Assembly: GCA_030695565.1 (NCBI GenBank) | Contig: JAUYRZ010000049.1 | Span: 1 to 64,000, forward strand | Direction of reading: 5' to 3' | DNA length: 64,000 nucleotides | Source of the DNA: Archangium sp. | GTDB taxonomy: Bacteria > Myxococcota > Myxococcia > Myxococcales > Myxococcaceae | Shown here: positions 1-64,000 of the stretch, piece after piece | Position numbering within the stretch: the first letter of the stretch is position 1 | How the letters are laid out: each line of letters opens with the position of its first letter | The notes under the pieces: model-generated | Databases searched by the model: none | Told to the model about the DNA's origin: nothing | The model's input: the letters and a program-made list of their open reading frames with translations, nothing else | Made by a program: the position numbers and the translations under genes

Positions 1-60
1 CTCTCCCTCTCCCTTCTCTCCCTTCTCTCCCTTCTCTCCCTTCGGGTCGGGGTGAGGGGC
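1..60. repeat. REP-like element with tandem 9-base repeat
   Basis: A pyrimidine-rich stretch repeats the unit CCCTTCTCT about four times and ends in a GTCGGGGTGAGGGG motif. That motif recurs near 12.46, 34.0, 48.3, 54.1 and 59.7 kb. It looks like a REP-type element whose CTCTCCC arm has expanded. The left border lies outside the window. Confidence 0.5.
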
Positions 61-69
61 AAGTGGCAG

Positions 70-75
70 TACACT
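70..75 (+). promoter_or_regulatory. -10-like box TACACT, 7 bases before start codon
   Basis: TACACT ends seven bases before the ATG of the lipoprotein gene at 83. The same hexamer sits six or seven bases before the starts at 22659 (+) and 9957 (-). That spacing puts transcription initiation at the start codon. No convincing -35 is visible. Confidence 0.35.
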
Positions 76-82
76 CGAGCCA

Positions 83-697
83 ATGAAACGACTGTTGATC
101 CTGTCCGCGTGCTTCTTCGCCGGCTGTGGCACCTCGATGGGAATGATCACGCAAGACGCCGGTCAGCCCGATGCATCCGTCGGAGGAGGAAGTGGAGGCG
201 GAGCGGCGACGGGAGGTGGAGGCGGAACCGCGACGGGAGGAGGAACCGCGACGGGAGGAGGAACCGCGAGCGATGGCGGTGCAGTCGAACTCAACGGCGG
301 CAACACGTGTGCGACGGCCCCCGATGTCACGGCGGGCGGTGTGTTCACCGGAACCACCGACGCGGCGGACGCCGGCATCACCGACGACTACGGACCTTCC
401 GTCGGCTCGTGCCCGTCTGGTGGCGCTGCTTCAGGCCGCGACGTGGCGTACGCGATCACCGCTGCGGTCACGACCAGCTACACCGTCACCGTCACGCCGC
501 TCACCGGCTCGTTCGATCCCCTGCTCTACGCGCAGCTCTCGTGCGGCACGAACGCCTGCATCGCGGGTACGACCCTGAACGGACCTGGGCAGGCAGAGAC
601 GATCACCTTTTCTGCTCCAGCGGGCCAGACGGTCTACGTGATCGTCGACGGTGAACTCGCCAGCAAGGGACCGTTCGAGATTTCGATTCAGCCTTGA
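83..697 (+). CDS. Secreted lipoprotein with Gly/Thr linker and pre-peptidase-like domain
   Basis: The 204-residue protein starts with a short basic and hydrophobic signal ending in a lipobox (A-G-C, Cys15), so it is probably a lipidated envelope protein. Residues about 34-62 are a low-complexity GGG-T-A-T linker encoded by a tandem DNA repeat. The rest (about 70-204) is a beta-rich domain containing Y-x-V-x-V and V-Y-V-I-V-D-G strands. It resembles bacterial pre-peptidase C-terminal domains, and a similar domain ends the lipoprotein at 61982. The function is unknown. The gene converges with the methyltransferase and overlaps it by 10 bases. Confidence 0.75.
   Translation: MKRLLILSACFFAGCGTSMGMITQDAGQPDASVGGGSGGGAATGGGGGTATGGGTATGGGTASDGGAVELNGGNTCATAPDVTAGGVFTGTTDAADAGITDDYGPSVGSCPSGGAASGRDVAYAITAAVTTSYTVTVTPLTGSFDPLLYAQLSCGTNACIAGTTLNGPGQAETITFSAPAGQTVYVIVDGELASKGPFEISIQP
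208..270 (+). repeat. 18-base in-frame tandem repeat in lipoprotein linker
   Basis: About three tandem copies of an 18-base unit related to GGAGGAGGAACCGCGACG encode the repeating Gly-Gly-Gly-Thr-Ala-Thr linker. The unit is a multiple of three, so copy-number change would alter linker length without shifting frame. Confidence 0.7.
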
Positions 698-1428
698 AGG
701 TCTTGTTTCTGTTCGAGACGTTTCGTGACCCGCTCTGCCCACTCGGGCTCGAGCTCGATGCAGGCCACCTCGCGACCCAGCTTCAACGCCGCGGCGGGAA
801 TGGAGCCGGAGCCCGCGAACGGATCGACCACCAGCTGCCCCGGCCTGCTCCACGTGCGCACCAGCGGCTCGAGCACGCCGAACGGTTTGTGGTTCGGGTG
901 GTTGCCCCACGCAGCGGCTTCCCCGTCATCGTCGTACCCGGCGACCGCGGCCCAGGGCAGGGCGGGAGAATCGGGTGACTGCGGCTCGGCAGGACTGCGC
1001 GTGAACACCAGCGCGGTCTCCACCACCCGCAGGATCTCCTCTCCGCTGTTGCCCTCGCGCGTGCGTTTGCCCCAGACGAACTCGCCTTGCACATGCCCGT
1101 ACCCGAGCTCACGACACGCGGCGGTCATCGGCTCGCGGCCGAGCAGGTTCATCCACAACACCAGCGGCGCCTCAGGCGTGAGGTGCTTCACCGCCACCTC
1201 CAGCCACTTCTTCGTGAAGTCGCGGAACTCGCGAACGTTCTCGAAGCGCCGCACCGGACCGCGGTCGATCTTCTTGTGCTTGGGATCGCGCAGGTCGCCG
1301 TCTTTGCGCCGCCGCGTCAGCAGGCAATACGGAGGGTCGCTCAGCAACCCGTCGGCTTTGCGGCCGGCGAGGGCGCGCTCCCAGGTCTGGGCGCTGGTGG
1401 CGTCTCCCTGCGTGCACTGAGGCGACAT
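688..1428 (-). CDS. DNA methyltransferase, beta-class (N6-A or N4-C)
   Basis: Transfers a methyl group from S-adenosylmethionine to adenine or cytosine in DNA. The catalytic motif IV S-D-P-P-Y lies near residue 29. The SAM-binding D-P-F-A-G-S-G-S (motif I) lies near residue 200. This order, catalytic motif first and SAM motif last with the target-recognition segment between, is that of the beta class (CcrM/HinfI type). At about 246 residues it is compact. An AGGAG lies 11 bases before the chosen ATG; another ATG at 1437 sits only two bases after it and is less likely. No restriction endonuclease is adjacent, so it looks like an orphan methylase. It diverges from the GNAT gene. Confidence 0.85.
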   Translation of the reverse strand: MSPQCTQGDATSAQTWERALAGRKADGLLSDPPYCLLTRRRKDGDLRDPKHKKIDRGPVRRFENVREFRDFTKKWLEVAVKHLTPEAPLVLWMNLLGREPMTAACRELGYGHVQGEFVWGKRTREGNSGEEILRVVETALVFTRSPAEPQSPDSPALPWAAVAGYDDDGEAAAWGNHPNHKPFGVLEPLVRTWSRPGQLVVDPFAGSGSIPAAALKLGREVACIELEPEWAERVTKRLEQKQDLQG

Positions 1429-1467
1429 GCGTTGCATTGCTCCTGCGAGGCTCCTACCACGCAAGTC

Positions 1468-1941
1468 ATGACGGTCATCCGAGACATGACAGCTGGCGAT
1501 CTCGACGCGGTTTCGCTGCTCGCCGAACAGCTCGTGCTGCTCCACCACTCGTGGGACACCACGCGGTTCTTCACCACGCCCGACATCGCGCACGGGTACC
1601 ACCGCTTCTTCGGCTCGCAGCTGAAGAAGAAAGAGGTGCTGCTGCTGACCGCGGAGACCGACGGAGTGGTGGCGGGGTACCTGTTCGGCACGCTCGAGTC
1701 GCGCGACTGGGCCAAGCTGCTCGATGCCCACGGAGCGGTGCACGACCTTTTCGTGGCTGCGGGCCAGCGGAAGAAGGGCGTGGCGCAGGCCCTGATGGCC
1801 GAGGCGAAGGTGCGGTTTGCCCAGCTGGGGGCCACGCAGGTGGTCTTGTACTCAGCCGCGTCGAATGTGGAGGGCCAGGCGCTCTTCAAGCGCATCGGCT
1901 ATCGGCCCACGATGGTCGAGATGACGTTGGACCTCGAGTGA
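1468..1941 (+). CDS. GNAT family N-acetyltransferase
   Basis: A 157-residue single-domain acetyltransferase that should move an acetyl group from acetyl-CoA to an unknown amine. The acetyl-CoA-binding motif A is visible as L-F-V-A-A-G-Q-R-K-K-G-V-A-Q-A-L-M (about residues 92-108). Motif B follows with Y-S-A-A-S-N-x-E-G-Q-A-L-F-K-R-I-G-Y. The ATG at 1468 matches the usual family length and lies 39 bases from the divergent methyltransferase start. Nothing identifies the substrate. Confidence 0.85.
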   Translation: MTVIRDMTAGDLDAVSLLAEQLVLLHHSWDTTRFFTTPDIAHGYHRFFGSQLKKKEVLLLTAETDGVVAGYLFGTLESRDWAKLLDAHGAVHDLFVAAGQRKKGVAQALMAEAKVRFAQLGATQVVLYSAASNVEGQALFKRIGYRPTMVEMTLDLE

Positions 1942-1951
1942 ACCCGCGCCG

Positions 1952-2944
1952 TCAGCGCGGCAGACCCACCGAGGTGTGCGCGTTGACCGCGTCCTTCACC
2001 TGACCGGGCATGGCCGCCTGGTTGTTCAGGTGGGGGCAGTTGGCCGCCTTGCCCGCACTCGCCGCCGCGTTCGCCGCAGCGCCCGTGGTCGACGTCTCGT
2101 CGTTCGCCAGCCGGATGCCCGCTTTCGCCTGACCGGTGATGGTCGAGGTCGAATCGAACGCGCGCATGCTCAGGTTCGCGTCGACCTTCACCTTCATCGA
2201 CGCGGCGATCGCGGTCGACTCCGAGATCGAGGCACCCGTGGTGGGCGGCAACTTCTGGTGCTCAAAGAGATCCCTCAGCTGCGTCACCGGAATGCCCACT
2301 TCTCCGGTCGCCTTGTCTTTGGTGCCGAAGATCGACAGCAGCGCGGAGTACTCGACCAGCGCGATCGCCTTCCCCGCGGGCAGGGCAGCGGCAGCAGGCC
2401 CCGACGAATCACGGCGCGCCTGATCTGCGATGGCGGCGGCGAAGCTGCTCAGCGTCATGCGCCCCTTTCCGTCGGCGTGCGCGACGAACGCCTGGAAGCG
2501 CGACTCATCGAAGGCGCCGCTGTTGAGGATGGCCGAGTCAGCCGCGTGTTTCGCCGGCCCGCTGCGCAGCTCGAGCACGTTGAAGCTGCGATTGAAGATG
2601 TTGCCGAGGAGATCCTTCGGCGTGTTGCCACCCAGCGCGATCGCCGGCAGCGACAGCTCCATCGGCTTGCTGAAGTCGAGCTCGCGGCCTGCGGCGCGCA
2701 GATCCTTGAACTTCACGTTGCCGTCCTTGTCCATCGGCACGCGGCCTTCCTTCACCATCGCGGCCAGCACGGGGCAGACGATCGCCATCTCGTGCTGCTG
2801 CTGCTTCGTGGAGGGATCCATCTTCACCACGCCGCCCCGCTGCCAACCGGTGAGCGGCTTCTGCGCCTGGGGAACCGCGGGGCCAGCAGTGGTCTTCGCA
2901 GGCGAGAGGGGCGAGAGAGGCGAGCGCGGCTTGATGGTGGTCAT
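1952..2944 (-). CDS. Family-2 peroxidase (chloroperoxidase)-like protein
   Basis: A 330-residue protein without signal peptide or membrane segment. Near residue 55, C-P-V-L is followed by G-R-V-P-M-D-K-D-G-N. This resembles the Cys-Pro heme-ligand motif of fungal chloroperoxidases and unspecific peroxygenases (C-P-x-L-N-x-L-A-N-H-G-Y-L-P-R-D-G). Later, E-Y-S-A-L-L-S-I-F-G and L-F-E-H-Q-K-L-P match the distal part of that family. A second C-P-H-L-N-N-Q-A-A-M-P-G motif lies near the C terminus. The assignment rests on these short motifs and may be wrong. The ATG overlaps the upstream stop codon (ATGA), so it is translationally coupled to the DUF1795 gene. Confidence 0.4.
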   Translation of the reverse strand: MTTIKPRSPLSPLSPAKTTAGPAVPQAQKPLTGWQRGGVVKMDPSTKQQQHEMAIVCPVLAAMVKEGRVPMDKDGNVKFKDLRAAGRELDFSKPMELSLPAIALGGNTPKDLLGNIFNRSFNVLELRSGPAKHAADSAILNSGAFDESRFQAFVAHADGKGRMTLSSFAAAIADQARRDSSGPAAAALPAGKAIALVEYSALLSIFGTKDKATGEVGIPVTQLRDLFEHQKLPPTTGASISESTAIAASMKVKVDANLSMRAFDSTSTITGQAKAGIRLANDETSTTGAAANAAASAGKAANCPHLNNQAAMPGQVKDAVNAHTSVGLPR

Positions 2945-3369
2945 GGGGTCGTCTTCAGGGAGGCGAGGGACTTCATGAAAAGCGGGGCGCTCGCTTCGTT
3001 GAGCGAGGGTTCGGGCACGGTGAGGGTGATGGTGCAGAGCTGCCCTTCGTGAAGCCGGAGCAGGAAGTACTGCCGCAGCGGCCCGCTCTGGGTGCTCAGC
3101 GCGTGCGCCACCAGCAGGCCCTTCTGGCCGTCTTCGAAGGTGAACTCGGTCAACGAAGGCGCCTTCATCTGCCCGATGGTCTGCGCCAACTCGGCGACCA
3201 CCTCGGTGGCGAGGCTCTCCAGCGTCGCACCGGGCCGGGTAGGCCGGGTGTTCACGATGAAGCTGGGCGAGGGGCCGTTGCGGTGCGCGCTGCGCAGGCC
3301 GAGGGTGGTCTCTTCGACCACGTACCCTGCAGGTGCATCGAAGGAGAACTGAGCGGCGGAGACCTTCAT
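2941..3369 (-). CDS. DUF1795/DcrB-like protein (possible EagR-type chaperone)
   Basis: A 142-residue protein with the N-terminal pattern F-x-F-D-A-P-A-G-Y-x-V-E-E-T-T, a central F-I-V-N-T-R strand, and a C-terminal L-T-V-P-E-P-S-L-N-E-A segment. This matches DUF1795/DcrB proteins. Some family members (EagR) are chaperones of type VI secretion effectors encoded directly downstream. Here the coupled downstream gene is the peroxidase-like protein, which lacks the N-terminal membrane segments that EagR proteins usually hold, so the chaperone role is only suggested. No signal peptide is visible, which favours a cytoplasmic location. Confidence 0.6.
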   Translation of the reverse strand: MKVSAAQFSFDAPAGYVVEETTLGLRSAHRNGPSPSFIVNTRPTRPGATLESLATEVVAELAQTIGQMKAPSLTEFTFEDGQKGLLVAHALSTQSGPLRQYFLLRLHEGQLCTITLTVPEPSLNEASAPLFMKSLASLKTTP

Positions 3370-3460
3370 GGCGTGTGACCTTACACGCAGGGGTGCCTTC
3401 GAGTGCAGGTGGCTCGAACGGTGTTCCTGAGAAACGAGAGAACGGTGTATCGCTCCTTCC

Positions 3461-5194
3461 ATGACGCCGCTGCTCCTGGCCCTGCTCGCTGCTGCTCCGC
3501 TCACCACCGTCGCCGAAGCTTCCGGCTGGGCCCGCACCGGCCGGTATGACGAGGTCGAGCGTCTCTGCGCCGAGTTCCCCCAACGGTACCCGGGCAAGGT
3601 GAAGTGCGAACGATTCGGCACCACGCCGCTGGGCCGCCCGATGTTGAGCCTGGTGGTTTCTGCAGACGGCACCTTCACGCCCGCGCAGATCAGCGCGAAG
3701 AAGCGCCCGGTGGTGTTTCTGCAGGGCGGCATTCACGCAGGCGAGATCGACGGCAAAGACGCCGGCTTCTGGCTGCTGCGCGAAGTGCTCGACGGCAAGG
3801 TCGCGCCGAAGTCACTCAACGCGGTCACCCTGATCTTCGTGCCCGTCTTCAACGTCGATGGGCACGAACGGTTCGGCAAGAACCAGCGCCCCAACCAGCG
3901 CGGGCCGGAAGAGATGGGCTGGCGGGTCACCTCGCAGAACCTGAACTTGAACCGCGACTACATGAAGGCCGACGCCCCGGAGATGCGGGCCATGCTCGGC
4001 CTGCTCCACCGGTTCGATCCGGTGCTCTTCGTCGATCTGCACGTCACCGACGGCGCGCAGTTTCAGCACGACGTGTCGGTCACCTTCGAGCCCAGGCGGG
4101 TGGGTCCTCCGAGTTTGCAGGCCTGGGGCCGCACGCTCGAACAGACGCTCTTCCCGAAGCTCGAGGCGGGCGGTCACAAGCCGGTGGGCTTCTACCCCTC
4201 GTTCGACGACACCGATGATCCGGCCAGTGGCATCTCGGCAGGCTGGCCACCGCCGCGGTTCGGCAATGCGTACTGGGCGCTCCATCACCGCTTCGGTGTG
4301 CTGGTGGAGACCCACTCGTGGAAGACCTCGGCGGTGCGCATCAAGGCGACCTTCGACGTCTGCGCAGGCCTGCTCGAAGAAGCCACCCTGCACGGCAAAG
4401 ACTGGCTCGCCGCGGCGCAGCAGGCGGATCTCGCGGCCACGAAGCGCGGCGGCACCGACGTGGTGTTGATGAGCTCAGCCCGGCGCGAAGGTGAGCCCAT
4501 CGATTTCCTCGGCTACGCGTACACGCGCGAGAAGAGCGAAGTGAGCGGCAAGCAGTGGGTTCGGTACGACGAGAACAAGCCGCAGATCTGGAAGATGCAG
4601 CTGCGCGACGAGCTCGAGCCCACCCTCGTGGTGCGTGCACCGCTGGCGGGCTACCTCATCCCCGTCTCGCACGCGGCCCTGGTCGCGCCCCGGCTTCAGG
4701 CACACGGCCTTCGTTTCGAGGTGCTCAAGAAGGGCAAACCGCAGCTCGCCGTGGAGCACATGGTGGTCGAGGGCAAGCTGCGCGGCGCCAGCTACGAAGG
4801 CCGCACCACCGTCGACGCGAGAGGCAGCTGGACGAAGGCCACCGAAGATCTGCCCGCGGGCTCGCTCTTCGTGCCGATCGCCCAGCCGCACGCCGAAGTG
4901 GTGATGCACCTGCTCGAGCCCACCGCGCCCGACTCGCTCGTCTCGTGGGGCTTCTTCAACGCGCACCTCGAGCAGAAGGAATACCTCGAGGACTACCTGA
5001 CCGAACCTTTCGCCCGGGAGCAGTTGAAGGACCCCGCGGTGAAGGCGGCCTTCGAGGAGAAGCTCAAAGACCCGGCCTTCGCGAAAGATCCCGACGCGCG
5101 GTTGCGCTTCTTCTCCGCGCGCCACCCCAGCTTCGATCAGCGCTTCAACCTGATGCCGATCTACCGGGTCGAGGTCAGCCCGCTCGCGAACTGA
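3461..5194 (+). CDS. Secreted M14 family zinc carboxypeptidase
   Basis: A 577-residue peptidase with a Sec signal peptide (residues 1-20, ending A-E-A). The zinc ligands fit H-A-G-E (about 91-94) and D-L-H-V-T-D (about 192). V-E-T-H-S-W-K (about 285) could hold the catalytic Glu. N-L-N-R-D-Y-M lies between them, as in M14 substrate-binding segments. It probably removes C-terminal residues from peptides in the periplasm or outside the cell. The C-terminal 250 residues form an extension found in bacterial members such as those next to DUF2817-type proteins. The gene converges with the SDR gene and overlaps it by 20 bases. Confidence 0.85.
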
Positions 5195-5963
5195 TGAAGA
5201 ACTGGTAGTTCGCCTCGAGCCCACCATCGACGTTGATGGTGGTGCCGTTCACGTAGCGTGACTCGGGCGTGCACACCCACTCGATGGTCTGCGCGATCTC
5301 GTCGGCGCTGGCGATGTGGCCCACCGGCACCATGGCGGCGAGCTCCTTCTCCATTTTTTCCCAGCCGACTTCGCCGATGTAGAAACGCGACGACTCGGTG
5401 TCGATGTAGCCGGGGTTGATCGCGTTGACCCGAATGCCATCGGGCCCCAGCTCACACGCGAGGTACTTCACCAGGATCTCCATCGCGCCCTTCATCGCGC
5501 CCAGCAGGCCATGAAAGGGCAGGGGAATGCGGGAGTCCATTCCCGAGACCATCACGATGCTCGACTTGCGCCCGGCCATCAGCGGCTGCGCCAGCTGGCA
5601 ACCGTGCAGGAAGCTCTTCACCGTGACGTTGAAGGTCTTGTCCATCTGGTGGAGCTTGGTGTCCATCAGCGGGGCGAACTTGGTCGAGGCCGCGTTGGCC
5701 ACGAAGGCGTCGAGGTGGCCGAACTCGCTCTTGATGCGCTCGAACACCGGCTGCAGGCTCTCGGGCTCGAGCTGATCGGCCACCACCGTGATGCACTTGC
5801 GGCCGAGCGCTTCGACGTCTTTTTCCAGCGCCTTCGCGGCCTCTGCGTCACGCCGGTAGGTGGAGACGATGTCGTAGCCGCGTTTGGCGAGGCGCAGGCT
5901 CAAGGCCCGGCCGACGCCGCGGCTGCCGCCAGTGATGAGCGCAACAGGCTGAGAGGTGGTCAT
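5175..5963 (-). CDS. SDR family oxidoreductase, FabL-like, catalytic Tyr replaced by His
   Basis: A Rossmann-fold short-chain dehydrogenase of 262 residues. The cofactor motif T-G-G-S-R-G-V-G-R lies near residue 12, V-A-N-A-A (N-A-A motif) near 90, and I-N-P-G-Y-I-D-T near 185. The spacing before Lys158 follows the Y-x6-K arrangement of enoyl-ACP reductase III (FabL). However, the Tyr position (151) is His, in [10 protein letters not shown]. The codon reads CAT in the sequence. It may have altered chemistry or no reductase activity. It diverges from cdd. Confidence 0.75.
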
Positions 5964-6005
5964 GGGGGAGGCGAGTTAACAGACGAAGTATGAAAGAGTC
6001 TTCGA

Positions 6006-6404
6006 ATGGTCGATGTCCCCTGGGAACAGCTCTTCGAGGCCGCCGAGCTCGCGAGGCAGCGGGCGCACGCGCCGTATTCGAAGTTTCACGTCGGCGCGGT
6101 GATCCTCTGTGACGATGGCTCGATCAGCGCCGGCTGCAACGTGGAGAACGCCAGCTACGGCCTGACCGTGTGCGCCGAGCGCAACGCGGTGGGCGGCATG
6201 GTGCTGGGCGGCAAGAAGCCGGTGGCCGTGGCGATCGTGGTCGACTCGCGTGAGCCCACGCCCCCCTGCGGCATGTGCCGTCAGGTGTTGGCGGAGTTCG
6301 GGGCGCCCACGCTGCCCATTTCTTCACGCACCGTTTCAGGCACCGTGGCGAAGTGGACCATCGCCGAGCTGCTGCCGCACGCCTTCACGCGGTCATTTCT
6401 GTAG
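6006..6404 (+). CDS. cdd: Cytidine deaminase
   Basis: Hydrolytically deaminates cytidine and deoxycytidine to uridine in pyrimidine salvage, in the cytoplasm. The 132-residue length matches homotetrameric zinc cytidine deaminases. The zinc site is complete: C-A-E (about residues 57-59, proton-shuttling Glu) and P-C-G-M-C (about 87-91). N-V-E-N-A-S-Y-G is the substrate-binding segment. The last 20 bases overlap the 3' end of the convergent histidine kinase gene. Confidence 0.93.
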   Translation: MVDVPWEQLFEAAELARQRAHAPYSKFHVGAVILCDDGSISAGCNVENASYGLTVCAERNAVGGMVLGGKKPVAVAIVVDSREPTPPCGMCRQVLAEFGAPTLPISSRTVSGTVAKWTIAELLPHAFTRSFL

Positions 6405-9400
6405 GCGGAGCGGCCATCGACTCGAGCATCGAGGCGAGGCGATCGATGTCGATGGGCTTGGTGAGGTAGGCGTCCATGCCGGCCTCCAGGCAGATCTGAT
6501 CGTCACCCTTCATGGCGTTGGCCGTCAGCGCGATGATGGGCAGGTGCAGGCCGGTGCTCTTCTCGGCGATGCGGATGGCGCGGGTGGCCTCCAGGCCGTC
6601 GAGCACCGGCATCTGCATGTCCATCAACACCGCATCCCACCGGCCTTGAGCTGCGGCCTCGACGGCGCGTGCTCCATCGGTGACGTGGGTGACCCGGTGG
6701 CCCAGCCGCTCCAGCAGGCGCTGCGCGAGGCGGGCGTTGATGGCGTTGTCTTCGGCCAGCAGCACGGTCAAGGAGCGGCGTGCCCGGCGGGCGGTGGTGG
6801 GCGCTTCGGTGCGGCTGAAGCCTGAGCCCGGCTTGAAGTGCGCCAGCGCCTCGCAGAGATCGGCGGTGCTCACGGGGCGGGTGAACACCCGCTGCACGCC
6901 CGCGGCCTTGAGCTGAGCGCTGATGGGCCGCTTGGTGGTTCGGGTGAGCAACAGCCGGGGAATCCGGTTGAGCCCTTCGTGAACCTCCAGGGCCTCGCAC
7001 AGCTCGATGCCGCTGGTGCCGTGCAGCTCGTGGTCGATGACCATCAGATCGGTCTGCGATTCGCCCCCTTCGAGCAACTGCCGCACCGCCAGCTCAGCGG
7101 CGACACAGGTCACCTCGCAGCCCAGCTGCTGAAGCTGGCTCTGGGTGACGGCCTGGCTGCGCGGGTTGCCGCTGATCACCATCACCCGCAGGCCCTGGGC
7201 GGGCGCGGCCAGGCGCGGCTGCGAAGGCGCCACGGGCAAGGGCAGCCAGACGTGGAAGGTGCTGCCTTCACCGGGCCGGCTCTCCACCTCGATGTGACCG
7301 CCCATCGCCTTGACCAGCTCGAGCGTGATGGTGAGGCCCAGGCCCGTGCCGCCGAAACGGCGGTTGGTGCTGCCATCGGCCTGGGTGAAGGCCTCGAAGA
7401 TCGAGTCGATGCGATCGGCGGGAATGCCGATGCCGGTGTCGCGCACCGACACCTTCACGTGGGTGGCGCTGAAGGTGGCGGTGACCGACACCTCGCCGCG
7501 TTCGGTGAACTTCACCGCGTTGCCCACCAGGTTGGTGACGATCTGGCCCACGCGCACGGGGTCGCCCAACACCTGGTCGGGCATGGTGGGGCCGACGTCG
7601 ACGATGAGCTCGAGATCCTTGCCGTGCGCCCGGCCGGCCTGGGCGCGCACCGCCTCGAAGAGGGTCTTGGGCAACGAGAAGGGAATGCGCTCGAGCTCGA
7701 GCTTCCCCGATTCGATCTTCGAGATGTCGAGGATGTCGTTGACGATGGCGAGCAGGTTCTGCCCCGAGGTGTTGGCCGCCTCGAGGTATTCGCGTTGTTC
7801 GGCGGTGAGCTGGGTGTCGAGGGCCAGCTGCGTCATGCCGATGATGCCGTTGAGCGGCGTTCTGATTTCGTGGCTGGTGTTGGCGAGGAACTGCGACTTC
7901 ACCCGGGAGGCGGTGAGCGCCTGCTCCCTGGCCAGGTGCTGGTCGGTCACGTCTTGCACCGCCCCGTAGATTCGCACCGTGCGCCCCTCGACCCGCTCGG
8001 CGTTTCCCAGGTGGCGAGCCCAGATCTTCTTACCGGTGGCGGTGATCACCTCCAGCTCGAGGTCGTACGCGGTGCCGTCAGCCACGCAGCGCTCCACGGA
8101 CTGCGTGAGCGTGCGGCTGTTCTCGGGCGAATAGAACGCTCTGGTCATGTTGAAGTCGGGGTCGTAGTCGGGGTCGACTTCGTAGATCTTGCGGACCTCC
8201 TCGCTCCACTGCACCTTGCCCGACGCGAGGTCGTAGTCCCACCCGCCGACCCGGGCGAGCGCTCCGGCCTGCTGCATCTGCTCCTGGCTCTGGCGCAGCC
8301 GCTGCGAGGTCAGCTCGAGCGGGGTGACGTCACTGGCCGCCGCGTAGAAACGACCGCCGTCGATCGCCGCCGTCCACGAGACCCAGCGCCATTCTCCACT
8401 CTTGGCGCGCACCCGGGTGATCGCACCCGAGCTCTGGCCGGCCTGGAGCTTTTCGCGGAAGAGCGTGAGCACCCCGGGGATGTCGTCGGGGTGCACGATG
8501 CTGCCGATGTCCACCCCGCGCAGGTCTTCGGGCAACCAGCCCAGCTGCCGGGCCCACGAGGGCGACGCTTCTTCGATGATGCCCGTCGCGTCGCACACCG
8601 CGGCCAGGGTGTCGGAGAGGGTGAAGAGCCGTTCGTACTTGGTGGCCCGCTCCAGCGCGCGTTCGCGTTCGAGCTGCGAGTCGACCTCGAGGGTGACGTC
8701 GCGGCTCACCGCCTTCACGCGCAGCGGAGCCCCGTCGTCGTCGCGCACCAGCTCGTAGAGCGTGCGCACCCACAACGTGCGGCCGTCGAAGGTGTGGGCT
8801 TTCAGCTGAGAAGGGGTGGTGCTCCCGGTGGCGATCAGCTCGGCCAGATGGCGCTGATGGATCGCCCGGATCTCCGGTTCCATCCTCGCCCCGGCCTCTT
8901 CGTGGCGCAGCCGCCGCTCGGCGAAAGGACCACCCAGGAGCTGATGGAGCTCGCGTGACCAGGTGGTCTCCATGGTCTTGAGGTCCAGCTCCCAGGTGCC
9001 CATGCTGGCCAGGCGCAGCGCGTCTTCGAGCGACTTGCGGTGTTCGCCCAGGCGCCGCTGATCGCGGAGCCGGTCGAGCGCCACGCTGATCATGATCGAC
9101 AGCTGGGCGGCCGCCACCCGCGCTTCGGGGTCGATCGCCTGGCCCGCGTGAGAGAGCGCGAGCAGCACGCCTTGCGGCTCATTGCCCGAGTCGAGCGGCA
9201 CGGAGAACGTCTGCCGATAGCCCCACGCGAAGAGCTGCCGCTCCAGCGCGTCGCCTGTCTCGGCCAGCCGGGTCTCCAGCTCGACCTGATCGCGGGTGAG
9301 CAGCTGCAAGTGCTGCGAGCCGGTCAGCTCGAGGCCCTCCACCACCAGCTCCCGCGCGGGGATGCGCAGCTGCCATTGACCGCTGCGGGTGCGGGTGAGC

Positions 9401-9957
9401 AACGCGCCCGCATCGACGCGCAGCAGGGTGGACACGGCCGAGGTGCCCAGCTGTTCGATCTCTGCTTCGTCGCGGGCGTGCAGCAGCCAGGTCACCAGCT
9501 CCGAGAGGTCGAGCGCGCGCACGGCACGCAGCTGCACCTCGGTCATGCGCTCCTGCACCTCGGTCAGCCGGCGCTCGCCCTGCTCGCGCTCGCGTTGCTG
9601 CACGAGGCTCCAGGCCAGCAACGGCAGCAGCGCCGCGAGGGCGGGCTCATCACGGGGGCCCTGGCCCTCCAGCCACCCGAAAGTGCGCCCCTGCCAGTTC
9701 ACCGGAAGCACCCAATGGGTCGGCTCCGACGTCGGGGGTGTGGCCAGACTCGGCTCCGCCCGGTGCAGGCGCAAGCTCTCGAGGTTCATCAGGCCGCGTA
9801 TCCGCTCGATTGCTGTCGGATCGGGACCCAGCTCAGAGAGGCGCTCGCACACCCGCGGGATGAAGTCGGGAACCACGAGCGGTGCTAACGCAAGTGGTGG
9901 GCCACCCGCGACCCGCTGTTCGGCTTCGTTCAGGGTTGGGTGCGGTGCCGACGCCAC
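6385..9957 (-). CDS. Hybrid sensor histidine kinase with GAF-like, three PAS and two receiver domains
   Basis: A 1190-residue signalling protein with no obvious membrane segment, so probably cytoplasmic. The order appears to be: N-terminal region, GAF-like domain (about 165-315), PAS domains (about 325-430, 445-555 and 575-690), and HisKA with F-L-A-N-T-S-H-E-I-R-T-P-L-N-G (about 705). HATPase follows with G-N-A-V-K-F-T-E-R-G, D-T-G-I-G-I-P and G-G-T-G-L-G-L (about 820-925), then two receivers. The first (about 945-1050) lacks the N-terminal acidic pair and has Arg for the usual Lys, so it looks degenerate. The second has L-L-A-E-D-N, V-L-M-D-M-Q-M-P and T-K-P and looks functional. The start is a GTG preceded by TACACT. 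No partner regulator is adjacent. Confidence 0.88.
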   Translation of the reverse strand: MASAPHPTLNEAEQRVAGGPPLALAPLVVPDFIPRVCERLSELGPDPTAIERIRGLMNLESLRLHRAEPSLATPPTSEPTHWVLPVNWQGRTFGWLEGQGPRDEPALAALLPLLAWSLVQQREREQGERRLTEVQERMTEVQLRAVRALDLSELVTWLLHARDEAEIEQLGTSAVSTLLRVDAGALLTRTRSGQWQLRIPARELVVEGLELTGSQHLQLLTRDQVELETRLAETGDALERQLFAWGYRQTFSVPLDSGNEPQGVLLALSHAGQAIDPEARVAAAQLSIMISVALDRLRDQRRLGEHRKSLEDALRLASMGTWELDLKTMETTWSRELHQLLGGPFAERRLRHEEAGARMEPEIRAIHQRHLAELIATGSTTPSQLKAHTFDGRTLWVRTLYELVRDDDGAPLRVKAVSRDVTLEVDSQLERERALERATKYERLFTLSDTLAAVCDATGIIEEASPSWARQLGWLPEDLRGVDIGSIVHPDDIPGVLTLFREKLQAGQSSGAITRVRAKSGEWRWVSWTAAIDGGRFYAAASDVTPLELTSQRLRQSQEQMQQAGALARVGGWDYDLASGKVQWSEEVRKIYEVDPDYDPDFNMTRAFYSPENSRTLTQSVERCVADGTAYDLELEVITATGKKIWARHLGNAERVEGRTVRIYGAVQDVTDQHLAREQALTASRVKSQFLANTSHEIRTPLNGIIGMTQLALDTQLTAEQREYLEAANTSGQNLLAIVNDILDISKIESGKLELERIPFSLPKTLFEAVRAQAGRAHGKDLELIVDVGPTMPDQVLGDPVRVGQIVTNLVGNAVKFTERGEVSVTATFSATHVKVSVRDTGIGIPADRIDSIFEAFTQADGSTNRRFGGTGLGLTITLELVKAMGGHIEVESRPGEGSTFHVWLPLPVAPSQPRLAAPAQGLRVMVISGNPRSQAVTQSQLQQLGCEVTCVAAELAVRQLLEGGESQTDLMVIDHELHGTSGIELCEALEVHEGLNRIPRLLLTRTTKRPISAQLKAAGVQRVFTRPVSTADLCEALAHFKPGSGFSRTEAPTTARRARRSLTVLLAEDNAINARLAQRLLERLGHRVTHVTDGARAVEAAAQGRWDAVLMDMQMPVLDGLEATRAIRIAEKSTGLHLPIIALTANAMKGDDQICLEAGMDAYLTKPIDIDRLASMLESMAAPPTEMTA

Positions 9958-9964
9958 GTTCGCC

Positions 9965-9970
9965 AGTGTA
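9965..9970 (-). promoter_or_regulatory. -10-like box TACACT upstream of histidine kinase
   Basis: On the minus strand TACACT lies seven bases before the GTG start at 9957. It is identical to the boxes at 70-75 and 22647-22652 and is consistent with a leaderless transcript. The -35 region is unconvincing. Confidence 0.35.
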
Positions 9971-9978
9971 CGCCGAGG

Positions 9979-11613
<1,635 letters not shown>

Positions 11614-11630
11614 CGGGGCTCGGAGGTGAC

Positions 11631-11665
11631 TCTCGAAATGAGAGATTCGACTGTCGAAAGGAGAG
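11631..11665 (+). promoter_or_regulatory. Paired direct repeats, probable activator binding sites (UAS)
   Basis: TCTCGAAATGAGAG (11631-11644) and TGTCGAAAGGAGAG (11652-11665) match at 12 of 14 positions. They are offset by 21 bases, two helical turns. They lie roughly 80-110 bases upstream of the start point predicted from the sigma54 element, the usual place for enhancer-binding-protein sites. The adjacent XylR-type gene is the obvious candidate ligand. Confidence 0.5.
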
Positions 11666-11716
11666 TAACCCCCTCGGAGACGCAGCGCCACCGGGGGAGG
11701 GGCGGCCACTTGCGCG

Positions 11717-11732
11717 TGGCACATCGGATGCT
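11717..11732 (+). promoter_or_regulatory. Sigma54 (-24/-12) promoter for pirin gene
   Basis: TGGCACATCGGATGCT has GG and GC separated by exactly ten bases and matches the consensus TGGCAC-N5-TTGCT at nearly every position. Transcription would start near 11743, only about three bases before the pirin ATG, giving a virtually leaderless mRNA. Confidence 0.7.
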
Positions 11733-11745
11733 GAGGGTGTCGACC

Positions 11746-12441
11746 ATGATCAACATCAGAAAGTCCGCTGAACGTGGCGGCGCAGACCATGGTTGGTTGA
11801 ACACGAAGCACACCTTCTCGTTCGCCGAGTACTACGATCCGAGGCACATGGGCTTCCGCGCGCTGCGCGTGATCAATGAGGACAAAGTGACGGCGGGGCA
11901 GGGCTTCGGCACGCACCCGCATCGGGACATGGAGATCATCTCCTACGTGCTCGAGGGCGCGCTCTCGCACCAAGACTCGATGGGCAACAAGGGGCTCATC
12001 ACGCCGGGTGAAGTGCAGCGCATGAGCGCGGGGACGGGCGTGCGGCACTCCGAGCAGAACGCCTCGAAGACCGAAGGCGCACACTTCCTTCAGATCTGGC
12101 TCGAGCCCGACGCGCTGGGCGTGGCGCCTTCGTACGAGCAGAAGCGGTTCGCGCTGAAGGACAAGAAGGGTCTGCACCTGGTGGCGTCACCCGATGGGGC
12201 CGACGGCAGCGTGAAGATCAACGCGGACACGAAGCTCTACGGCACGGTGCTCGCGGCAGGAGATCAGGTCGCGCTCGATCTCTCGCCCGGTCGGCACGCG
12301 TGGGTGCACGTGGTGCGAGGCGACGTGAAGGTCAACGGCGCCGCGCTGAGCGCCGGTGATGGCGCCGCGTTCTCCGAAGAAAACAAGATCGCACTCGAAG
12401 GAACGAAGGACGCCGAAGTGCTGCTCTTCGACCTGGCCTAG
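11746..12441 (+). CDS. Pirin family protein (quercetinase-like cupin)
   Basis: A 231-residue bicupin of the YhhW/pirin family. Some members oxidise quercetin (2,3-dioxygenase); others act as redox-sensitive regulators. The iron-binding motif H-P-H-R-D-M-E-I-I-S-Y-V-L-E-G (about residues 56-70) is intact, and a His-Gln-(x)-Glu set appears as G-V-R-H-S-E-Q-N. The ATG at 11746 gives the standard N terminus M-I-N-I-R-K-S. Sigma54 control next to an XylR-type sensor suggests induction by an aromatic or redox-active compound (inference). Confidence 0.88.
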   Translation: MINIRKSAERGGADHGWLNTKHTFSFAEYYDPRHMGFRALRVINEDKVTAGQGFGTHPHRDMEIISYVLEGALSHQDSMGNKGLITPGEVQRMSAGTGVRHSEQNASKTEGAHFLQIWLEPDALGVAPSYEQKRFALKDKKGLHLVASPDGADGSVKINADTKLYGTVLAAGDQVALDLSPGRHAWVHVVRGDVKVNGAALSAGDGAAFSEENKIALEGTKDAEVLLFDLA

Positions 12442-12486
12442 CGAACTCCCGCTCCCTTCAAGGGTCGGGGTGAGGGCCGAACGTCC

Positions 12487-13380
12487 TCACCCCTTCTTGG
12501 GAAACCAGGGAACGATCATCGACACGCGCCGCTGATGTTCCGCGTAGTGAGGCCGCCGCGTCAGCGACCGCTTCTCGGCCATGGGAATCGAGGCCCCCGC
12601 GAACAACCCAATCATCGCGACAAACCCCACGCCCGACCACCACGGAGCCCCGGCGGCGATCCCAAACAGAAACAACCCGCCCCAGAAACTGATCTCCCCA
12701 AAATAATTCGGGTGACGCGACCAGCCCCACAACCCCACGTTGCAGATCGCGCCGTCTTCCCGCTTCTGCTGACGGAAGTTCCGCAGCTGCTCGTCGGCCA
12801 GCGTCTCGATCACAATGGCCGCCAGCGTCACCACCGCAGCCACCACATCGAGCACCCCGAACCCGCCCGGGTTCACCACCAACGCCGCGTGCAACGGGAT
12901 CAACCCCAGCAGCACCATCACGGTGGGCATCACGTGCAGGCCGAGCAGGCTCACCACCCAGTACAGCTTGCCGGTCTTCTTCCTCAGGTCGACGTAGCGC
13001 CAGTCTTCATGGGTGAGGCCAGACCAACCGCGCGCCCAGTTGAAGGTGAGCCGCACCGCGTAGAGGCCGACGAGCGCGAGCACCACACCCTGGCGCAGCG
13101 TGAGCCCCGCGACGCTGCCGGGGCCGAGCGCGAGCCAGAGGGCCACGGTGGCCGGAGCGACGCTCCAGTACGCGTCGTAGAAGCTCGAGTTGTTGAAGGC
13201 GCGCGAGAAGACGAACACCGCCAAAGTCGCTGCGAGATCCGCCGCGGTGACCACGGCCATCGGGTGAGCGCCGGCCATCACCTGCACCACCGCGTACGCG
13301 ACGAGGTGGGCGATCACGTACGCGAAACCGACGAGGGCGAACCCGGACCACGGACGCTGCTGCACAGCCGAGTGACTCAT
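12487..13380 (-). CDS. DUF1295 integral membrane protein (steroid-reductase/ICMT-like)
   Basis: A 297-residue polytopic membrane protein with about eight hydrophobic segments. Its C-terminal signature, G-L-W-G-W-S-R-H-P-N-Y-F-G-E followed by P-M-A-E-K-R-S-L-T-R-R-P-H-Y-A-E-H-Q, is the cofactor-binding end of the DUF1295/steroid 5-alpha-reductase and isoprenylcysteine-methyltransferase superfamily. It may be a lipid-modifying reductase or methyltransferase; the substrate is unknown. The ATG at 13380 leaves a short cytoplasmic N terminus before the first helix. Confidence 0.8.
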   Translation of the reverse strand: MSHSAVQQRPWSGFALVGFAYVIAHLVAYAVVQVMAGAHPMAVVTAADLAATLAVFVFSRAFNNSSFYDAYWSVAPATVALWLALGPGSVAGLTLRQGVVLALVGLYAVRLTFNWARGWSGLTHEDWRYVDLRKKTGKLYWVVSLLGLHVMPTVMVLLGLIPLHAALVVNPGGFGVLDVVAAVVTLAAIVIETLADEQLRNFRQQKREDGAICNVGLWGWSRHPNYFGEISFWGGLFLFGIAAGAPWWSGVGFVAMIGLFAGASIPMAEKRSLTRRPHYAEHQRRVSMIVPWFPKKG

Positions 13381-13466
13381 CGAGTGCCGCGCTTGGCATG
13401 ACGCGCGGGTGCGAGGCCAGCGAAACCCGTCGACTTGCCCGAGCAGGACCGTTACTCCGATCAATC

Positions 13467-13802
13467 ATGTCGGCTGTCGCCCCTGACCCGTGGGTCCTCA
13501 TCTCGGTGTTGTTCAGCAGCTTCCCGATGGAGGAGTCCCTCGCGCTCGCCCTTCACCGCGTGGCGATGGATCTGTACCAACGTGGAGATTCAGTGGGCGT
13601 GATCGACCAGGGCCTCGCCCACGGTCAGGTGAAGAACGCGCGCAAAGAAGCCGCCATCGGCACCATCACCGGCCCCGTCTTCGAGGCCGAGCTGGAGACC
13701 GAACGCGGCAAGTCACACGTGCACTTCATTCTCACCCGTCAAGGGCTCGAGTTGATGGCCGGGCAGGCGCAGAACACGCGCCCGCCGCAGTACCGCAACT
13801 GA
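13467..13802 (+). CDS. Hypothetical protein, 111 aa
   Basis: I do not recognise this family. The protein is soluble-looking, with no signal peptide, and reads as alternating helical and beta segments (L-A-L-A-L-H-R-V-A-M-D-L-Y; H-V-H-F-I-L-T-R-Q-G-L-E-L). It ends in a polar tail. Codon usage is GC-rich like the neighbours, which supports a real gene. It precedes serA by 41 bases and could share its transcript. Confidence 0.55.
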   Translation: MSAVAPDPWVLISVLFSSFPMEESLALALHRVAMDLYQRGDSVGVIDQGLAHGQVKNARKEAAIGTITGPVFEAELETERGKSHVHFILTRQGLELMAGQAQNTRPPQYRN

Positions 13803-13843
13803 CCCCCTTGCGGATCTGACGCAGCGCGCTAGTTAACGACGCC

Positions 13844-15055
13844 ATGAAACTCAATGTGCTGCTCCTCGAAGGAATTCACGCCGTCGCTGAGCAGGCGCTG
13901 GTCGAAGCGGGTCACTCCGTTCGCCGCATCGGTGGTGCGCTCAAAGAAGACCAGCTCATCGAGCAGCTCGAGGGGGTGCACTTTCTGGGCATTCGCTCGA
14001 AGACCAACGTGACCAAGAAGGTGCTCGACGCGCCCTCTGCCAAGAGCCTGCTTTCCATCGGCGCCTTCTGCATCGGCACCAACCAGGTCGCGCTCGAGCA
14101 CGCCATGCGCAAGGGCATCTGCGTGTTCAACGCGCCGTTCTCGAACACCCGCAGCGTGGCTGAGCTGGTGATCGCCGAGATCGTCGCGCTCTCGCGTGAG
14201 CTGGGGGATCGCGTTCAGGAGATGCACCAGGGCATCTGGCGCAAGACGGCCTCGGGCAGCAAAGAGGTGCGCGGCAAGACGCTGGGGGTGGTCGGCTACG
14301 GCCACATCGGCACGCAGATCGGGATCCTCGCGGAGTTCTTCGGCATGCGCGTGTTGTTCTACGACGTGGCCGCGAAGCTCCCGCTGGGGAACGCGCAGGT
14401 GGTGGGCGCGCTCGATACGTTGTTGGCCGAGTCGGACTTCGTGACCTTGCACGTGCCAGAGACGCCGCAGACCAGGCTGATGATCGGCGTGAAGGAGCTG
14501 GCCCAGATGAAGAAGGGCGCCTGCCTGATCAACGCGAGCCGCGGCACGGTGGTCGACATCGAGGCGCTGGCCGACGCGATCAAACGCGAGCACCTGCACG
14601 GCGCGGCCGTCGACGTGTACCCCGACGAGCCGGAGTCTTCCGACACCAAGGGCTTCAAGACCGCGCTGCAGGGGTTGCACAACGTCATCCTCACGCCGCA
14701 CATCGGCGGCTCCACCATGGAGGCGCAGGAGAACATCGGGCGCGAAGTCGCGGCGAGCCTGGTGCGCTACGCAGACCTGGGCACCACCACCTCTTCGGTG
14801 AACTTCCCCAGCGTCGAGCTGGGCGTGACGCCCGGCACCTGGCGCTTGATGCACGTGCACCAGAACGTGCCCGGGGTGCTGCGCGACGTGAACCGGGTGA
14901 TCGGCGATGCCGGCGCGAACATTCACGCGCAGCTGCTCTCGACCAACTCCGACATCGGTTACCTGATGATCGATCTCGATTCGGACGTGCGTTCGCAGGT
15001 GGTGGAGGGGCTCAAGAAGTTGCCCACCACGATCCAGGCGCGCACGCTGGCCTGA
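13844..15055 (+). CDS. serA: D-3-phosphoglycerate dehydrogenase
   Basis: Oxidises 3-phosphoglycerate to 3-phosphohydroxypyruvate with NAD+, the first step of serine synthesis. The 403 residues match the short E. coli-type enzyme. The NAD motif G-V-V-G-Y-G-H-I-G-T lies near 148. The catalytic Arg is in N-A-S-R-G-T-V-V-D, Glu follows near D-V-Y-P-D-E-P-E, and His is in T-P-H-I-G-G-S-T. A C-terminal ACT domain (about 330-403, V-P-G-V-L-R-D-V-N) should bind serine for feedback inhibition. The upstream sequence carries TAGTTA eight bases before the ATG instead of a clear ribosome-binding site. Confidence 0.93.
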   Translation: MKLNVLLLEGIHAVAEQALVEAGHSVRRIGGALKEDQLIEQLEGVHFLGIRSKTNVTKKVLDAPSAKSLLSIGAFCIGTNQVALEHAMRKGICVFNAPFSNTRSVAELVIAEIVALSRELGDRVQEMHQGIWRKTASGSKEVRGKTLGVVGYGHIGTQIGILAEFFGMRVLFYDVAAKLPLGNAQVVGALDTLLAESDFVTLHVPETPQTRLMIGVKELAQMKKGACLINASRGTVVDIEALADAIKREHLHGAAVDVYPDEPESSDTKGFKTALQGLHNVILTPHIGGSTMEAQENIGREVAASLVRYADLGTTTSSVNFPSVELGVTPGTWRLMHVHQNVPGVLRDVNRVIGDAGANIHAQLLSTNSDIGYLMIDLDSDVRSQVVEGLKKLPTTIQARTLA

Positions 15056-15076
15056 GCGCCAACTGGTGGTCTGGAT

Positions 15077-17047
15077 CTACAGGTCGAGCTGGTAGGTGGC
15101 GTGCGCGGCGAACTCCGCGCTCAGGCGCACTGCCCACGCGGCTTCCGTGAGGCACGCCGCGAGCTCGACCGAAGGCGCGGAGACCTCGACGGCGACCACT
15201 TCGTCACCGGTGGCTTCCAACTTCAGCGTGGCCAAAGACGCATCGCCGTGGCGCTGTTCACACGCGGCCCGGCCCGCCGACATCAGCCCGCGGAGCAGCG
15301 CTGAGTAGTCGATGGCCCGGCCCGCGGTCCCGAAGCCACAACCGCTCATCGAGCTGCCACCGCACCCGCAGACGGTCCCGAAGCCTGCGCCGAACGTTTC
15401 TCCCACGATGCCGACGGTCGAAGCAGCGGCGGCCGGTGGAGCTGCGAAGAACGAGGTGACTGGAGAGACGGCGTGCGAGACGAACGCGACCGTCTTCAGC
15501 TCTTCGTCGGTCAACACTGCACGCACCTCTCCCTCGCCAATCGAAAGCCCCGGAAGCCGGCTGGCCAACGAACGATCGAGCCGCACCACGCGGCGCACTT
15601 CGCGGGCCCAAATCTTTCCGGTGATCACCACTTCGTCAGAAGGCCGCGCGCTCACCGACGCCTTGCGAACGCTGGATCCCTCTCTCAGCTCGCCGTCGAG
15701 CGAGAGCTCCTCTTCGTCGAGGCCAGCGCCTTCGACCGCGAACGAGTCGATGCGAATGGGTCGCACCAGGCCGAGCATCGTGTCCGCGGCGCGCACTGGA
15801 TCGGTCGGATGGCCGCCGACGCGCAGGAAGACGCCGCCGTACCCAGCAGGCACCGCGGCGAGCTCCGCGCTGTCGTCACGCGTCTCGCTGAGTTGACCTC
15901 CGGGTCCATCGCGCACCACGAAGTGCACCACCGTGTCGCGGGGAGCGCCCGCCAGTGAGTCAATGGCCGCCTGAGTCGAGAGACTGAACGGCACCAGTTC
16001 GTCGGTGAAGACCACCATGCGGCCGATGCCCGCGGTCGAAGCGAGCGCCTGGGCGGCGAGCTGCGCGCCCAGATCGAGGTTGGAGCCGTTGGCCGGAGCG
16101 AGCCGTTCGGCAGGCAGCGTCGCGAGCAGGCGGGGCACGTCGCTGGCGGGCACGAAGCGCCCGAACAGGCGCTCGGCGAAGCGGCGGTAGATCACCACCT
16201 CCACCTGCGCGTCGGTGGCGTTGGCCAGGTAAGGCTCGATGAGCTCCAGCTGCGCAGCGATGCCTTCAGCGCGTTGGCTGTACGAGCCGTCGATGACGAA
16301 GACCACGTTGGGCCGCTGCGGCGCGACGGCCAGCTGCGGCGCGGTGTCGACCTCGAGCCGCCAGAGCGTGCGATCGACCTCCAGTGGATACGTCGCCCAG
16401 CGCGCCTCGAAGCCGTCGGCGATGGACACCTGCTGGCGAATGAGAAAGCCGCTGCCGGTGTCTTCGCCTTCGCTCGACGCACCTTCCGTGTGCTCGAGTC
16501 TTCCGGAGACCAGCTGGAACTGCGGCGTCGACTGCGCCTCGTCGTCGCGCGGGTACTCGAACTTGAGCTCGCCGGCCTCGTACCAGGGCGCCAGCTCGAG
16601 CTCGTATTCCACGTTCACGGCCGCACCGGGCGCGATGCCGAAGAGATCGAGATCGAGGCCGTCGTCGCCAGACCAGGTCAGCATCGCCAGCGTGGTCGGC
16701 GCGGCGAGGCCGGGTGAGGTGAGGGTGCTCCAGCGTTCCACCGCGTCTTCACTGCTGGTCAGGGTGGCCTGCACCGGAGCGGCGCCATCGTCGGTGGTCA
16801 CCTTGAGCGAGGTGGCGATCGCCCCGACGGGGAGGACCAGGTGGCGCTGGATCGATTGGTACTCGCGGGTGTCGTTGCTCAGTTTGCGGGTGACCGTCAG
16901 CCGCGCTGCTCCGTCTTCGAAACGCACGCGCACGGAGTGCGACAGCTCGTTGACCTGTTCGGTGGCCCGTTCTTCCAGCCGGGCCAGGTCCTCAGGTGAG
17001 CAGGCGCAGAGCGACAACACGGCGGCCACCAGGGTCGGTCTGCGCAT
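15077..17047 (-). CDS. VIT and von Willebrand A domain lipoprotein
   Basis: A 656-residue envelope protein with a lipoprotein signal (hydrophobic core then L-C-A-C-S near residue 16). Residues about 40-170 resemble a VIT domain (Q-R-H-L-V-L-P-V-G-A). A vWA domain follows with the metal-binding D-G-S-Y-S near 245. The C-terminal part has a Gly/Cys-rich linker (G-F-G-T-V-C-G-C-G-G-S) followed by a small domain like those ending other myxobacterial VIT/vWA proteins. It probably mediates protein-protein contact on the cell surface. It stands between serA (convergent) and the DoxX gene. Confidence 0.8.
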   Translation of the reverse strand: MRRPTLVAAVLSLCACSPEDLARLEERATEQVNELSHSVRVRFEDGAARLTVTRKLSNDTREYQSIQRHLVLPVGAIATSLKVTTDDGAAPVQATLTSSEDAVERWSTLTSPGLAAPTTLAMLTWSGDDGLDLDLFGIAPGAAVNVEYELELAPWYEAGELKFEYPRDDEAQSTPQFQLVSGRLEHTEGASSEGEDTGSGFLIRQQVSIADGFEARWATYPLEVDRTLWRLEVDTAPQLAVAPQRPNVVFVIDGSYSQRAEGIAAQLELIEPYLANATDAQVEVVIYRRFAERLFGRFVPASDVPRLLATLPAERLAPANGSNLDLGAQLAAQALASTAGIGRMVVFTDELVPFSLSTQAAIDSLAGAPRDTVVHFVVRDGPGGQLSETRDDSAELAAVPAGYGGVFLRVGGHPTDPVRAADTMLGLVRPIRIDSFAVEGAGLDEEELSLDGELREGSSVRKASVSARPSDEVVITGKIWAREVRRVVRLDRSLASRLPGLSIGEGEVRAVLTDEELKTVAFVSHAVSPVTSFFAAPPAAAASTVGIVGETFGAGFGTVCGCGGSSMSGCGFGTAGRAIDYSALLRGLMSAGRAACEQRHGDASLATLKLEATGDEVVAVEVSAPSVELAACLTEAAWAVRLSAEFAAHATYQLDL

Positions 17048-17080
17048 GAGCGCCTCGACACCGGGGGCCAGGGAAAGGTT

Positions 17081-17467
17081 TCAGGCCGTCGCCACGGGAG
17101 GCTGCAGGCGACGCCAGAAGAAGTACGACAACCCCCACAACACACCCGTGCCCACCGCCCAGCTCCACGAGGCCGGGCCGTCACCCACAGCAAGGTGGGC
17201 GATCAGCGCAGAGACGAGGGTGATGGCGAAGCCGGCGTAGGCCCACTCCTTCAGGCGCGCGGGCACGGGCGCCAGCAGCAGGGCCACCCCGAGAAACTTG
17301 GCCCACGAGAGTTCGACCCGGAAGTAGCCGGGGAAGCCCAGGCGGGTGAACGCCTCTGCCACCTGCGGCAGGCTCAGCTGCGCGTAGGCGGTGAAGCCGA
17401 TCTGCAGGCAGAACAACACGGTAGCGATCCAGAAGCCGATCACCACGCCTTTGGATCGGGTCACCAT
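17081..17467 (-). CDS. DoxX-like integral membrane protein
   Basis: A 128-residue protein with four hydrophobic helices, the second beginning near F-R-V-E-L-S-W-A-K-F-L-G-V-A-L-L. This matches the DoxX_2/DoxX-like family. Its ATG overlaps the end of the SRPBCC gene by seven bases, so the two are co-translated in an ArsR-SRPBCC-DoxX operon, a common arrangement. The biochemical role is unknown. Confidence 0.8.
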   Translation of the reverse strand: MVTRSKGVVIGFWIATVLFCLQIGFTAYAQLSLPQVAEAFTRLGFPGYFRVELSWAKFLGVALLLAPVPARLKEWAYAGFAITLVSALIAHLAVGDGPASWSWAVGTGVLWGLSYFFWRRLQPPVATA

Positions 17468-18000
17468 TTGGGAGGCTCGACGCCGAACTGTTGGGCGTAC
17501 TCGGCGTTGAGCCGCTGCCAGCCGTCGAATTGCATCGCCTCGGGTCCCACGATGCGCCCGATGGGTTGACCTGCCAGAGCCCGATCGAGCACGTCCAGGC
17601 AGATGTGCCAGCCTGCCGCGCCCATCGAGATGAAGCCCTTGTTGATGTTGTGCCAGAGGGTGAGCCGGGTGCCGCCGTCTTTCGGCTCCAGCTCCCAGCG
17701 CAGATCCGCGTCGCCCCACGAATACTCGAGCGCCGTCGGTGCATCGGCCCGCTTGATCTGAATCTCCCCGGTCATCGGCGTGCCCACGGTCGAGAGTTTC
17801 GCCGTGCCCACCTTGCCCAGCGTGCGGTCCGCATCGAACGGAGCCCACTCCTTCAGATGTTCGGGCTCGGTGAGGGCGGTCCACACCTTCGCGGGCGGAT
17901 GGCGCAGGTCGCGCACCAGCACGAGGGTCCACTTCTCTCCGTCTTTCTGGATGTCGGCGCCCGCTGCGGGGCCGGGGCTGTAGTTCTCACGGTCGCTCAT
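17461..18000 (-). CDS. SRPBCC (AHSA1-like) domain protein
   Basis: A 179-residue START/Bet v1-fold protein. The family pattern is clear: V-L-V-R-D-L-R-H-P-P-A-K-V-W-T-A-L-T-E-P near the N terminus, L-E-Y-S-W-G in the middle, and G-T-R-L-T-L-W-H-N before the C-terminal helix. Such proteins bind small hydrophobic ligands. The gene overlaps the ArsR regulator upstream by 14 bases and DoxX downstream by seven. Confidence 0.85.
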   Translation of the reverse strand: MSDRENYSPGPAAGADIQKDGEKWTLVLVRDLRHPPAKVWTALTEPEHLKEWAPFDADRTLGKVGTAKLSTVGTPMTGEIQIKRADAPTALEYSWGDADLRWELEPKDGGTRLTLWHNINKGFISMGAAGWHICLDVLDRALAGQPIGRIVGPEAMQFDGWQRLNAEYAQQFGVEPPKW

Positions 18001-18334
18001 GACTCTTCTTTCCTTTCGCTGAGGGGGCCTGCTCCATCCTGTCCAAATGCTTCTCGAGGGCGTCGACGTGCTTCGACCAGACACGCCGGAAGGGGATGAG
18101 CCATTCGTCGAGCTCCATCAGCGGCTCGGGTCGCAAGCGGTAGAGGCGCTTTTGCGCTTCCACGCGTGACTCCACGAAGCCCGCGTCACGCAGCACCTTG
18201 AGGTGCTTGGAGACCGAGGGCTGCGAGAGGTTGAGCTCTTGCTCCAGCTCGCCCACCGAACGTTCGGAGGCGAGCAGCAGGCTCAAGATGGCCCGGCGGT
18301 TGGGCTCAGCGACGATGGCGAAGGAAGATTCCAC
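17987..18334 (-). CDS. ArsR-family winged-helix repressor
   Basis: A 115-residue regulator with the ArsR helix-turn-helix (L-N-L-S-Q-P-S-V-S-K-H-L-K-V-L-R-D-A-G-F-V) and no Cys metal site, as in SdpR-like repressors of SRPBCC operons. A longer frame opens at a TTG (18370), but that TTG is the first part of a TTGACG -35 box. I therefore choose the GTG at 18334, six bases after the -10, giving a leaderless message. It probably represses its own operon through the inverted repeat over the -10. Confidence 0.8.
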   Translation of the reverse strand: MESSFAIVAEPNRRAILSLLLASERSVGELEQELNLSQPSVSKHLKVLRDAGFVESRVEAQKRLYRLRPEPLMELDEWLIPFRRVWSKHVDALEKHLDRMEQAPSAKGKKSHERP

Positions 18335-18370
18335 GATGGGTATATATCCATCGGCGTATATTCCCGTCAA
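18333..18370 (-). promoter_or_regulatory. Sigma70-type promoter and ArsR operator
   Basis: On the minus strand TTGACG is followed after 17 bases by ATATAT (TATATA at 18 bases), and the GTG start comes six bases later. Around the -10, the arms CGATGG and CCATCG form an inverted repeat that also covers the start codon, a natural autoregulatory operator. Positions may be off by one base. Confidence 0.65.
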
Positions 18371-18383
18371 GCCATATGAAGTT

Positions 18384-18707
18384 TCAGACTTTGATCGACA
18401 CGCCCGCCGCGTCCTTCACGCACTCCGCGACCCACTGGCCCAGCTCGAGGCCCTTGCCCTTGTCGTCCATCCACCGGCCGTCGTCGGCGCGCGAGAAGTG
18501 AACGCCGGCGCTCTTGCCTGCGACCCAGATCTGATGGACCGCCTTCTGGGTGTTCACGATGACCTTGGTGCCGGTCTTCGACGCGGTGATGGTGACCATG
18601 TCTCCGGTGGCGTCACACTCGACCAGATCGGGATCGACCGCGTCGACCGCGGCGACCAGACGCTTGAAGAACGACGAGACCGAGGCGGTGTAGCTGCTGG
18701 CGTCCAT
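18384..18707 (-). CDS. cyaY: Frataxin/CyaY iron-donor protein
   Basis: A 107-residue protein, the size of bacterial frataxin (106 in E. coli). The frataxin core is recognisable: V-T-I-T-A-S followed by K-V-I-V-N-T-Q-K-A-V-H-Q-I-W-V-A. Then G-V-H-F and a W in D-G-R-W-M-D-D match the E. coli pattern of I-I-N-R-Q, H-Q-x-W-x-A, G-x-H-F and W. It should bind iron and modulate Fe-S cluster assembly by the cysteine desulfurase complex. The acidic N-terminal helix is less acidic than usual. A TAGCTT box lies seven bases before the ATG. Confidence 0.75.
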   Translation of the reverse strand: MDASSYTASVSSFFKRLVAAVDAVDPDLVECDATGDMVTITASKTGTKVIVNTQKAVHQIWVAGKSAGVHFSRADDGRWMDDKGKGLELGQWVAECVKDAAGVSIKV

Positions 18708-18725
18708 TGATCCGAAGCTAAACCT

Positions 18726-19232
18726 TCAGGGCGCTTCCTGCAGCGGTCCTTCGAAAATGGGCTGGCCGGGCGCGGCGTAGAAAATCAGCTTGCCGGCGGC
18801 GAGGTTGTCGTCGGGGCGCTCGATGCCGATCACCGTGCCGGGCTGCACGGGCTTGGGAAACGAGCCCAGCCCCAGGAAGTGCGCGGCGATGGAGCCCATG
18901 GAGGGCTGGTGGCCGACCAGCACGATGGTCTCGCCCAGCCGCTCTGCCAGCAGCCCTTCGATGGCGCCGACCGGGCCGTCGGGAAACAGGGTGCGGTTGG
19001 CCCGCATGGGGCCTTCGTAATGGAGCGCCTGGGCCAGCAGCGTGGCGGTCTGCACAGCGCGCACGAGCGGGCTCATGAAGAGCACGTTGGGCATGCCGAT
19101 GCGGGAGACCAGGGCCCCGAAGTGGCCGGGAAGCGCGAGGCGGGCGCGAGACGTGAGGGCGCGCGCTTCATCTTCCAGACCTTCGGGGATGTCAGCGTCG
19201 GCGTCTCCGTGGCGAATCAGAAAGACTTTCAC
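18726..19232 (-). CDS. sixA: SixA-type phosphohistidine phosphatase
   Basis: Histidine phosphatase of about 168 residues starting at a GTG (V-K-V-F-L-I-R-H-G). R-H-G carries the catalytic His and Arg. The second catalytic set is V-G-H-Q-P-S-M, and S-P-L-V-R-A-V-Q-T-A is the third phosphate-binding segment. SixA proteins dephosphorylate phosphohistidine on Hpt or PTS domains. The next in-frame ATG upstream (19271) would add 13 residues before the first beta strand and is less likely. Confidence 0.83.
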   Translation of the reverse strand: MKVFLIRHGDADADIPEGLEDEARALTSRARLALPGHFGALVSRIGMPNVLFMSPLVRAVQTATLLAQALHYEGPMRANRTLFPDGPVGAIEGLLAERLGETIVLVGHQPSMGSIAAHFLGLGSFPKPVQPGTVIGIERPDDNLAAGKLIFYAAPGQPIFEGPLQEAP

Positions 19233-19310
19233 GAAGCCGAGCCTGTCAGAAGCGACCTCGGTGCGCGACACCCTTGCGCAGTCACCCGCACCGGCCGACC
19301 ATGCGTCGCG

Positions 19311-19871
19311 ATGCGTTGGCTGGGTCTCTCCATCCTTCTACTAGGTTGTCCCCGGCCCCCCGCTCCCTCGGGACCGGCGGATTCAGGGGCCGTTGCGCTG
19401 GAAGCCGTCGATGCCGGCCCCCTGGTCACCGAAGCGCGGTTGGCCGCCTGGCTGCGTTGGCAGTTCGCGGTGGCTGCCCTGCCTGGTCTCAACCGGGCCG
19501 ATGGTGGCGCTGAACTTCGCGCCCGCGCCCGCCAGGAAGCGGATCTGCTGGCCGATGCCGGGCTCACCTCCGACGAGGCCGACGGCATCGAAGCGGTGGT
19601 GGCGGCGGTGGTGGCCGAACGCAACGTGGCCCGCCTGACCGGGGCCGACGCCTTGCAACAATTCCGACAGGGCATGACCCACTTGAGCGTGGAGCAACGG
19701 CTCAAGGCCGAAGCGGCGCTGGCGGATCTGCAGGTGAAGTCGGCGCAAGGATCGTTGGTGCAGGTCGAAGCCCAACACGGTGCCGAGGCCGTGCGGGTGG
19801 TGTTGACCCGTGAAGCTGAAGTGACCAAGACGTGGGACGCGCTGCTCGAGGCGCGAGGAGACAAACGATGA
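19311..19871 (+). CDS. Hypothetical lipoprotein, 186 aa
   Basis: A short signal (M-R-W-L-G-L-S-I-L-L-L-G-C) ends in a lipobox with Cys13, followed by a Pro-rich segment. The rest is alanine-rich and helical (A-R-A-R-Q-E-A-D-L-L, V-E-A-V-V-A-A-V-V-A-E-R-N type repeats) and probably forms coiled helices. I do not recognise the family. The stop overlaps the start of the acyl-CoA dehydrogenase gene (ATGA), so the two are coupled, which is unexpected for a lipoprotein and a cytoplasmic enzyme. Confidence 0.65.
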   Translation: MRWLGLSILLLGCPRPPAPSGPADSGAVALEAVDAGPLVTEARLAAWLRWQFAVAALPGLNRADGGAELRARARQEADLLADAGLTSDEADGIEAVVAAVVAERNVARLTGADALQQFRQGMTHLSVEQRLKAEAALADLQVKSAQGSLVQVEAQHGAEAVRVVLTREAEVTKTWDALLEARGDKR

Positions 19872-21526
19872 CCACCCAACGGCGCAGCAGCTGGCTCGAT
19901 GGCGAAGCCGCCCTCTCCCGCATTCTTTCCCGTCAGCTCGGCGCGGCCTGGGAAAAGGCGAAGCCCCGCGTGCAGCGCATGGGCGAGCAGGCGGCCAATG
20001 AAGGTTCGACCTGGGCCGCGCAGGCCGATCGCAACCCGCCGAAGCTGGTCACCCACGATCGCAGCGGCGAGCGCATCGACGAGATCGATTACCACCACAG
20101 CTACCGGCAGCTGCAGCAGCTCGGTTACGGCGGCGGCATCGTGGCGGCCTCCTACGATCCAGCGCTCGCGCCAGAGCGGGGTGATGCGCCCAAGTCGCTC
20201 ACCTTCGGGCTGGGGTATCTCTTCGGCCAGGCCGAAGCGGGCATGTACTGCCCGGTCTGCATGACCGATGGGGCTGCGTACTTGCTGCAGAAGTTCGGCA
20301 CGAGTGAGCTCAAGGAGCGTTTCCTCACCCGCCTGGGCACCAGCGACATGAACCGCGTCTTCACCGGCGCGATGTTCCTCACCGAGAAGCAGGGTGGCAG
20401 CGACGTCGGTCAGATCACCACCACCGCGAAGGGCGGCCAGGGCGTGCCCGGCGAAGCGGTGAAGTTGTACGGCGACAAGTGGTTCTGCTCGAACGTCGAC
20501 GCCGACGTGATCATGATCCTCGCGCGGCCCGAAGGCGCGACCGCCGGCACGCGGGGCCTCGGGCTCTACGTGTTGCCCCGCCACCTGGAGAACGGCCAGC
20601 GCAACGCGTACCGGGTCAATCGCATCAAGGACAAGCTGGGTGAACGCAGCTTCCCTTCGGGCGAGGTGACGCTGGAGGGCGCCACCGCGTACCTGCTGGG
20701 CGGGCCGGGCGAAGGTTTTCAGCAGATGACGGTGATGCTCAACCTGTCGCGCCTCTACAACGCGATCGCCTCGGTGGCCGTGATGCGCCGCGCGGTGGTC
20801 GAGTCGATCGCCTGGGCGGAAGAGCGCGTGGCCTTCGGCAAGAAGGTGATCGAACACCCGCTGATGGCGGAGACCTTGATGGACATGGCCAGCGAGCAGC
20901 GCCTGGCGCTCAACTGGGCCTTCCGCGGCGTGTCGTTGATGGACCGGCTGGAGAGCGGCAAGGCGACCGAAGAAGAGCGCCGCACGCTGCGCATGCTCAC
21001 GCCGCTGCTCAAGTACGTGCTGGGCAAGCTGGCGGTGAGCCTCGCCTCTGAAGGCGTCGAGGCGCTGGGTGGCAACGGGTACATCGAAGACTGGCCGCTG
21101 GCGCGCGTGCTGCGTGACGCGCAGGTGCTGCCCATCTGGGAAGGCACCACGAACATCCTGGTGCTCGACACCTTCCGCGCGCTGCGAAAGGAGAGCGGTC
21201 ACGAGGCGCTCTTCTCGGAGCTCGAACGCGGCATCAGCGAGTCGCCGGGAGATCTGCAGCCGCGGCTGGGACAGATGTTCGAAGAACTGAAGACCGCGCT
21301 GACCGAGCTGGTCAGTGATGCGACGGGTGAACACGCCTGGCGCGACTGGACGGACCGCGCCTCCTTCTTGTGGAACGTGACGACCTCGTTCTCGAAGTCG
21401 TTGGGCTACGGCACGGCGACCGATGAACGCGCGGCGCGCCGGGTGTTCAGCAAGTACGCCCGCAGCACGCTGTTGCGGAAAGATCGCGCCACAGCGGCCG
21501 ACGTCAGGGCCATCGCCTTCACCTGA
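19868..21526 (+). CDS. Acyl-CoA dehydrogenase, AidB-like
   Basis: A 552-residue flavoprotein, longer than ordinary acyl-CoA dehydrogenases (about 380) and close to the AidB/ACAD11-like group (about 540). The FAD-binding M-F-L-T-E-K-Q-G-G-S-D-V lies near 168-180, G-D-K-W-F-C-S-N near 205, and E-A-L-G-G-N-G-Y-I-E-D near 398. It could oxidise an acyl-CoA or, like AidB, have a poorly defined role linked to DNA alkylation protection. It is coupled to the upstream lipoprotein gene. Confidence 0.85.
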   Translation: MTTQRRSSWLDGEAALSRILSRQLGAAWEKAKPRVQRMGEQAANEGSTWAAQADRNPPKLVTHDRSGERIDEIDYHHSYRQLQQLGYGGGIVAASYDPALAPERGDAPKSLTFGLGYLFGQAEAGMYCPVCMTDGAAYLLQKFGTSELKERFLTRLGTSDMNRVFTGAMFLTEKQGGSDVGQITTTAKGGQGVPGEAVKLYGDKWFCSNVDADVIMILARPEGATAGTRGLGLYVLPRHLENGQRNAYRVNRIKDKLGERSFPSGEVTLEGATAYLLGGPGEGFQQMTVMLNLSRLYNAIASVAVMRRAVVESIAWAEERVAFGKKVIEHPLMAETLMDMASEQRLALNWAFRGVSLMDRLESGKATEEERRTLRMLTPLLKYVLGKLAVSLASEGVEALGGNGYIEDWPLARVLRDAQVLPIWEGTTNILVLDTFRALRKESGHEALFSELERGISESPGDLQPRLGQMFEELKTALTELVSDATGEHAWRDWTDRASFLWNVTTSFSKSLGYGTATDERAARRVFSKYARSTLLRKDRATAADVRAIAFT

Positions 21527-21644
21527 TGGGTCTCGAGCGCTCCCTCTCCCCGAGGGGCGACATCAGTGTCTCCGCGTACCCGCACTTGCTTGAACGAACC
21601 CTCTGGAATCATTCCCCGGCTCGGCAGTTGCTTAGCCCACTGCC

Positions 21645-21998
21645 ATGGAGCTTCAGTTCTACAACGCCCCGAACAAGTCCCTCGTCTTCGCCACGGGCGC
21701 CGAGCCCTCGATGGCGGTGTGGACGCGCGTCAAAGCGCTGCACGCGCCCTGGCTGGTGGTGATCGACCGCGAAGGCAAAGCGACCGGCGTGCTGCCCGCT
21801 GAGTCACTTCGAGATGCGATGCGGCACGGGGCCCACGGCGTGGTCTCGCAGCTGCCCTTCAAAGGTGCCGCGGTGTTGCCCCGCAGCTCGCGGCTCTCCG
21901 AGCTGCTCAAAGCGCTCGAGAGCCCGGAGATCGAGGCGGTCTTGCTGATGGAAGGGGGCCAGGTTCACACGGTGGTCACCCGCCAGCCGACCCGCTGA
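21645..21998 (+). CDS. Small CBS-domain-like protein
   Basis: 117 residues with one or two CBS-like motifs: W-L-V-V-I-D-R-E-G-K-A-T-G-V-L-P near 36 and a second half (A-V-L-P-R-S-S-R-L-S-E-L-L-K-A-L). CBS modules bind adenosyl ligands. No effector domain is attached. It resembles the next small gene in size, fold pattern and upstream sequence, so the two are probably paralogues. Confidence 0.6.
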   Translation: MELQFYNAPNKSLVFATGAEPSMAVWTRVKALHAPWLVVIDREGKATGVLPAESLRDAMRHGAHGVVSQLPFKGAAVLPRSSRLSELLKALESPEIEAVLLMEGGQVHTVVTRQPTR

Positions 21999-22104
21999 TT
22001 TCAAAAGTGAAAATTCGTTGGCGAATCCGAAATGCCCTTGCGGGGCGTACGACCAATCTCTCCGAAGGCTTGGGCGCGGCCCAGAAGCTGCTTAGCGCAG
22101 CGTC

Positions 22105-22476
22105 ATGCTTGGAACCGGGTCGTCGGCGTCTGCAGCGGTCGTGGTCGAATCGGCACCCCTCTGGGTCGTGGCCGACATGGTTCAGGCGGGGCAGTACGAG
22201 GTCGTGGTGGTGCTGAACGAGGATCAGGTGGTGCTCGGGCTGCTGCGCAGTGACGCGGTGCTCCGGTTGTCGCCGCGGTTGCCCGAGGCCCCGGTGCGCA
22301 TGCTGCCCCTGCAGCGCGTCGTCGAGGTGAAGGCGTCGGTCTCACTTCGGGAAGCACGGCAAATCCTCCAGGATCACACGGTCGATGCGCTGCTGATCGA
22401 GAAGCCGCTGCTCCAGGGCTGGATCGTGATGCTCCGCGAAACCGTGTTGGCCGAAGCAGAGCAGCTCGTCGCCTAG
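22105..22476 (+). CDS. Small CBS-domain-like protein, paralogue of preceding gene
   Basis: 123 residues with the pattern Y-E-V-V-V-V-L-N-E-D-Q-V-V-L-G-L-L-R-S-D-A-V followed by L-R-E-A-R-Q-I-L-Q-D-H-T-V-D-A-L-L-I. These are two half CBS modules. The leader shares TGCTTAGC at the same distance from the ATG as in the preceding gene. Function unknown; probably a stand-alone nucleotide-binding protein. Confidence 0.6.
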   Translation: MLGTGSSASAAVVVESAPLWVVADMVQAGQYEVVVVLNEDQVVLGLLRSDAVLRLSPRLPEAPVRMLPLQRVVEVKASVSLREARQILQDHTVDALLIEKPLLQGWIVMLRETVLAEAEQLVA

Positions 22477-22646
22477 CTCTCCAGGCCCGCCCTCTCCTCC
22501 CCAAAGCTTCGTGCAGCCGCGCGCGAACGAGGTCTGGCTCGAACTCGAAGGCGGCGTGATCGTCGGTCTCTCCTCCAACGACTGATCATCCGGGCTCTCC
22601 GGCGTGCGTACGGCGTCGGTTGGGACGCATGACCCCAGCTGTGCGC

Positions 22647-22652
22647 TACACT
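22647..22652 (+). promoter_or_regulatory. -10-like box TACACT before small gene
   Basis: TACACT lies six bases before the ATG at 22659, matching the boxes before the genes starting at 83 and 9957. The spacing predicts transcription starting at the ATG. Confidence 0.35.
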
Positions 22653-22658
22653 CTTTGC

Positions 22659-22913
22659 ATGACGTTCTCCGCTGCCGATGATGAGGCTGCCGCCCGCAAG
22701 CATCGCGCTGCGAATCGAGGTCGAATGACCGGTCGGGTCCTCGCGCTCGGAGAAGAGGGCCCCGTGGAGGCACCGCCTCAGACGTCGGCAGAACGGATCT
22801 CGCTGTTGGTCGAGCTCACCGAGGCGGCCTGGGCGATGACCGGTCAGCCGTGGCCGTCGCTGCCTCGTGCGCAATGGCCTGGCCGGGTGAGACTGTTGGG
22901 TGAAGTGCCGTGA
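22659..22913 (+). CDS. Small hypothetical protein upstream of nucleotidyltransferase remnant
   Basis: 84 residues, with a basic/acidic helical N terminus (A-A-A-R-K-H-R-A-A-N-R-G) and a C terminus rich in Trp and Pro (Q-P-W-P-S-L-P-R-A-Q-W-P-G). Its stop overlaps the GTG of the next gene (GTGA). Small proteins coupled in this way to a nucleotidyltransferase often form a toxin-antitoxin-like pair, but I cannot confirm that here. Confidence 0.55.
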   Translation: MTFSAADDEAAARKHRAANRGRMTGRVLALGEEGPVEAPPQTSAERISLLVELTEAAWAMTGQPWPSLPRAQWPGRVRLLGEVP

Positions 22914-23107
22914 CGCTCCCGGCAGACTTCCGCGACGTGCTGGTCTGCCTGACCGACGCCGAGGCCGAGTTCATGGTCATTGGTGGCTACGCCGTCGCGC
23001 ATCACGGCCACGTGCGTGCGACGCCGGGCAAGGTGATCCAATTGGGAATGCCGCCGCTGCGCATCGACATCCTGACGGCTGCGACCCGCGCGCCCCTCGC
23101 GCCATGA
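22910..23107 (+). pseudogene. Decayed MNT/AbiEii-like nucleotidyltransferase
   Basis: The 65-residue reading frame begins as a minimal nucleotidyltransferase: D-F-R-D-V-L-V-C-L, then F-M-V-I-G-G-Y-A-V-A-H-H-G. It jumps straight from H-V-R-A-T to P-G-K-V-I-Q-L-G-M-P-P-L-R-I-D-I-L-T. Relatives have about 35 residues in between, including the catalytic D-x-D strand. The C-terminal half is also missing. This indicates an internal deletion plus truncation, so it is almost certainly inactive. Confidence 0.6.
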
Positions 23108-23194
23108 CGCGTGGCTCACCGTGCCGTCACGTTCGCGGCCTCCACCCCACTCCACGCGCAAGCAGGCGACGCAAACGACTCGAAGGAGCCCTGA

Positions 23195-24034
23195 TCAGGC
23201 GATCAGATCGCTCAACTCGGTGCGGCGCAGCGCGCGCCAGGTGGCGACGAGCCCGATCGCCAGCGGGTAGAGCACCGCGAGCGCGAGGGCGAGCCCCGGG
23301 CCCATGGAGTTCGCCAACCAGAAGCCCACCGGCCCCAGCACCGACAGCTCAGGGTCGACGCTCGCGAGAATGCCCACGCGCGCCGCCTCACTGGGGTTGA
23401 GCGCCGCGAGCGCGAACACCACCTGCGGCGGCAGCGAGGTGCGCAACAGCACGGTGATCAACAACACGTCGTGCAGCGCGGCCGTGGTGACGAACACCAG
23501 CAGCGCCCATACCATCGCGCGCTCGGCGCTCCTCGCCACCGAGGAAATGAACAGCCCGATGCCCACGAACGCGAACACCAGAGCCGAACAGACCGCGAGG
23601 CTCTTGAAGCCGATGAAGGCGAGGCCCGGCTCGGGTTCCACCAAGGCCGCGGCCACGAAGCAGCCCACCAGCAGCAACACCAGCGGGCCCACCAGCACCA
23701 ACAACCGCGAGGTGAGCAACGCGAGGAACCAGGTCGAACGCTTCACCGGCTGCGCCAGCATCAGCTCGCAGAATCCACTGGTCCGTGCGTGCACGACGGC
23801 CGAGTGGGTACCGATGAGCACCACCAGGGGGAAGATCACCAACACTGCGTTGGCGAGGTTGAGCAACACGCGGGAGAGGCCGGTGAAGCCGAGCACGGTC
23901 GACTCACGCAGCCCCAGCCACAAGAAGGCGCCCGCGAGGCCCACGTAGAGCAACGAAGCGAAGGCCACCCACCGCGAGCGCAACGCGTCGGACAACTCGA
24001 GGCGAAGGAAGGCCCGAAAAGGTGAAGGGCTCAT
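23195..24034 (-). CDS. nosY: NosY ABC transporter permease
   Basis: 279 residues with six hydrophobic helices, the membrane subunit of the NosFY exporter that supports assembly of the CuZ centre of nitrous oxide reductase. T-H-S-A-V-V-H-A-R-T-S-G-F-C-E-L-M-L-A-Q-P-V is the conserved loop of this ABC-2 permease family. It is the last gene of the nos operon and overlaps nosL by four bases (ATGA). Confidence 0.88.
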   Translation of the reverse strand: MSPSPFRAFLRLELSDALRSRWVAFASLLYVGLAGAFLWLGLRESTVLGFTGLSRVLLNLANAVLVIFPLVVLIGTHSAVVHARTSGFCELMLAQPVKRSTWFLALLTSRLLVLVGPLVLLLVGCFVAAALVEPEPGLAFIGFKSLAVCSALVFAFVGIGLFISSVARSAERAMVWALLVFVTTAALHDVLLITVLLRTSLPPQVVFALAALNPSEAARVGILASVDPELSVLGPVGFWLANSMGPGLALALAVLYPLAIGLVATWRALRRTELSDLIA

Positions 24035-24426
24035 CGGGCACGCTGCGCTTTCTCGCGCACGGAAGCGCGAACGTCGGAGAACGAGAAGCGGCCCTGGGCC
24101 TCGGGGAGAAACCCGTAGTCCATCGGGGTGGCCTGGCCGCCCACGAAGTGTGCGTCTTCGGGATCGATCCACCCTGAGCCGTCCTGGGCACGCACCCAGC
24201 GGGCGGCCACCTTCGGCGACTCGCGGTCTTCCCACGCCACCATGCAGCCCAGGTCGTCGAAGTACCTCCGCTTCCCTTCGGCGGTGATCGCCTGCGCGGA
24301 GGGCGGGCGTTCGCTGACCAACATCGCGCAGTGGGCGCACTGCTGCTTGCCCCAGATCGGCTCCACCGCCTCGAGCGGGCGTTCGGCACAGCTCATCACC
24401 AGCAGGCACAGCAGCACGCGTCTCAT
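24031..24426 (-). CDS. nosL: NosL copper chaperone lipoprotein
   Basis: 131 residues with a lipoprotein signal (L-L-V-M-S-C, Cys13). NosL delivers Cu(I) to NosZ. The metal-binding stretch C-A-H-C-A-M-L-V-S-E (about 30-39) and the downstream Y-F-D-D-L-G-C-M (about 55-62) are typical. It overlaps nosF and nosY by four bases each. Confidence 0.88.
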   Translation of the reverse strand: MRRVLLCLLVMSCAERPLEAVEPIWGKQQCAHCAMLVSERPPSAQAITAEGKRRYFDDLGCMVAWEDRESPKVAARWVRAQDGSGWIDPEDAHFVGGQATPMDYGFLPEAQGRFSFSDVRASVREKAQRAR

Positions 24427-25328
24427 GAGTTCACCGCCCGAAGAGGAAGCACCTTCGCGTTCTGGTTGAGCGCATCCGAATCCTGCAGGGAGAGATCGAG
24501 CAGGCGCGGCCCCCAGGTCGCCACCACCCGGCTGACCACTTCGACCTTGTCGACCTCGGAGAACTCGCCGTGAAAGCGCGTCGGGCTGGAGGCGGTGAAC
24601 CCACGCGCGACCAGGGTGGCGAGCTCGGTGGGCGCCAGCGCTTCACGGAAGCTCAGGTCGACGCGGAAACCACGCAGCTTCGCCAGGGTCTGCGAGAGCG
24701 GCGCGTCAGCCACCACGTGGCCTTCGTCGAGCTGAATCACGCGCTCCACCAGGTGCTGCACCTCGTCGACGCGGTGGCTGCACAACACCAGGATGGAGTT
24801 GCCAGGGCGGGCCAACACCTCGTCGAAGAACACCCGGCGTGCGGCGGGGTCGAGGTTGGCGGTGGGCTCGTCGCAGATCAGCACGGGCGCCTCGGCGGTG
24901 AGCGCGAGCGCGGCGAGCAGCTTCTGCTTCATGCCACCCGACAGATCTCTGACCCGGGTCTTCGCCACCAACTCCAGGTCGAGGCCCAGCCGCCTGGCGC
25001 GGGTGGCCACCGCGAGCGGGTTGCGACTTCGCAGCACACAGAAGGCGCGCACCAGCTCGACCACCGGCGCGTCGAGAGGCGGGGCGATCTGCGGCATCGA
25101 GGCGAGGCTGCGCAGCGCGACCTCCGGCTCCTTCGCCACGTCGGCGCCGAAGAGGGTGATGCGGCCCTGCACACGCAAGAGGCCACACACCGCGCGCAAC
25201 AAGGTGGTCTTGCCCGAGCCGTTGGTGCCCACCAGCGCCACGCGTGAACCGGGCGGCAATTCGAGCGAGACGGCGTCGAGGGCCTGCACCGCACCGAAAG
25301 CCTTGCTGACGTTCTGAATGGAGATCAT
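24423..25328 (-). CDS. nosF: NosF ABC transporter ATPase
   Basis: 301 residues, the ATPase partner of NosY. Walker A is G-T-N-G-S-G-K-T-T (about 34-42), the signature is L-S-G-G-M-K-Q-K (about 128), and Walker B is V-L-I-C-D-E-P-T-A-N-L-D-P (about 147). The C-terminal 90 residues match the NosF-type extension. It overlaps nosD upstream and nosL downstream by four bases, giving strict translational coupling. Confidence 0.9.
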   Translation of the reverse strand: MISIQNVSKAFGAVQALDAVSLELPPGSRVALVGTNGSGKTTLLRAVCGLLRVQGRITLFGADVAKEPEVALRSLASMPQIAPPLDAPVVELVRAFCVLRSRNPLAVATRARRLGLDLELVAKTRVRDLSGGMKQKLLAALALTAEAPVLICDEPTANLDPAARRVFFDEVLARPGNSILVLCSHRVDEVQHLVERVIQLDEGHVVADAPLSQTLAKLRGFRVDLSFREALAPTELATLVARGFTASSPTRFHGEFSEVDKVEVVSRVVATWGPRLLDLSLQDSDALNQNAKVLPLRAVNS

Positions 25329-26575
25329 CGGGGAACCTCGCGGTGGGGGCGCACGGCCGGCTTCAAGTCTTCCAGCAGCAGCCTTGAAGCAAAGGAGGGC
25401 AGGGCAGTGGCCACCGCGTCGTAGAGCCCGAAGGCCGCGGTGCCGCTGAAGTACTTGAGCTCGGGGTGCACGTCGCTCAGCGAGCTGGAGGCCTGCTTCA
25501 ACTGAAACGCCACGTCGCCCACGCCGTCGTGATCGAGATCGTACCCGGCGTAGGTCGCCCAGTAGTTGAAGGAGAACTCCACGCCGCGCGCGTCTCCGTT
25601 GCCGTCGATCTCCACCAACACGTCGTTGGACAGGAAGTCGTTCCGGGTGAACTTCGCGCCCCGTTCACTGGAGTGCGTACGCAGCGCCACGCCGTTGAGC
25701 GCGATGGTGTTGCCTTCGAAGAGCACCGGCTGCGAGGGATCGCGCGGGGTGAAGTCGAGGTAGGTACCGATGGTGTTCGAGACGATGAAGTTGCGCTTCA
25801 GGGTGACGGCGTCGCTCTCCTTGAAGCCGATGCCCATGCCGGCGGGGCCGCGTGCGCCCGACAGCTCGTTGTCTTCGGCCAGCACCCGCGCGGAGTACAT
25901 GACGAAGATGCCCACGGTGTTTCCCCGCAGCACGCTGCGCCGCACGGTGGAGTCGTGCGCGTACATGAAGTGGGTGCCGTAGCGCCCACCGGTGATGCGG
26001 TTGTCTTCCAGCGTGACGTGACGCGAGTACCAGACCACCACGTCGCGCATGCCGTGCACGTAGATGCGGCGCACCTGCGAGCCGTGGGCTTCCCACAACT
26101 TCACCGCGTCGCCGCGTTCGTTCTCTTCCAGCTCGGGGCGGCCGGAGATCTCCGCGTCTTCCAGGCGGCAGTCGTGACATTGCTCGAAGGCGATCCCGTA
26201 CAAGGTGTCGCGAACGATCACCCGGCGCACCAGCGCGCGTTTGCCCTTGAGCTTGAGCGCGCCGTCTTCGAACGAGGTGCGAATGCCCGAGTGCTGGAAG
26301 GTGAGGTCTTCCACCAGCACGTCGTCGCCCTGCAGTTGCAGCACGGTGCCTTTGCCGGTGCCCTCGAGCACCGCCTGTTCACAACCGTGCAGCGAGAGGC
26401 CCCGCTTGGCCGAGAAGTCACCGGTGACCTTGCCGGCGATCCAGATCTCCTTCTCTTCGCCCTCCAGCAGCGCGGTGAGCTGCGCTGCGTCTCTGGCCAC
26501 CGTTGCTCCCTCAGGACACGGTCGATCCAGAGGGCCGAGGGTGGACAGCAGGAGGCTCGCGAAGAGGGCGCTCAT
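25325..26575 (-). CDS. nosD: NosD periplasmic copper-maturation protein
   Basis: 416 residues with a Sec signal peptide and a right-handed parallel beta-helix (repeated N-x-I/V-x-G-x-x-x-G and D-N-x-I-x-G turns; CASH/NosD domain). NosD works with NosFYL to build the CuZ centre of nitrous oxide reductase in the periplasm. It overlaps the cytochrome gene by four bases. Confidence 0.9.
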   Translation of the reverse strand: MSALFASLLLSTLGPLDRPCPEGATVARDAAQLTALLEGEEKEIWIAGKVTGDFSAKRGLSLHGCEQAVLEGTGKGTVLQLQGDDVLVEDLTFQHSGIRTSFEDGALKLKGKRALVRRVIVRDTLYGIAFEQCHDCRLEDAEISGRPELEENERGDAVKLWEAHGSQVRRIYVHGMRDVVVWYSRHVTLEDNRITGGRYGTHFMYAHDSTVRRSVLRGNTVGIFVMYSARVLAEDNELSGARGPAGMGIGFKESDAVTLKRNFIVSNTIGTYLDFTPRDPSQPVLFEGNTIALNGVALRTHSSERGAKFTRNDFLSNDVLVEIDGNGDARGVEFSFNYWATYAGYDLDHDGVGDVAFQLKQASSSLSDVHPELKYFSGTAAFGLYDAVATALPSFASRLLLEDLKPAVRPHREVPR

Positions 26576-27003
26576 TTTTCAGCGCTCTTGAGGAAGGACA
26601 TGATGAACGGCAGCTCGGTCTTCGGGTCGACGTTCTGGTTGGGCATCGGCACGAAGGTCTCGGCGAGCAGCTTCCTGGCGAGCTCGTCTTCCTTCACCAT
26701 CACGTCGGGGCGCAGGATCATCTTCTTGATCCAGGTCGCGTCGCGCCGCGCGGTCACCCCTTTGAGATCCGGGCCCACCAGCTTGCCACCGCCCACCTTG
26801 TGGCAGGCCACGCAGCCCTTCGAGGCGAAGAGCGCCTCGCCCTGTTTGATGTCTTCGGGCGAGGTGCCGATCACGAAGTCAGGCACCTCGATGACCGTCT
26901 TCGCCGGCGGTGCTTCGGCCACCACCACCGGAGGTGCTTCGGGTTTCTTTTCGCAAGCCAGCAGCGACAGCGCCGCGGCCACACCGATGATCACACGTTT
27001 CAT
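26572..27003 (-). CDS. Class I cytochrome c lipoprotein of the nos operon
   Basis: 143 residues with a lipobox (S-L-L-A-C, Cys17), a Pro-rich linker, one heme-binding C-V-A-C-H-K motif (about 78-83), and a downstream Met in F-V-P-M-P-N that fits the sixth ligand. Clade II nos clusters carry such cytochromes, which probably donate electrons to NosZ. It sits between nosZ and nosD. Confidence 0.85.
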   Translation of the reverse strand: MKRVIIGVAAALSLLACEKKPEAPPVVVAEAPPAKTVIEVPDFVIGTSPEDIKQGEALFASKGCVACHKVGGGKLVGPDLKGVTARRDATWIKKMILRPDVMVKEDELARKLLAETFVPMPNQNVDPKTELPFIMSFLKSAEK

Positions 27004-27048
27004 GGAACGTTCTCCTGAAGGGGGTTTGGGGAAGGAAGGGGCGACCGG

Positions 27049-29022
27049 CTACTTCTTCGGCTTCACCATGAAGTAGCCCATCATCTCGAGGTGCAGCGCC
27101 GAGCAGAACTCGGTGCAGTACATCGGGAACGCTCCGGGCTTGTCGGCGACGAAGGTGATGTTCTCGTGTTTGCCCGGCTCGAGCGACACGTTGATGTTGT
27201 ACATGTCGATGGTGAAGCCGTGCACCTGGTCCTCGGCCTGCTCGATCGAGGTGAGGTGCAGGCGAACGGTGTCGCCTTCATCGACCTCCACGTAGTCAGG
27301 GGTGAAGTGGCTGCGGATGGCGGTCATGTAGATGTCGACCACGTTGCCCTTGCGCTCGATGCGCTCCTTGCCCGGGGTGACGGCGAACTCGTCTTTCTCG
27401 TCGGTGAGCGGGTTGGTGCCCATCGGGTAGACCTTCATGGGCTTCAGCTTGTCGGCCTTGATCATCTGGGCGTAGTGCGGCTCGCCGATGCCGATGGGCA
27501 TGTCGGCCAGCAGCTTCATCTTCGAGTTCTCGATGCCCACCAGCTGGAAGTTCTGCGGGTAGAGCGGGCCGATGTTGGCGAAGCGGTCGATGCTCATCTT
27601 GTTCATCGCCACCACGTACTTGCCGTCGGGGCTGACGGTGTCGCCCTCGGCCGCGAGGATGTGGCCGATGTTGTAGTGAACCGAGAGCTTGTCGACGACC
27701 TTGAGGCTCTTGAGGTCCCACTTGGCGACCACCGACTCGATGAACACCGAGGTGTAGGCGAAGCCCTTGCCGTCGTAGACGGTGTGCAACGGCCCCAGCC
27801 CAATCTCCACCTGCCCGCGGATGGTGTCCTTGAAGGGGAGAATCGGCAGCCCGTAGGGGTCCACGCCTTCGTGGGTACCGGCTTCGATCAGCGCCTGGAT
27901 CTTCTTGAAGCTGTAGACCGTCGCGTGGGTGTCGAGCTTGCCGCCCACCACGATGTCTTCACCGTCGGGGGTGACGTCGGCGCCGTGCGGGCTCTTGTGC
28001 TCGGGGATCAGGGTGAGCACCTTCTCCGGGCCGCTCACGTCCATCATCAGCACCTTGACGCCTTTGATCTCCTTCGCCTTGCCGGCCTTCACCAGCGCTT
28101 CGGCCTTCTTCCAGTTGATCACGTGGAGGAAGTCGGTGTCGTTCTGAGACGCGCCTGACTCGACCGGCGGGTTGCCTTCGAGGATGCCGCCGGTGGCCAT
28201 CTCGGTGTTGAAGCTGTTGATGAAGACGTAGCCGTCAGAGGCCAGCTTTCCGCAGTCGGCGAGATCCTGGGTGTAGGGCGGCAGCTCGACGCCCCACGAC
28301 TCGCTCTCGATGATGCGGCCCTTCACCTTGTCGAACTTCCAGAACATCGCCAGCCCGCGGTACCTGGTCTTGTACTCGGAGATCGGCGCGTACTCGCGGC
28401 CCAGCGGGGCAGGGTACTGGCTGGTCTCGATGACGTACTCGTTGTCGGGGGTGACGAACGCGCCGCCGTGATCGGAGGCCACCAGCTTGTTGGGCACGAT
28501 CTGCTTGGTGGCGAAGTCGCTCAGGTCGACCACCGCGATGCGCGCGTTGGCCTTGTCGTTCACGAAGAGGAAGCGGCCGTCGTAGTCGCCCTTGGTCTCG
28601 GAGAGGTTCGGGTGGTGCACGTCGGCCCAGGTCAGCCGCTGGCCGATCTCGTATTGCTGGCCGCCCGCGAGCACCTTGTCGCCGTAGCCGCCATACCCGT
28701 AGCCCTGCCACGGCTCGGGGGTGAACACCGCGATCACCTTGAGCAGCCGCATCGAAGGCACGCCAATCACCAGGATCTGCCCCGACTGACCGCCCGACGC
28801 GAAGATGACGTACTCGTCCTTCTGACCGGTGGGTTTGTAGGTGAGCAGCGCGGCCTCGACGTCGGCCTCGCTCAGCTTTCGCTCCACCATGATCTGCTTG
28901 AGCCCGGCGCTCGACTGCGTGGTGGCAGTCGACCCGGTGGTGGAGCTGCCGCTCTGGCAGCCGTACGCGAAGGCCGCCAGTGTGAGCAGCGCCGCAAGTG
29001 ATCCGATCAGCTTCGATTTCAT
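27049..29022 (-). CDS. nosZ: Nitrous oxide reductase, clade II (Sec/lipoprotein type)
   Basis: 657 residues; reduces N2O to N2 in the periplasm, the last step of denitrification. The signal lacks twin arginines and ends A-Y-G-C, so it is Sec-type and possibly lipidated, as in clade II enzymes. The CuZ histidines are distributed through D-V-H-H-P-N, S-D-H-G-G, H-K-S-P-H-G, G-P-L-H-T-V, V-H-Y-N-I-G-H and G-E-P-H-Y. The C-terminal CuA domain has C-T-E-F-C-S-A-L-H-x-E-M (about 634-645). GGAG lies six bases before the ATG. A sigma54 element precedes it. No nosR or nosX is present. Confidence 0.96.
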   Translation of the reverse strand: MKSKLIGSLAALLTLAAFAYGCQSGSSTTGSTATTQSSAGLKQIMVERKLSEADVEAALLTYKPTGQKDEYVIFASGGQSGQILVIGVPSMRLLKVIAVFTPEPWQGYGYGGYGDKVLAGGQQYEIGQRLTWADVHHPNLSETKGDYDGRFLFVNDKANARIAVVDLSDFATKQIVPNKLVASDHGGAFVTPDNEYVIETSQYPAPLGREYAPISEYKTRYRGLAMFWKFDKVKGRIIESESWGVELPPYTQDLADCGKLASDGYVFINSFNTEMATGGILEGNPPVESGASQNDTDFLHVINWKKAEALVKAGKAKEIKGVKVLMMDVSGPEKVLTLIPEHKSPHGADVTPDGEDIVVGGKLDTHATVYSFKKIQALIEAGTHEGVDPYGLPILPFKDTIRGQVEIGLGPLHTVYDGKGFAYTSVFIESVVAKWDLKSLKVVDKLSVHYNIGHILAAEGDTVSPDGKYVVAMNKMSIDRFANIGPLYPQNFQLVGIENSKMKLLADMPIGIGEPHYAQMIKADKLKPMKVYPMGTNPLTDEKDEFAVTPGKERIERKGNVVDIYMTAIRSHFTPDYVEVDEGDTVRLHLTSIEQAEDQVHGFTIDMYNINVSLEPGKHENITFVADKPGAFPMYCTEFCSALHLEMMGYFMVKPKK

Positions 29023-29056
29023 GAGAGCTCCGTGGAAGTGCTGCGCGGGCTCTCAC

Positions 29057-29072
29057 TGCCACCGTCATGCCA
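29057..29072 (-). promoter_or_regulatory. Sigma54 (-24/-12) promoter for nosZ operon
   Basis: On the minus strand TGGCATGACGGTGGCA has GG and GC ten bases apart, close to the consensus TGGCACG-N4-TTGCA. Transcription would begin near 29046, leaving a 24-base leader that holds the GGAG ribosome-binding site. A GTTCC/GGAA half-palindrome lies just upstream (29079-29093). Confidence 0.55.
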
Positions 29073-29163
29073 CCTCGATTCCGAGGGGAACGCGGCTCGA
29101 AGATCGGTGAAGACCGACCGGGCGCAAAGGGTGCAGCGCCTCACTCGACGCGCAAGGACTGCA

Positions 29164-30195
29164 TCAACTGGCGAGCCCAAACCCCTTCAGCTTTCGCCAA
29201 AGGGTCGTACGCCCGATGCCCAGCACCCGCGCGGTGTCGATCTGCTGACCGCCGCAGGCCTCCAACACGCGCAAGATGTGCCGCTTCTCTGCCTGCTCCA
29301 GGGACAGCAGGCCGTCTTCGGGCTCGGGCACCAGCGAGACCGTGGGCATCGCCAGCTCTTCCGGCAGATGTTCCAAATCGACCGGTTGGCCCTGCGAGAG
29401 GATGGCGCCGTGTTTCACCGCGTTCTGCAGCTCACGCACGTTGCCGGGCCACGCGTACTTCAGCAGCGAGCTCAGCGCGCGCGGGGTGAAGCGGGCGCCG
29501 GGTCGCTCCTGCTCGAGGAACATGTGCGCGAGCACGGGGATGTCTTCGGTCCGCGTCCTCAGCGGCGGTACCACCAGGGTGAACACCTTGAGGCGGAAGT
29601 AGAGGTCTTCTCGAAAGCGCCGGTCCCTCACGCACTCCTGCAGGTTCTGATGGGTGGCGCAGACCACCCGCACGTCGACGTTCACCGCTTCGGACTCACC
29701 CACCCGGCGAAGTTCGCCGTCCTGCAGCACGCGCAGCAGCTTGGCCTGCAGCGGCAGGGGCATCTCGGCGATCTCGTCGAGGAACAGCGTGCCGCCGTGC
29801 GCCGTCTCGAAGAGGCCCTTGCGCGCGTTCTGGGCCCCGGTGAACGCGCCCTTCACGTGACCAAACAGCTCTGACTCCAGCAGCTCACCGGGCAGCGCCG
29901 CGCAGTTCACCGCGAGGAAGGGTTTGGCCCGGCGGGGGCTGTTGGCGTGGAGCGCGCGCGCCACCACCTCCTTGCCCGAACCGCTCTCGCCTCGCAGCAC
30001 CACCGCCACGTCGCTGTCGGCCACCAGGGCCGCCTTCTTGAGCAGCGTCTTCATCGCCGCGCTGTTGGAGACCAGCCGGTTGCACTTGCGGCCCGCCGGC
30101 GTCTCCGGGAGCAGCCGGCAGGTCTTACAAAGGCTCCCTCCGCGCTCGAACGGTGTCTCGCAATTGAAGGGGCCTGTTGCGGTTTGTTCAGCCAT
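29164..30195 (-). CDS. Sigma54-dependent activator with Cys-rich N terminus (nos regulator)
   Basis: 343 residues. A short N-terminal sensor has four cysteines within about 27 residues (C12, C23, C26, C39 approximately), suggesting a metal or Fe-S site. The AAA+ core has G-E-S-G-S-G-K-E, the sigma54 loop G-A-F-T-G-A, and [10 protein letters not shown] Fis helix-turn-helix ends the protein. It lies between nosZ and the divergent membrane-protein operon, both with sigma54 elements, so it probably activates N2O respiration. Its ATG directly follows a perfect palindrome, suggesting autoregulation. Confidence 0.88.
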
Positions 30196-30210
30196 GTTCC
30201 GATTCGGAAC
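30196..30210. promoter_or_regulatory. 15-base perfect palindrome between activator and divergent operon
   Basis: GTTCCGATTCGGAAC has two perfect 7-base arms around one central base. It touches the ATG of the minus-strand activator and lies about 69 bases upstream of the start predicted for the plus-strand operon. It is probably the activator's binding site. Confidence 0.6.
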
Positions 30211-30245
30211 ACGACGCGAGACCCCCGTCAAGCGCGCTGAGGGGC

Positions 30246-30261
30246 TGGGCCTGGGTTTGCA
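30246..30261 (+). promoter_or_regulatory. Sigma54 (-24/-12) promoter for membrane-protein operon
   Basis: TGGGCCTGGGTTTGCA keeps GG-N10-GC and a perfect TTTGCA -12 half; the -24 half is weaker. Transcription would start near 30272, two bases before the ATG, so the message would be leaderless. Confidence 0.5.
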
Positions 30262-30273
30262 GAACGAAGCCTC

Positions 30274-30918
30274 ATGCGGCTCCACGTCGATGCCTTCTAC
30301 GAGTTCCTCGCCAAGCCTTTGAAGCCGAGGGCGCGCATCGTGTTGGCGCTGCTCGCCGTGCCCCTCGCGCTGTCGCTCACCCAGCCGCTTTGGAGGATCT
30401 CCATGGAGGCGCCGCAGTACCCGGCCGGCCTCTACATGGACATCTTCGCCCACACCGTGGAGGGCGGAAACAACGGCCAGCACCTGCAGGAAATCAACGT
30501 GCTCAACCACTACATCGGCATGCACACCCTCGATCGCGAGGCGATGAGCGATCTCGACTGGCTGCCCTTCGCGTTGGGCGCGCTGCTCATCTTCCTGCTG
30601 CGGGTGGCGGCCATCGGCAACCTGGGCGCGCTGGTGGATCTGCTGGTGATGACCACCTACGTGAGCGGCTTCGCCTTCGCGCGCTTCGTCTACACGCTGT
30701 ACGTGTTCGGCCATCACCTGAAGGCCGACGCGCCGGTGAAGGTGCCCGGCTTCATGCCCGCGGTGCTGGGCAGCAAGCAGATCGCCAACTTCACCACCCA
30801 CAGCTGGCCGCAGCTGGGCTCGTTCTTCTTGCTCGTCTTCGTGGTGGGCATCGTGGTGGTGCTGGTGTGGCACCTGGTCGCCGGCCGGCGCGCGGCGGTG
30901 AAAGCAGCGGCGTCATGA
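30274..30918 (+). CDS. Integral membrane protein of nos-associated family
   Basis: 214 residues with about four membrane helices (near 22-40, 98-115, 125-145 and 190-210). An exposed segment between helices 1 and 2 contains [19 protein letters not shown] and [10 protein letters not shown] have a general memory of this P-x-G-L/N-H-Y-I-G-M pattern near nosZ and copper-protein genes, but no function is known to me. The conserved His residues could bind metal. It is coupled to the next gene by ATGA. Confidence 0.7.
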
Positions 30919-33074
30919 GACTGATGCCTCAGGCCCCGGTGTTTCCGTGGAAGCCGTTCGTGCTTGCTTCGTTGGGCTTCACGCTCACCCTGGGCGCGCT
31001 GACGGGCGCGATCGATCTGTGGAACCTGCGGGTGGCCATGCGCGCAGTGCCCCTCGATCACCACCGCGCTCACGCCTTCGCGCAGCTGTTCGGCTTCTTG
31101 TGGTTGTTCACCCTGGGCATCTCGCTCCACCTGGCGCCGCGGTTCTTCGGCGCGGCTCCCCCGGGCCATGCGCGCCTCACCTTCTTGCGGTGGACGGGCA
31201 TCGGCGGGGTGAGCGTGTTGGTGGCGGGAAGGCTGGGTGCGTTGTTGCCCGGTGCCGCAGCGCTCTCGATCATCGGAGCGGTGCTGGTGGTGGGCGCGAT
31301 GACGGCGTGGGCTTCACTGCTGTGGGGCTTCTGGCGAGGCGCCCCTCTTCACGACACCCTGCATCGGTTCCTGCTCTCGGGCGTGGCCTGGTGGTGGCTG
31401 GCGTCGGTGGTGCTGCTCGCGTGGACGCTCGGTCAGTCCTTCGGCGGGCTGCTGCGCTTCGTGCCGTTGGAGAGCGTCTGGGCGCTGGCCTTGTTCGGAG
31501 GAACGGGCTCGTGGCTGTGGGGCATCTTCTTTCGCGCGGGCATCTGCACGCTCCACGTGGCGCGGCCTTCGGAGCGGGCGCAGCAGCGGCTCTTCGTCGC
31601 CTGGCAGGTGGCGGCCGGGCTCGCGGCACTGGCTCCGTGGGTGGACACCGCGTGGTTCAGCGCGTTGCAGTCGTTCGCTGCGACCGCGGCCATGGGCCTC
31701 GTGTGGTGGACGGTGCGGCCCTTCTCGGGTGAAGGCCTGGAGCGCGAGGGCAATCTTTCGCCTCGCGCGGTGCAGGCAGGGCTGAGCTTCTTGCTGGTGT
31801 TCGCCGTGCTCTCCGCGTGGAGCGGGCTGGCGGCGCTCGACGTGTGGGCGCCTCCGCTGCTGCGCGATGCGGCGAGGCACACCTTCACCCTGGGCGGCGT
31901 GACCTTGTTGGTGCTCGGTTTCGCAGGCCGCATGGTGCCCGGCTTCAGCGGCAAGCCACTCGCCTGGCGAGGTGCGTACGACGCGGGGATTCTCGCCGTG
32001 ATCGCCGCCGCGTTGCTGCGCATGTCTGAACTCTTCAGCAACCGGATCGGCCTCGCGCTCGCGGGCGCCTCGGGTGGACTTGCGCTTGCGGGCATGTCCC
32101 TGGTGGCGGCCGCGCTGATCAAGAGCATGCCGTCGCCCGCGCCTTCGCCGAGCCGCCGTCGTGAAGGGTGGGCGTTGCTGCTCCCGCTCCTGCTCGTGCC
32201 CGATGCGGCGCAGGCGGCGGCGTGTTGCGTGTCGGCCTCGGTGGCAGGCAACGGGCGATTGGTTCCCTGGGAAAAGGCCGCGGCCGGTCTGTCCAGCTCC
32301 TGGAGTCACGGCACCGGGCGCTTCGACGTGGGCGGCCGCTTTCGCCCCTTCGCCACCGGCACGCTGGAAGACGAGCTGCGCGTCGAAGCGTGGGCGATCG
32401 TGCGGCTCGACGAACGGGTCGAACTCTCGGCGCGCGTGCCCTGGGTCACCGGCGTGCGCGCGTCGACCGATGGCACCAACGCGATCGGCACGGGCATCGG
32501 CGACGTCTCTGCCGCGCTCCGGTGGGACGCGGTGCCGCTGGCCGAACACCGCTGGGTGCCCGGCCTCGCGGTGGTGGCGCAGGTGGTGGGGCCGACGGGT
32601 CGCCGGCCGGAACAGGCCACCGATGCGCTCGGTGCTTCCGCCACGGGCCGCGGCACCTTCGCGGTGAGCCTCGGGTTGATCGCGGAGATCCTCGAGCTGC
32701 CCTGGTTCATTCGCCTCGACACGGTGGGCGTGTTCAACGCGCCGTTCGTTCGGGCCGACACCCAGCAGGTGCAGACCTTCGGGCCCGGGCTGCAGGCCGG
32801 CCTCGCCGCGGGGCGCGAGTTCTTCGGCGACCGGTTGGTGCTCGCGGTGGCGTTTCGCCTCGAGCACGAGTTTCCGCTGTGGCTCGAGGGGCGAGCGATC
32901 GCAGGCTCGGCCTCGACCGGGTTGTCCACCGGCGCTTCCGCCAGCTTCAAGCTCACGCCGCACTGGGTGCTGACCTCTGCGCTGAGCACCGATGCGCTGG
33001 GGCGGGTGGGGCTCTCGCACAACCGTCCTGATCGTGTGGTCTTCAACCTGGGAGTGAGACATGGCTTCTTTTGA
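30915..33074 (+). CDS. NnrS-like membrane protein fused to outer-membrane-type domain
   Basis: A single 719-residue frame. Residues 1 to about 400 carry about twelve membrane helices with H-H-R-A-H-A-F-A-Q-L-F-G-F and I-S-L-H-L-A-P-R-F-F-G, typical of the NnrS family (heme/copper membrane proteins tied to nitric oxide stress and denitrification). From Met405 the sequence looks like a new gene: a basic stretch, a signal-peptide core (L-L-L-P-L-L-L-V-P-D-A-A-Q-A-A), then about 270 residues of amphipathic strands like an outer-membrane transporter. No stop separates them. It may be a real fusion, or two products may arise from an internal start at 32127. Confidence 0.7.
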   Translation: MRLMPQAPVFPWKPFVLASLGFTLTLGALTGAIDLWNLRVAMRAVPLDHHRAHAFAQLFGFLWLFTLGISLHLAPRFFGAAPPGHARLTFLRWTGIGGVSVLVAGRLGALLPGAAALSIIGAVLVVGAMTAWASLLWGFWRGAPLHDTLHRFLLSGVAWWWLASVVLLAWTLGQSFGGLLRFVPLESVWALALFGGTGSWLWGIFFRAGICTLHVARPSERAQQRLFVAWQVAAGLAALAPWVDTAWFSALQSFAATAAMGLVWWTVRPFSGEGLEREGNLSPRAVQAGLSFLLVFAVLSAWSGLAALDVWAPPLLRDAARHTFTLGGVTLLVLGFAGRMVPGFSGKPLAWRGAYDAGILAVIAAALLRMSELFSNRIGLALAGASGGLALAGMSLVAAALIKSMPSPAPSPSRRREGWALLLPLLLVPDAAQAAACCVSASVAGNGRLVPWEKAAAGLSSSWSHGTGRFDVGGRFRPFATGTLEDELRVEAWAIVRLDERVELSARVPWVTGVRASTDGTNAIGTGIGDVSAALRWDAVPLAEHRWVPGLAVVAQVVGPTGRRPEQATDALGASATGRGTFAVSLGLIAEILELPWFIRLDTVGVFNAPFVRADTQQVQTFGPGLQAGLAAGREFFGDRLVLAVAFRLEHEFPLWLEGRAIAGSASTGLSTGASASFKLTPHWVLTSALSTDALGRVGLSHNRPDRVVFNLGVRHGFF

Positions 33075-33456
33075 TCGATGGTTTGCGTTGTGTGGTGCCC
33101 TCGTCGCGTTGTCCGCGTGTGGCCCTGATGCTTCAGGCTCACCCACCCGGATGACGCCGCTGACCGGCGAGAGTCAGGCGATGCAGATGTCGCTCTGGTT
33201 CCCCGAGCCGCCACACGTGGGCGCCAATGCGGTGGAGTTCACCATCGACTCAGCCGAGGCGGTGACGTTCGAGCTGACCACCGAGATGTGGAGCATGGGG
33301 CACGGCGCCGCGGGGAACGTGAACCCCACGCGCGGCGACGACGGCGTCTACCGGGGCACCGCGGTGTTCAGCATGTCGGGCGATTGGCTGCTCCGGCTGC
33401 GTGCGTCGTCGAACTCGGTCGAACGCGGCGTCTTCGATTTTCAGATCGGACTTTGA
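33061..33456 (+). CDS. YtkA/FixH-like lipoprotein
   Basis: 131 residues with a lipobox (A-L-S-A-C, Cys20) and a single beta-sandwich domain. M-W-S-M-G-H-G-A-A-G-N-V-N-P followed by Y-R-G-T-A-V-F-S-M-S-G-D-W is the YtkA-like/FixH pattern, found next to copper enzymes. It overlaps the preceding gene by 14 bases and is probably part of the nos-associated operon. Confidence 0.7.
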   Translation: MASFDRWFALCGALVALSACGPDASGSPTRMTPLTGESQAMQMSLWFPEPPHVGANAVEFTIDSAEAVTFELTTEMWSMGHGAAGNVNPTRGDDGVYRGTAVFSMSGDWLLRLRASSNSVERGVFDFQIGL

Positions 33457-33487
33457 AGTGGCTGCATCAACCCGAAAGGCAATCATC

Positions 33488-33970
33488 ATGACTCGAACAC
33501 TCCTCGCTTCAGCGTTGCTCCTCGCCTCCTTCGTCACCGCGGCCGAACCCGCGCAGCCCGCGACGGTGGTGGACATCGCGGCGGCGTCGACGGATCACTC
33601 CACGCTGGTGACTGCACTCAAAGCGGCTGACTACGTGCGCTCGTTGCAGAACGCGGGACCCTTCACCGTCTTCGCGCCCACCAACGCTGCGTTCGCGAAG
33701 TTGCCCAAAGGCACGCTGGAGAACCTGACGAAGCCCGAGAGCAAAGAAGCGCTGCAGAACATCCTCAAGTACCACGTGGCGGTGTCCGTCTATGAGACCC
33801 GCTTCATGAGGGAGGGCATGAAGCTCGGCGTGGCCAACGGCGGCAACGTGGTGTTCCACGTGAAGGACGGGAAGACGTATGTGAACGATGCGTTGATCGT
33901 CGGCTCGGCGCGCGCGGGCAACGGCATCGTGCACATCATCGATGGCGTGCTGTTGCCGCCTACCAAATAA
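33488..33970 (+). CDS. Secreted fasciclin (FAS1) domain protein
   Basis: 160 residues: signal peptide ending V-T-A-A-E, then one FAS1 domain with F-T-V-F-A-P-T-N-A-A-F-A-K-L-P (H1 motif) and the C-terminal G-N-G-I-V-H-I-I-D-G-V-L-L-P (H2 motif). FAS1 proteins mediate adhesion. AAAGG lies about eight bases before the ATG. It is the last gene before a REP-like block. Confidence 0.88.
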   Translation: MTRTLLASALLLASFVTAAEPAQPATVVDIAAASTDHSTLVTALKAADYVRSLQNAGPFTVFAPTNAAFAKLPKGTLENLTKPESKEALQNILKYHVAVSVYETRFMREGMKLGVANGGNVVFHVKDGKTYVNDALIVGSARAGNGIVHIIDGVLLPPTK

Positions 33971-33973
33971 GAA

Positions 33974-34096
33974 ACCTCGCCCTGCGAAGCGGGGAGAGGT
34001 CGGTCCTGAGCCTGCGAAGGGCCGGGTGAGGGGCCCGGCTCCGGAGCTCCGACGGCCTCTCACCCCGACCCGCTCCGCGCTGCGCAGGGAGAGGGA
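33974..34096. repeat. REP-like double palindromic element
   Basis: Two inverted units share the motifs CCTGCGAAGCGGGGAGAGG and CTCACCCCGACCCGCTCC with the elements near 48.3 and 54.1 kb. It lies between convergent genes (fasciclin and the TIGR02996 gene) and could act as a terminator. Confidence 0.6.
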
Positions 34097-34097
34097 G

Positions 34098-34877
34098 TCA
34101 GTAAAAATACTGCCCGGTGTCGCGGTTGAACTGCAGCCGCCGCTCTGGGCGGTAGGTGACCTTCTTCACCGCCTTCTCGAGCCGCGCCTGGGTCGGCTTG
34201 TCGACCCAGTCGGGCACCGAGATCGTCTGCAGTGTTCGCAATACGCTCGAGTCGAGCAGCGCTGCGAACCACGCCTCGGGATCCCAGCCGGGGTTGAGCA
34301 CGAGATGCTCGAGGCCCTCCAGGTGCGGGAGCAGCGCCGTCCACCCCGCCTCGGTCGCGCGCGCTTCAGCGGCGATCAGCTCGAGTGCGCGCAGCCCTCG
34401 CATCGACGGCGCGAGGGTGGTCAGCAGTGCATCGGTCACCCAGTCCGCGTCGTTTTCACGAAACCCAAGACCGTACAGCGTGCCGATCGGCTGCTTGGCG
34501 AACGCAACGACCTCTTGCTTCGCGTTGGGCTGCGTCACGTGGACCAACAGTCTCGGTCCCAGGGCGCGGACCAATTCGAACCCCTTGATGAGCTTCCCCA
34601 TCGAGCATTGCGCGCGCGCGATGAACCCAGGCACCGCCCAGTCTTCTTCCCAGGTCCACACGAAGGGCCGGGCCTGCCCCAGCCACGAGCCCCGGTGTCT
34701 CACGCGCAGTGAGGTCATTCGTTGCTGCTGCGCCTGCGTCATCGCGTCGAGCAACCTGAGCTGCATGTACTCCGAGCGCGTGGTCTCACCGGTCGAGCCG
34801 AGCCAGTCCGCGTACACGGCAAGCAGCGTGCGATCGTCGGGGTTCTTCCAGATCGCCTGAAGCATCTCGGTGGTCAT
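34098..34877 (-). CDS. TIGR02996-type repeat-companion protein
   Basis: 259 residues. The N terminus has I-W-K-N-P-D-D-R-T-L-L-A-V-Y-A-D-W-L and R-S-E-Y-M-Q-L, the TIGR02996 signature common in myxobacteria and planctomycetes. The middle resembles leucine-rich segments (L-R-A-L-E-L-I, L-E-G-L-E-H-L-V-L). Function unknown. It is the last gene of a minus-strand operon; 15 bases separate it from the upstream lipoprotein. Confidence 0.75.
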   Translation of the reverse strand: MTTEMLQAIWKNPDDRTLLAVYADWLGSTGETTRSEYMQLRLLDAMTQAQQQRMTSLRVRHRGSWLGQARPFVWTWEEDWAVPGFIARAQCSMGKLIKGFELVRALGPRLLVHVTQPNAKQEVVAFAKQPIGTLYGLGFRENDADWVTDALLTTLAPSMRGLRALELIAAEARATEAGWTALLPHLEGLEHLVLNPGWDPEAWFAALLDSSVLRTLQTISVPDWVDKPTQARLEKAVKKVTYRPERRLQFNRDTGQYFY

Positions 34878-34892
34878 CGCAGCCTCACGACC

Positions 34893-35936
34893 TCACGGAG
34901 TCCACGGGCCGCACAACGCGGCGTCGACCTCGAGCTCGAACTGCACCCCATCGACGGGACCCAGCCACTCGTTGCGGAAGGTGATGGGCAGCATGCCGCC
35001 GCGCGCGGAGCCGATCAGAAACGGAGTTCCCACCCCGACCCGCCCGATGTGCACCACACGCTCGCCGATTCGCGCAAAGAGCCGTCGCTCCGTCGCGCAC
35101 GCGCGCCAGCCCTTCTGCTCCATCATGTTCCCCATCAAGCCGCCCATGCCAAAGACGTTGGAGAGGCGGTCGCTCTCGGTCGGTTCGCGCACGGCCGACG
35201 AGGGCACCCAGCCGTGAAACACCGCCCCGGAGTCGTGCAGCACCGCGACGTGCGACTGGTCTCCTCGCACCTCGAGCCTCGCGAGCGACGGTTGTTCCTT
35301 CGCGTGGAGCGTGCCCACCACCTCGCCGCCCGGCGCCGAAAGGAACGGCAGATCTCCGAGCTGGGACAGCACCACCACGGGGGCCAACGTGTCGAAGCCC
35401 GAAGCCGCGAGGAGGTCGTTGGGCTGCGGGTAGAGGGTCACCGCCTCGCACGCCATCTCGACGACCGGTGAGGCGACGGGCGTGAAGAGCGCGAGCGCGC
35501 CATCGGTGGGCCGCACCATCAGCCGGCCCGTCATGGCCTCGACCGGCGTGAGCCCCGCGCTGCGAGGCAACACCACGGCAGGACCCGCGAGCACCGTGAC
35601 GCTCGCTTCGAGCACCGGCTCGTCGTTCAAGTTGACGTCAGCGTCGATGATCACGCCCTTCGCGCGCCAGGTACCTTCGAGGATGAAGTGCGGCCCCGCC
35701 CGGCGGATGCGGCCCGACATCAGCGAGCCCTGCCAGGCGTTCTTCTCGCCGGTGATGCTCCACGCGCGCGCCATCGGCAGTCCGGTGTGCGGCGCGAGCA
35801 ACACGCCGCGGTCGTGCCAGCGCGTGTCCTTCCAGTGGCAATAGCCCTCGGAACGCGCGGCGTCGGCGTACCAGCCGGCCTTCGTGGTGGGCGCGCACGC
35901 CACCAGACTCATCGAAAGAACGATCAGCGCTCGCAT
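34893..35936 (-). CDS. Hypothetical lipoprotein, 347 aa
   Basis: A lipobox (S-L-V-A-C, Cys14) follows a short signal. The mature protein is beta-rich, with Trp-containing strands (G-W-Y-A-D, T-R-W-H-D-R-G). A segment near 230-250 (A-V-F-H-G-W-V-P-S-S-A-V) looks like an SH3-type strand. I do not recognise the family. Three bases separate it from the deaminase gene. Confidence 0.65.
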   Translation of the reverse strand: MRALIVLSMSLVACAPTTKAGWYADAARSEGYCHWKDTRWHDRGVLLAPHTGLPMARAWSITGEKNAWQGSLMSGRIRRAGPHFILEGTWRAKGVIIDADVNLNDEPVLEASVTVLAGPAVVLPRSAGLTPVEAMTGRLMVRPTDGALALFTPVASPVVEMACEAVTLYPQPNDLLAASGFDTLAPVVVLSQLGDLPFLSAPGGEVVGTLHAKEQPSLARLEVRGDQSHVAVLHDSGAVFHGWVPSSAVREPTESDRLSNVFGMGGLMGNMMEQKGWRACATERRLFARIGERVVHIGRVGVGTPFLIGSARGGMLPITFRNEWLGPVDGVQFELEVDAALCGPWTP

Positions 35937-35939
35937 GGC

Positions 35940-36425
35940 TCAGCTCGTGACGGCGGACAGCCGGGGATCCTGCGGGCCGGCGACGGTCTGCACCGTGATG
36001 CCGTGGGCGCGCAGATAGTCGAGCCCGTTCTCACCCGCGTAGCCGCCACCGACGACGATGATTCGCGTCAGGCCCGCGTGGTGCAGCAGCTTCGCGCACA
36101 TCATGCAGGGCTCGCCGGTCACCACCAGCCACGCGCCCTTGGTCGCCACGCCCGACGCGGCGCAGTTGCAGATGACGTTCATCTCGGCGTGATGACAGCC
36201 GATCTCCATGCGCGTACCGGAAGGCACCTTCAGCTCGTCACGCAGGCAGACGGTGTCGCCGCACAGCTCGCCGCCACCACGCGGCCCGCCGTTGTAGCCG
36301 TCCATCAAGACCACGTTGCGTTCGGGGTCGAGGAGCAGCGCTCCGAATTTGCGACGGGGGCAGTTCGACGCGTTGGCCAGCGAGAGGCACTGCTCGATGC
36401 GAACGCGAATGTGCTTTTCCTTCAT
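35940..36425 (-). CDS. dCMP deaminase-like protein
   Basis: 161 residues of the zinc cytidine/deoxycytidylate deaminase fold. The catalytic set is complete: C-H-H-A-E (about 73-77) and G-E-P-C-M-M-C (about 98-104). An insert with G-E-L-C-G-D-T-V-C before the active site is characteristic of dCMP deaminases, which make dUMP for thymidylate synthesis. AGGAG precedes the ATG. The neighbour is a uracil-DNA-glycosylase-like gene. Confidence 0.85.
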   Translation of the reverse strand: MKEKHIRVRIEQCLSLANASNCPRRKFGALLLDPERNVVLMDGYNGGPRGGGELCGDTVCLRDELKVPSGTRMEIGCHHAEMNVICNCAASGVATKGAWLVVTGEPCMMCAKLLHHAGLTRIIVVGGGYAGENGLDYLRAHGITVQTVAGPQDPRLSAVTS

Positions 36426-36441
36426 GGTGCTCTCCTGGTCG

Positions 36442-37230
36442 TCATGCAGGCGGCGACGCGGGGCGGGTGCGCGCGCGGATCCACTTGGTGTGCGCGGCCA
36501 GCCACTCCTTGCTGCGCTGACCGGGGTGCACCAGCGGCAGCCACTGGAGCTGTTGGTCGCCGACCGTGACGGTGACCTCGGTGCCGTAGTCTTTGTTCGG
36601 CTTGAGGAGCTCGGGCTCAGGAATCTGCGCGAGCCGCGCGAAGACGCGCAGTGCCGCGTTGCCCAAGGTGACCACCAGCTTCGGAGCGGCCGTGCGCAGC
36701 TCACCCAGGATGCGCTTCTGGTGTTTGTCGTAGGTCAGCTGCGCGATCTCATCTTCATCAAGATGACGCAGGTCTTCGGGCACCCCGTCCCACGGCAGGC
36801 CGAACTTCTTGGCGAAGGGCTCGAACTTGGTGGTCACGACTTCTTGCTGGCCGAAGGTGTACCGGTGCAGGTCGAGGCAGTCCGTCATCCAGGCGTCGGC
36901 GCGCGAGCTGCGCAACGGCTTGAGCAGGCGCTCATCGAGCCACTGACCTGAGGAGCCGTTGATCACTCCGACCGGACCGACCGTGCCCCACTCGGCCTTC
37001 CAGCCCACCGCCGCGGTCCACGCTTCGATGCGCGCTGCTTCGTCTTTGCCGGTCCAGAAGAACTCGGGCTCGGTCTCGACGGCGAGCGCGGCGACGCGTT
37101 GAAAAGGGGAGGGCGGCTTCCACTCGACGTGGAGGGCCCCGGGATGAGCCCCGAGGATGAAGAGGCGGCGGGCAGAAGTGGCGGAGGGCTTGCGCGCCTC
37201 GAGCGGTCGACCAAAAGGAAAGTGGGGCAT
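36442..37230 (-). CDS. Uracil-DNA glycosylase superfamily protein
   Basis: 262 residues. The N-terminal L-F-I-L-G-A-H-P-G-A-L (about 23-33), the core beta strand L-V-V-T-L-G-N-A-A-L-R-V-F (about 185-197), and the C-terminal L-P-L-V-H-P-G-Q-R (about 232-240) fit the UDG fold. They correspond to motif 1, the central N/G strand and the H-P-x-x-R DNA-intercalating motif. It probably removes uracil or another damaged base. Only 16 bases separate it from the dCMP deaminase gene. Confidence 0.65.
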   Translation of the reverse strand: MPHFPFGRPLEARKPSATSARRLFILGAHPGALHVEWKPPSPFQRVAALAVETEPEFFWTGKDEAARIEAWTAAVGWKAEWGTVGPVGVINGSSGQWLDERLLKPLRSSRADAWMTDCLDLHRYTFGQQEVVTTKFEPFAKKFGLPWDGVPEDLRHLDEDEIAQLTYDKHQKRILGELRTAAPKLVVTLGNAALRVFARLAQIPEPELLKPNKDYGTEVTVTVGDQQLQWLPLVHPGQRSKEWLAAHTKWIRARTRPASPPA

Positions 37231-37244
37231 CTGGTGCGGCAGTA

Positions 37245-37829
37245 CTACGAGACGCGGCAGAGCACGAACCAGTTGTCGAGTTGGCGGGTTCCCCTCGAGG
37301 CGCGGCCGATGGAGACGTGCTTCGAGACGCCGCGCACCAGGTCTTTGGTCTGGTTGAAGACGAAGCGGGAAAGGCGCGCGTCGTTGGGAAGGATCGCGGG
37401 CGCGTTGTTGAGCGGCTTCTTCGGGGTCAGCGTGTAGTCGACCAGGACCTCGTCGCCTTGTTGCACCGCGACGAAGTAGCCGGGGCCGACTGCCGTCTTC
37501 ACGAGTGAAGAGCCTTCGTTGTAGCCCCAGCGCTCAGGCTGCGCGGTGGGCTCGTCGGGCATCGCGAAGACCTTGGCGAAGCGCGTGAAGAGCAGCATCG
37601 AGTTCTTCCCTTCATGACGCACGCCATTGAGCGGAGTCGAACTCTGCGGCGCGAGGTCGTCGACGGTGAATCGTCGTGCGCCCGCGACGATCTCGAAGAG
37701 GCGAGCCTGCTCGTCACTGCCCAGCGCCATGGTCTGGGCGAGCCGCACAGCGTCCGGCAATTCGTCGAGGAACGAGGCGAGGTCCGCCGCGGTCACGGTG
37801 GGAGTTTTGATGCGTTCTGCGAGCGTCAT
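37245..37829 (-). CDS. Hypothetical protein, 194 aa
   Basis: I do not recognise the family. The first 90 residues are helical (L-A-E-R-I-K, L-A-S-F-L-D-E-L). The remainder is mixed, with V-Q-Q-G-D-E-V-L-V-D-Y and R-L-S-R-F-V-F-N-Q-T-K-D-L-V-R-G-V-S-K-H-V-S-I-G-R. The ATG at 37829 begins M-T-L-A-E-R; a longer N terminus is possible in frame. It is the first gene of the five-gene minus-strand operon that ends at 34098. Confidence 0.6.
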   Translation of the reverse strand: MTLAERIKTPTVTAADLASFLDELPDAVRLAQTMALGSDEQARLFEIVAGARRFTVDDLAPQSSTPLNGVRHEGKNSMLLFTRFAKVFAMPDEPTAQPERWGYNEGSSLVKTAVGPGYFVAVQQGDEVLVDYTLTPKKPLNNAPAILPNDARLSRFVFNQTKDLVRGVSKHVSIGRASRGTRQLDNWFVLCRVS

Positions 37830-37921
37830 GACGTGTTCGCGTAGCACCGTTCCCAGCGCAAGGTGCTCGCCGGAGTCGGGCATTCCCCTCATCGGGATCG
37901 ACGACCAAAGCCGCGCTTCGC

Positions 37922-38245
37922 TCACGACCCGCTGTCAGCGCCTGCTGAGGGGAAAGGGCAGGTGCATTCAACTGTGGTCCCACAAATCTCGCGGCTTTCA
38001 CCGCACTTCCACTTCTTCTTTCCGTAGCCCTCGACGCCGTGGATGTCCAAGTCTCCTCCATCGGCGACGATCCTCGTCCGAGACTCTATTCCGCTTTCCA
38101 CGGTGCACTCGCTTCCGCCTTCGTGGATGCTCCAGAAGCAGTTGCCGCCGGGGATTTCGGGACGTTCGTCAGAGTCTTGCTTGACGGTTCCTTTGCTGGC
38201 GCACGCCACTGCAACAAGTGTAACCAAGAGGAATGCCCGGCTCAC
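37922..38245 (-). CDS. Cys-rich lipoprotein, probable immunity protein of orphan Rhs cassette
   Basis: 107 residues starting at a GTG that overlaps the stop of the orphan toxin module (GTGA). The signal ends A-V-A-C (lipobox). The mature part shares with the lipoprotein at 38818 the segments P-G-G-N-C-F-W-S-I-H-E-G-G, K-K-K-W-K-C-G-E and V-E-C-T-C-P-F-P. The pair are clear paralogues. The position directly after a toxin tip and the envelope location suggest an immunity protein protecting the periplasm. Confidence 0.7.
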   Translation of the reverse strand: MSRAFLLVTLVAVACASKGTVKQDSDERPEIPGGNCFWSIHEGGSECTVESGIESRTRIVADGGDLDIHGVEGYGKKKWKCGESREICGTTVECTCPFPSAGADSGS

Positions 38246-38700
38246 TTGCACACCTCGGAGATGGCTTGAGCTGAGCACTTACTTTGGTCGTCTGGGACGG
38301 CCTTCCCGGTCTGATCGCGGCAGTGGTGGACCGCCTCGTGAAGGATGACTGACGCCAGTTCAGCCTCGGTGGCCGGGGGGGGGGAGCACAGGGCCTGATC
38401 AAACTGAACGCTGTAGTCGTCTTTTTTGTTTCGGTTAGAGCATCCCAATGCATCCTGCTTATTGCATTTCAAGTTCTGCACGATGTACGCGGGTTCAGAG
38501 TTGTCGAGAATCTTGCAGATGTCACAGTTCCCGCTACCGCACTCTTGGAGCTTCTGCGAACACGGGCAGGACTTGTCGGCAGCGCTCGTGCCGCAGCCGG
38601 CGTCTTTCGGCCTCGCGCATAGCCTCATCCCAGTTCGTGCACTTGCCATTGGCAGCGAAGAGTCCGGTTTCGTCCGTGTAGTGCAGAGGATTGTTGAGGC
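38242..38700 (-). pseudogene. Orphan Rhs C-terminal toxin module, frameshifted
   Basis: A displaced copy of the Rhs tip. It begins at the core-boundary sequence N-N-P-L-H-Y-T-D-E-T-G-L-F and keeps the Cys-rich domain (C-D-I-C-K-I-L-D-N) and the H-E-A-V-H metallopeptidase-like motif. Compared with the tip of the main Rhs gene, two bases are missing at about 38601-38608, which shifts the reading frame between E-A-M-R-E-A-E-R-R and A-G-C-G-T-S. There is no Rhs core upstream. It could be restored to function only by recombination into a core gene. Confidence 0.75.
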
Positions 38701-38817
38701 GTAAGCCGGGAGGCTGACAGCGCAAGGTGCCAAGTACGAGCAGAGTCTGCGCCGGGGCGACTTCCAGCCCTCGGCACGGCCTTTGCGGTCCAGACGAAAC
38801 AATGCTTTTGAGCTTGC

Positions 38818-39132
38818 TCAGGACCCGCCATCAGGCATCACTGGAAAGGGGCAGGTGCACTCAACCTCGATGCCACAAACCTGGCGCTTCTCGCCGCACT
38901 TCCACTTCCTCTTGCCGTGGCCTTGCGTCCCTTCAATCACGTCGGTCGTACCAGGACTACGCCTTCTGGTTTCGCCTGCGATCTCCACGACGCAATCAGT
39001 CCCGCCTTCATCAATTGACCAATAGCAGTCGCCCCCTGGTTTCTCGGGGCCTTCTGAATCGCTCGGCCTGATGGTCCTCTTTCCGGAACAGCCGAGACAC
39101 CCCAAGACCAAGGCTAGGATAGTCCATTTCAC
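38818..39132 (-). CDS. Cys-rich lipoprotein, probable immunity protein of the Rhs toxin
   Basis: 104 residues. The signal ends L-G-C (lipobox, about Cys15). Mature conserved blocks are P-G-G-D-C-Y-W-S-I-D-E-G-G, K-R-K-W-K-C-G-E-K-R-Q-V-C-G and V-E-C-T-C-P-F-P, with at least six Cys likely paired as disulfides. Its ATG overlaps the Rhs stop (ATGA). Lipidated, oxidised immunity proteins fit a toxin acting in the periplasm. The paralogue at 37922 is about half identical. Confidence 0.75.
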   Translation of the reverse strand: MKWTILALVLGCLGCSGKRTIRPSDSEGPEKPGGDCYWSIDEGGTDCVVEIAGETRRRSPGTTDVIEGTQGHGKRKWKCGEKRQVCGIEVECTCPFPVMPDGGS

Positions 39133-42100
39133 TGGCAGGCCTCCGCGATATCCGCGGCCCTACACCCAGGATTGCCTTTGGGAGGATCGTGAACAGGCTG
39201 TCTCGTCTGCTCACGGCAAAAGTGAGCAGCCTCGTGCAGAATGACAGTTGCCAACTCTGAGGCAGGCGCAGGTGGGGAACAAAGCGCCTGGTCAAACTCA
39301 ACCTTGAAGAAGTCGTTCGCTTTGCGGTGAGAGCAGCCGGACGCGTCCTTCCCATCACACTTGAGGTTTTTCACGATGTAAGCAGGGTCTGCGTTGTCGA
39401 GGATCTTGCAGATGTCGCAGCCGCTGCTGCCGCACTCTTTGAGCTTCTGTGCGCAGGCGCAGGACTTTTGGTCGTCGCTGCCGCAGCCGGCCCGCTTTTT
39501 GGCCTCTTGCATGGCCTCGTCCCAGTTCGTGCACTTGCCGTTCAGCGCGAACAGGCCGGTCTCGTCCGTGTAGTGCAGCGTATTGTTGAAGGCGTACGAG
39601 TACGCCGGAACGAGCACACCGCCCTTGGCGATGGATACCACATAGCTGAGGTCTTGAAGCATGGGCTCAGGAGAGAGGTATCGGCCCGTTGATGGGTCGT
39701 AGTAACGGTTCCAGTTCTCGTGAAGCTCGGTCTCTGGGTCGAAGTACTGGCCGGGGAAGCGCAGTGGCGTCCACGCCCACCAGACCCAGGCCTGCTTCGC
39801 ACGTACCTCGTATGCCTCCATGTCGAAGCCGTAGTCCGACCCAGACCCTGTCCAGGACAGGGCCCAGCTGTTGGTTGACGAGTACTGCCAGTCACTCCAC
39901 ACATGCGACTTGTTGCCTTGCAACGGTGACTGGACAACGCCCGCCAAGCTCACCGATGAGCTCGTCGAGTAGTTCGACCGTGACATGAGGACGCGCAAGG
40001 GGCCATCGAACCCCGGCGGCATCGTCGGTGTCAACGTTGCCACAGGGGTCGTACCAGCGCTGCCGTGAGGGCTGCCCACGCGGTATTCGCGACGATTCGA
40101 GTAACCAAGCACCTCGTACGTCGACGTCCCCGCCGTTCCACCACGGTCGAAGGAGACGACCGGTTTGCCGAGATAGTCAGTCACAAGCTCGAAGCTCCCG
40201 CACAATCCCACCTCGCCATTGCGCTGACACGTGAGGCTGGGGTCGTCCGCTGCTCGCGCCATGGTGGAAGCAATAAATTTGCTACGGACGATCATCAACG
40301 GGCGCCCGTCTAGCCAAATGTAGTCGTCCTCTGGATACTCCGTGGCGCTCGCGGCGACAGTGTTGGAGCCACGATCGGTGAGCATCTGGTGGCCGAGGTC
40401 ATAAAAAAACTCGTCGGTCGTGTTCCACGGAGTGGTCTTCGCGCGCCGGCGCCCGAATGCATCATAAAAATAGCTGTAGGTGCCGTTCACGTATTGGTTC
40501 GAAAGGTAGTTCCCTCCGCTCACCACAGCCGTTTGGTAGACGCTATCAAGACCGGCACCAAGAGTGCTCTGCGGGAAGCCGGTGGTCACGTGATAGAGGT
40601 TGAATTCATCCCATGTGTCGGTGCGACGCCCGTCGCGATCGTAGTAATAGTTGTAGCTGCCGTTCGATGGCGCGGTGGCGTTACAGGTCGAACCGAAGGC
40701 AGGCCCCCACCGCGTGGAGAACGGCATGTCGACCTGCCAGGCTGCAGTCCAAAATGGAACATTCTGCTGGCAGCTCTGCGGCGCCACCAAAGTGGAGTTA
40801 GTTCGATTGCCTCGCTTGTCAAACACCTGAGAGAGTGAAGTGCCCATATTGACGTCGTTGTGGCTGACCAGTCGCTGGGTCTTGTCGTATCCGAATGTCT
40901 CCTTGACGACCGAACCGGAACTCCGATGACAAGTCTGTTGCACAACCAGTTGGTCCGCATCCCAGGTGTAGACTTGTTTGAAGATATTACCATTCGGTGT
41001 GCCGAGGGTCATTGGGCCGTCGGAAACGAATAACCCGCGCGTCCGCCCCGAGAAATCGTATGAGCCATATGTTGCAGGGAGTGATGAGCAGGACGTAGCG
41101 GTCGATGCGGCTTCCAGGCTGCCTCCGCGGTAGTACTCGACCCAGTGTCCATTGCCCGCAAAGCGGTAGGCCCGAAGTCCGCCATAGGGTTCCCATGCGA
41201 TAGAATCGAACGCGACCGCGCCATCCTTGTTCCAGGATGAGCCATTCCATTTGTGGTAAACGATTGAGCCAGGCCGGTCCATCGAACCCGACGATGGGTA
41301 GACGTAGTTGACCTTCCGACCGTGCGGATACGTGATTCCCTCTAGGTCACCGTTCAGAGTGTATGAATACGAGGTGTGTGGGTTCTTGTCCTCTGTTGCG
41401 GTGCCATTGCCACAACCAGCCACAGACCCTCGGCGGCGCACTTCGCGAGTCACGCGCCCCGCCTCATCGTACAGATACCAAGTCATTCCAAATGAGTCAT
41501 TGCGCGAGACCAGTTTCCCTCCAGAAAACAGTGGGGCAGGGCAGCCACTCTCGGGGACGAAGCTGTCGTAACTCAGCGCGTAGAGGAGAATCGGGGCGCC
41601 ACCGGTTCTCGTTACACTGAGTAAGCGCCCGATTGAGTCATATGCATACTCAAGCATGGTCCCCGCCGCGAACATCTCGGCGCCCTGCTTCTTGATGAGA
41701 TTGCCGAGCGCGTCAAACTCGTACCGTGCGATCTGGCGCGCGTCTTGGCGCACAGTCCAGGGGAAGGTGATTTTAGTCGTGTTGCCAAAGTCATCCACCT
41801 CATAGTCGACGACGCCCGGATTGCAGGGGGCGGTGCCTCCATCGAAATTCACATTGATTGGACACATCGGAGCCGCGACAGAGCCCGAACATCCACTTGT
41901 GACTCGCCGAACATTGCCATTGTCGTCGTACTCCATGCAGGTCCGCTCGCTGTTGCTGTCTTGAACTCCGTTCGGATGTGAGTCAATCTCCGCAAGGCGG
42001 TCAGCGCGGTCATACTTGAGCCAACTACAGGCCGCGGAATTGACCGCGCAAAAGTCAGGCGCGTGCGCAAAGGGCTGACCGATAGAAACCACGTTGCCAT

Positions 42101-43760
42101 TGCCATCGAAGTTTCGCTTGAGTGCGTAGGTCGATGGGCTCCCGATCTGCCCACCGGTCTGCTCGTAGGTGAGTTGGCCGTGCGCATTCCTCGAGTAGAA
42201 CTTTTCGGAACGATTGCCGGAAGGGACACGATGAGTCTCTCGCTTCAATCCGTCGTCCGGCCAATATTGGTAGTCGATACGCTCGGTCCAAGAAAGGGCG
42301 GAATCGGTTTTGGCTTTCCACTGAAGCAGAGGCGTGCTCTCTCCCCCTGTGCACGTGTCCGAGGCGATGCTGCGGTAACAGAATAATTCGTAATTGCCGC
42401 GCGGATACCTGATTTTGGTGAGACGACCAGCCTCGTAACTGAACTCCTTTACTTGGTCACCGCCTGCGACCACCAGGGTCTCCTTCGTAACCCGGTTCAC
42501 AGAGTATTCGAACTTGCGAACTGCGCCGCTCTCGTCAACTACCTGTCCCGGGAGGCCAGTTACTGAATATTGAGAGTACGATGTATTCAGTGCCGTTCCG
42601 CACGTGTTGCCACTATTGGTCGGATAACGCGCAACTTTGGTCAAACGGCCGCCTGACTCATTCTCGAAGTAGAATTCCGTTGTCGGATACGCGCCGGAGC
42701 ACCCAGTCGCGGCCTCACTCGCAACGATACAGGGGCCTTCGACACGAAGCGTTCGGTTCATGGCATCGGAAACGATCCCAAGGTCACATGAGCGTTGCGT
42801 CTTGTAAAAGGTGCCGATCACGCGGGGTAATTCTGTGCCCGCAATGCTGCGCGTCCACCCTGATTCGAAGACGGCATCGAGCCTGTCTCCAGCGTACCTT
42901 TTTGTAGACACGACTTGCCCGCCCGCGTGGATGGTCGAGTTGCGTCTCGAGGTCAGCAGGCGCTGCTGAGCAACGCTGCCGTAACCGTATACGTAAGATG
43001 TTGCTTCCAGCCCGCCCGAGCCCGTTCGGTCAGATGCGCCAATGGTTCGAGAGGTCACCTCGAGAACACTCTGAGGTGGGCCGGCGTCAGCTGTCGCGAG
43101 TCGCTGAGGCGACACTGAGTAGGCGCCGGTCTTGCTCTTGACCGCCCATAGGACGGATGGAGTCGCCGAGTCACACGTAGCGGAAGCACCTGAAGAATTG
43201 AGATAGTGGTACTCGACAGTGCCTGCGACGACCGATGGCGACGTGCCAAAATCCTCACGCTTCGTAAGCGAGACGTCGTGCAACGACATATTGTAGCCCC
43301 CAAGCAGGCTGTACGTGGACCCGCTCGATGCGATTGAGAAGGTACTGTCGCCACTGCTGGTCTCTCTGTTGATCGTCGAGGTTCTCGAGTACGCCTGTGG
43401 CGGGCAACAAGTGTTGGCGATGGGGCAATTGGGGGAGTTTTGCCCGTCTCCGAGAGCAACAGCGGTTCGCGGCGCGCCACCGGCAGTGGAACTCAAGACG
43501 CTCCATTGCGGATTTGGATTGAGGTTCGTCTGCGGGCCGAGAACGTGGCGAATGACTGGTACGGGATCTGCGCTGTCACCGCGAACCACTGTAAATTCGA
43601 GGCCGGCGTCTCCGTAGCGGTAGCGTTCCTTCAACTGCCCCGTCGAAGAATCGGAGGCACTCGCCAACTCTGGGAAGCCGCGAAAGCTGACGTAGTCATA
43701 GTGGGCGTGGGTTCGATTCCTCCATCCGCTTGCTTGCCGACGATTGATTTGAGTACACAT
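39129..43760 (-). CDS. Rhs-repeat protein, core and HExxH metallopeptidase-like toxin tip (frameshifted from N terminus)
   Basis: A 1543-residue frame with many YD repeats (Y-D-x-x-G-R-L/V, G-R-Y-L-S-P-E-P near 1385) forming the Rhs shell. The core ends at Y-T-D-E-T-G-L-F (about 1400). The last about 135 residues are a variable tip: Cys-rich (C-A-C-A-Q-K-L-K-E-C-G, C-D-I-C-K-I-L) with V-I-L-H-E-A-A-H-F-C near 1509, a zinc-metallopeptidase-type HExxH. The first about 20 residues are out of frame with the natural N terminus (see 43631). The region is AT-richer than its neighbours. The immunity gene is coupled downstream. Confidence 0.8.
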   Translation of the reverse strand: MCTQINRRQASGWRNRTHAHYDYVSFRGFPELASASDSSTGQLKERYRYGDAGLEFTVVRGDSADPVPVIRHVLGPQTNLNPNPQWSVLSSTAGGAPRTAVALGDGQNSPNCPIANTCCPPQAYSRTSTINRETSSGDSTFSIASSGSTYSLLGGYNMSLHDVSLTKREDFGTSPSVVAGTVEYHYLNSSGASATCDSATPSVLWAVKSKTGAYSVSPQRLATADAGPPQSVLEVTSRTIGASDRTGSGGLEATSYVYGYGSVAQQRLLTSRRNSTIHAGGQVVSTKRYAGDRLDAVFESGWTRSIAGTELPRVIGTFYKTQRSCDLGIVSDAMNRTLRVEGPCIVASEAATGCSGAYPTTEFYFENESGGRLTKVARYPTNSGNTCGTALNTSYSQYSVTGLPGQVVDESGAVRKFEYSVNRVTKETLVVAGGDQVKEFSYEAGRLTKIRYPRGNYELFCYRSIASDTCTGGESTPLLQWKAKTDSALSWTERIDYQYWPDDGLKRETHRVPSGNRSEKFYSRNAHGQLTYEQTGGQIGSPSTYALKRNFDGNGNVVSIGQPFAHAPDFCAVNSAACSWLKYDRADRLAEIDSHPNGVQDSNSERTCMEYDDNGNVRRVTSGCSGSVAAPMCPINVNFDGGTAPCNPGVVDYEVDDFGNTTKITFPWTVRQDARQIARYEFDALGNLIKKQGAEMFAAGTMLEYAYDSIGRLLSVTRTGGAPILLYALSYDSFVPESGCPAPLFSGGKLVSRNDSFGMTWYLYDEAGRVTREVRRRGSVAGCGNGTATEDKNPHTSYSYTLNGDLEGITYPHGRKVNYVYPSSGSMDRPGSIVYHKWNGSSWNKDGAVAFDSIAWEPYGGLRAYRFAGNGHWVEYYRGGSLEAASTATSCSSLPATYGSYDFSGRTRGLFVSDGPMTLGTPNGNIFKQVYTWDADQLVVQQTCHRSSGSVVKETFGYDKTQRLVSHNDVNMGTSLSQVFDKRGNRTNSTLVAPQSCQQNVPFWTAAWQVDMPFSTRWGPAFGSTCNATAPSNGSYNYYYDRDGRRTDTWDEFNLYHVTTGFPQSTLGAGLDSVYQTAVVSGGNYLSNQYVNGTYSYFYDAFGRRRAKTTPWNTTDEFFYDLGHQMLTDRGSNTVAASATEYPEDDYIWLDGRPLMIVRSKFIASTMARAADDPSLTCQRNGEVGLCGSFELVTDYLGKPVVSFDRGGTAGTSTYEVLGYSNRREYRVGSPHGSAGTTPVATLTPTMPPGFDGPLRVLMSRSNYSTSSSVSLAGVVQSPLQGNKSHVWSDWQYSSTNSWALSWTGSGSDYGFDMEAYEVRAKQAWVWWAWTPLRFPGQYFDPETELHENWNRYYDPSTGRYLSPEPMLQDLSYVVSIAKGGVLVPAYSYAFNNTLHYTDETGLFALNGKCTNWDEAMQEAKKRAGCGSDDQKSCACAQKLKECGSSGCDICKILDNADPAYIVKNLKCDGKDASGCSHRKANDFFKVEFDQALCSPPAPASELATVILHEAAHFCREQTRQPVHDPPKGNPGCRAADIAEACQ

Positions 43761-44587
43761 CCTCTTGGCAGTCCGGCTCCTGCGTCGAAAACTGCGTAAG
43801 CAAACTCGAGTTTGTCAGTCAGGCCTGGGAAGGTAACCTGCTTGATTGCGCCTGGCTGGACATAGTCAGCTGGGTTCGCGTTCGTGACCGTCGTCAACCC
43901 AGCGTCTGGACATGCTTCTTGTGCTGTCCGATACTCAACGTCAAGGAGGCGGTTGCCTGGTGATGAATCAATCGACGTTAAAAACCAAACCTCATTCGAA
44001 ACGTTATATGTATAGTGAAGTATCTGGCCATTGACGTGAGTGAGGTGATAGCCGTTGACGCCAGCGTCAGAACCAGTGCCTACAGAGTAGAGCCTCGACT
44101 TGAGGGCTGGAGAGTACGAGTGAGGGCTGAGCCATTCAGAGACCGTGGTAGAGGTAGGATTTCGGAACTCCTGTTGATAGCCCGACAGGTCGCGAACGGC
44201 GACGGTTCCTCCACCGAAGGCGGCGGTTCCGGCATACGTAATCGCAAAAAGGCTGTGCCACCAACGAGTGCCGCTGGGGTCGATTCCACTCCTGCCAAAG
44301 GGCGCTAGTTGCTCTCGAAGGACAGTGACGCCGACCGCCCCGCCCCAGTTCGCCCACGATGCGGGGTTGGATACAAAATATCGTTTGAAGTCGAAGCGTC
44401 CGGTTGCAGTCGAAACCGAAAAGTCTGTGGTTGCGTAGTAGGAGTCGTTGGATGCGGTATCAATGGGATCCTGATCCAGTCGAGGATCGCAGATGTCCGG
44501 TGCGATCGGGCTCATCTTGCACCATTGGCCATACGCCAATGCGGATACCGTGAGGCAAGCTGTAAAAGCGATGCGCGTTGTTCTCAT
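43631..44587 (-). pseudogene. Rhs protein N-terminal fragment (separated by frameshift)
   Basis: Encodes a signal peptide (M-R-T-T-R-I-A-F-T-A-C-L-T-V-S-A-L-A-Y-G) and the N-terminal Rhs part (T-A-T-G-R-F-D-F-K-R-Y). It continues to I-V-G-K-Q-A-D-G-G-I-E-P-T-P-T and runs out of frame. The sequence Y-D-Y-V-S-F-R-G-F-P-E-L-A-S, which should follow, is in the frame of the 39129-43760 fragment, near 43700. One indel, real or from sequencing, splits one gene in two. The ATG overlaps the upstream stop (ATGA), so the gene is in an operon. Confidence 0.75.
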
Positions 44588-45405
44588 TTGGACAAGTCCC
44601 TGATGATCTTGGTGTTGCCGTCGGCATCGACTGAGAGGATTTGATGGCCCAATCGAAGATAGATTGTGTCCCCTGCCTGAGCCCACTGTGGCCTTTCAAC
44701 AGGCAGATCGGATCGAAACAAGGCCCATGTCTTCCCGACCCTTGTTTTGATGTTCAAAATTCGTAGTTCAACGCCTTGATTCGTCGGGATCGAGTAGGCG
44801 ATGCGTCCGGATGGATGCCAACTCAACTCGCCGACCTGGTGCTCGAAGGAGACTAAATCTTGCTCCCGCCCAGTTGTAGTGTCGAGCAGCGCGAGACTTC
44901 GCCCGCTCGTTCCGCAGTTGGCATGAGCGAAGAACACATTCCGCCGGCCGGCGCTACGCGGCCATAGGTGACAGCCACGCGAGTTTGAAAGTCTTTGAAG
45001 TTCTGACCCGCGACTGAATTGTGTTCGGTAGACTTGTGCGTACTGCATCGACTGCCCATCAATAGGCGGCGCCTTCGAGTCGTTTGCCGAGAAGTAGACC
45101 CATTCGCCGTCTTGAGAGAAAGCCAGATGGTCTAGAACAGAACCTACCCCTTCGATGATACGCGGCGCTCCGTCAAAGTCTTCGAGGAGAGCCAATGCCC
45201 GTCTGCCGTTCGGCAGCATGGTGGCGATTGCCCATCGACGGCCATCTGGCGATATGGCGGCATCCAGGACGGCAATATTGCCAATTCGGTCGAAGCGCCG
45301 AATGACTGATCCTTGTTCATCGAGTTGTACCCAGTCCCCTGCGCCGGTTGCGAAGAGAAGGTGTGGGGCCGAAGCGATGAGGCAACGCAGGACAATTGCG
45401 ATCAA
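44584..45405 (-). CDS. TolB-like beta-propeller protein of the Rhs operon
   Basis: About 273 residues with PD40/WD-type repeats (A-I-S-P-D-G-R-R-W-A-I, A-F-S-Q-D-G-E-W-V-Y-F-S-A-N-D, S-W-H-P-S-G-R-I-A-Y). I choose the TTG at 45405 because it overlaps the upstream stop (TTGA) and gives a signal peptide. The ATG at 45489 would overlap the upstream gene by 88 bases. It probably acts outside the cytoplasm; its role beside an Rhs gene is unknown. It is AT-richer than the flanks. Confidence 0.65.
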   Translation of the reverse strand: MIAIVLRCLIASAPHLLFATGAGDWVQLDEQGSVIRRFDRIGNIAVLDAAISPDGRRWAIATMLPNGRRALALLEDFDGAPRIIEGVGSVLDHLAFSQDGEWVYFSANDSKAPPIDGQSMQYAQVYRTQFSRGSELQRLSNSRGCHLWPRSAGRRNVFFAHANCGTSGRSLALLDTTTGREQDLVSFEHQVGELSWHPSGRIAYSIPTNQGVELRILNIKTRVGKTWALFRSDLPVERPQWAQAGDTIYLRLGHQILSVDADGNTKIIRDLSK

Positions 45406-45809
45406 GGCACAGAACCGTCGAGCGCCATCGTTGCTGCTTGGTTCACGCCGAAGGCGCTCAATTCTGGCTTCGAGAATGAGGGCGCGCATACCCATCCATC
45501 TCTGCTTGGCCAAATCTGATTGCATTCGAAATGGCGGCCTGCCACCGACGGACAAGCATCGCCCGGAGTGCAGCGCTGGGAGCAGATCCCTTTCGGCGGA
45601 AGGCCCGGGAGCACCCTCAAGCACAGCCCAGAAGCGCAACCGGAGTTGCCTTCATACTGCGTGCAATCAGCAGCGAATCCGAGTCGCTGAATAGGGGCGG
45701 CAAGACCCTTCGTCTGCTCAGTGATGGGACTGAGCCATTGTGGCTGTTGCTCTGCGTTCTGAATGCAGCCAAGGGAAGCCACGACGAGGCTCATGATCAG
45801 TCGGTTCAT
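45402..45809 (-). CDS. Cys-rich hypothetical lipoprotein, first gene of Rhs operon
   Basis: 135 residues with a lipobox (V-A-S-L-G-C, about Cys14). Seven or more further Cys follow in a pattern like small disulfide-rich domains (C-A-S-G-L-C-L, G-I-C-S-Q-R-C-T-P-G-D-A-C). Function unknown. It heads the chain of overlapping genes leading into Rhs and the immunity lipoprotein. Confidence 0.65.
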   Translation of the reverse strand: MNRLIMSLVVASLGCIQNAEQQPQWLSPITEQTKGLAAPIQRLGFAADCTQYEGNSGCASGLCLRVLPGLPPKGICSQRCTPGDACPSVAGRHFECNQIWPSRDGWVCAPSFSKPELSAFGVNQAATMALDGSVP

Positions 45810-45929
45810 TGCTTCCCTTTCATGGGGGTTGTTCGCTACGGGTGCAGTGATGCGCCTCGTGCGAGCCTTCGTCTCTGTTGCGCCCATCGCCGCCCTCACC
45901 ACTCCGATGAAACCCTCAGAGAATTTGAG

Positions 45930-45959
45930 CTTCTATGTCGAGACCCTTGCTGGAGTCAA
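45930..45959 (-). promoter_or_regulatory. Possible sigma70 promoter of the Rhs operon
   Basis: On the minus strand TTGACT and TAGAAG are 18 bases apart, about 113 bases before the ATG at 45809. The -35 is strong, the -10 moderate. This is the only good pair in the 170-base gap. Confidence 0.35.
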
Positions 45960-45978
45960 CGCACGCCGGTCGCGCTGA

Positions 45979-48366
45979 TCAGTCATCGACGACGACGGTT
46001 ACGGCTGCGGTCGTTTCACCAGATTGAGCGATGCGGGCGCGGATCACGTGTGTGCCGGGTGAGAGGTGCCAGCGCAGTTCGTGGGGGTAGCCCACCTTGC
46101 CGACCGGGGCTCCGTCGACCAGCCAGACGATCTCTTCATTGGCGGGAGTAACGGCTGCGGCGAAACGCACTGTCGAGAGCTCGCGCGGGGTGTCGGGATC
46201 GAAGAGGTAGCGGCTCTTCGCTCTCGGCTGGCGGATGGCGATCTTCGGCGTGACCGCTTCTCCTACCGGGCACAGCGGGGAGAACGCAGCGGGGGCGATG
46301 GCGAGGCGTTGTTTGCGCGCCCAGGGCTCGTAGGTCTCGGGCAGATCGAGCAACTGCTGCTTGATGACGAACTGCGCCGGGCACGACGGGCCCGCACGGA
46401 GGTGGTTGCGAATGTCCAACGCCACCTCGACGTGAAAGGGACACGCCTCGTGCGGTTCGGTGCCGGCGATGAACCACTCGGAGCGCGTGTTGGTGCAGCT
46501 CGGCCCCGGCATGTGTCCCGAGATGGCGCAGACCTCGCGTTGCAGCAGCGAGTCGGGGAGCGGGCGATCCATCATCGGCGCGATGTGCGGTGAGCGGGTG
46601 GGGGAGACCTCGTCGAGAATGCGATGAGCGGCGGGTGCTGCTGCGGTGGCGCCTGAGGCCAGATTCATGCGGCGCCAGTCGTGATTGCCGATCCACGTGA
46701 GCACCAGCACTCGATCGTCGAACGCCACGGCCCACGCATCACGGTAGCCTTGGCTCGTGCCCGTCTTCACCGACACCGCGTGATCGAAGTCGAGCGGACC
46801 ACCGACGGGGAATCCGGGCCGGCGTGCACCCGGGTCCGCGAGGATGTGCGCGGTCAGCATCGCGGCGTCGACTGAGAGAATGCGGGCACCTTCGGTTCGA
46901 GGGCCGTCGATGAATCGCCTCAGCGGGATCGTCTGACCGCGGTTCGCGAGGCCTGTGTACAGCGTGGCCAGTTCGTTCGGCGTCACCGGCAGCGCGCCGA
47001 TCGCCAGGCCCAGTCCGTAGGCCTCAGGTGCGAAGCGCACGCCTTTCACTCCGCCTCGCTCGAAGCGGCCGAGGGCTTCGTCGACTCCGACCTGCGCCAG
47101 CACTCGCAGCGCGGGGATGTTGCGCGAGTTGCCCAGTGCTTCACGCAGCAGCATGGGCCCCAGGAATGTGTGCGTGATGTTCTCGGGCGCGTAGAGACCG
47201 CCGCCGGGTACTTCGAACTCGACCGGGGTATCGGCGATGGAGGTCGCTGCCGTGTGCGTGCCCTTCTCGATTGCCAGTCCGTAGATGAATGGCTTGAGCG
47301 CCGAGCCGGGTGAACGACGCGTTTCGAGGAAGTCGATCGCTCCGCGCGCGTCTTTGTCGAAGTAGTTCGCGCTGCCGACTGACGCGAGCACGTCGCCGGT
47401 GGCCAGGTCGACCACCATGCCGGCGGTGTTCGTCGCCCCGAGCCCACGAATGCGCGAGAGGTTCTCGTTGAGCGCTTTGAACGCCGTGTCCTGTACGTCG
47501 AGGTCGAGCGTGGTGTGGTGCACCACTTCGGCGCTGCCTCTCACCTCACGCGCGGCCGCGAGCAGGAAGTGCATCGCTTCGATGTGACGCTTCGGGCGGG
47601 GAACGACTTGCAGATCCGAGTTCAGCGCGATGCGGAGATCTTCGTCGTTGATCACGCCTCGCGTGTGGAGTTGCCCGAGGATTCGCCGCGCACGGTTGAG
47701 CGCGAGGCGGTGGCCGTCGGTGGTCCACGGCGACATGCGGCCGGGTTGTTGTGGGAGCGCCGCGAGGTAGGCCGCCTGCAGCCAGGAGAGATCTTCGATT
47801 GGCTTTTCGAAGTAGAGGCGCGAGGCGCGCACGACTCCGTGGCAGCGGTTTCCGTAGGGCGCGATCGTGAGGTAGTGCCGGAGTACGTCGTCGTGGCCGA
47901 AGCGGTGGATCAGCAGGATTGCTTCCGCGGCTTCCTGCGCCTTTGCGAAGAGCGTGCGGGACTTGGGGTGTTGAAGTCGCGCGAGCTGCATCGGGATCGT
48001 TGATGCGCCTGAGATGACTCGGCGGTTGCGGAGGTTCTGCCAGGCCGCTCTCGCGATGGAGGGGAAATGGACTCCGGCGTGCTCGTTGAAGTTTCGGTCT
48101 TCGGTTTCCAGCGTCGTGATGACGACTTTGTTCGGGAGGTCTTCGGGCACCGGCCAGAAGCCCCAGGCTTCGTGGCTGCCGGGGACTTCGCCCAGGAACT
48201 TGCCCGTGCGATCGAGGAGCAGGTGCGAGGGTTGACGGTGTTGAAGCGTGGGGTTCAGGGTGCTCGCGAACCAGCTCGTCAGGGCGAGGAGGATGACGAG
48301 GGTCAGGAGGCTTCGGCGGCCCCTCACCCCGACCCTCTCCCCGCTTTGCAGGGAGAGGGAGCTCAT
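45979..48366 (-). CDS. pbpC: Penicillin-binding protein 1C
   Basis: 795 residues, a bifunctional class A peptidoglycan synthase. After one membrane segment comes the glycosyltransferase domain (T-L-E-T-E-D-R-N-F-N-E-H-A-G-V near 105). The transpeptidase domain has the serine in S-P-G-S-A-L-K-P-F (about 354) and K-T-G-T-S (about 532). A C-terminal BiPBP_C domain is specific to PBP1C. The ATG overlaps the alpha-2-macroglobulin stop (ATGA), which supports this start although the first about 20 residues are encoded by a REP-like element. Confidence 0.92.
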   Translation of the reverse strand: MSSLSLQSGERVGVRGRRSLLTLVILLALTSWFASTLNPTLQHRQPSHLLLDRTGKFLGEVPGSHEAWGFWPVPEDLPNKVVITTLETEDRNFNEHAGVHFPSIARAAWQNLRNRRVISGASTIPMQLARLQHPKSRTLFAKAQEAAEAILLIHRFGHDDVLRHYLTIAPYGNRCHGVVRASRLYFEKPIEDLSWLQAAYLAALPQQPGRMSPWTTDGHRLALNRARRILGQLHTRGVINDEDLRIALNSDLQVVPRPKRHIEAMHFLLAAAREVRGSAEVVHHTTLDLDVQDTAFKALNENLSRIRGLGATNTAGMVVDLATGDVLASVGSANYFDKDARGAIDFLETRRSPGSALKPFIYGLAIEKGTHTAATSIADTPVEFEVPGGGLYAPENITHTFLGPMLLREALGNSRNIPALRVLAQVGVDEALGRFERGGVKGVRFAPEAYGLGLAIGALPVTPNELATLYTGLANRGQTIPLRRFIDGPRTEGARILSVDAAMLTAHILADPGARRPGFPVGGPLDFDHAVSVKTGTSQGYRDAWAVAFDDRVLVLTWIGNHDWRRMNLASGATAAAPAAHRILDEVSPTRSPHIAPMMDRPLPDSLLQREVCAISGHMPGPSCTNTRSEWFIAGTEPHEACPFHVEVALDIRNHLRAGPSCPAQFVIKQQLLDLPETYEPWARKQRLAIAPAAFSPLCPVGEAVTPKIAIRQPRAKSRYLFDPDTPRELSTVRFAAAVTPANEEIVWLVDGAPVGKVGYPHELRWHLSPGTHVIRARIAQSGETTAAVTVVVDD
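48320..48364. repeat. REP-like element overlapping pbpC start
   Basis: CCCCTCACCCCGACCCTC and GCAGGGAGAGGGAG arms form an imperfect palindrome. The element encodes most of residues 2-16 of the PBP1C frame in antisense. It is one of several near-identical dispersed copies. Confidence 0.6.
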
Positions 48367-51300
48367 TTTTCGTGCGCGCCCGTCACCACGATCTTCATAC
48401 CTGCTCCACGACCCCGCACTTCTTCGCGGTACATCAGCTCGGCGTACGGCGGCGGGTGCACGAACTTGCCTTCGCTGCTCGCTCGCACCCGGAAGTGGAA
48501 CGTGTACGTGCCTCGCGGCAACTCGGTGAAGTAGTAGCGGACCTCCGAGTCCATTCGCTGCACGTAGGTCGGGTTGATCGAGTCCGCCTGAGACGGCTTC
48601 GCGTCACTGCCCGACGTCTCCAGGTTCGGATTGAGCGGCTCGAGCCCCGCCGCGATCGGAATGACCAATGCCACGTGGTGACGCACTTCATCGGTCACCA
48701 GCTGCGCGTGGATTTCGAGGATCTCTCCGAGCGGGATCGCGAGTGACGAGCCCGTCTTGTCATCGTGGTGCGTGATCGCCGAACCATCCGAGTGCAGCCA
48801 CGACAGGCTGCGCGACACGATGAAGCCATCCTTCTTCGGCTCCACCAACTGGCCCGCACCGCCCGGCAGGTAGCGCTGCTGCAGCCGCGCGCTCAGCTTG
48901 CCGCCCGTGACCGTGAAACCCATCGCTGCGTCACTTTCCAGAGTGCGGCGGCCTGCGCGTTTCGTCTCGTCGAGCACTGCATCCGCCACGCCTGCGATCG
49001 CCACCGTCGTCTTCGGCTGCGGCGTGGTGTTCTTCTCGAGGTACGTGCCCAACGCTGCCAGCGCGCGGCGATTGGCGTGCGTGCTGCCGAAGCCGTACTG
49101 CGCGTTGGCGCGAGAGAGAAGGGCGTCACGAATCATCGTGTGCTTCGCGTTCGACGGGTCGACCCGCAGCAACGCTTCCCACACCGCGCCCGTCGTGGCC
49201 GCCGAAGAGCCCAGGTACAGGCCGTTCCAGCTCCCGCGATCACCACGAATGCCGTCGAACTGCTGCTGACCCTTCACCAGCTTGAACACCACGCTGTCCC
49301 ACAGCTCACCCTTGAGCGCGGTGAGGTTGGTCTGGAAGGTGTTGGGCCGCTCCGACATCGCCCAGGTGAGATCAGCGAGCGAGACCGCGTCCATCGACTT
49401 GCGCTTGGCGAAGAGCTCCACCAGGTAGTTCTCGTCGAGCTCTCCCGTGCGGCCGAGCGCACGCAGCGCGGAGGTCTGCTGGTTGTACCGGTACTCGCTC
49501 CACAGCCCATTGAAGTCGGTGCGGAGCACGCGCTTGAGCGCATCCGTCGCACGCCGCAGCACCGTGTCGTCGAGCGTGATGCCGGCCTTGCGCGCCGCCA
49601 CCATGAACTCCACGCCTTGCGCGGTCAGCGCCACATCGCCACGCCCACCCGGCCAGTAGCTGAAGAAGCCCTGCTCATCCTGGTGCTGCTTGAGCTCGTC
49701 GAGGATGCGCTTGCTCGAGGCCTGCACCTGCGGCGTGAAGCGCGTGTCGAGCTCGAGCTTCTTGAGGAAACCACCCAGCGCGAGATCCGGAGACACCTGG
49801 CTCATGCGCTGCTCGAGGCAGCCGTGCGGATACGCCGAGAGGTATTCCAGACCGCTGGCCAACTCGAGCAGACCAATCTGGTTGGTGAACACCACCGTCT
49901 GACTGCCCGTGCCGGGACGCGGCTTCTCGGGGAAGTCGGGGCCCGAGCTCTTGCCTGCCTCGAGCGTGGTGAAGAGCGCACGCTTCTCGATCGCGCGATC
50001 CGGCAGCAGCGGCAGCTTTACTTCAAACGCATCGCCCGCCTTGTCGGACAATCGAGTCACGTCGACTCGTACCGTGAGCGCCGTGTCCTTTGCCGTGGTG
50101 ACGCTCTTCACGGTCGCAGGCGTGAGCACGGACAGCGCCTTGTTCGCCTTGAGCTCGACCTTCGACTGGCTCACGGCCTTGCCTTCGATCGCGCCGGTGA
50201 TCTTGATGTCCACCACGCCCGGGCCTTCAGCGCCTTCCACCAGACGCGCGACCGCGCCCGGCCAGAACGAGTCACCCATGCGCACGAAGCGCGGGAGCTG
50301 CGGCTGCACCAACACCGGCAGCCGTACCTTCAACGAGGACTGCTTGAGCCCGAAGCGCATGCCGCCTGACACCGCGACCGCACGCACACGGAAGGTGGTG
50401 AGGTCGTCCGACAACGTCACCGGAACCACCAGCTTGCCGCTCGGAGGAACCGTCAACGTCGCCGCGTAATAGGGCACGGTCTTGAAGTCCTTGCGCACCA
50501 TGCGCTTGCTGCCGTTGGTCTCGTCATCGCCACCGTCACCACCGGGCTCCTCTTCGAGCTCGGAGACGCGGCCGACCACCAGGTTGCGCGAGTCGCGAAT
50601 GCTCACCGCGCGCTGATTGCGGCGGATGAGCTCACTGAGCGGGTCGAGTGGGCCTTCTTTCGCCAGCGAGAGCACCGCTTCATCGACCAGCCAGAGCGTC
50701 ACCTCGCCGCCGACGGGCTTCTTCTGATCGTCGGTCAGCGTCACCACGAAGTCGTGCTTCGTGCCGGGACGCGCCATCTCGGGGTGCTGCACGTTGACGA
50801 TCACCAGGTTCTTCGTCGGCTCGACCTGCAGATCGAGCGACGACGCGACGGTGGCCGGCTTGTAACGCGCGTCGTCCGTCTTCCCTTCACCGAGCCGGCC
50901 ACGCATCAACACCACGTGCATCGGCAGGTTGGGCACGAACCGATCCGTCACGGGCACGTCGATGACCGCTTTGCTTCCGCCGATGTCCTTCCAGAGGTAG
51001 CGGTTGCCGCCCGGCTCTTCGATCACCACCAGCGCGCGCGCCGTGGCGAACGGGCTCTGCACCAACACGTGCGCGACGTCGCCGGGCACGTAGCTCTTCT
51101 TGTCAGGCTTGAGCTCGAACACCCCATCGCGCGACTTCTGCCAGGACTGCGGCGTGGAGCCTCCGATGTAGAGGTCAGCCGAGAGCGTCTGCACCCGCCC
51201 CAGCTTGTCGCGCGCGAACAGCTCGACCACGTACACGCCGGAATCGGTGATCGCGAACGAATGAGAAGCCGCTTCGGCGGCGCTGGTGAGGATCTTCTCG

Positions 51301-54212
51301 GAGACCTGCACGTCTTCCTGCTCCGTCTGGTACTTCGCTGCGCCCGTCGCGAAGCTCGTCTCGCGCAAGGTGGAGTGCCACACCCGGCGGAAGAGCCGAA
51401 CGCGGATCTCCTGGCCCTTGATGGGCTTGTCGTCGACTCCGACCGCGAGCACCTCGGGCTTCAGCTCGGTCGCCTTCTCGAGGTAGCGGGGAATCTTGAG
51501 GCCCAGCACGAACGAAGGCAGCGCCTTCACTTCGGTCGCGGTGGTCACCGGCTGCTCATCCGGCCCGGTCACGGTCGCCTCGAAGCGGTACACGCGCGGG
51601 CTGCCGTCGAGATCGAGCTGGGGGTTCATGGTGATTTCGGCCGCTCCGTTGTCGTCGAGCTCACCTTGTTGTGACGTGACACCGGGCGCCTGCTGCGATG
51701 CCGGCCGCGCGAACTGCGTGGAGTTGGCGAAGAGAAAGCCAGGCAGCCCTTTGGGAACCCAGTCGTACGCACGCTGCGTGACCGTCCACGCGATGGGCTG
51801 GTTCGCCACGTTGCCGCCTGCGTAGTAGCGGGCCAGCGCCTTCACCTTGAACGACTGATCGTTGCGCACGCGCAGCGCTCCGGTGAGCTGCACCTCGAAG
51901 GTGGGCACACGGTACGCCTCGATCTTGAAGCTGCGGCGCGCGAGGAACGACTCGGGGTTCTTGTCGAAGAGCGAGAGCGTGTAGTCGCCCGTCGGCACGT
52001 CGGCTTCCTTGAAGGTCGCTTCCAGACCACCGAGTGGAGAGGTCTTGGTCGTCACCGGATACGCGGTGCCGTCGGGGCCGATCACCTGAATGCCGAAACG
52101 TTTCAGATCGGCCGGCACGCGCAGCTCGCCGCTCACCTTGGTGCGCACGAAGGCCTTGATGAACACGGGCTCCGCGGGGCGGTAGATGCCGCGCTCGGGG
52201 AAGATGAAGCCCAGCGTGGTGTCGTTGACCGGCGAAGGAATCGACTTCGCCAGCAGCCACGACAACCACGAGTCGGAGCTCGACCAGTGGTTGTTCGCGA
52301 ACACCGGCAGGCGCTCACGCGGGTCGAGCACCAGCACGTCGTCACCTGAAGTCACCGAGACGCGGCTGATGGAATCCCAGCCGACCGGGGCGATCGAGAC
52401 GCGGCCGTCTCCATCGGTGGTCTGGGTCAGCTCCACCGGGCGCTGAGGCACGCCCGCGCGACCTTCCATCTTCACCGTCGCGCCCCGCACCGATTCGCCT
52501 GAGTCGAGCGAGCGCACGTAGATGACCGCGCGGCCGGTCTCTTCGACCGAGGTGACCGAGAGGTTGGTGATCTGCACGCGCATGTACGTGCGCTGCGCCG
52601 CTCCGGTGAGACGGCGCAGGCCGACCAGGTACGTGCCGGGGCGGTTGGCGCCCACCACGTCATCGAGCAGCGGCTTCAAGTCGAGGCCGAAGGTGGTGGC
52701 GCCCGATTTGTCGGCGAGCGGGAGATCGACCAGCCGTGAGATGAGCGGGCTGCCGAGCAGTCGGATGTGCCGGTTGAGCGTGGTCGAGTCGATGTAGCCG
52801 GGCGCTTCGGGCACCACGGGCTCCTCACCGGGGAAGGGCGGATCGCTCTGTTCGTCGATCACCACCGGCGAGGCAGGGAAGGGCCAGAGGCCCGGGTGCA
52901 TCGGATCGACGCGGTACACGCGCACGTCGGCGCGCGCTTCTCCGTAGCCACGCAGCGCGAGGGTGCGCGGGCCTTTCGCCTCGAGCATCGCGGTGCCCTG
53001 CTGCCAGGCGAGGAACGGCGTCTTCCATCCAAGGTGGAAGTAGACGTCGGCCGCCTTCACGTCGCGCAGCGGGCGCTGGGCGTCATCCCGAATCGGCGCG
53101 CTGGCGAGGCTCAGTTTGTAGAGCGTGTCGGGCACGAACTTGCCGACCAGCTGCACGCGCGAGCCGTACGACTGAAAGCGCAAGTCAGGCACGGAAGGCT
53201 CGAGGCGCACCAGCTTCCGCAGCGCGGTGAGCGTCAGGTCTTGCACCGACGCAGAGAAGACGAGCTGCGGTTGATCGCCGCGATTGCCACAGGCCAGCGC
53301 GAGATCCTTCGGCGTCGATGCGCCGCCGACCAGCGGGAACACCGCGTTGCCGCAACGCACTTCCGTCAACGTGAAGGGCGTCCGCGTCGACGCGCGGCCC
53401 TGCCAGAGCGTGGTGCCTTCGTTGCCCAGCGCGAGGCTGATGCCGACGACGAGCTGGCGGCCTTCGGGCACGTCTTCGTCGAGCGTGACGGTCCACGTGG
53501 AGGGATCGCGGTGTGACGCGCGGGGGAGCGGGGCGAGCGCGTAGCTGTTCACCTTGCGCGAAGGCGAGTCTCCCAGGCCGGGCAGATCTCGGATCTCCAG
53601 GGTGAGCATTTTTTTCAACGATGCCACCGGGTACGCCTGAGGGAAGGTCAGGGTGAGCACGCGGAAGGGCCGCAGACCTTCGCTGCCCGGTGAAGGCGAC
53701 ATCGCGGAAGGCGCCGACATCATGGTGGTCAGCACCTTGCGGGCGCCGCCGGCCTCTACGGAGAAGCGCGCGAGTGCGGGCCACGGTTCTGCCGGTCGGA
53801 ACTGCAGGGTTCGTTTGTCGACCCAGACGTAGGCACCGGGCCAGTCGGGGGAGAGCTTGAGCCGCTTGGCTCCGTCATCGGCGTTCGCTTTGTCGCCGAC
53901 TTGATCGGACGAGAAGTAGACGGAGATGGGATCGAAGCCGCGGAGAAATTGTTCCGGCAGCAGCGAGGTGCCGCCAGCAGCGGGGCGTTGGCCTTGATCG
54001 GCCGGGCGGTACTGCGCGTGAGCCGCAAAGCCAAGCAACGCCATCGCGACCGTGAGTCCCCTCGCCCTGCGAAGCGGGGAGAGGGTCAGGGTGAGGGGGC
54101 TGCTCGTAAAAGAGCCCCTCACCCGGCCTGCGGCCGACCTCTCCCCGCGGGCGCAGGGAGAGGTAACTGCGACTTCACTCGACATGACTTCACTCCGATT
54201 GATGGCGTTCAT
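48363..54212 (-). CDS. Bacterial alpha-2-macroglobulin (YfhM-like)
   Basis: 1949 residues. Periplasmic macroglobulin that traps proteases through a thioester. The reactive motif G-C-L-E-Q is present near residue 1463. Multiple MG domains precede it. These genes are usually coupled to pbpC, as here (ATGA overlaps on both sides). The signal core (L-T-V-A-M-A-L-L-G-F-A-A-H-A) is preceded by about 55 residues encoded by a REP-like double element that supplies the basic n-region (R-R-A-R-G). A GTG inside the REP could be the true start. Confidence 0.9.
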   Translation of the reverse strand: MNAINRSEVMSSEVAVTSPCARGERSAAGRVRGSFTSSPLTLTLSPLRRARGLTVAMALLGFAAHAQYRPADQGQRPAAGGTSLLPEQFLRGFDPISVYFSSDQVGDKANADDGAKRLKLSPDWPGAYVWVDKRTLQFRPAEPWPALARFSVEAGGARKVLTTMMSAPSAMSPSPGSEGLRPFRVLTLTFPQAYPVASLKKMLTLEIRDLPGLGDSPSRKVNSYALAPLPRASHRDPSTWTVTLDEDVPEGRQLVVGISLALGNEGTTLWQGRASTRTPFTLTEVRCGNAVFPLVGGASTPKDLALACGNRGDQPQLVFSASVQDLTLTALRKLVRLEPSVPDLRFQSYGSRVQLVGKFVPDTLYKLSLASAPIRDDAQRPLRDVKAADVYFHLGWKTPFLAWQQGTAMLEAKGPRTLALRGYGEARADVRVYRVDPMHPGLWPFPASPVVIDEQSDPPFPGEEPVVPEAPGYIDSTTLNRHIRLLGSPLISRLVDLPLADKSGATTFGLDLKPLLDDVVGANRPGTYLVGLRRLTGAAQRTYMRVQITNLSVTSVEETGRAVIYVRSLDSGESVRGATVKMEGRAGVPQRPVELTQTTDGDGRVSIAPVGWDSISRVSVTSGDDVLVLDPRERLPVFANNHWSSSDSWLSWLLAKSIPSPVNDTTLGFIFPERGIYRPAEPVFIKAFVRTKVSGELRVPADLKRFGIQVIGPDGTAYPVTTKTSPLGGLEATFKEADVPTGDYTLSLFDKNPESFLARRSFKIEAYRVPTFEVQLTGALRVRNDQSFKVKALARYYAGGNVANQPIAWTVTQRAYDWVPKGLPGFLFANSTQFARPASQQAPGVTSQQGELDDNGAAEITMNPQLDLDGSPRVYRFEATVTGPDEQPVTTATEVKALPSFVLGLKIPRYLEKATELKPEVLAVGVDDKPIKGQEIRVRLFRRVWHSTLRETSFATGAAKYQTEQEDVQVSEKILTSAAEAASHSFAITDSGVYVVELFARDKLGRVQTLSADLYIGGSTPQSWQKSRDGVFELKPDKKSYVPGDVAHVLVQSPFATARALVVIEEPGGNRYLWKDIGGSKAVIDVPVTDRFVPNLPMHVVLMRGRLGEGKTDDARYKPATVASSLDLQVEPTKNLVIVNVQHPEMARPGTKHDFVVTLTDDQKKPVGGEVTLWLVDEAVLSLAKEGPLDPLSELIRRNQRAVSIRDSRNLVVGRVSELEEEPGGDGGDDETNGSKRMVRKDFKTVPYYAATLTVPPSGKLVVPVTLSDDLTTFRVRAVAVSGGMRFGLKQSSLKVRLPVLVQPQLPRFVRMGDSFWPGAVARLVEGAEGPGVVDIKITGAIEGKAVSQSKVELKANKALSVLTPATVKSVTTAKDTALTVRVDVTRLSDKAGDAFEVKLPLLPDRAIEKRALFTTLEAGKSSGPDFPEKPRPGTGSQTVVFTNQIGLLELASGLEYLSAYPHGCLEQRMSQVSPDLALGGFLKKLELDTRFTPQVQASSKRILDELKQHQDEQGFFSYWPGGRGDVALTAQGVEFMVAARKAGITLDDTVLRRATDALKRVLRTDFNGLWSEYRYNQQTSALRALGRTGELDENYLVELFAKRKSMDAVSLADLTWAMSERPNTFQTNLTALKGELWDSVVFKLVKGQQQFDGIRGDRGSWNGLYLGSSAATTGAVWEALLRVDPSNAKHTMIRDALLSRANAQYGFGSTHANRRALAALGTYLEKNTTPQPKTTVAIAGVADAVLDETKRAGRRTLESDAAMGFTVTGGKLSARLQQRYLPGGAGQLVEPKKDGFIVSRSLSWLHSDGSAITHHDDKTGSSLAIPLGEILEIHAQLVTDEVRHHVALVIPIAAGLEPLNPNLETSGSDAKPSQADSINPTYVQRMDSEVRYYFTELPRGTYTFHFRVRASSEGKFVHPPPYAELMYREEVRGRGAGMKIVVTGAHEK
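54057..54163. repeat. REP-like double palindromic element in alpha-2-macroglobulin N terminus
   Basis: Two inverted copies (one reading CCCTGCGAAGCGGGGAGAGG, the other CCTCTCC-rich, joined around TGCTCGTAAAAGAGC) lie inside the coding frame just before the signal-peptide core. This is the clearest BIME-like arrangement in the window. Confidence 0.65.
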
Positions 54213-57200
54213 CGGGACACCCCGACTCGGCCGAAGAATTCACGCAGGTACTCTTCCGGCACATCGTTCTTCTCGCCAGACAACCCCAGCAGCACCGGCT
54301 TGAACGCGAGCGGCACCGCGCCCGGAGCCGGAGGATTTCGAACCGTCAGCAGGAAGCGGCCCTTGTCGAGCGCCAGGTACTGATGACAGCCCTCGCCGAC
54401 GAGCTGATACCCGTCGTTGTAGACCGCGCACTCCAGCAGCTCGCTCTTCGCCTGCACGCCCAGACCCAGCTTCCCCTTGTTGGCGGTATCGAACCTGAAG
54501 AGCCGCACCTCGCCGGGAGCCAGCCAATCTTCCGCGCTCACACCCTCCGCCAACTGGGTGACCGGATCCGCCGTCCACCGCAGAGAGCCCGGCTGCACGC
54601 GACCCGCGAACGGACGCACCAGCAACCGATACGTCCCCGGCGACAACACGCGAACCAATTCGCACCCGGTATCGAGGCCATCGACGCTCAACAGATCGTT
54701 GCCGCGGAACAGCCCGCACACGCCGCTCTCCGCCGCGACGCGAACGACCGCCTCCTTGTCCAGCACCAGCGTGCGATCGATGCGCCCACTCTGCAGCGGC
54801 ACCGCGACCGACGAGGTCAGCGCTGCGCCGGGAACGACGGGAAGTTCGATGCCCATGCGCGCCCACTTCTCGCGACCCGGCGTGTGCACCATCGCGCGCA
54901 GCGGACCCACGCCGTGCTCGATGAGCAGCTCCGCGCCCGACTTCGCAGGCACCTTCACCTTGCACGACGCGACCCGCGTGCCGTCAGACAACGCGATGGT
55001 GCAACGCAGCGCCCCATCGACCGTGGCCATGCGCTCCGAGTCATTCGGCGGCACCGAGAGCCGCACCGTGCCCGGCGTACGAGGCGAGTCTTCGTACAGA
55101 CCCGTGAACGCCACTGCAGGCGCACCACCTTCGAGCAAGACGGTGGTGACGTCAGCCTGGCCCGCAGGAGAAATCAGCACCACGCTGCCCCCCTGGCCGG
55201 TGAGAACACAGCGCCGCAGATCTCCGGTTGGTGCACAGAGATCCATCGCGCCGCCGGCGTCGTCGATCAGCACCGCCCAGGCATCTTTCGGCAACGTGAC
55301 CTCGAGCCGTGCGCGGGAGTTCTTCGGCAGGCTGAAGCGGCCCACGTCTTTGAAGGTGACGCGCTTGCGCCCGGTGGTGAGCGCCTCCGCCTTTTCAGGC
55401 AAGGTGACGGCGCGGCGAACCACGCGCGTGTCGATGTCCTGCTCGCTGGGCGACCACAACCGGCTGGTGGTCTCCATGCCCGCGCGGCTGGCCGCGAAAC
55501 ACGAAGCGTCGCGGCGTTCGCGCACGGCGCCTGCTCCATCGAACGCACACGACGGGCCCGCACGTTCCCCATGCTGCACGCGCGCTTCGATCAGGAAGAT
55601 CGACTTCGCGCCCGCCTTCACCACCTGCACGAACGGCTGCCGACTCAGCGGAAGCGAGATGGCCTTGTCGTCTGCGCTCGCGACGTTCTCATCGAGAGGC
55701 AATGGCTGCGGCTTCGTCCCGACGCCGGAGAACACGGTCGAGCCGGCCTCCAGCGAGACCTCCGGCCCGCACGCGCGCAAGAGCCCTGTCTCCGTGCCGC
55801 CGATGCAGAAGATCTGCGCGCTGGTGCGGTAGCGCCCCGCACGCGGAATGTTCACCGCGCTCGCGCTGTCCCCCGAGACCGTGCCCGCGGAGGCCGTCGA
55901 GATCGGCCGCGTGCGCAACGAGGTGATCACCGCGGCGCTGCCATCGGTGGTCCACAAACGAACGCGGAACTTCTGCAGCTGGGGACGAACGAGCAGCGTG
56001 CAGTCACTCACCCGGCTCTTGCGGTGAATCACGAAACCTTCCGCGGTCTCCAGCGCGCACGACAGTGGCGTCTTGCCCTGCGCGCGCACCGAGATCTCCT
56101 GCACGGCATCCTTCTCGGCGAGGGGAACGGCGAACGACACCACCGCACCGGCGAGGGTGAGCTTGGTTCCTTCCACGAGCGGGCCTTTGTCTTCCACCGT
56201 GGGCAGCGACACGGTCAGCTTCGTCTCACCGGGCCGCTGGGTCTCGCTCTCCAGCAGCAGGGTGTACTTGCCCTTGAGCACCGGCTCCGCGACGGCGCAG
56301 TTCCAGTCAGAGCCGTTCTCACTGCCTTCGAACACCAGCCGGCCCTTCTCATCGAGCAGCCGGCAGCGCACGTCGACTTCACCTTCGGTGCGAAGCCGCA
56401 GCGTGCCGTCACGCGGAATCAGCAGCGGAATGATCGACGGAGCGGGCAGGACCCGCGTCATGCCCGGGAGCAGGGTCGCGCTGCCGAAGTGCAGTTGGTA
56501 CGTCACCCCGACATCACCGCGCGAGTGCTCGGTGAGCAGCTTGTACTGACCCGCGGGCAGGGTGAGCTTCACGCCCGACGGAGGCGGCGGCGCGGCGCGA
56601 GCCTGGGCCACTTCGACCGGGGCCGTCTGGGGCTCTGCCTCTTCACCTTCGCCTTCCGAATACTCGCCTTCGCGCTCGGGAGGCGCCTCCTGCTCGCCTT
56701 CCCCACTCTCCGATTCGTAGGAATCGCCTTCGCCAGAATCGGAAGGCTGCATCGGCGGCACCACCTCGACCGCCTTGGGAGTCTTGTCTTTCTCCAGCAG
56801 GAAGATGCGGCCCTGCATGCCGCCGGTGAGCACCACGTCGAGCTGCGTCTCGCCCTCGAGGTTGAAGAGGAACTCGTCCTTCCCATCGGTGCCGAGCTCG
56901 GCGGTGTACCAGGTGAAGTATTCGACCTTGTGCGGCTTGTTGCCCGTCAGGGTGACCGCAGGCCGCACCCTGCGCAGTTGCGTGCGACGCATCGACTCGA
57001 CGGTGAGCGGCAGCTGCGTCCACAGATAGGTGCCTGCCTTCAGCTCGCGCGTCCCCACGCAGGCCGACGGCACCGCTTCGATGGGCCAGCCTTCGGGATC
57101 ATCGATGCGGCACAACATCGAAGAGCTGCTCTGGCTGCTGGTGCCCAGCTCGTATGGCCCTTCGGCCTTCACGGTCAGCTTCTGCTGAACGAGGTCGTTC

Positions 57201-59473
57201 CCCTCGACGCGGAAGTACTGCTCTCCTTCTCCGGTGATGCCCGCGAACTCGCGCACCGGCCGTTTCGAGAGCGTCATCGCGCCGCGGCCCTTGCTGCTGC
57301 CCGTGGTGGTCGCGGTGAAGAGGTAGCGCCCCTTCTGCAGGTAGGTCTGGATGAGGCAGTTGCGGCCGCGCCCGCCGCCTTGATTCTGCGCCACGTCATC
57401 GATCACCGGCGTGCGCAGCCGGCAGTCGGTGGAGAGCAGGCCCTGCGTGGTGACGTTGTAGAGACCTGCCGCCGCGACGTCGAACATCACTGCCTGGGTC
57501 TGGTTCACGCCGAAGTCGAAGAAGGTGGGCACGTCAGGCGTGATGCGCGCCATCGGCGTGAGCGTCGGCTGGTACGACACTGGAGAACTCAGCGCAGGCA
57601 CCGCACCCGGCCTGGAGAGGGTGAGGTTGACCGGCTGGTCACCCGGGTTGGTGAGCGTGAGCATGTCGGTGGCCGCCGGCACGTTGCAGTCGTTGCCGCT
57701 CTTCGGGAGCGCGCCCGCCTTCAGTGCACAGCCGAACGCCGTACCGCCTGACGCGCGCACGGTGAGCGCTGAGGTGAAGGCGATGGGAACGGTGATGGTC
57801 TGCTTGCCGTCGAGCTGCAGGTGCAGCGGCTCGCTCGCGGTCAGCGGCAGCGGCTGCACGGTCAGACCCCGCACCGCGATGGTGCCCTGGCGATTGAGCG
57901 TGAGCCGGTAGAAGGCGTTCTCCAACGCGACGGAGGGGATCACGCAGCCACCCTTCGCCACGATGGCCTTCGCGCTGGGGTCGCCCTCGGGCGCGATGCT
58001 CAACGACTCCACGCCCGACAGCCCGCCGCTGAGCTGCAGCTGGTAGATGCCGGGGTCGAGCGCGAGCAGCTCGTTGCACTCGGCGCCTTCGGCCTTCGAC
58101 TGGCTCAGGCGCTTGAGCTTCCCCTGATCTTCGACCTTGTAGACCTCGCAGGTGCTCTTGCGGCCGCCCCTGGTGGCGATGCGGAACCGCCGCGACGAGA
58201 GCCCGACCCGCTGGAAGACGTTACCGCCTTTGATCTCGAACCAGATGACCGCGCCGCTGTCGTAGTTGAACTCGCGCTCGAGCTTCTCGCCGTCACCGAT
58301 GCTCGGCACGCTGCGCGCCACGATCGCCGCGATGTCGCCGTTGGGCACCAGCTGCTCGAGCTGACAACCCAGCGGCGCCGAGTCGGTGTCGTTGGGGAGA
58401 TCGTGCACTCCCACGAAGTAGCTGCCCTTGCTCGCCTTGAAATCGAGCCGGGTGGTCGACGGCCCGTAGTACCCGCCGAAGCCAGCCACCGAACCGTCGG
58501 AGCGATACGACGCCCACTCGAGGTGCCCGCGTGTTCCAGGCGGGCCGCGCACCAACAACGCGCTCAACGAGCCCCGGCCGTCGATCAAGGTGCTGCACTC
58601 GGGCGCCAGCGAGCCCTTTTCGATCCGGCACGCGGCGGAGGCTGCACGGACGTTCGCCCGAATCGCCTGCAGCTCGACGGTGGAGCTGGGCGCGCTGTCC
58701 AGCGTCAGCACGCCAGCGAAGAAGTCGGACGGCACCGCGACCGCGAACACGCCGGAAGCCGGCAGCGTGAAGCCGATGCTGTGCTCGACGGGCCCGGTGC
58801 GGAAGCCGGTCTCCACGGTCAACGAGTCATCGACGGAGCTTCCCGTGATGGTGGTGGAGTCACGCCCGTACACGACCAGCTGGTACTCACCGGCCTCGAG
58901 CTGGCTGTCGAGCCACCACTCGTGCATCGGCTGGCCCGGGCGCGGCGAGAACTGCTGACGCCAGGGCTGGGTGGGCTCGAGCCACTCGCCGTTCTTCCAC
59001 AAGCGCACGTCACCCGCGTGACGGCCCGAGATGCGCACCCAGGGAACGCCGCGCTCCTTCATCGAGATCCAGAAGGTGGCCTGCTGACGCGGCTTGAGCG
59101 TGGTCAGCACGCCCGAGCCGGGGATCAAGCGGGGCGCGCTCGCGTTGAGCTCCTGGAACGGCGTGGCCGAGATCGTCACCGGGCCCTTGCCGCGTTTGGG
59201 CGACTCGAGGCGAACTTTGTACTGACCGGCGTCGAGCAGGAGATCGACCTCGCAGTTCGCCCCGCCCACGTTGCCGTTCGTCGCGAACGGGCCCCGCACG
59301 CGATCGATCACCGTGCACGAGGTGCCCGCTGCGCTGCGCGCTGAAAGGTGGAGGGCGGCTGGCGCGTCGAGGGAGAGCAGCACCTCCTGTCGGCCGGTAC
59401 CTGGCACCGACGGCGCTGAAAGAGTCGCTGCGTTGACGACGAGGAAACACAGGGCGGGAAGTACCGGAGCCAT
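54209..59473 (-). CDS. Giant secreted modular protein coupled to alpha-2-macroglobulin
   Basis: 1754 residues from the ATG at 59473, which gives a Sec signal (M-A-P-V-L-P-A-L-C-F-L-V-V-N-A-A-T-L-S-A). The mature protein repeats beta-sandwich modules of about 100-140 residues. Each carries strands such as L-x-A-G-x-Y-x-L/V-x-L and a pair of Cys, resembling pre-peptidase C-terminal domains. An acidic Ser/Glu/Gly linker (about 904-964) divides it. No catalytic motif is recognised. It overlaps the macroglobulin gene (ATGA) and is first in the operon with pbpC. I infer a periplasmic or surface partner of the macroglobulin. Confidence 0.7.
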   Translation of the reverse strand: MAPVLPALCFLVVNAATLSAPSVPGTGRQEVLLSLDAPAALHLSARSAAGTSCTVIDRVRGPFATNGNVGGANCEVDLLLDAGQYKVRLESPKRGKGPVTISATPFQELNASAPRLIPGSGVLTTLKPRQQATFWISMKERGVPWVRISGRHAGDVRLWKNGEWLEPTQPWRQQFSPRPGQPMHEWWLDSQLEAGEYQLVVYGRDSTTITGSSVDDSLTVETGFRTGPVEHSIGFTLPASGVFAVAVPSDFFAGVLTLDSAPSSTVELQAIRANVRAASAACRIEKGSLAPECSTLIDGRGSLSALLVRGPPGTRGHLEWASYRSDGSVAGFGGYYGPSTTRLDFKASKGSYFVGVHDLPNDTDSAPLGCQLEQLVPNGDIAAIVARSVPSIGDGEKLEREFNYDSGAVIWFEIKGGNVFQRVGLSSRRFRIATRGGRKSTCEVYKVEDQGKLKRLSQSKAEGAECNELLALDPGIYQLQLSGGLSGVESLSIAPEGDPSAKAIVAKGGCVIPSVALENAFYRLTLNRQGTIAVRGLTVQPLPLTASEPLHLQLDGKQTITVPIAFTSALTVRASGGTAFGCALKAGALPKSGNDCNVPAATDMLTLTNPGDQPVNLTLSRPGAVPALSSPVSYQPTLTPMARITPDVPTFFDFGVNQTQAVMFDVAAAGLYNVTTQGLLSTDCRLRTPVIDDVAQNQGGGRGRNCLIQTYLQKGRYLFTATTTGSSKGRGAMTLSKRPVREFAGITGEGEQYFRVEGNDLVQQKLTVKAEGPYELGTSSQSSSSMLCRIDDPEGWPIEAVPSACVGTRELKAGTYLWTQLPLTVESMRRTQLRRVRPAVTLTGNKPHKVEYFTWYTAELGTDGKDEFLFNLEGETQLDVVLTGGMQGRIFLLEKDKTPKAVEVVPPMQPSDSGEGDSYESESGEGEQEAPPEREGEYSEGEGEEAEPQTAPVEVAQARAAPPPPSGVKLTLPAGQYKLLTEHSRGDVGVTYQLHFGSATLLPGMTRVLPAPSIIPLLIPRDGTLRLRTEGEVDVRCRLLDEKGRLVFEGSENGSDWNCAVAEPVLKGKYTLLLESETQRPGETKLTVSLPTVEDKGPLVEGTKLTLAGAVVSFAVPLAEKDAVQEISVRAQGKTPLSCALETAEGFVIHRKSRVSDCTLLVRPQLQKFRVRLWTTDGSAAVITSLRTRPISTASAGTVSGDSASAVNIPRAGRYRTSAQIFCIGGTETGLLRACGPEVSLEAGSTVFSGVGTKPQPLPLDENVASADDKAISLPLSRQPFVQVVKAGAKSIFLIEARVQHGERAGPSCAFDGAGAVRERRDASCFAASRAGMETTSRLWSPSEQDIDTRVVRRAVTLPEKAEALTTGRKRVTFKDVGRFSLPKNSRARLEVTLPKDAWAVLIDDAGGAMDLCAPTGDLRRCVLTGQGGSVVLISPAGQADVTTVLLEGGAPAVAFTGLYEDSPRTPGTVRLSVPPNDSERMATVDGALRCTIALSDGTRVASCKVKVPAKSGAELLIEHGVGPLRAMVHTPGREKWARMGIELPVVPGAALTSSVAVPLQSGRIDRTLVLDKEAVVRVAAESGVCGLFRGNDLLSVDGLDTGCELVRVLSPGTYRLLVRPFAGRVQPGSLRWTADPVTQLAEGVSAEDWLAPGEVRLFRFDTANKGKLGLGVQAKSELLECAVYNDGYQLVGEGCHQYLALDKGRFLLTVRNPPAPGAVPLAFKPVLLGLSGEKNDVPEEYLREFFGRVGVSR

Positions 59474-59782
59474 CGGGTGCGGACCGTAACAGCAAGGGTT
59501 GGGCCGCCCGGTCTTTCTCAGCGAGGCAGTGGTGCGCCTGCCTCGAGCGCGGCGCTCGAGTGCGTCAAACCAACCGCAACCTGTCTCAACGCGCTCCCGA
59601 ATCGCCACCCGCCCGATGCAACCGGCCTTTCATCGCCGCAGGCTCGAGCCACAGCCGCCGAGCCGTCTCTTCACCCGACAGCCCTCGCTCCGAGGCGCGT
59701 AAGGATTCTTCGCCCTCACCCTGGCCCTCTCCCGCAGGGCCCGCAGGGAGAGGGAGCGGCACTACGACTATGGGAGGTCGTT
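59474..59782. other. Intergenic region with REP-like element
   Basis: 309 bases between two minus-strand genes. Besides the REP-like element near 59.7 kb I see no gene. It should contain the promoter of the giant-protein operon, but no convincing -35/-10 or sigma54 element was found. Confidence 0.5.
59711..59758. repeat. REP-like element
   Basis: CGCCCTCACCCTGGCCCTC followed by CCCGCAGGGAGAGGGAG, matching the elements at 48.3 and 54.1 kb. It lies just after the beta-barrel gene stop. Confidence 0.6.
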
Positions 59783-60601
59783 TCAGAAGATCAGCCCGAG
59801 CGAAACCGTCGGCCCACCCGTAGGTTCGACGACGGGGCGATCGGCGCTGCGAGACGTGTCGACCCAGCGCGCGCGATAACCACCCCGCGCCTCGAAGATG
59901 AGCAGCCGCAGCACCAACTCACCGCGGGCGTCGACCTGCTGAAAGCCGACGGGCGTGTAGATGACCGCGCCCTCGATCGAGACGACGGGAACGCCCAGCC
60001 GCACCGTGGTGCCTATCGACGGCCCGAAGCGCGCCTCGCGAGAGGTGCTCAGCGCGCTCATGCCCCCGAGCACCCGAACGCGGCTGTGCTTCGTCGCCCA
60101 GACCGACGCACCCAACAACCCGTTCCAGTACGAGGTGTCGGCCAACGGTTCGCTCAGGCTGAGGGGCGTCACGCCGCCTTGATCCCAGCTGAAGAGGAAG
60201 CTCAGCCGCCTGACGTCGAGTTCACCGCGAACACCGATCAGAAACTCGCCACCGGTGCTGCCGTCTCGCGCGCGCATCGGGAGGATCGTGGTGGCCAGGG
60301 CCCGCAGCTGAAACCTGTCGTAGCTCTTCTTCTTCTTCTCGTCTTCGTACCCCCAGTCGCGTTGGTCGTCGGAGAACCGATCGCCGCTGCGATCGACCTG
60401 GCCACCGGAGCGCGCAGCTCGCTCTTTCTCCGCTTGCTCGAGGGCGGCTTGATCGCGAGCGGCTTGTTCGGTTTCCAGCTGATCCTGAACCTCCTGCGCC
60501 TGTTCTTCGGTGACTTCTTCTTCGGGCGGCTTCACAGGCCCCACCGGTACTTCCGGAAAAGCGAGCGACAGGGACGCGGCGATCATGAGCGTGGAGAGCA
60601 T
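59783..60601 (-). CDS. Outer-membrane beta-barrel-like protein with N-terminal coiled coil
   Basis: 272 residues: signal peptide (M-L-S-T-L-M-I-A-A-S-L-S-L-A-F), then a Glu/Gln/Ala-rich coiled coil (about 28-65) and a Lys-rich turn. The remainder is amphipathic beta strands alternating aromatic and polar residues, ending G-G-P-T-V-S-L-G-L-I-F with a terminal Phe typical of outer-membrane insertion. The precise family is unknown. Confidence 0.65.
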   Translation of the reverse strand: MLSTLMIAASLSLAFPEVPVGPVKPPEEEVTEEQAQEVQDQLETEQAARDQAALEQAEKERAARSGGQVDRSGDRFSDDQRDWGYEDEKKKKSYDRFQLRALATTILPMRARDGSTGGEFLIGVRGELDVRRLSFLFSWDQGGVTPLSLSEPLADTSYWNGLLGASVWATKHSRVRVLGGMSALSTSREARFGPSIGTTVRLGVPVVSIEGAVIYTPVGFQQVDARGELVLRLLIFEARGGYRARWVDTSRSADRPVVEPTGGPTVSLGLIF

Positions 60602-60825
60602 GGACCTCGGTAATCAACTGCGGCCACAGCTCACACTGCCCAACGAGCCCACCACCTCCACGGAGTGCCGAGGCGCACCTGAATCAGGGGATTCGCGGGC
60701 TGTGGCGACCTTGCCCCGCTGCGATCCCGGGAGGGCTGTTGTGTCGCTGGCCTCATGGCGCAAGCCCGCTTCACGAGGTGAAGGCACGGCCGATGCTCAC
60801 CGGTGAACGGACTGGAGAAATCACC

Positions 60826-61965
60826 ATGAAGGCACTCGTGTACGAGGGACCCCGCAAGGTCTCGATCAAAGAAGTTCCGGACGCGAAGATCGAAGCGCCG
60901 ACCGACGCGCTGATCCGGATTACCTCCACCAACATCTGCGGCTCGGACCTCCACATGTACGAGGGCCGGACCAGCGTCGAGAAGGGCAAGGTGCTAGGTC
61001 ACGAAAATCTGGGCGAGGTGGCCGAGCTCGGCGACGCCGTGGTGCGCGTGAAGGTGGGCGACCGGGTGTGCCTGCCTTTCAACATCGCCTGCGGCTTCTG
61101 CCGCAATTGCGAGAAGGGCCAGACGGGCTTCTGTCTGACCACCAACCCGGGCAACGCCGGCGCCGCCTACGGCTACGCCGAGATGGGCCCCTACAACGGA
61201 GGCCAGGCCGAGTACCTGCGCGTGCCCTTCGCCGACTTCAACTGCCTGCGGCTGCCCGAAGACGCCGAAGAGAAAGAAGATGACTACGTGATGCTGTCCG
61301 ACATCTTCCCGACGGGCTGGCACGCGACACGGCTCGCGCAGCTGCAACCTGGAGAGTCGGTGGTGATCTACGGCGCGGGCCCGGTCGGCTTGATGGCCGC
61401 GTATTCGGCGACGCTCCAGGGCGCGCGGCAGGTGCTGGTGGTCGACCGGCATCCCGATCGGCTGAAGCTCGCCGAGCAGATCGGCGCGGTGGCCATCGAC
61501 GACTCGAAGGAAGATCCGGTGGAGCGGGTGCTGGAGCTCACCGGCGGCAAGGGTGCCGACAAGGGCTGCGAGTGCGTGGGCTGGCAGGCGCACGATCCCG
61601 GGGGCAGGGAAGTGCCCAACGACACCATGAACAAGCTGGTGCAGACCGTGCGAGCCACCGGCGCGATCGGCGTGGTGGGCGTGTTCGTGCCCGAAGATCC
61701 CAAGAGCCCCGACAAGCTGATGAAGGAGGGTCGCATCGCCTTCGACTTCGGCAGCTTCTTCTCGAAGGGGCTGCGGCTGGGCACCGGCCAGGCGAACGTG
61801 AAGGCGTACAACCGCGAGCTGCGCGACCTGATTCACGCAGGCAAGGCCAGGCCGTCGTGGCTCATCTCGCACCGCCTCGACCTCGATGAGGCGCCCGACG
61901 CGTACTCGCACTTCGACAAGCGCGAGAACGGGTGGACCAAGGTGGTGCTCAAGCTCGCCGCTTAG
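60826..61965 (+). CDS. Zinc-dependent alcohol dehydrogenase, glutathione-independent formaldehyde dehydrogenase type
   Basis: 379 residues. The catalytic zinc site starts with N-I-C-G-S-D-L-H-M-Y (about 35-44) and G-H-E-N (about 60). The structural zinc site is C-G-F-C-R-N-C-x7-C. The NAD motif G-A-G-P-V-G-L (about 181) leads the Rossmann domain. The insert N-A-G-A-A-Y-G-Y-A-E-M-G-P-Y-N-G-G-Q-A-E-Y-L-R-V-P is typical of the formaldehyde dehydrogenase/dismutase branch. GGAG precedes the ATG by eight bases. Confidence 0.88.
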   Translation: MKALVYEGPRKVSIKEVPDAKIEAPTDALIRITSTNICGSDLHMYEGRTSVEKGKVLGHENLGEVAELGDAVVRVKVGDRVCLPFNIACGFCRNCEKGQTGFCLTTNPGNAGAAYGYAEMGPYNGGQAEYLRVPFADFNCLRLPEDAEEKEDDYVMLSDIFPTGWHATRLAQLQPGESVVIYGAGPVGLMAAYSATLQGARQVLVVDRHPDRLKLAEQIGAVAIDDSKEDPVERVLELTGGKGADKGCECVGWQAHDPGGREVPNDTMNKLVQTVRATGAIGVVGVFVPEDPKSPDKLMKEGRIAFDFGSFFSKGLRLGTGQANVKAYNRELRDLIHAGKARPSWLISHRLDLDEAPDAYSHFDKRENGWTKVVLKLAA

Positions 61966-61981
61966 TCGGGGAGCGGGGCCG

Positions 61982-63445
61982 CTACTCCACCACTGCCGTC
62001 AGCTGGAACGCGCCGCCCGCGAGATCGAACGAATCGACCACCACCAGGTAATCACCTGCCGGCAGATCCTCGATCACCAGCTGCGAAGCACCGGCCGCCC
62101 CCGGAAAGTCATCCGAGCAGCCCAGGGCATCGCGCGAATCATTCGGGCACTCCGGCATCACGTAGAGCGTGGTGTCGAAGCTGGTGCCCGCACCGGCAGT
62201 GCTCAACGTCACCTTCGTCGCACGCTCGGTCAGGCGCAGCTTCACCACCGCCTCCGGCCGGCCCTTCGGATCATTGGTCGAACACCCCGAAGGCGCATCC
62301 CACAAGCTGCCGCCTTCCGCGAAGCCGGTGACCATGCCGCCCGCCAGCAGAATCGGAGCGGCGGTGCACTGCGCCGTGCGCAGCGGGCTCGCCGTCGCGC
62401 ACTTGTTGGTCGCGCCCGGAATGCCCGGTGAACAGGTCAGGTTCGGCGCACACGTGTCGAACCCGCGGATGTCGCAGGCCTGCCCTGCGTTGCGCACGGG
62501 GATGGCCATCGGCGCCGCGATCTTCGGAGTGCCCGCGTGACCTGCCCCGTCGCTGGGAATCGCCACCAACTTCGGCACCTGCACATCGAGCCCTTCGCCC
62601 GACTGCAGGCGCAGGAAGAACGCGCCATCGACCGCCAACTCGAGCGCATCGTGATCGAACGATGAGAGATCCGGCGTGCCATCACCATCGGAGTCGATGG
62701 AGATCGGCGCGCCGCTCGCGTTCTGAAACTGGAAACGAATCGTCGCCAGATCGTCTTCAGGCTCGGTGCCCTCGATCAAGATGGTCGGGCCGCCCGTCGC
62801 GTTCCGGTAGAACGCCAGCCGGCCAATCTGCGGCGCGAGGCCTTCTGCACAGACGCTCGGAGTACCGCGGCACCCCAGCCCCGGTTCACATCGATCTTCC
62901 ACGAAGGTCGAGTCGCAGTTTTCACCCATCGCCCGAACGAGCTGATCGGTGACTGACACCACCTGCTCGTCGGACTGCAGGCCCGACGCGTCGACCAGCG
63001 ACACGCCCACCTGCATCACCTCAGCGGAGCGCGCGAACACGCTGCGAATCGTCACGCTGCCAGTCACCACCTCGGTGACCCACTTCTTGTTGTCGATCAA
63101 CACAGAGCCTTCCGACGCTTCAGCCAGGCCGTCGTGGTTGGTGTCGATGGCCAGCACCTGACCGCCGCTCGCATCCAGCAGCCGCACGAAGACGGCGACG
63201 GCGTCGAGGTTGCGATCCTTACCCTTCACCGCGATGCGCAGATCCCTGCCGGTTCGGCCCGAGACGCGCGCGTCGGCCAGGGTCAGCTGCGGCGGGTATG
63301 CCGTGCCTCCGTCGACCGTCACCACCGTCGAGCTGCCTGCATCACTCTCGGTGCCACTGACACTGCCGTCGCTGCCACCGCCGGAGATCACCGGACACCC
63401 CGTGAGCACTGCGCCGACCATCAGCCCTGCCATCACGAACCGCAT
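61982..63445 (-). CDS. Lipoprotein with Cys-rich centre and pre-peptidase C-terminal domain
   Basis: 487 residues. Lipobox V-L-T-G-C (Cys17), then a Gly/Ser/Asp linker typical of myxobacterial lipoproteins. Two beta-domains with E-F-hand-like D-S-D-G-D-G-T-P-D follow, then Cys-rich segments (C-E-P-G-L-G-C, C-A-P-N-L-T-C). The C-terminal pre-peptidase-type domain reads T-S-F-D-T-T-L-Y-V through L-P-A-G-D-Y-L-V-V-V-D. Function unknown. Confidence 0.7.
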   Translation of the reverse strand: MRFVMAGLMVGAVLTGCPVISGGGSDGSVSGTESDAGSSTVVTVDGGTAYPPQLTLADARVSGRTGRDLRIAVKGKDRNLDAVAVFVRLLDASGGQVLAIDTNHDGLAEASEGSVLIDNKKWVTEVVTGSVTIRSVFARSAEVMQVGVSLVDASGLQSDEQVVSVTDQLVRAMGENCDSTFVEDRCEPGLGCRGTPSVCAEGLAPQIGRLAFYRNATGGPTILIEGTEPEDDLATIRFQFQNASGAPISIDSDGDGTPDLSSFDHDALELAVDGAFFLRLQSGEGLDVQVPKLVAIPSDGAGHAGTPKIAAPMAIPVRNAGQACDIRGFDTCAPNLTCSPGIPGATNKCATASPLRTAQCTAAPILLAGGMVTGFAEGGSLWDAPSGCSTNDPKGRPEAVVKLRLTERATKVTLSTAGAGTSFDTTLYVMPECPNDSRDALGCSDDFPGAAGASQLVIEDLPAGDYLVVVDSFDLAGGAFQLTAVVE

Positions 63446-63522
63446 GAAAGACCCCCTTCAGTTTTGAAACGAAAACGAGGGGCAGGCAGTGGTGCCCGCC
63501 CCCCGGTCAATCGAACTTCAGC

Positions 63523-64000
63523 TCACAGCTCGCAGGTGGTGCCGACCGGTGATGCGCCCGAGCCGACCAGGATGTCGCTGCCGTCGCCGCAATCGACCAC
63601 GTCAGCGGCGCCCATCGTCTCGATGAAGTCGTCGCCGTCGCCGCTGCTGATGGTGTCGAGCTGCGTGCTGCCCACGATGCGGTTGGCCGAGACGTTGCCC
63701 GTCACGTTGCACGCCGTCGCGGTGGCGCAGGTGAGGTTCTCCACGTCGAGGGCGATGATCTTGCCGGCCTGCGAAGCCACGCCGCTCATGGTCGCGGTGA
63801 CGGCCGCGCCGTAGGTAGAGAAGTCGACCTTGTCGATGCCCGCGCCGCCCGAGATGTTGTCAGCGCCCGCGCCGATGCCGGCCGTCGCGCCCATGATGAA
63901 GACGTCGTCACCCGCGCCACCTGCCAGCACGTCGGCGCCCGCGCCGCCCGTAATGGTGTTGTCGAGGCCGTTGCCCGTGATGGTGCAGACCACCGCGGCG
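63523..64000 (-). CDS. RTX/hemolysin-type calcium-binding repeat protein (5' end outside window)
   Basis: The C-terminal 156 or more residues show RTX nonapeptide repeats (G-G-A-G-A-D-V-L-A-G-G-A-G-D-D-V-F; G-D-G-D-D-F-I-E-T; G-D-G-S-D-I-L-V-G), which bind Ca2+ in a beta-roll outside the cell. The frame continues through position 64000, so the N terminus is missing. It is one of several secreted proteins in this part of the window. Confidence 0.75.
   Translation of the reverse strand, partial: AAVVCTITGNGLDNTITGGAGADVLAGGAGDDVFIMGATAGIGAGADNISGGAGIDKVDFSTYGAAVTATMSGVASQAGKIIALDVENLTCATATACNVTGNVSANRIVGSTQLDTISSGDGDDFIETMGAADVVDCGDGSDILVGSGASPVGTTCEL

Follow-up and report, generated by a model that had tools for sequence, protein, structure and literature searches.

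What does a myxobacterial Rhs protein deliver when its C-terminus is a Cys-rich domain with an HExxH motif, and what is the role of the small lipoprotein encoded directly behind it? This question is raised by a locus in a 64,000-nucleotide stretch of an Archangium sp. genome (contig JAUYRZ010000049.1), hereafter the window, in which an initial annotation had proposed a toxin acting by periplasmic proteolysis and a lipid-anchored immunity protein. We consider it fairly probable that the locus encodes a Sec-exported Rhs protein with an envelope-acting metallopeptidase toxin, together with a periplasm-facing immunity protein, and that a second module beside it is displaced and older. The features concerned are the following.

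45402 to 45809, minus strand: Cys-rich lipoprotein gene 5' of the Rhs gene (MNRLIMSLVVASLGC...), with homologues at other Sec-type Rhs genes
44584 to 45639, minus strand: beta-propeller-like gene (weak DPPIV_N/PD40 matches) with an uncertain start codon, whose stop codon overlaps the Rhs start (ATGA)
43631 to 44587, minus strand: N-terminal part of the Rhs protein, an open reading frame with homology to relatives and a Sec-type signal peptide, MRTTRIAFTACLTVSALAYG
43700 to 43740, minus strand: frame-change zone of the Rhs gene, where homology exits the first open reading frame and enters the second
39129 to 43760, minus strand: Rhs repeat and core part plus tip 1, an open reading frame of 1543 residues (PF05593, TIGR03696)
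39132 to 39533, minus strand: tip 1, the candidate toxin, a 134-residue Cys-rich HExxH domain directly after the Rhs core
39222 to 39236, minus strand: HEAAH of tip 1, the HExxH motif
39186 to 39188, minus strand: Asp116 of tip 1, a conserved Asp after the HExxH motif and candidate third ligand
38818 to 39132, minus strand: lipoprotein 1, the candidate immunity gene, a 104-residue open reading frame with a GTG start and six Cys after the anchor
38614 to 38703, minus strand: remnant of an Rhs core junction, HYTDETGLFAANGKCTNWDEAM, before tip 2 and in a different frame
38245 to 38607, minus strand: tip 2, which repeats the HExxH domain (as HEAVHHC), is out of frame with its junction remnant, and lacks an evident start codon
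37922 to 38245, minus strand: lipoprotein 2, an intact second immunity candidate, with a GTGA overlap

The Rhs gene starts at the ATG at 44587 on the minus strand, and its frame is open as far as 43631. The signal sequence is of the Sec type and has no lipobox. The second open reading frame contains RHS repeats (PF05593, E = 1.4e-13 in a profile search) and the Rhs core domain (TIGR03696, E = 1.8e-14), which ends in ...NNTLHYTDETGLF, compared with NNPLxxTDPTGLF in relatives. As the initial annotation had described, the core ends at this standard boundary and a Cys-rich tip with VILHEAAH follows. The same annotation treated the gene as continuous from 44587, and this point has to be corrected: homology to myxobacterial Rhs proteins extends in the first open reading frame up to about residue 282 and resumes in the second from about residue 21. 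Since these two open reading frames (43631–44587 and 39129–43760) lie in different frames, the Rhs gene as assembled cannot yield one protein. Related Rhs genes, where long enough to see, mostly have unbroken frames of 1,800–2,200 residues. The break near 43,700 may be a real mutation or an assembly error, the assembly being a draft of 134 contigs in which a single frame break may be erroneous. With regard to a programmed frameshift, no slippery heptamer was recognized by eye at 43.7 kb.

Directly downstream of lipoprotein 1 lies the second module (37922–38703), which had been missed in the initial annotation, as had the frame breaks in both toxin genes. The DNA similarity of the modules begins at the core junction (38703) and amounts to 74% over 398 bases. 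Tip 2, which is probably silent, is about 60% identical to tip 1, and lipoprotein 2 is 48% identical to lipoprotein 1. The dN/dS values between the copies (0.26/2.0 for the tip and 0.44/2.6 for the lipoprotein) are low, but dS is saturated. In genome G060, the tandem plan is the same, i.e., a full Rhs gene followed by a fragment, a tip, and an anchored protein. A tip remnant (LHEVAHHCRNQT) is located beside the lipoprotein in G087, while in G074 an orthologue of the lipoprotein occurs with no tip detected. Window copy 2, G060, G087, and G074 present the usual pattern of displaced toxin–immunity cassettes that keep their putative immunity gene. The second pair of the window would be an older, displaced module, with its toxin broken and its immunity gene intact. 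As the active copy is itself frame-broken in the assembly, the strain may now be merely immune, unless the break is an assembly error.

These features bear on the most probable of the alternatives, in which the whole locus would be what is left of a pseudogene in decay and would no longer have a function. We regard it as somewhat unlikely: the frame breaks in the Rhs core and in tip 2, together with the missing start of tip 2, speak for decay, but the reading frames of tip 1 and of the two lipoproteins are unbroken, the dN/dS values are low within the limit set by saturation, the break in the Rhs gene may come from the draft assembly, and the family is intact elsewhere. As a separate observation, the orphan homologue of the window lipoprotein in G074 (locus L060, G074:C3:6000-20000) is accompanied by two paralogous small lipoproteins (MKFIIPLILVLTGCAHKS... 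and MKKTIFPILALLGGCSHSS...), and this cluster is apparently an immunity-gene array.

Tip 1 comprises 134 residues, including 13 Cys, and contains VILHEAAHFC. Among 195 genomes of the phylum, tip homologues were found in eight other genomes with a single sequence and in 13 other genomes with a profile (E values down to 1e-46), compared with 35 other genomes for homologues of the Rhs N-terminal part. The domain after the core junction is indeed exchangeable, and the other Rhs proteins of this genome bear other tips. All but one of 15 homologous tips belong to Myxococcaceae; the exception, a weak one, comes from a different family within the class. Most of them are located directly behind an Rhs core, and Myxococcus qinghaiensis is among the genomes with a tip. 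A scan of 85k species representatives returned one locus, that of M. qinghaiensis; its two degenerate patterns miss divergent members, and the phylogenetic range is therefore a lower bound. No tip homologue was present in the plasmids, phages, and viral contigs searched.

Sixteen tips were scored, i.e., the 15 in alignment A4, which includes the window, and the interrupted one of G099. Of these, 14 have a complete HExxH and two a broken one (DEATH in G069 and HEFTR in G163). A chance occurrence of the motif was ruled out by this conservation, and the metallopeptidase-type signature reported in the initial annotation is thereby upheld. Alignment A4 has five invariant columns, namely C27, C85, A95, E101, and C133. 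In 15 of the 16 tips, an Asp is found 12–16 residues past the second His, a spacing measured along the chain. With a per-tip chance of 0.29, the binomial probability is about 1e-7, a value to be read in light of the post hoc choice of this range and the phylogenetic relatedness of the tips. No residue type other than Asp is as frequent there, except Cys just after the motif, and the only tip in which the Asp is missing also belongs to the pair with an incomplete HExxH. At the level of sequence, a role of this Asp as a downstream metal ligand is suggestive only.

The tip matches no Pfam, NCBIfam, or PADLOC profile of known toxin, peptidase, or defense families, and the earlier statement that it lies outside the named toxin families holds against these collections. 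The 15 members likewise gave no toxin-peptidase match in Pfam or NCBIfam, in which some published Tox-MPTase families may lack models. When tip profiles A1 and A4 were compared with all PDB chains, no match to VgrG2bC-ter was obtained; only a weak match to BepA (E = 1.2) and one unrelated match appeared. The best weak profile matches of the tips are zinc peptidases (SprT-like, E = 0.08, and the same BepA match), and one member weakly matches an aKG-HExxH hydroxylase model (E = 0.03). An AlphaFold model of the tip, computed from three sequences (window and M. qinghaiensis), is mostly helical, with a pLDDT of 68 and a pTM of 0.68. A structure check had been suggested in the initial annotation. 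In this model, HExxH is placed on a helix (residues 91–109), but at this pLDDT no fold match to zincins was found (best Foldseek E = 1.5; none at Z of 2 or more with VIA-align), and the candidate Asp adjoins a stretch modeled under pLDDT 50. Because the tip model has no fold match and that of lipoprotein 1 (all-beta, pLDDT 46) is unusable, the putative metal site is derived from conservation only.

HExxH is found also in non-proteolytic enzymes. Accordingly, the tip could be an envelope toxin of another kind, whose HExxH metal site hydrolyzes a peptide or amide bond of peptidoglycan or a lipid, or merely has a folding role. We consider this unlikely. The missing peptidase-family and zincin-fold matches, the two members without a motif His, and the hydroxylase match of one member would be compatible with it, whereas the location of HExxH in the model helix, the invariant Glu, the near-invariant His, and the zinc peptidases among the best weak matches argue against it. 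In the metallopeptidase reading, the tip would be a disulfide-rich, zinc-metallopeptidase-like domain with HExxH and a likely downstream Asp ligand, acting in the cell envelope of the target and most probably cutting an envelope protein there.

The start of lipoprotein 1 overlaps the stop of tip 1 by four bases (GTGA), and its product has a hydrophobic N-terminus with a lipobox-like VLGC/CLGC, in agreement with the earlier description of an overlapping gene for a Cys-rich predicted lipoprotein. As a rule, the gene behind a homologous tip begins between −4 and +4 relative to the toxin stop or overlaps this stop. All 12 partners scored have a predicted N-terminal anchor, either a lipobox or one transmembrane (TM) segment, and 11 of the 12 have 4, 6, or 8 Cys past residue 25. 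One lipoprotein family is common to the window, G074, and G087. The partners in G079, G092, G074, G060b, and G123 (81–118 residues) have one N-terminal TM segment, and those in the first four of these carry a C-terminal C-x-C, like VECTCPFP of the window. The window lipoprotein shares 14–24% identity with the TM-anchored partners, which is too low to prove homology. The partners span several sequence families, and anchoring is kept though the sequences differ. Those in G060a, G060c, and G099 have another Cys pattern and weakly resemble the lipoprotein upstream of Rhs (E = 0.001–0.007), so that their immunity role is less certain.

The initial annotation held that its proposal would be refuted by tip homologues in many proteins lacking the lipoprotein. 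This objection applies in part: every partner scored is anchored, but the partners are not of one family, and behind the tips of G108, G105, G163, G090, and G093 a polytopic protein is encoded in place of a small anchored one. The proposed periplasmic site of action is consistent with the envelope-anchored Cys-rich partner that is linked in nearly all tip loci. An internal control is provided by two further Rhs genes of this genome, whose tips are HNH-like (C61) and GIY-YIG-like (C56): the proteins encoded behind them are soluble and lack a signal. The anchored partner of the tip presumably acts as an immunity protein; from synteny and localization, it would bind the tip on the periplasmic side and thereby protect the producer. 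The polytopic proteins behind the tips of G090 (L037) and G093 (L039) are large and O-antigen-ligase-like.

In another reading, which is improbable, the tip would have a structural or self-processing role in the Rhs protein, as a release peptidase, and the downstream lipoprotein would be a surface anchor or assembly partner in place of an immunity protein. In its favor, PVC-type metallopeptidases serve as releasing peptidases within polymorphic toxins (PMC3482391), and a different Cys-rich lipoprotein, weakly similar to the G060a, G060c, and G099 partners, is conserved upstream of Rhs. Against it, the tip occupies the exchangeable position at the very end of the protein and is missing from most Rhs proteins of the family, whereas the upstream lipoprotein accompanies Rhs with other tips. 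Moreover, the modules in which tip and partner are displaced (window copy 2, G060c, and the G087 remnant) behave as toxin–immunity cassettes.

For the pair of putative toxin and candidate immunity protein, the delivery route was considered in the context of the genome, where the locus is part of a larger block.

22469 to 45978, unstranded: 23.5-kb block with the Rhs locus and a nos gene cluster, absent at the same site in four congeners

In G067, G068, G069, and G070, the two sequences that flank the block adjoin each other (in G067 to within about 25 bases), and its absence from these four congeners makes it accessory DNA in the genus. No convincing direct repeats were found at the block ends. 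The block also holds NosZ-like, NosD, and ABC transporter genes, a sigma-54 activator, and dCMP deaminase/UDG-like genes. No T6SS VipB/TssC (PF05943) was detected in the genome, which is reported as 100% complete, and the E. coli control was positive; delivery of the window Rhs by a T6SS was therefore rejected. Given the signal peptide, the missing T6SS, and the precedent of Rhs4/5 in Myxococcus, the Rhs protein would use Sec for export and be presented on the cell surface independently of a T6SS, and its tip would be handed to a neighbor on contact. Toxicity, metal binding, proteolysis, an envelope target, and immunity are what we infer for the tip and its partner, and the locus would be a polymorphic toxin unit that a member of the Myxococcaceae directs at kin or competitors.

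To date, several comparable systems have been described. In the Tpe-Tpi pairs (VgrG2bC-ter/PA0261; Tpe1/Tpi1), a periplasmic HExxH toxin is matched by an immunity protein that is periplasmic, a lipoprotein, or TM-anchored, depending on the species (PMC6899460). Likewise, the HExxH domain of the window is carried C-terminally by a predicted delivery protein, and an immunity protein with varying anchors is predicted. However, the window tip is strongly Cys-rich with a possible Asp third ligand, and its carrier is a Sec-exported Rhs, not a VgrG, in a genome without VipB. Because there is no detectable sequence relation and the carrier is different, the window pair would work like Tpe-Tpi and is not a member. 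The nearest toxin class to the window tip is Tox-MPTase1-5, which, together with HopH1-like domains, is described among polymorphic-toxin domains (Zhang et al. 2012, PMC3482391). Both comprise zincin-type HExxH tips behind Rhs repeats, but no immunity partner is listed for them, whereas the window tip is Cys-rich, matches no profile, and has an anchored partner.

Rhs4 and Rhs5 of M. xanthus have signal sequences and mediate T6SS-independent kin discrimination (reviewed in PMC10433427). They resemble the window protein as very large Myxococcaceae Rhs proteins with a Sec signal, encoded on accessory DNA, with a C-terminal toxin and linked immunity, which in the window are predicted. Yet, the window protein would have about 1,850 residues, compared with about 4,000, and its accessory block is not recognizably Mx-alpha. 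SitA toxins, which use outer membrane exchange, are also myxobacterial polymorphic toxins with cognate immunity. Their plan is approached by the tip of G099 (L036, G099:C149:75324-75719), which is located behind a lipoprotein-type leader (MKTGWIISSLILLNCS) and not an Rhs; only this tip has a lipobox leader, and a TAG stop codon interrupts the gene. The window tip differs in being on an Rhs without a lipobox.

If the metallopeptidase reading is true, the periplasmic-metallopeptidase logic, hitherto described for T6SS Tpe-Tpi pairs, would have a further, independent example in this locus. It bears on how Sec-exported, T6SS-independent myxobacterial Rhs proteins kill, and the envelope-anchored immunity suggests that some of them need reach just the periplasm of the target. 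More tentatively, and with less than even confidence, we propose a previously undescribed group of disulfide-rich HExxH + Asp envelope metalloprotease toxins, whose tip and anchored-immunity cassettes would be exchanged among Sec-type Rhs carriers, and occasionally lipoprotein carriers, of Myxococcaceae, in a three-gene unit where the upstream Cys-rich lipoprotein aids Rhs display or delivery.

The upstream lipoprotein shows the pattern LSEHR...GxDC...CxSGLC...GYVCSxxC...CPxxW.C...LCVPP and, in many Myxococcaceae, is encoded directly 5' of Rhs genes of the Sec type whose tips differ (window 45402–45809 and loci L027, L029, L030, L034, L035, L038, L049–L051, and L053–L055). It may be a conserved partner in Rhs display or delivery. 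On the other side of the block boundary, genes for PBP1C (pbpC) and a bacterial alpha-2-macroglobulin (45979–54212, minus strand) adjoin the block with its putative protease toxin. Bacterial alpha-2-macroglobulin is a proposed periplasmic protease trap. This adjacency is probably a coincidence, since pbpC is also found at this site in the congeners, where the Rhs gene is missing.
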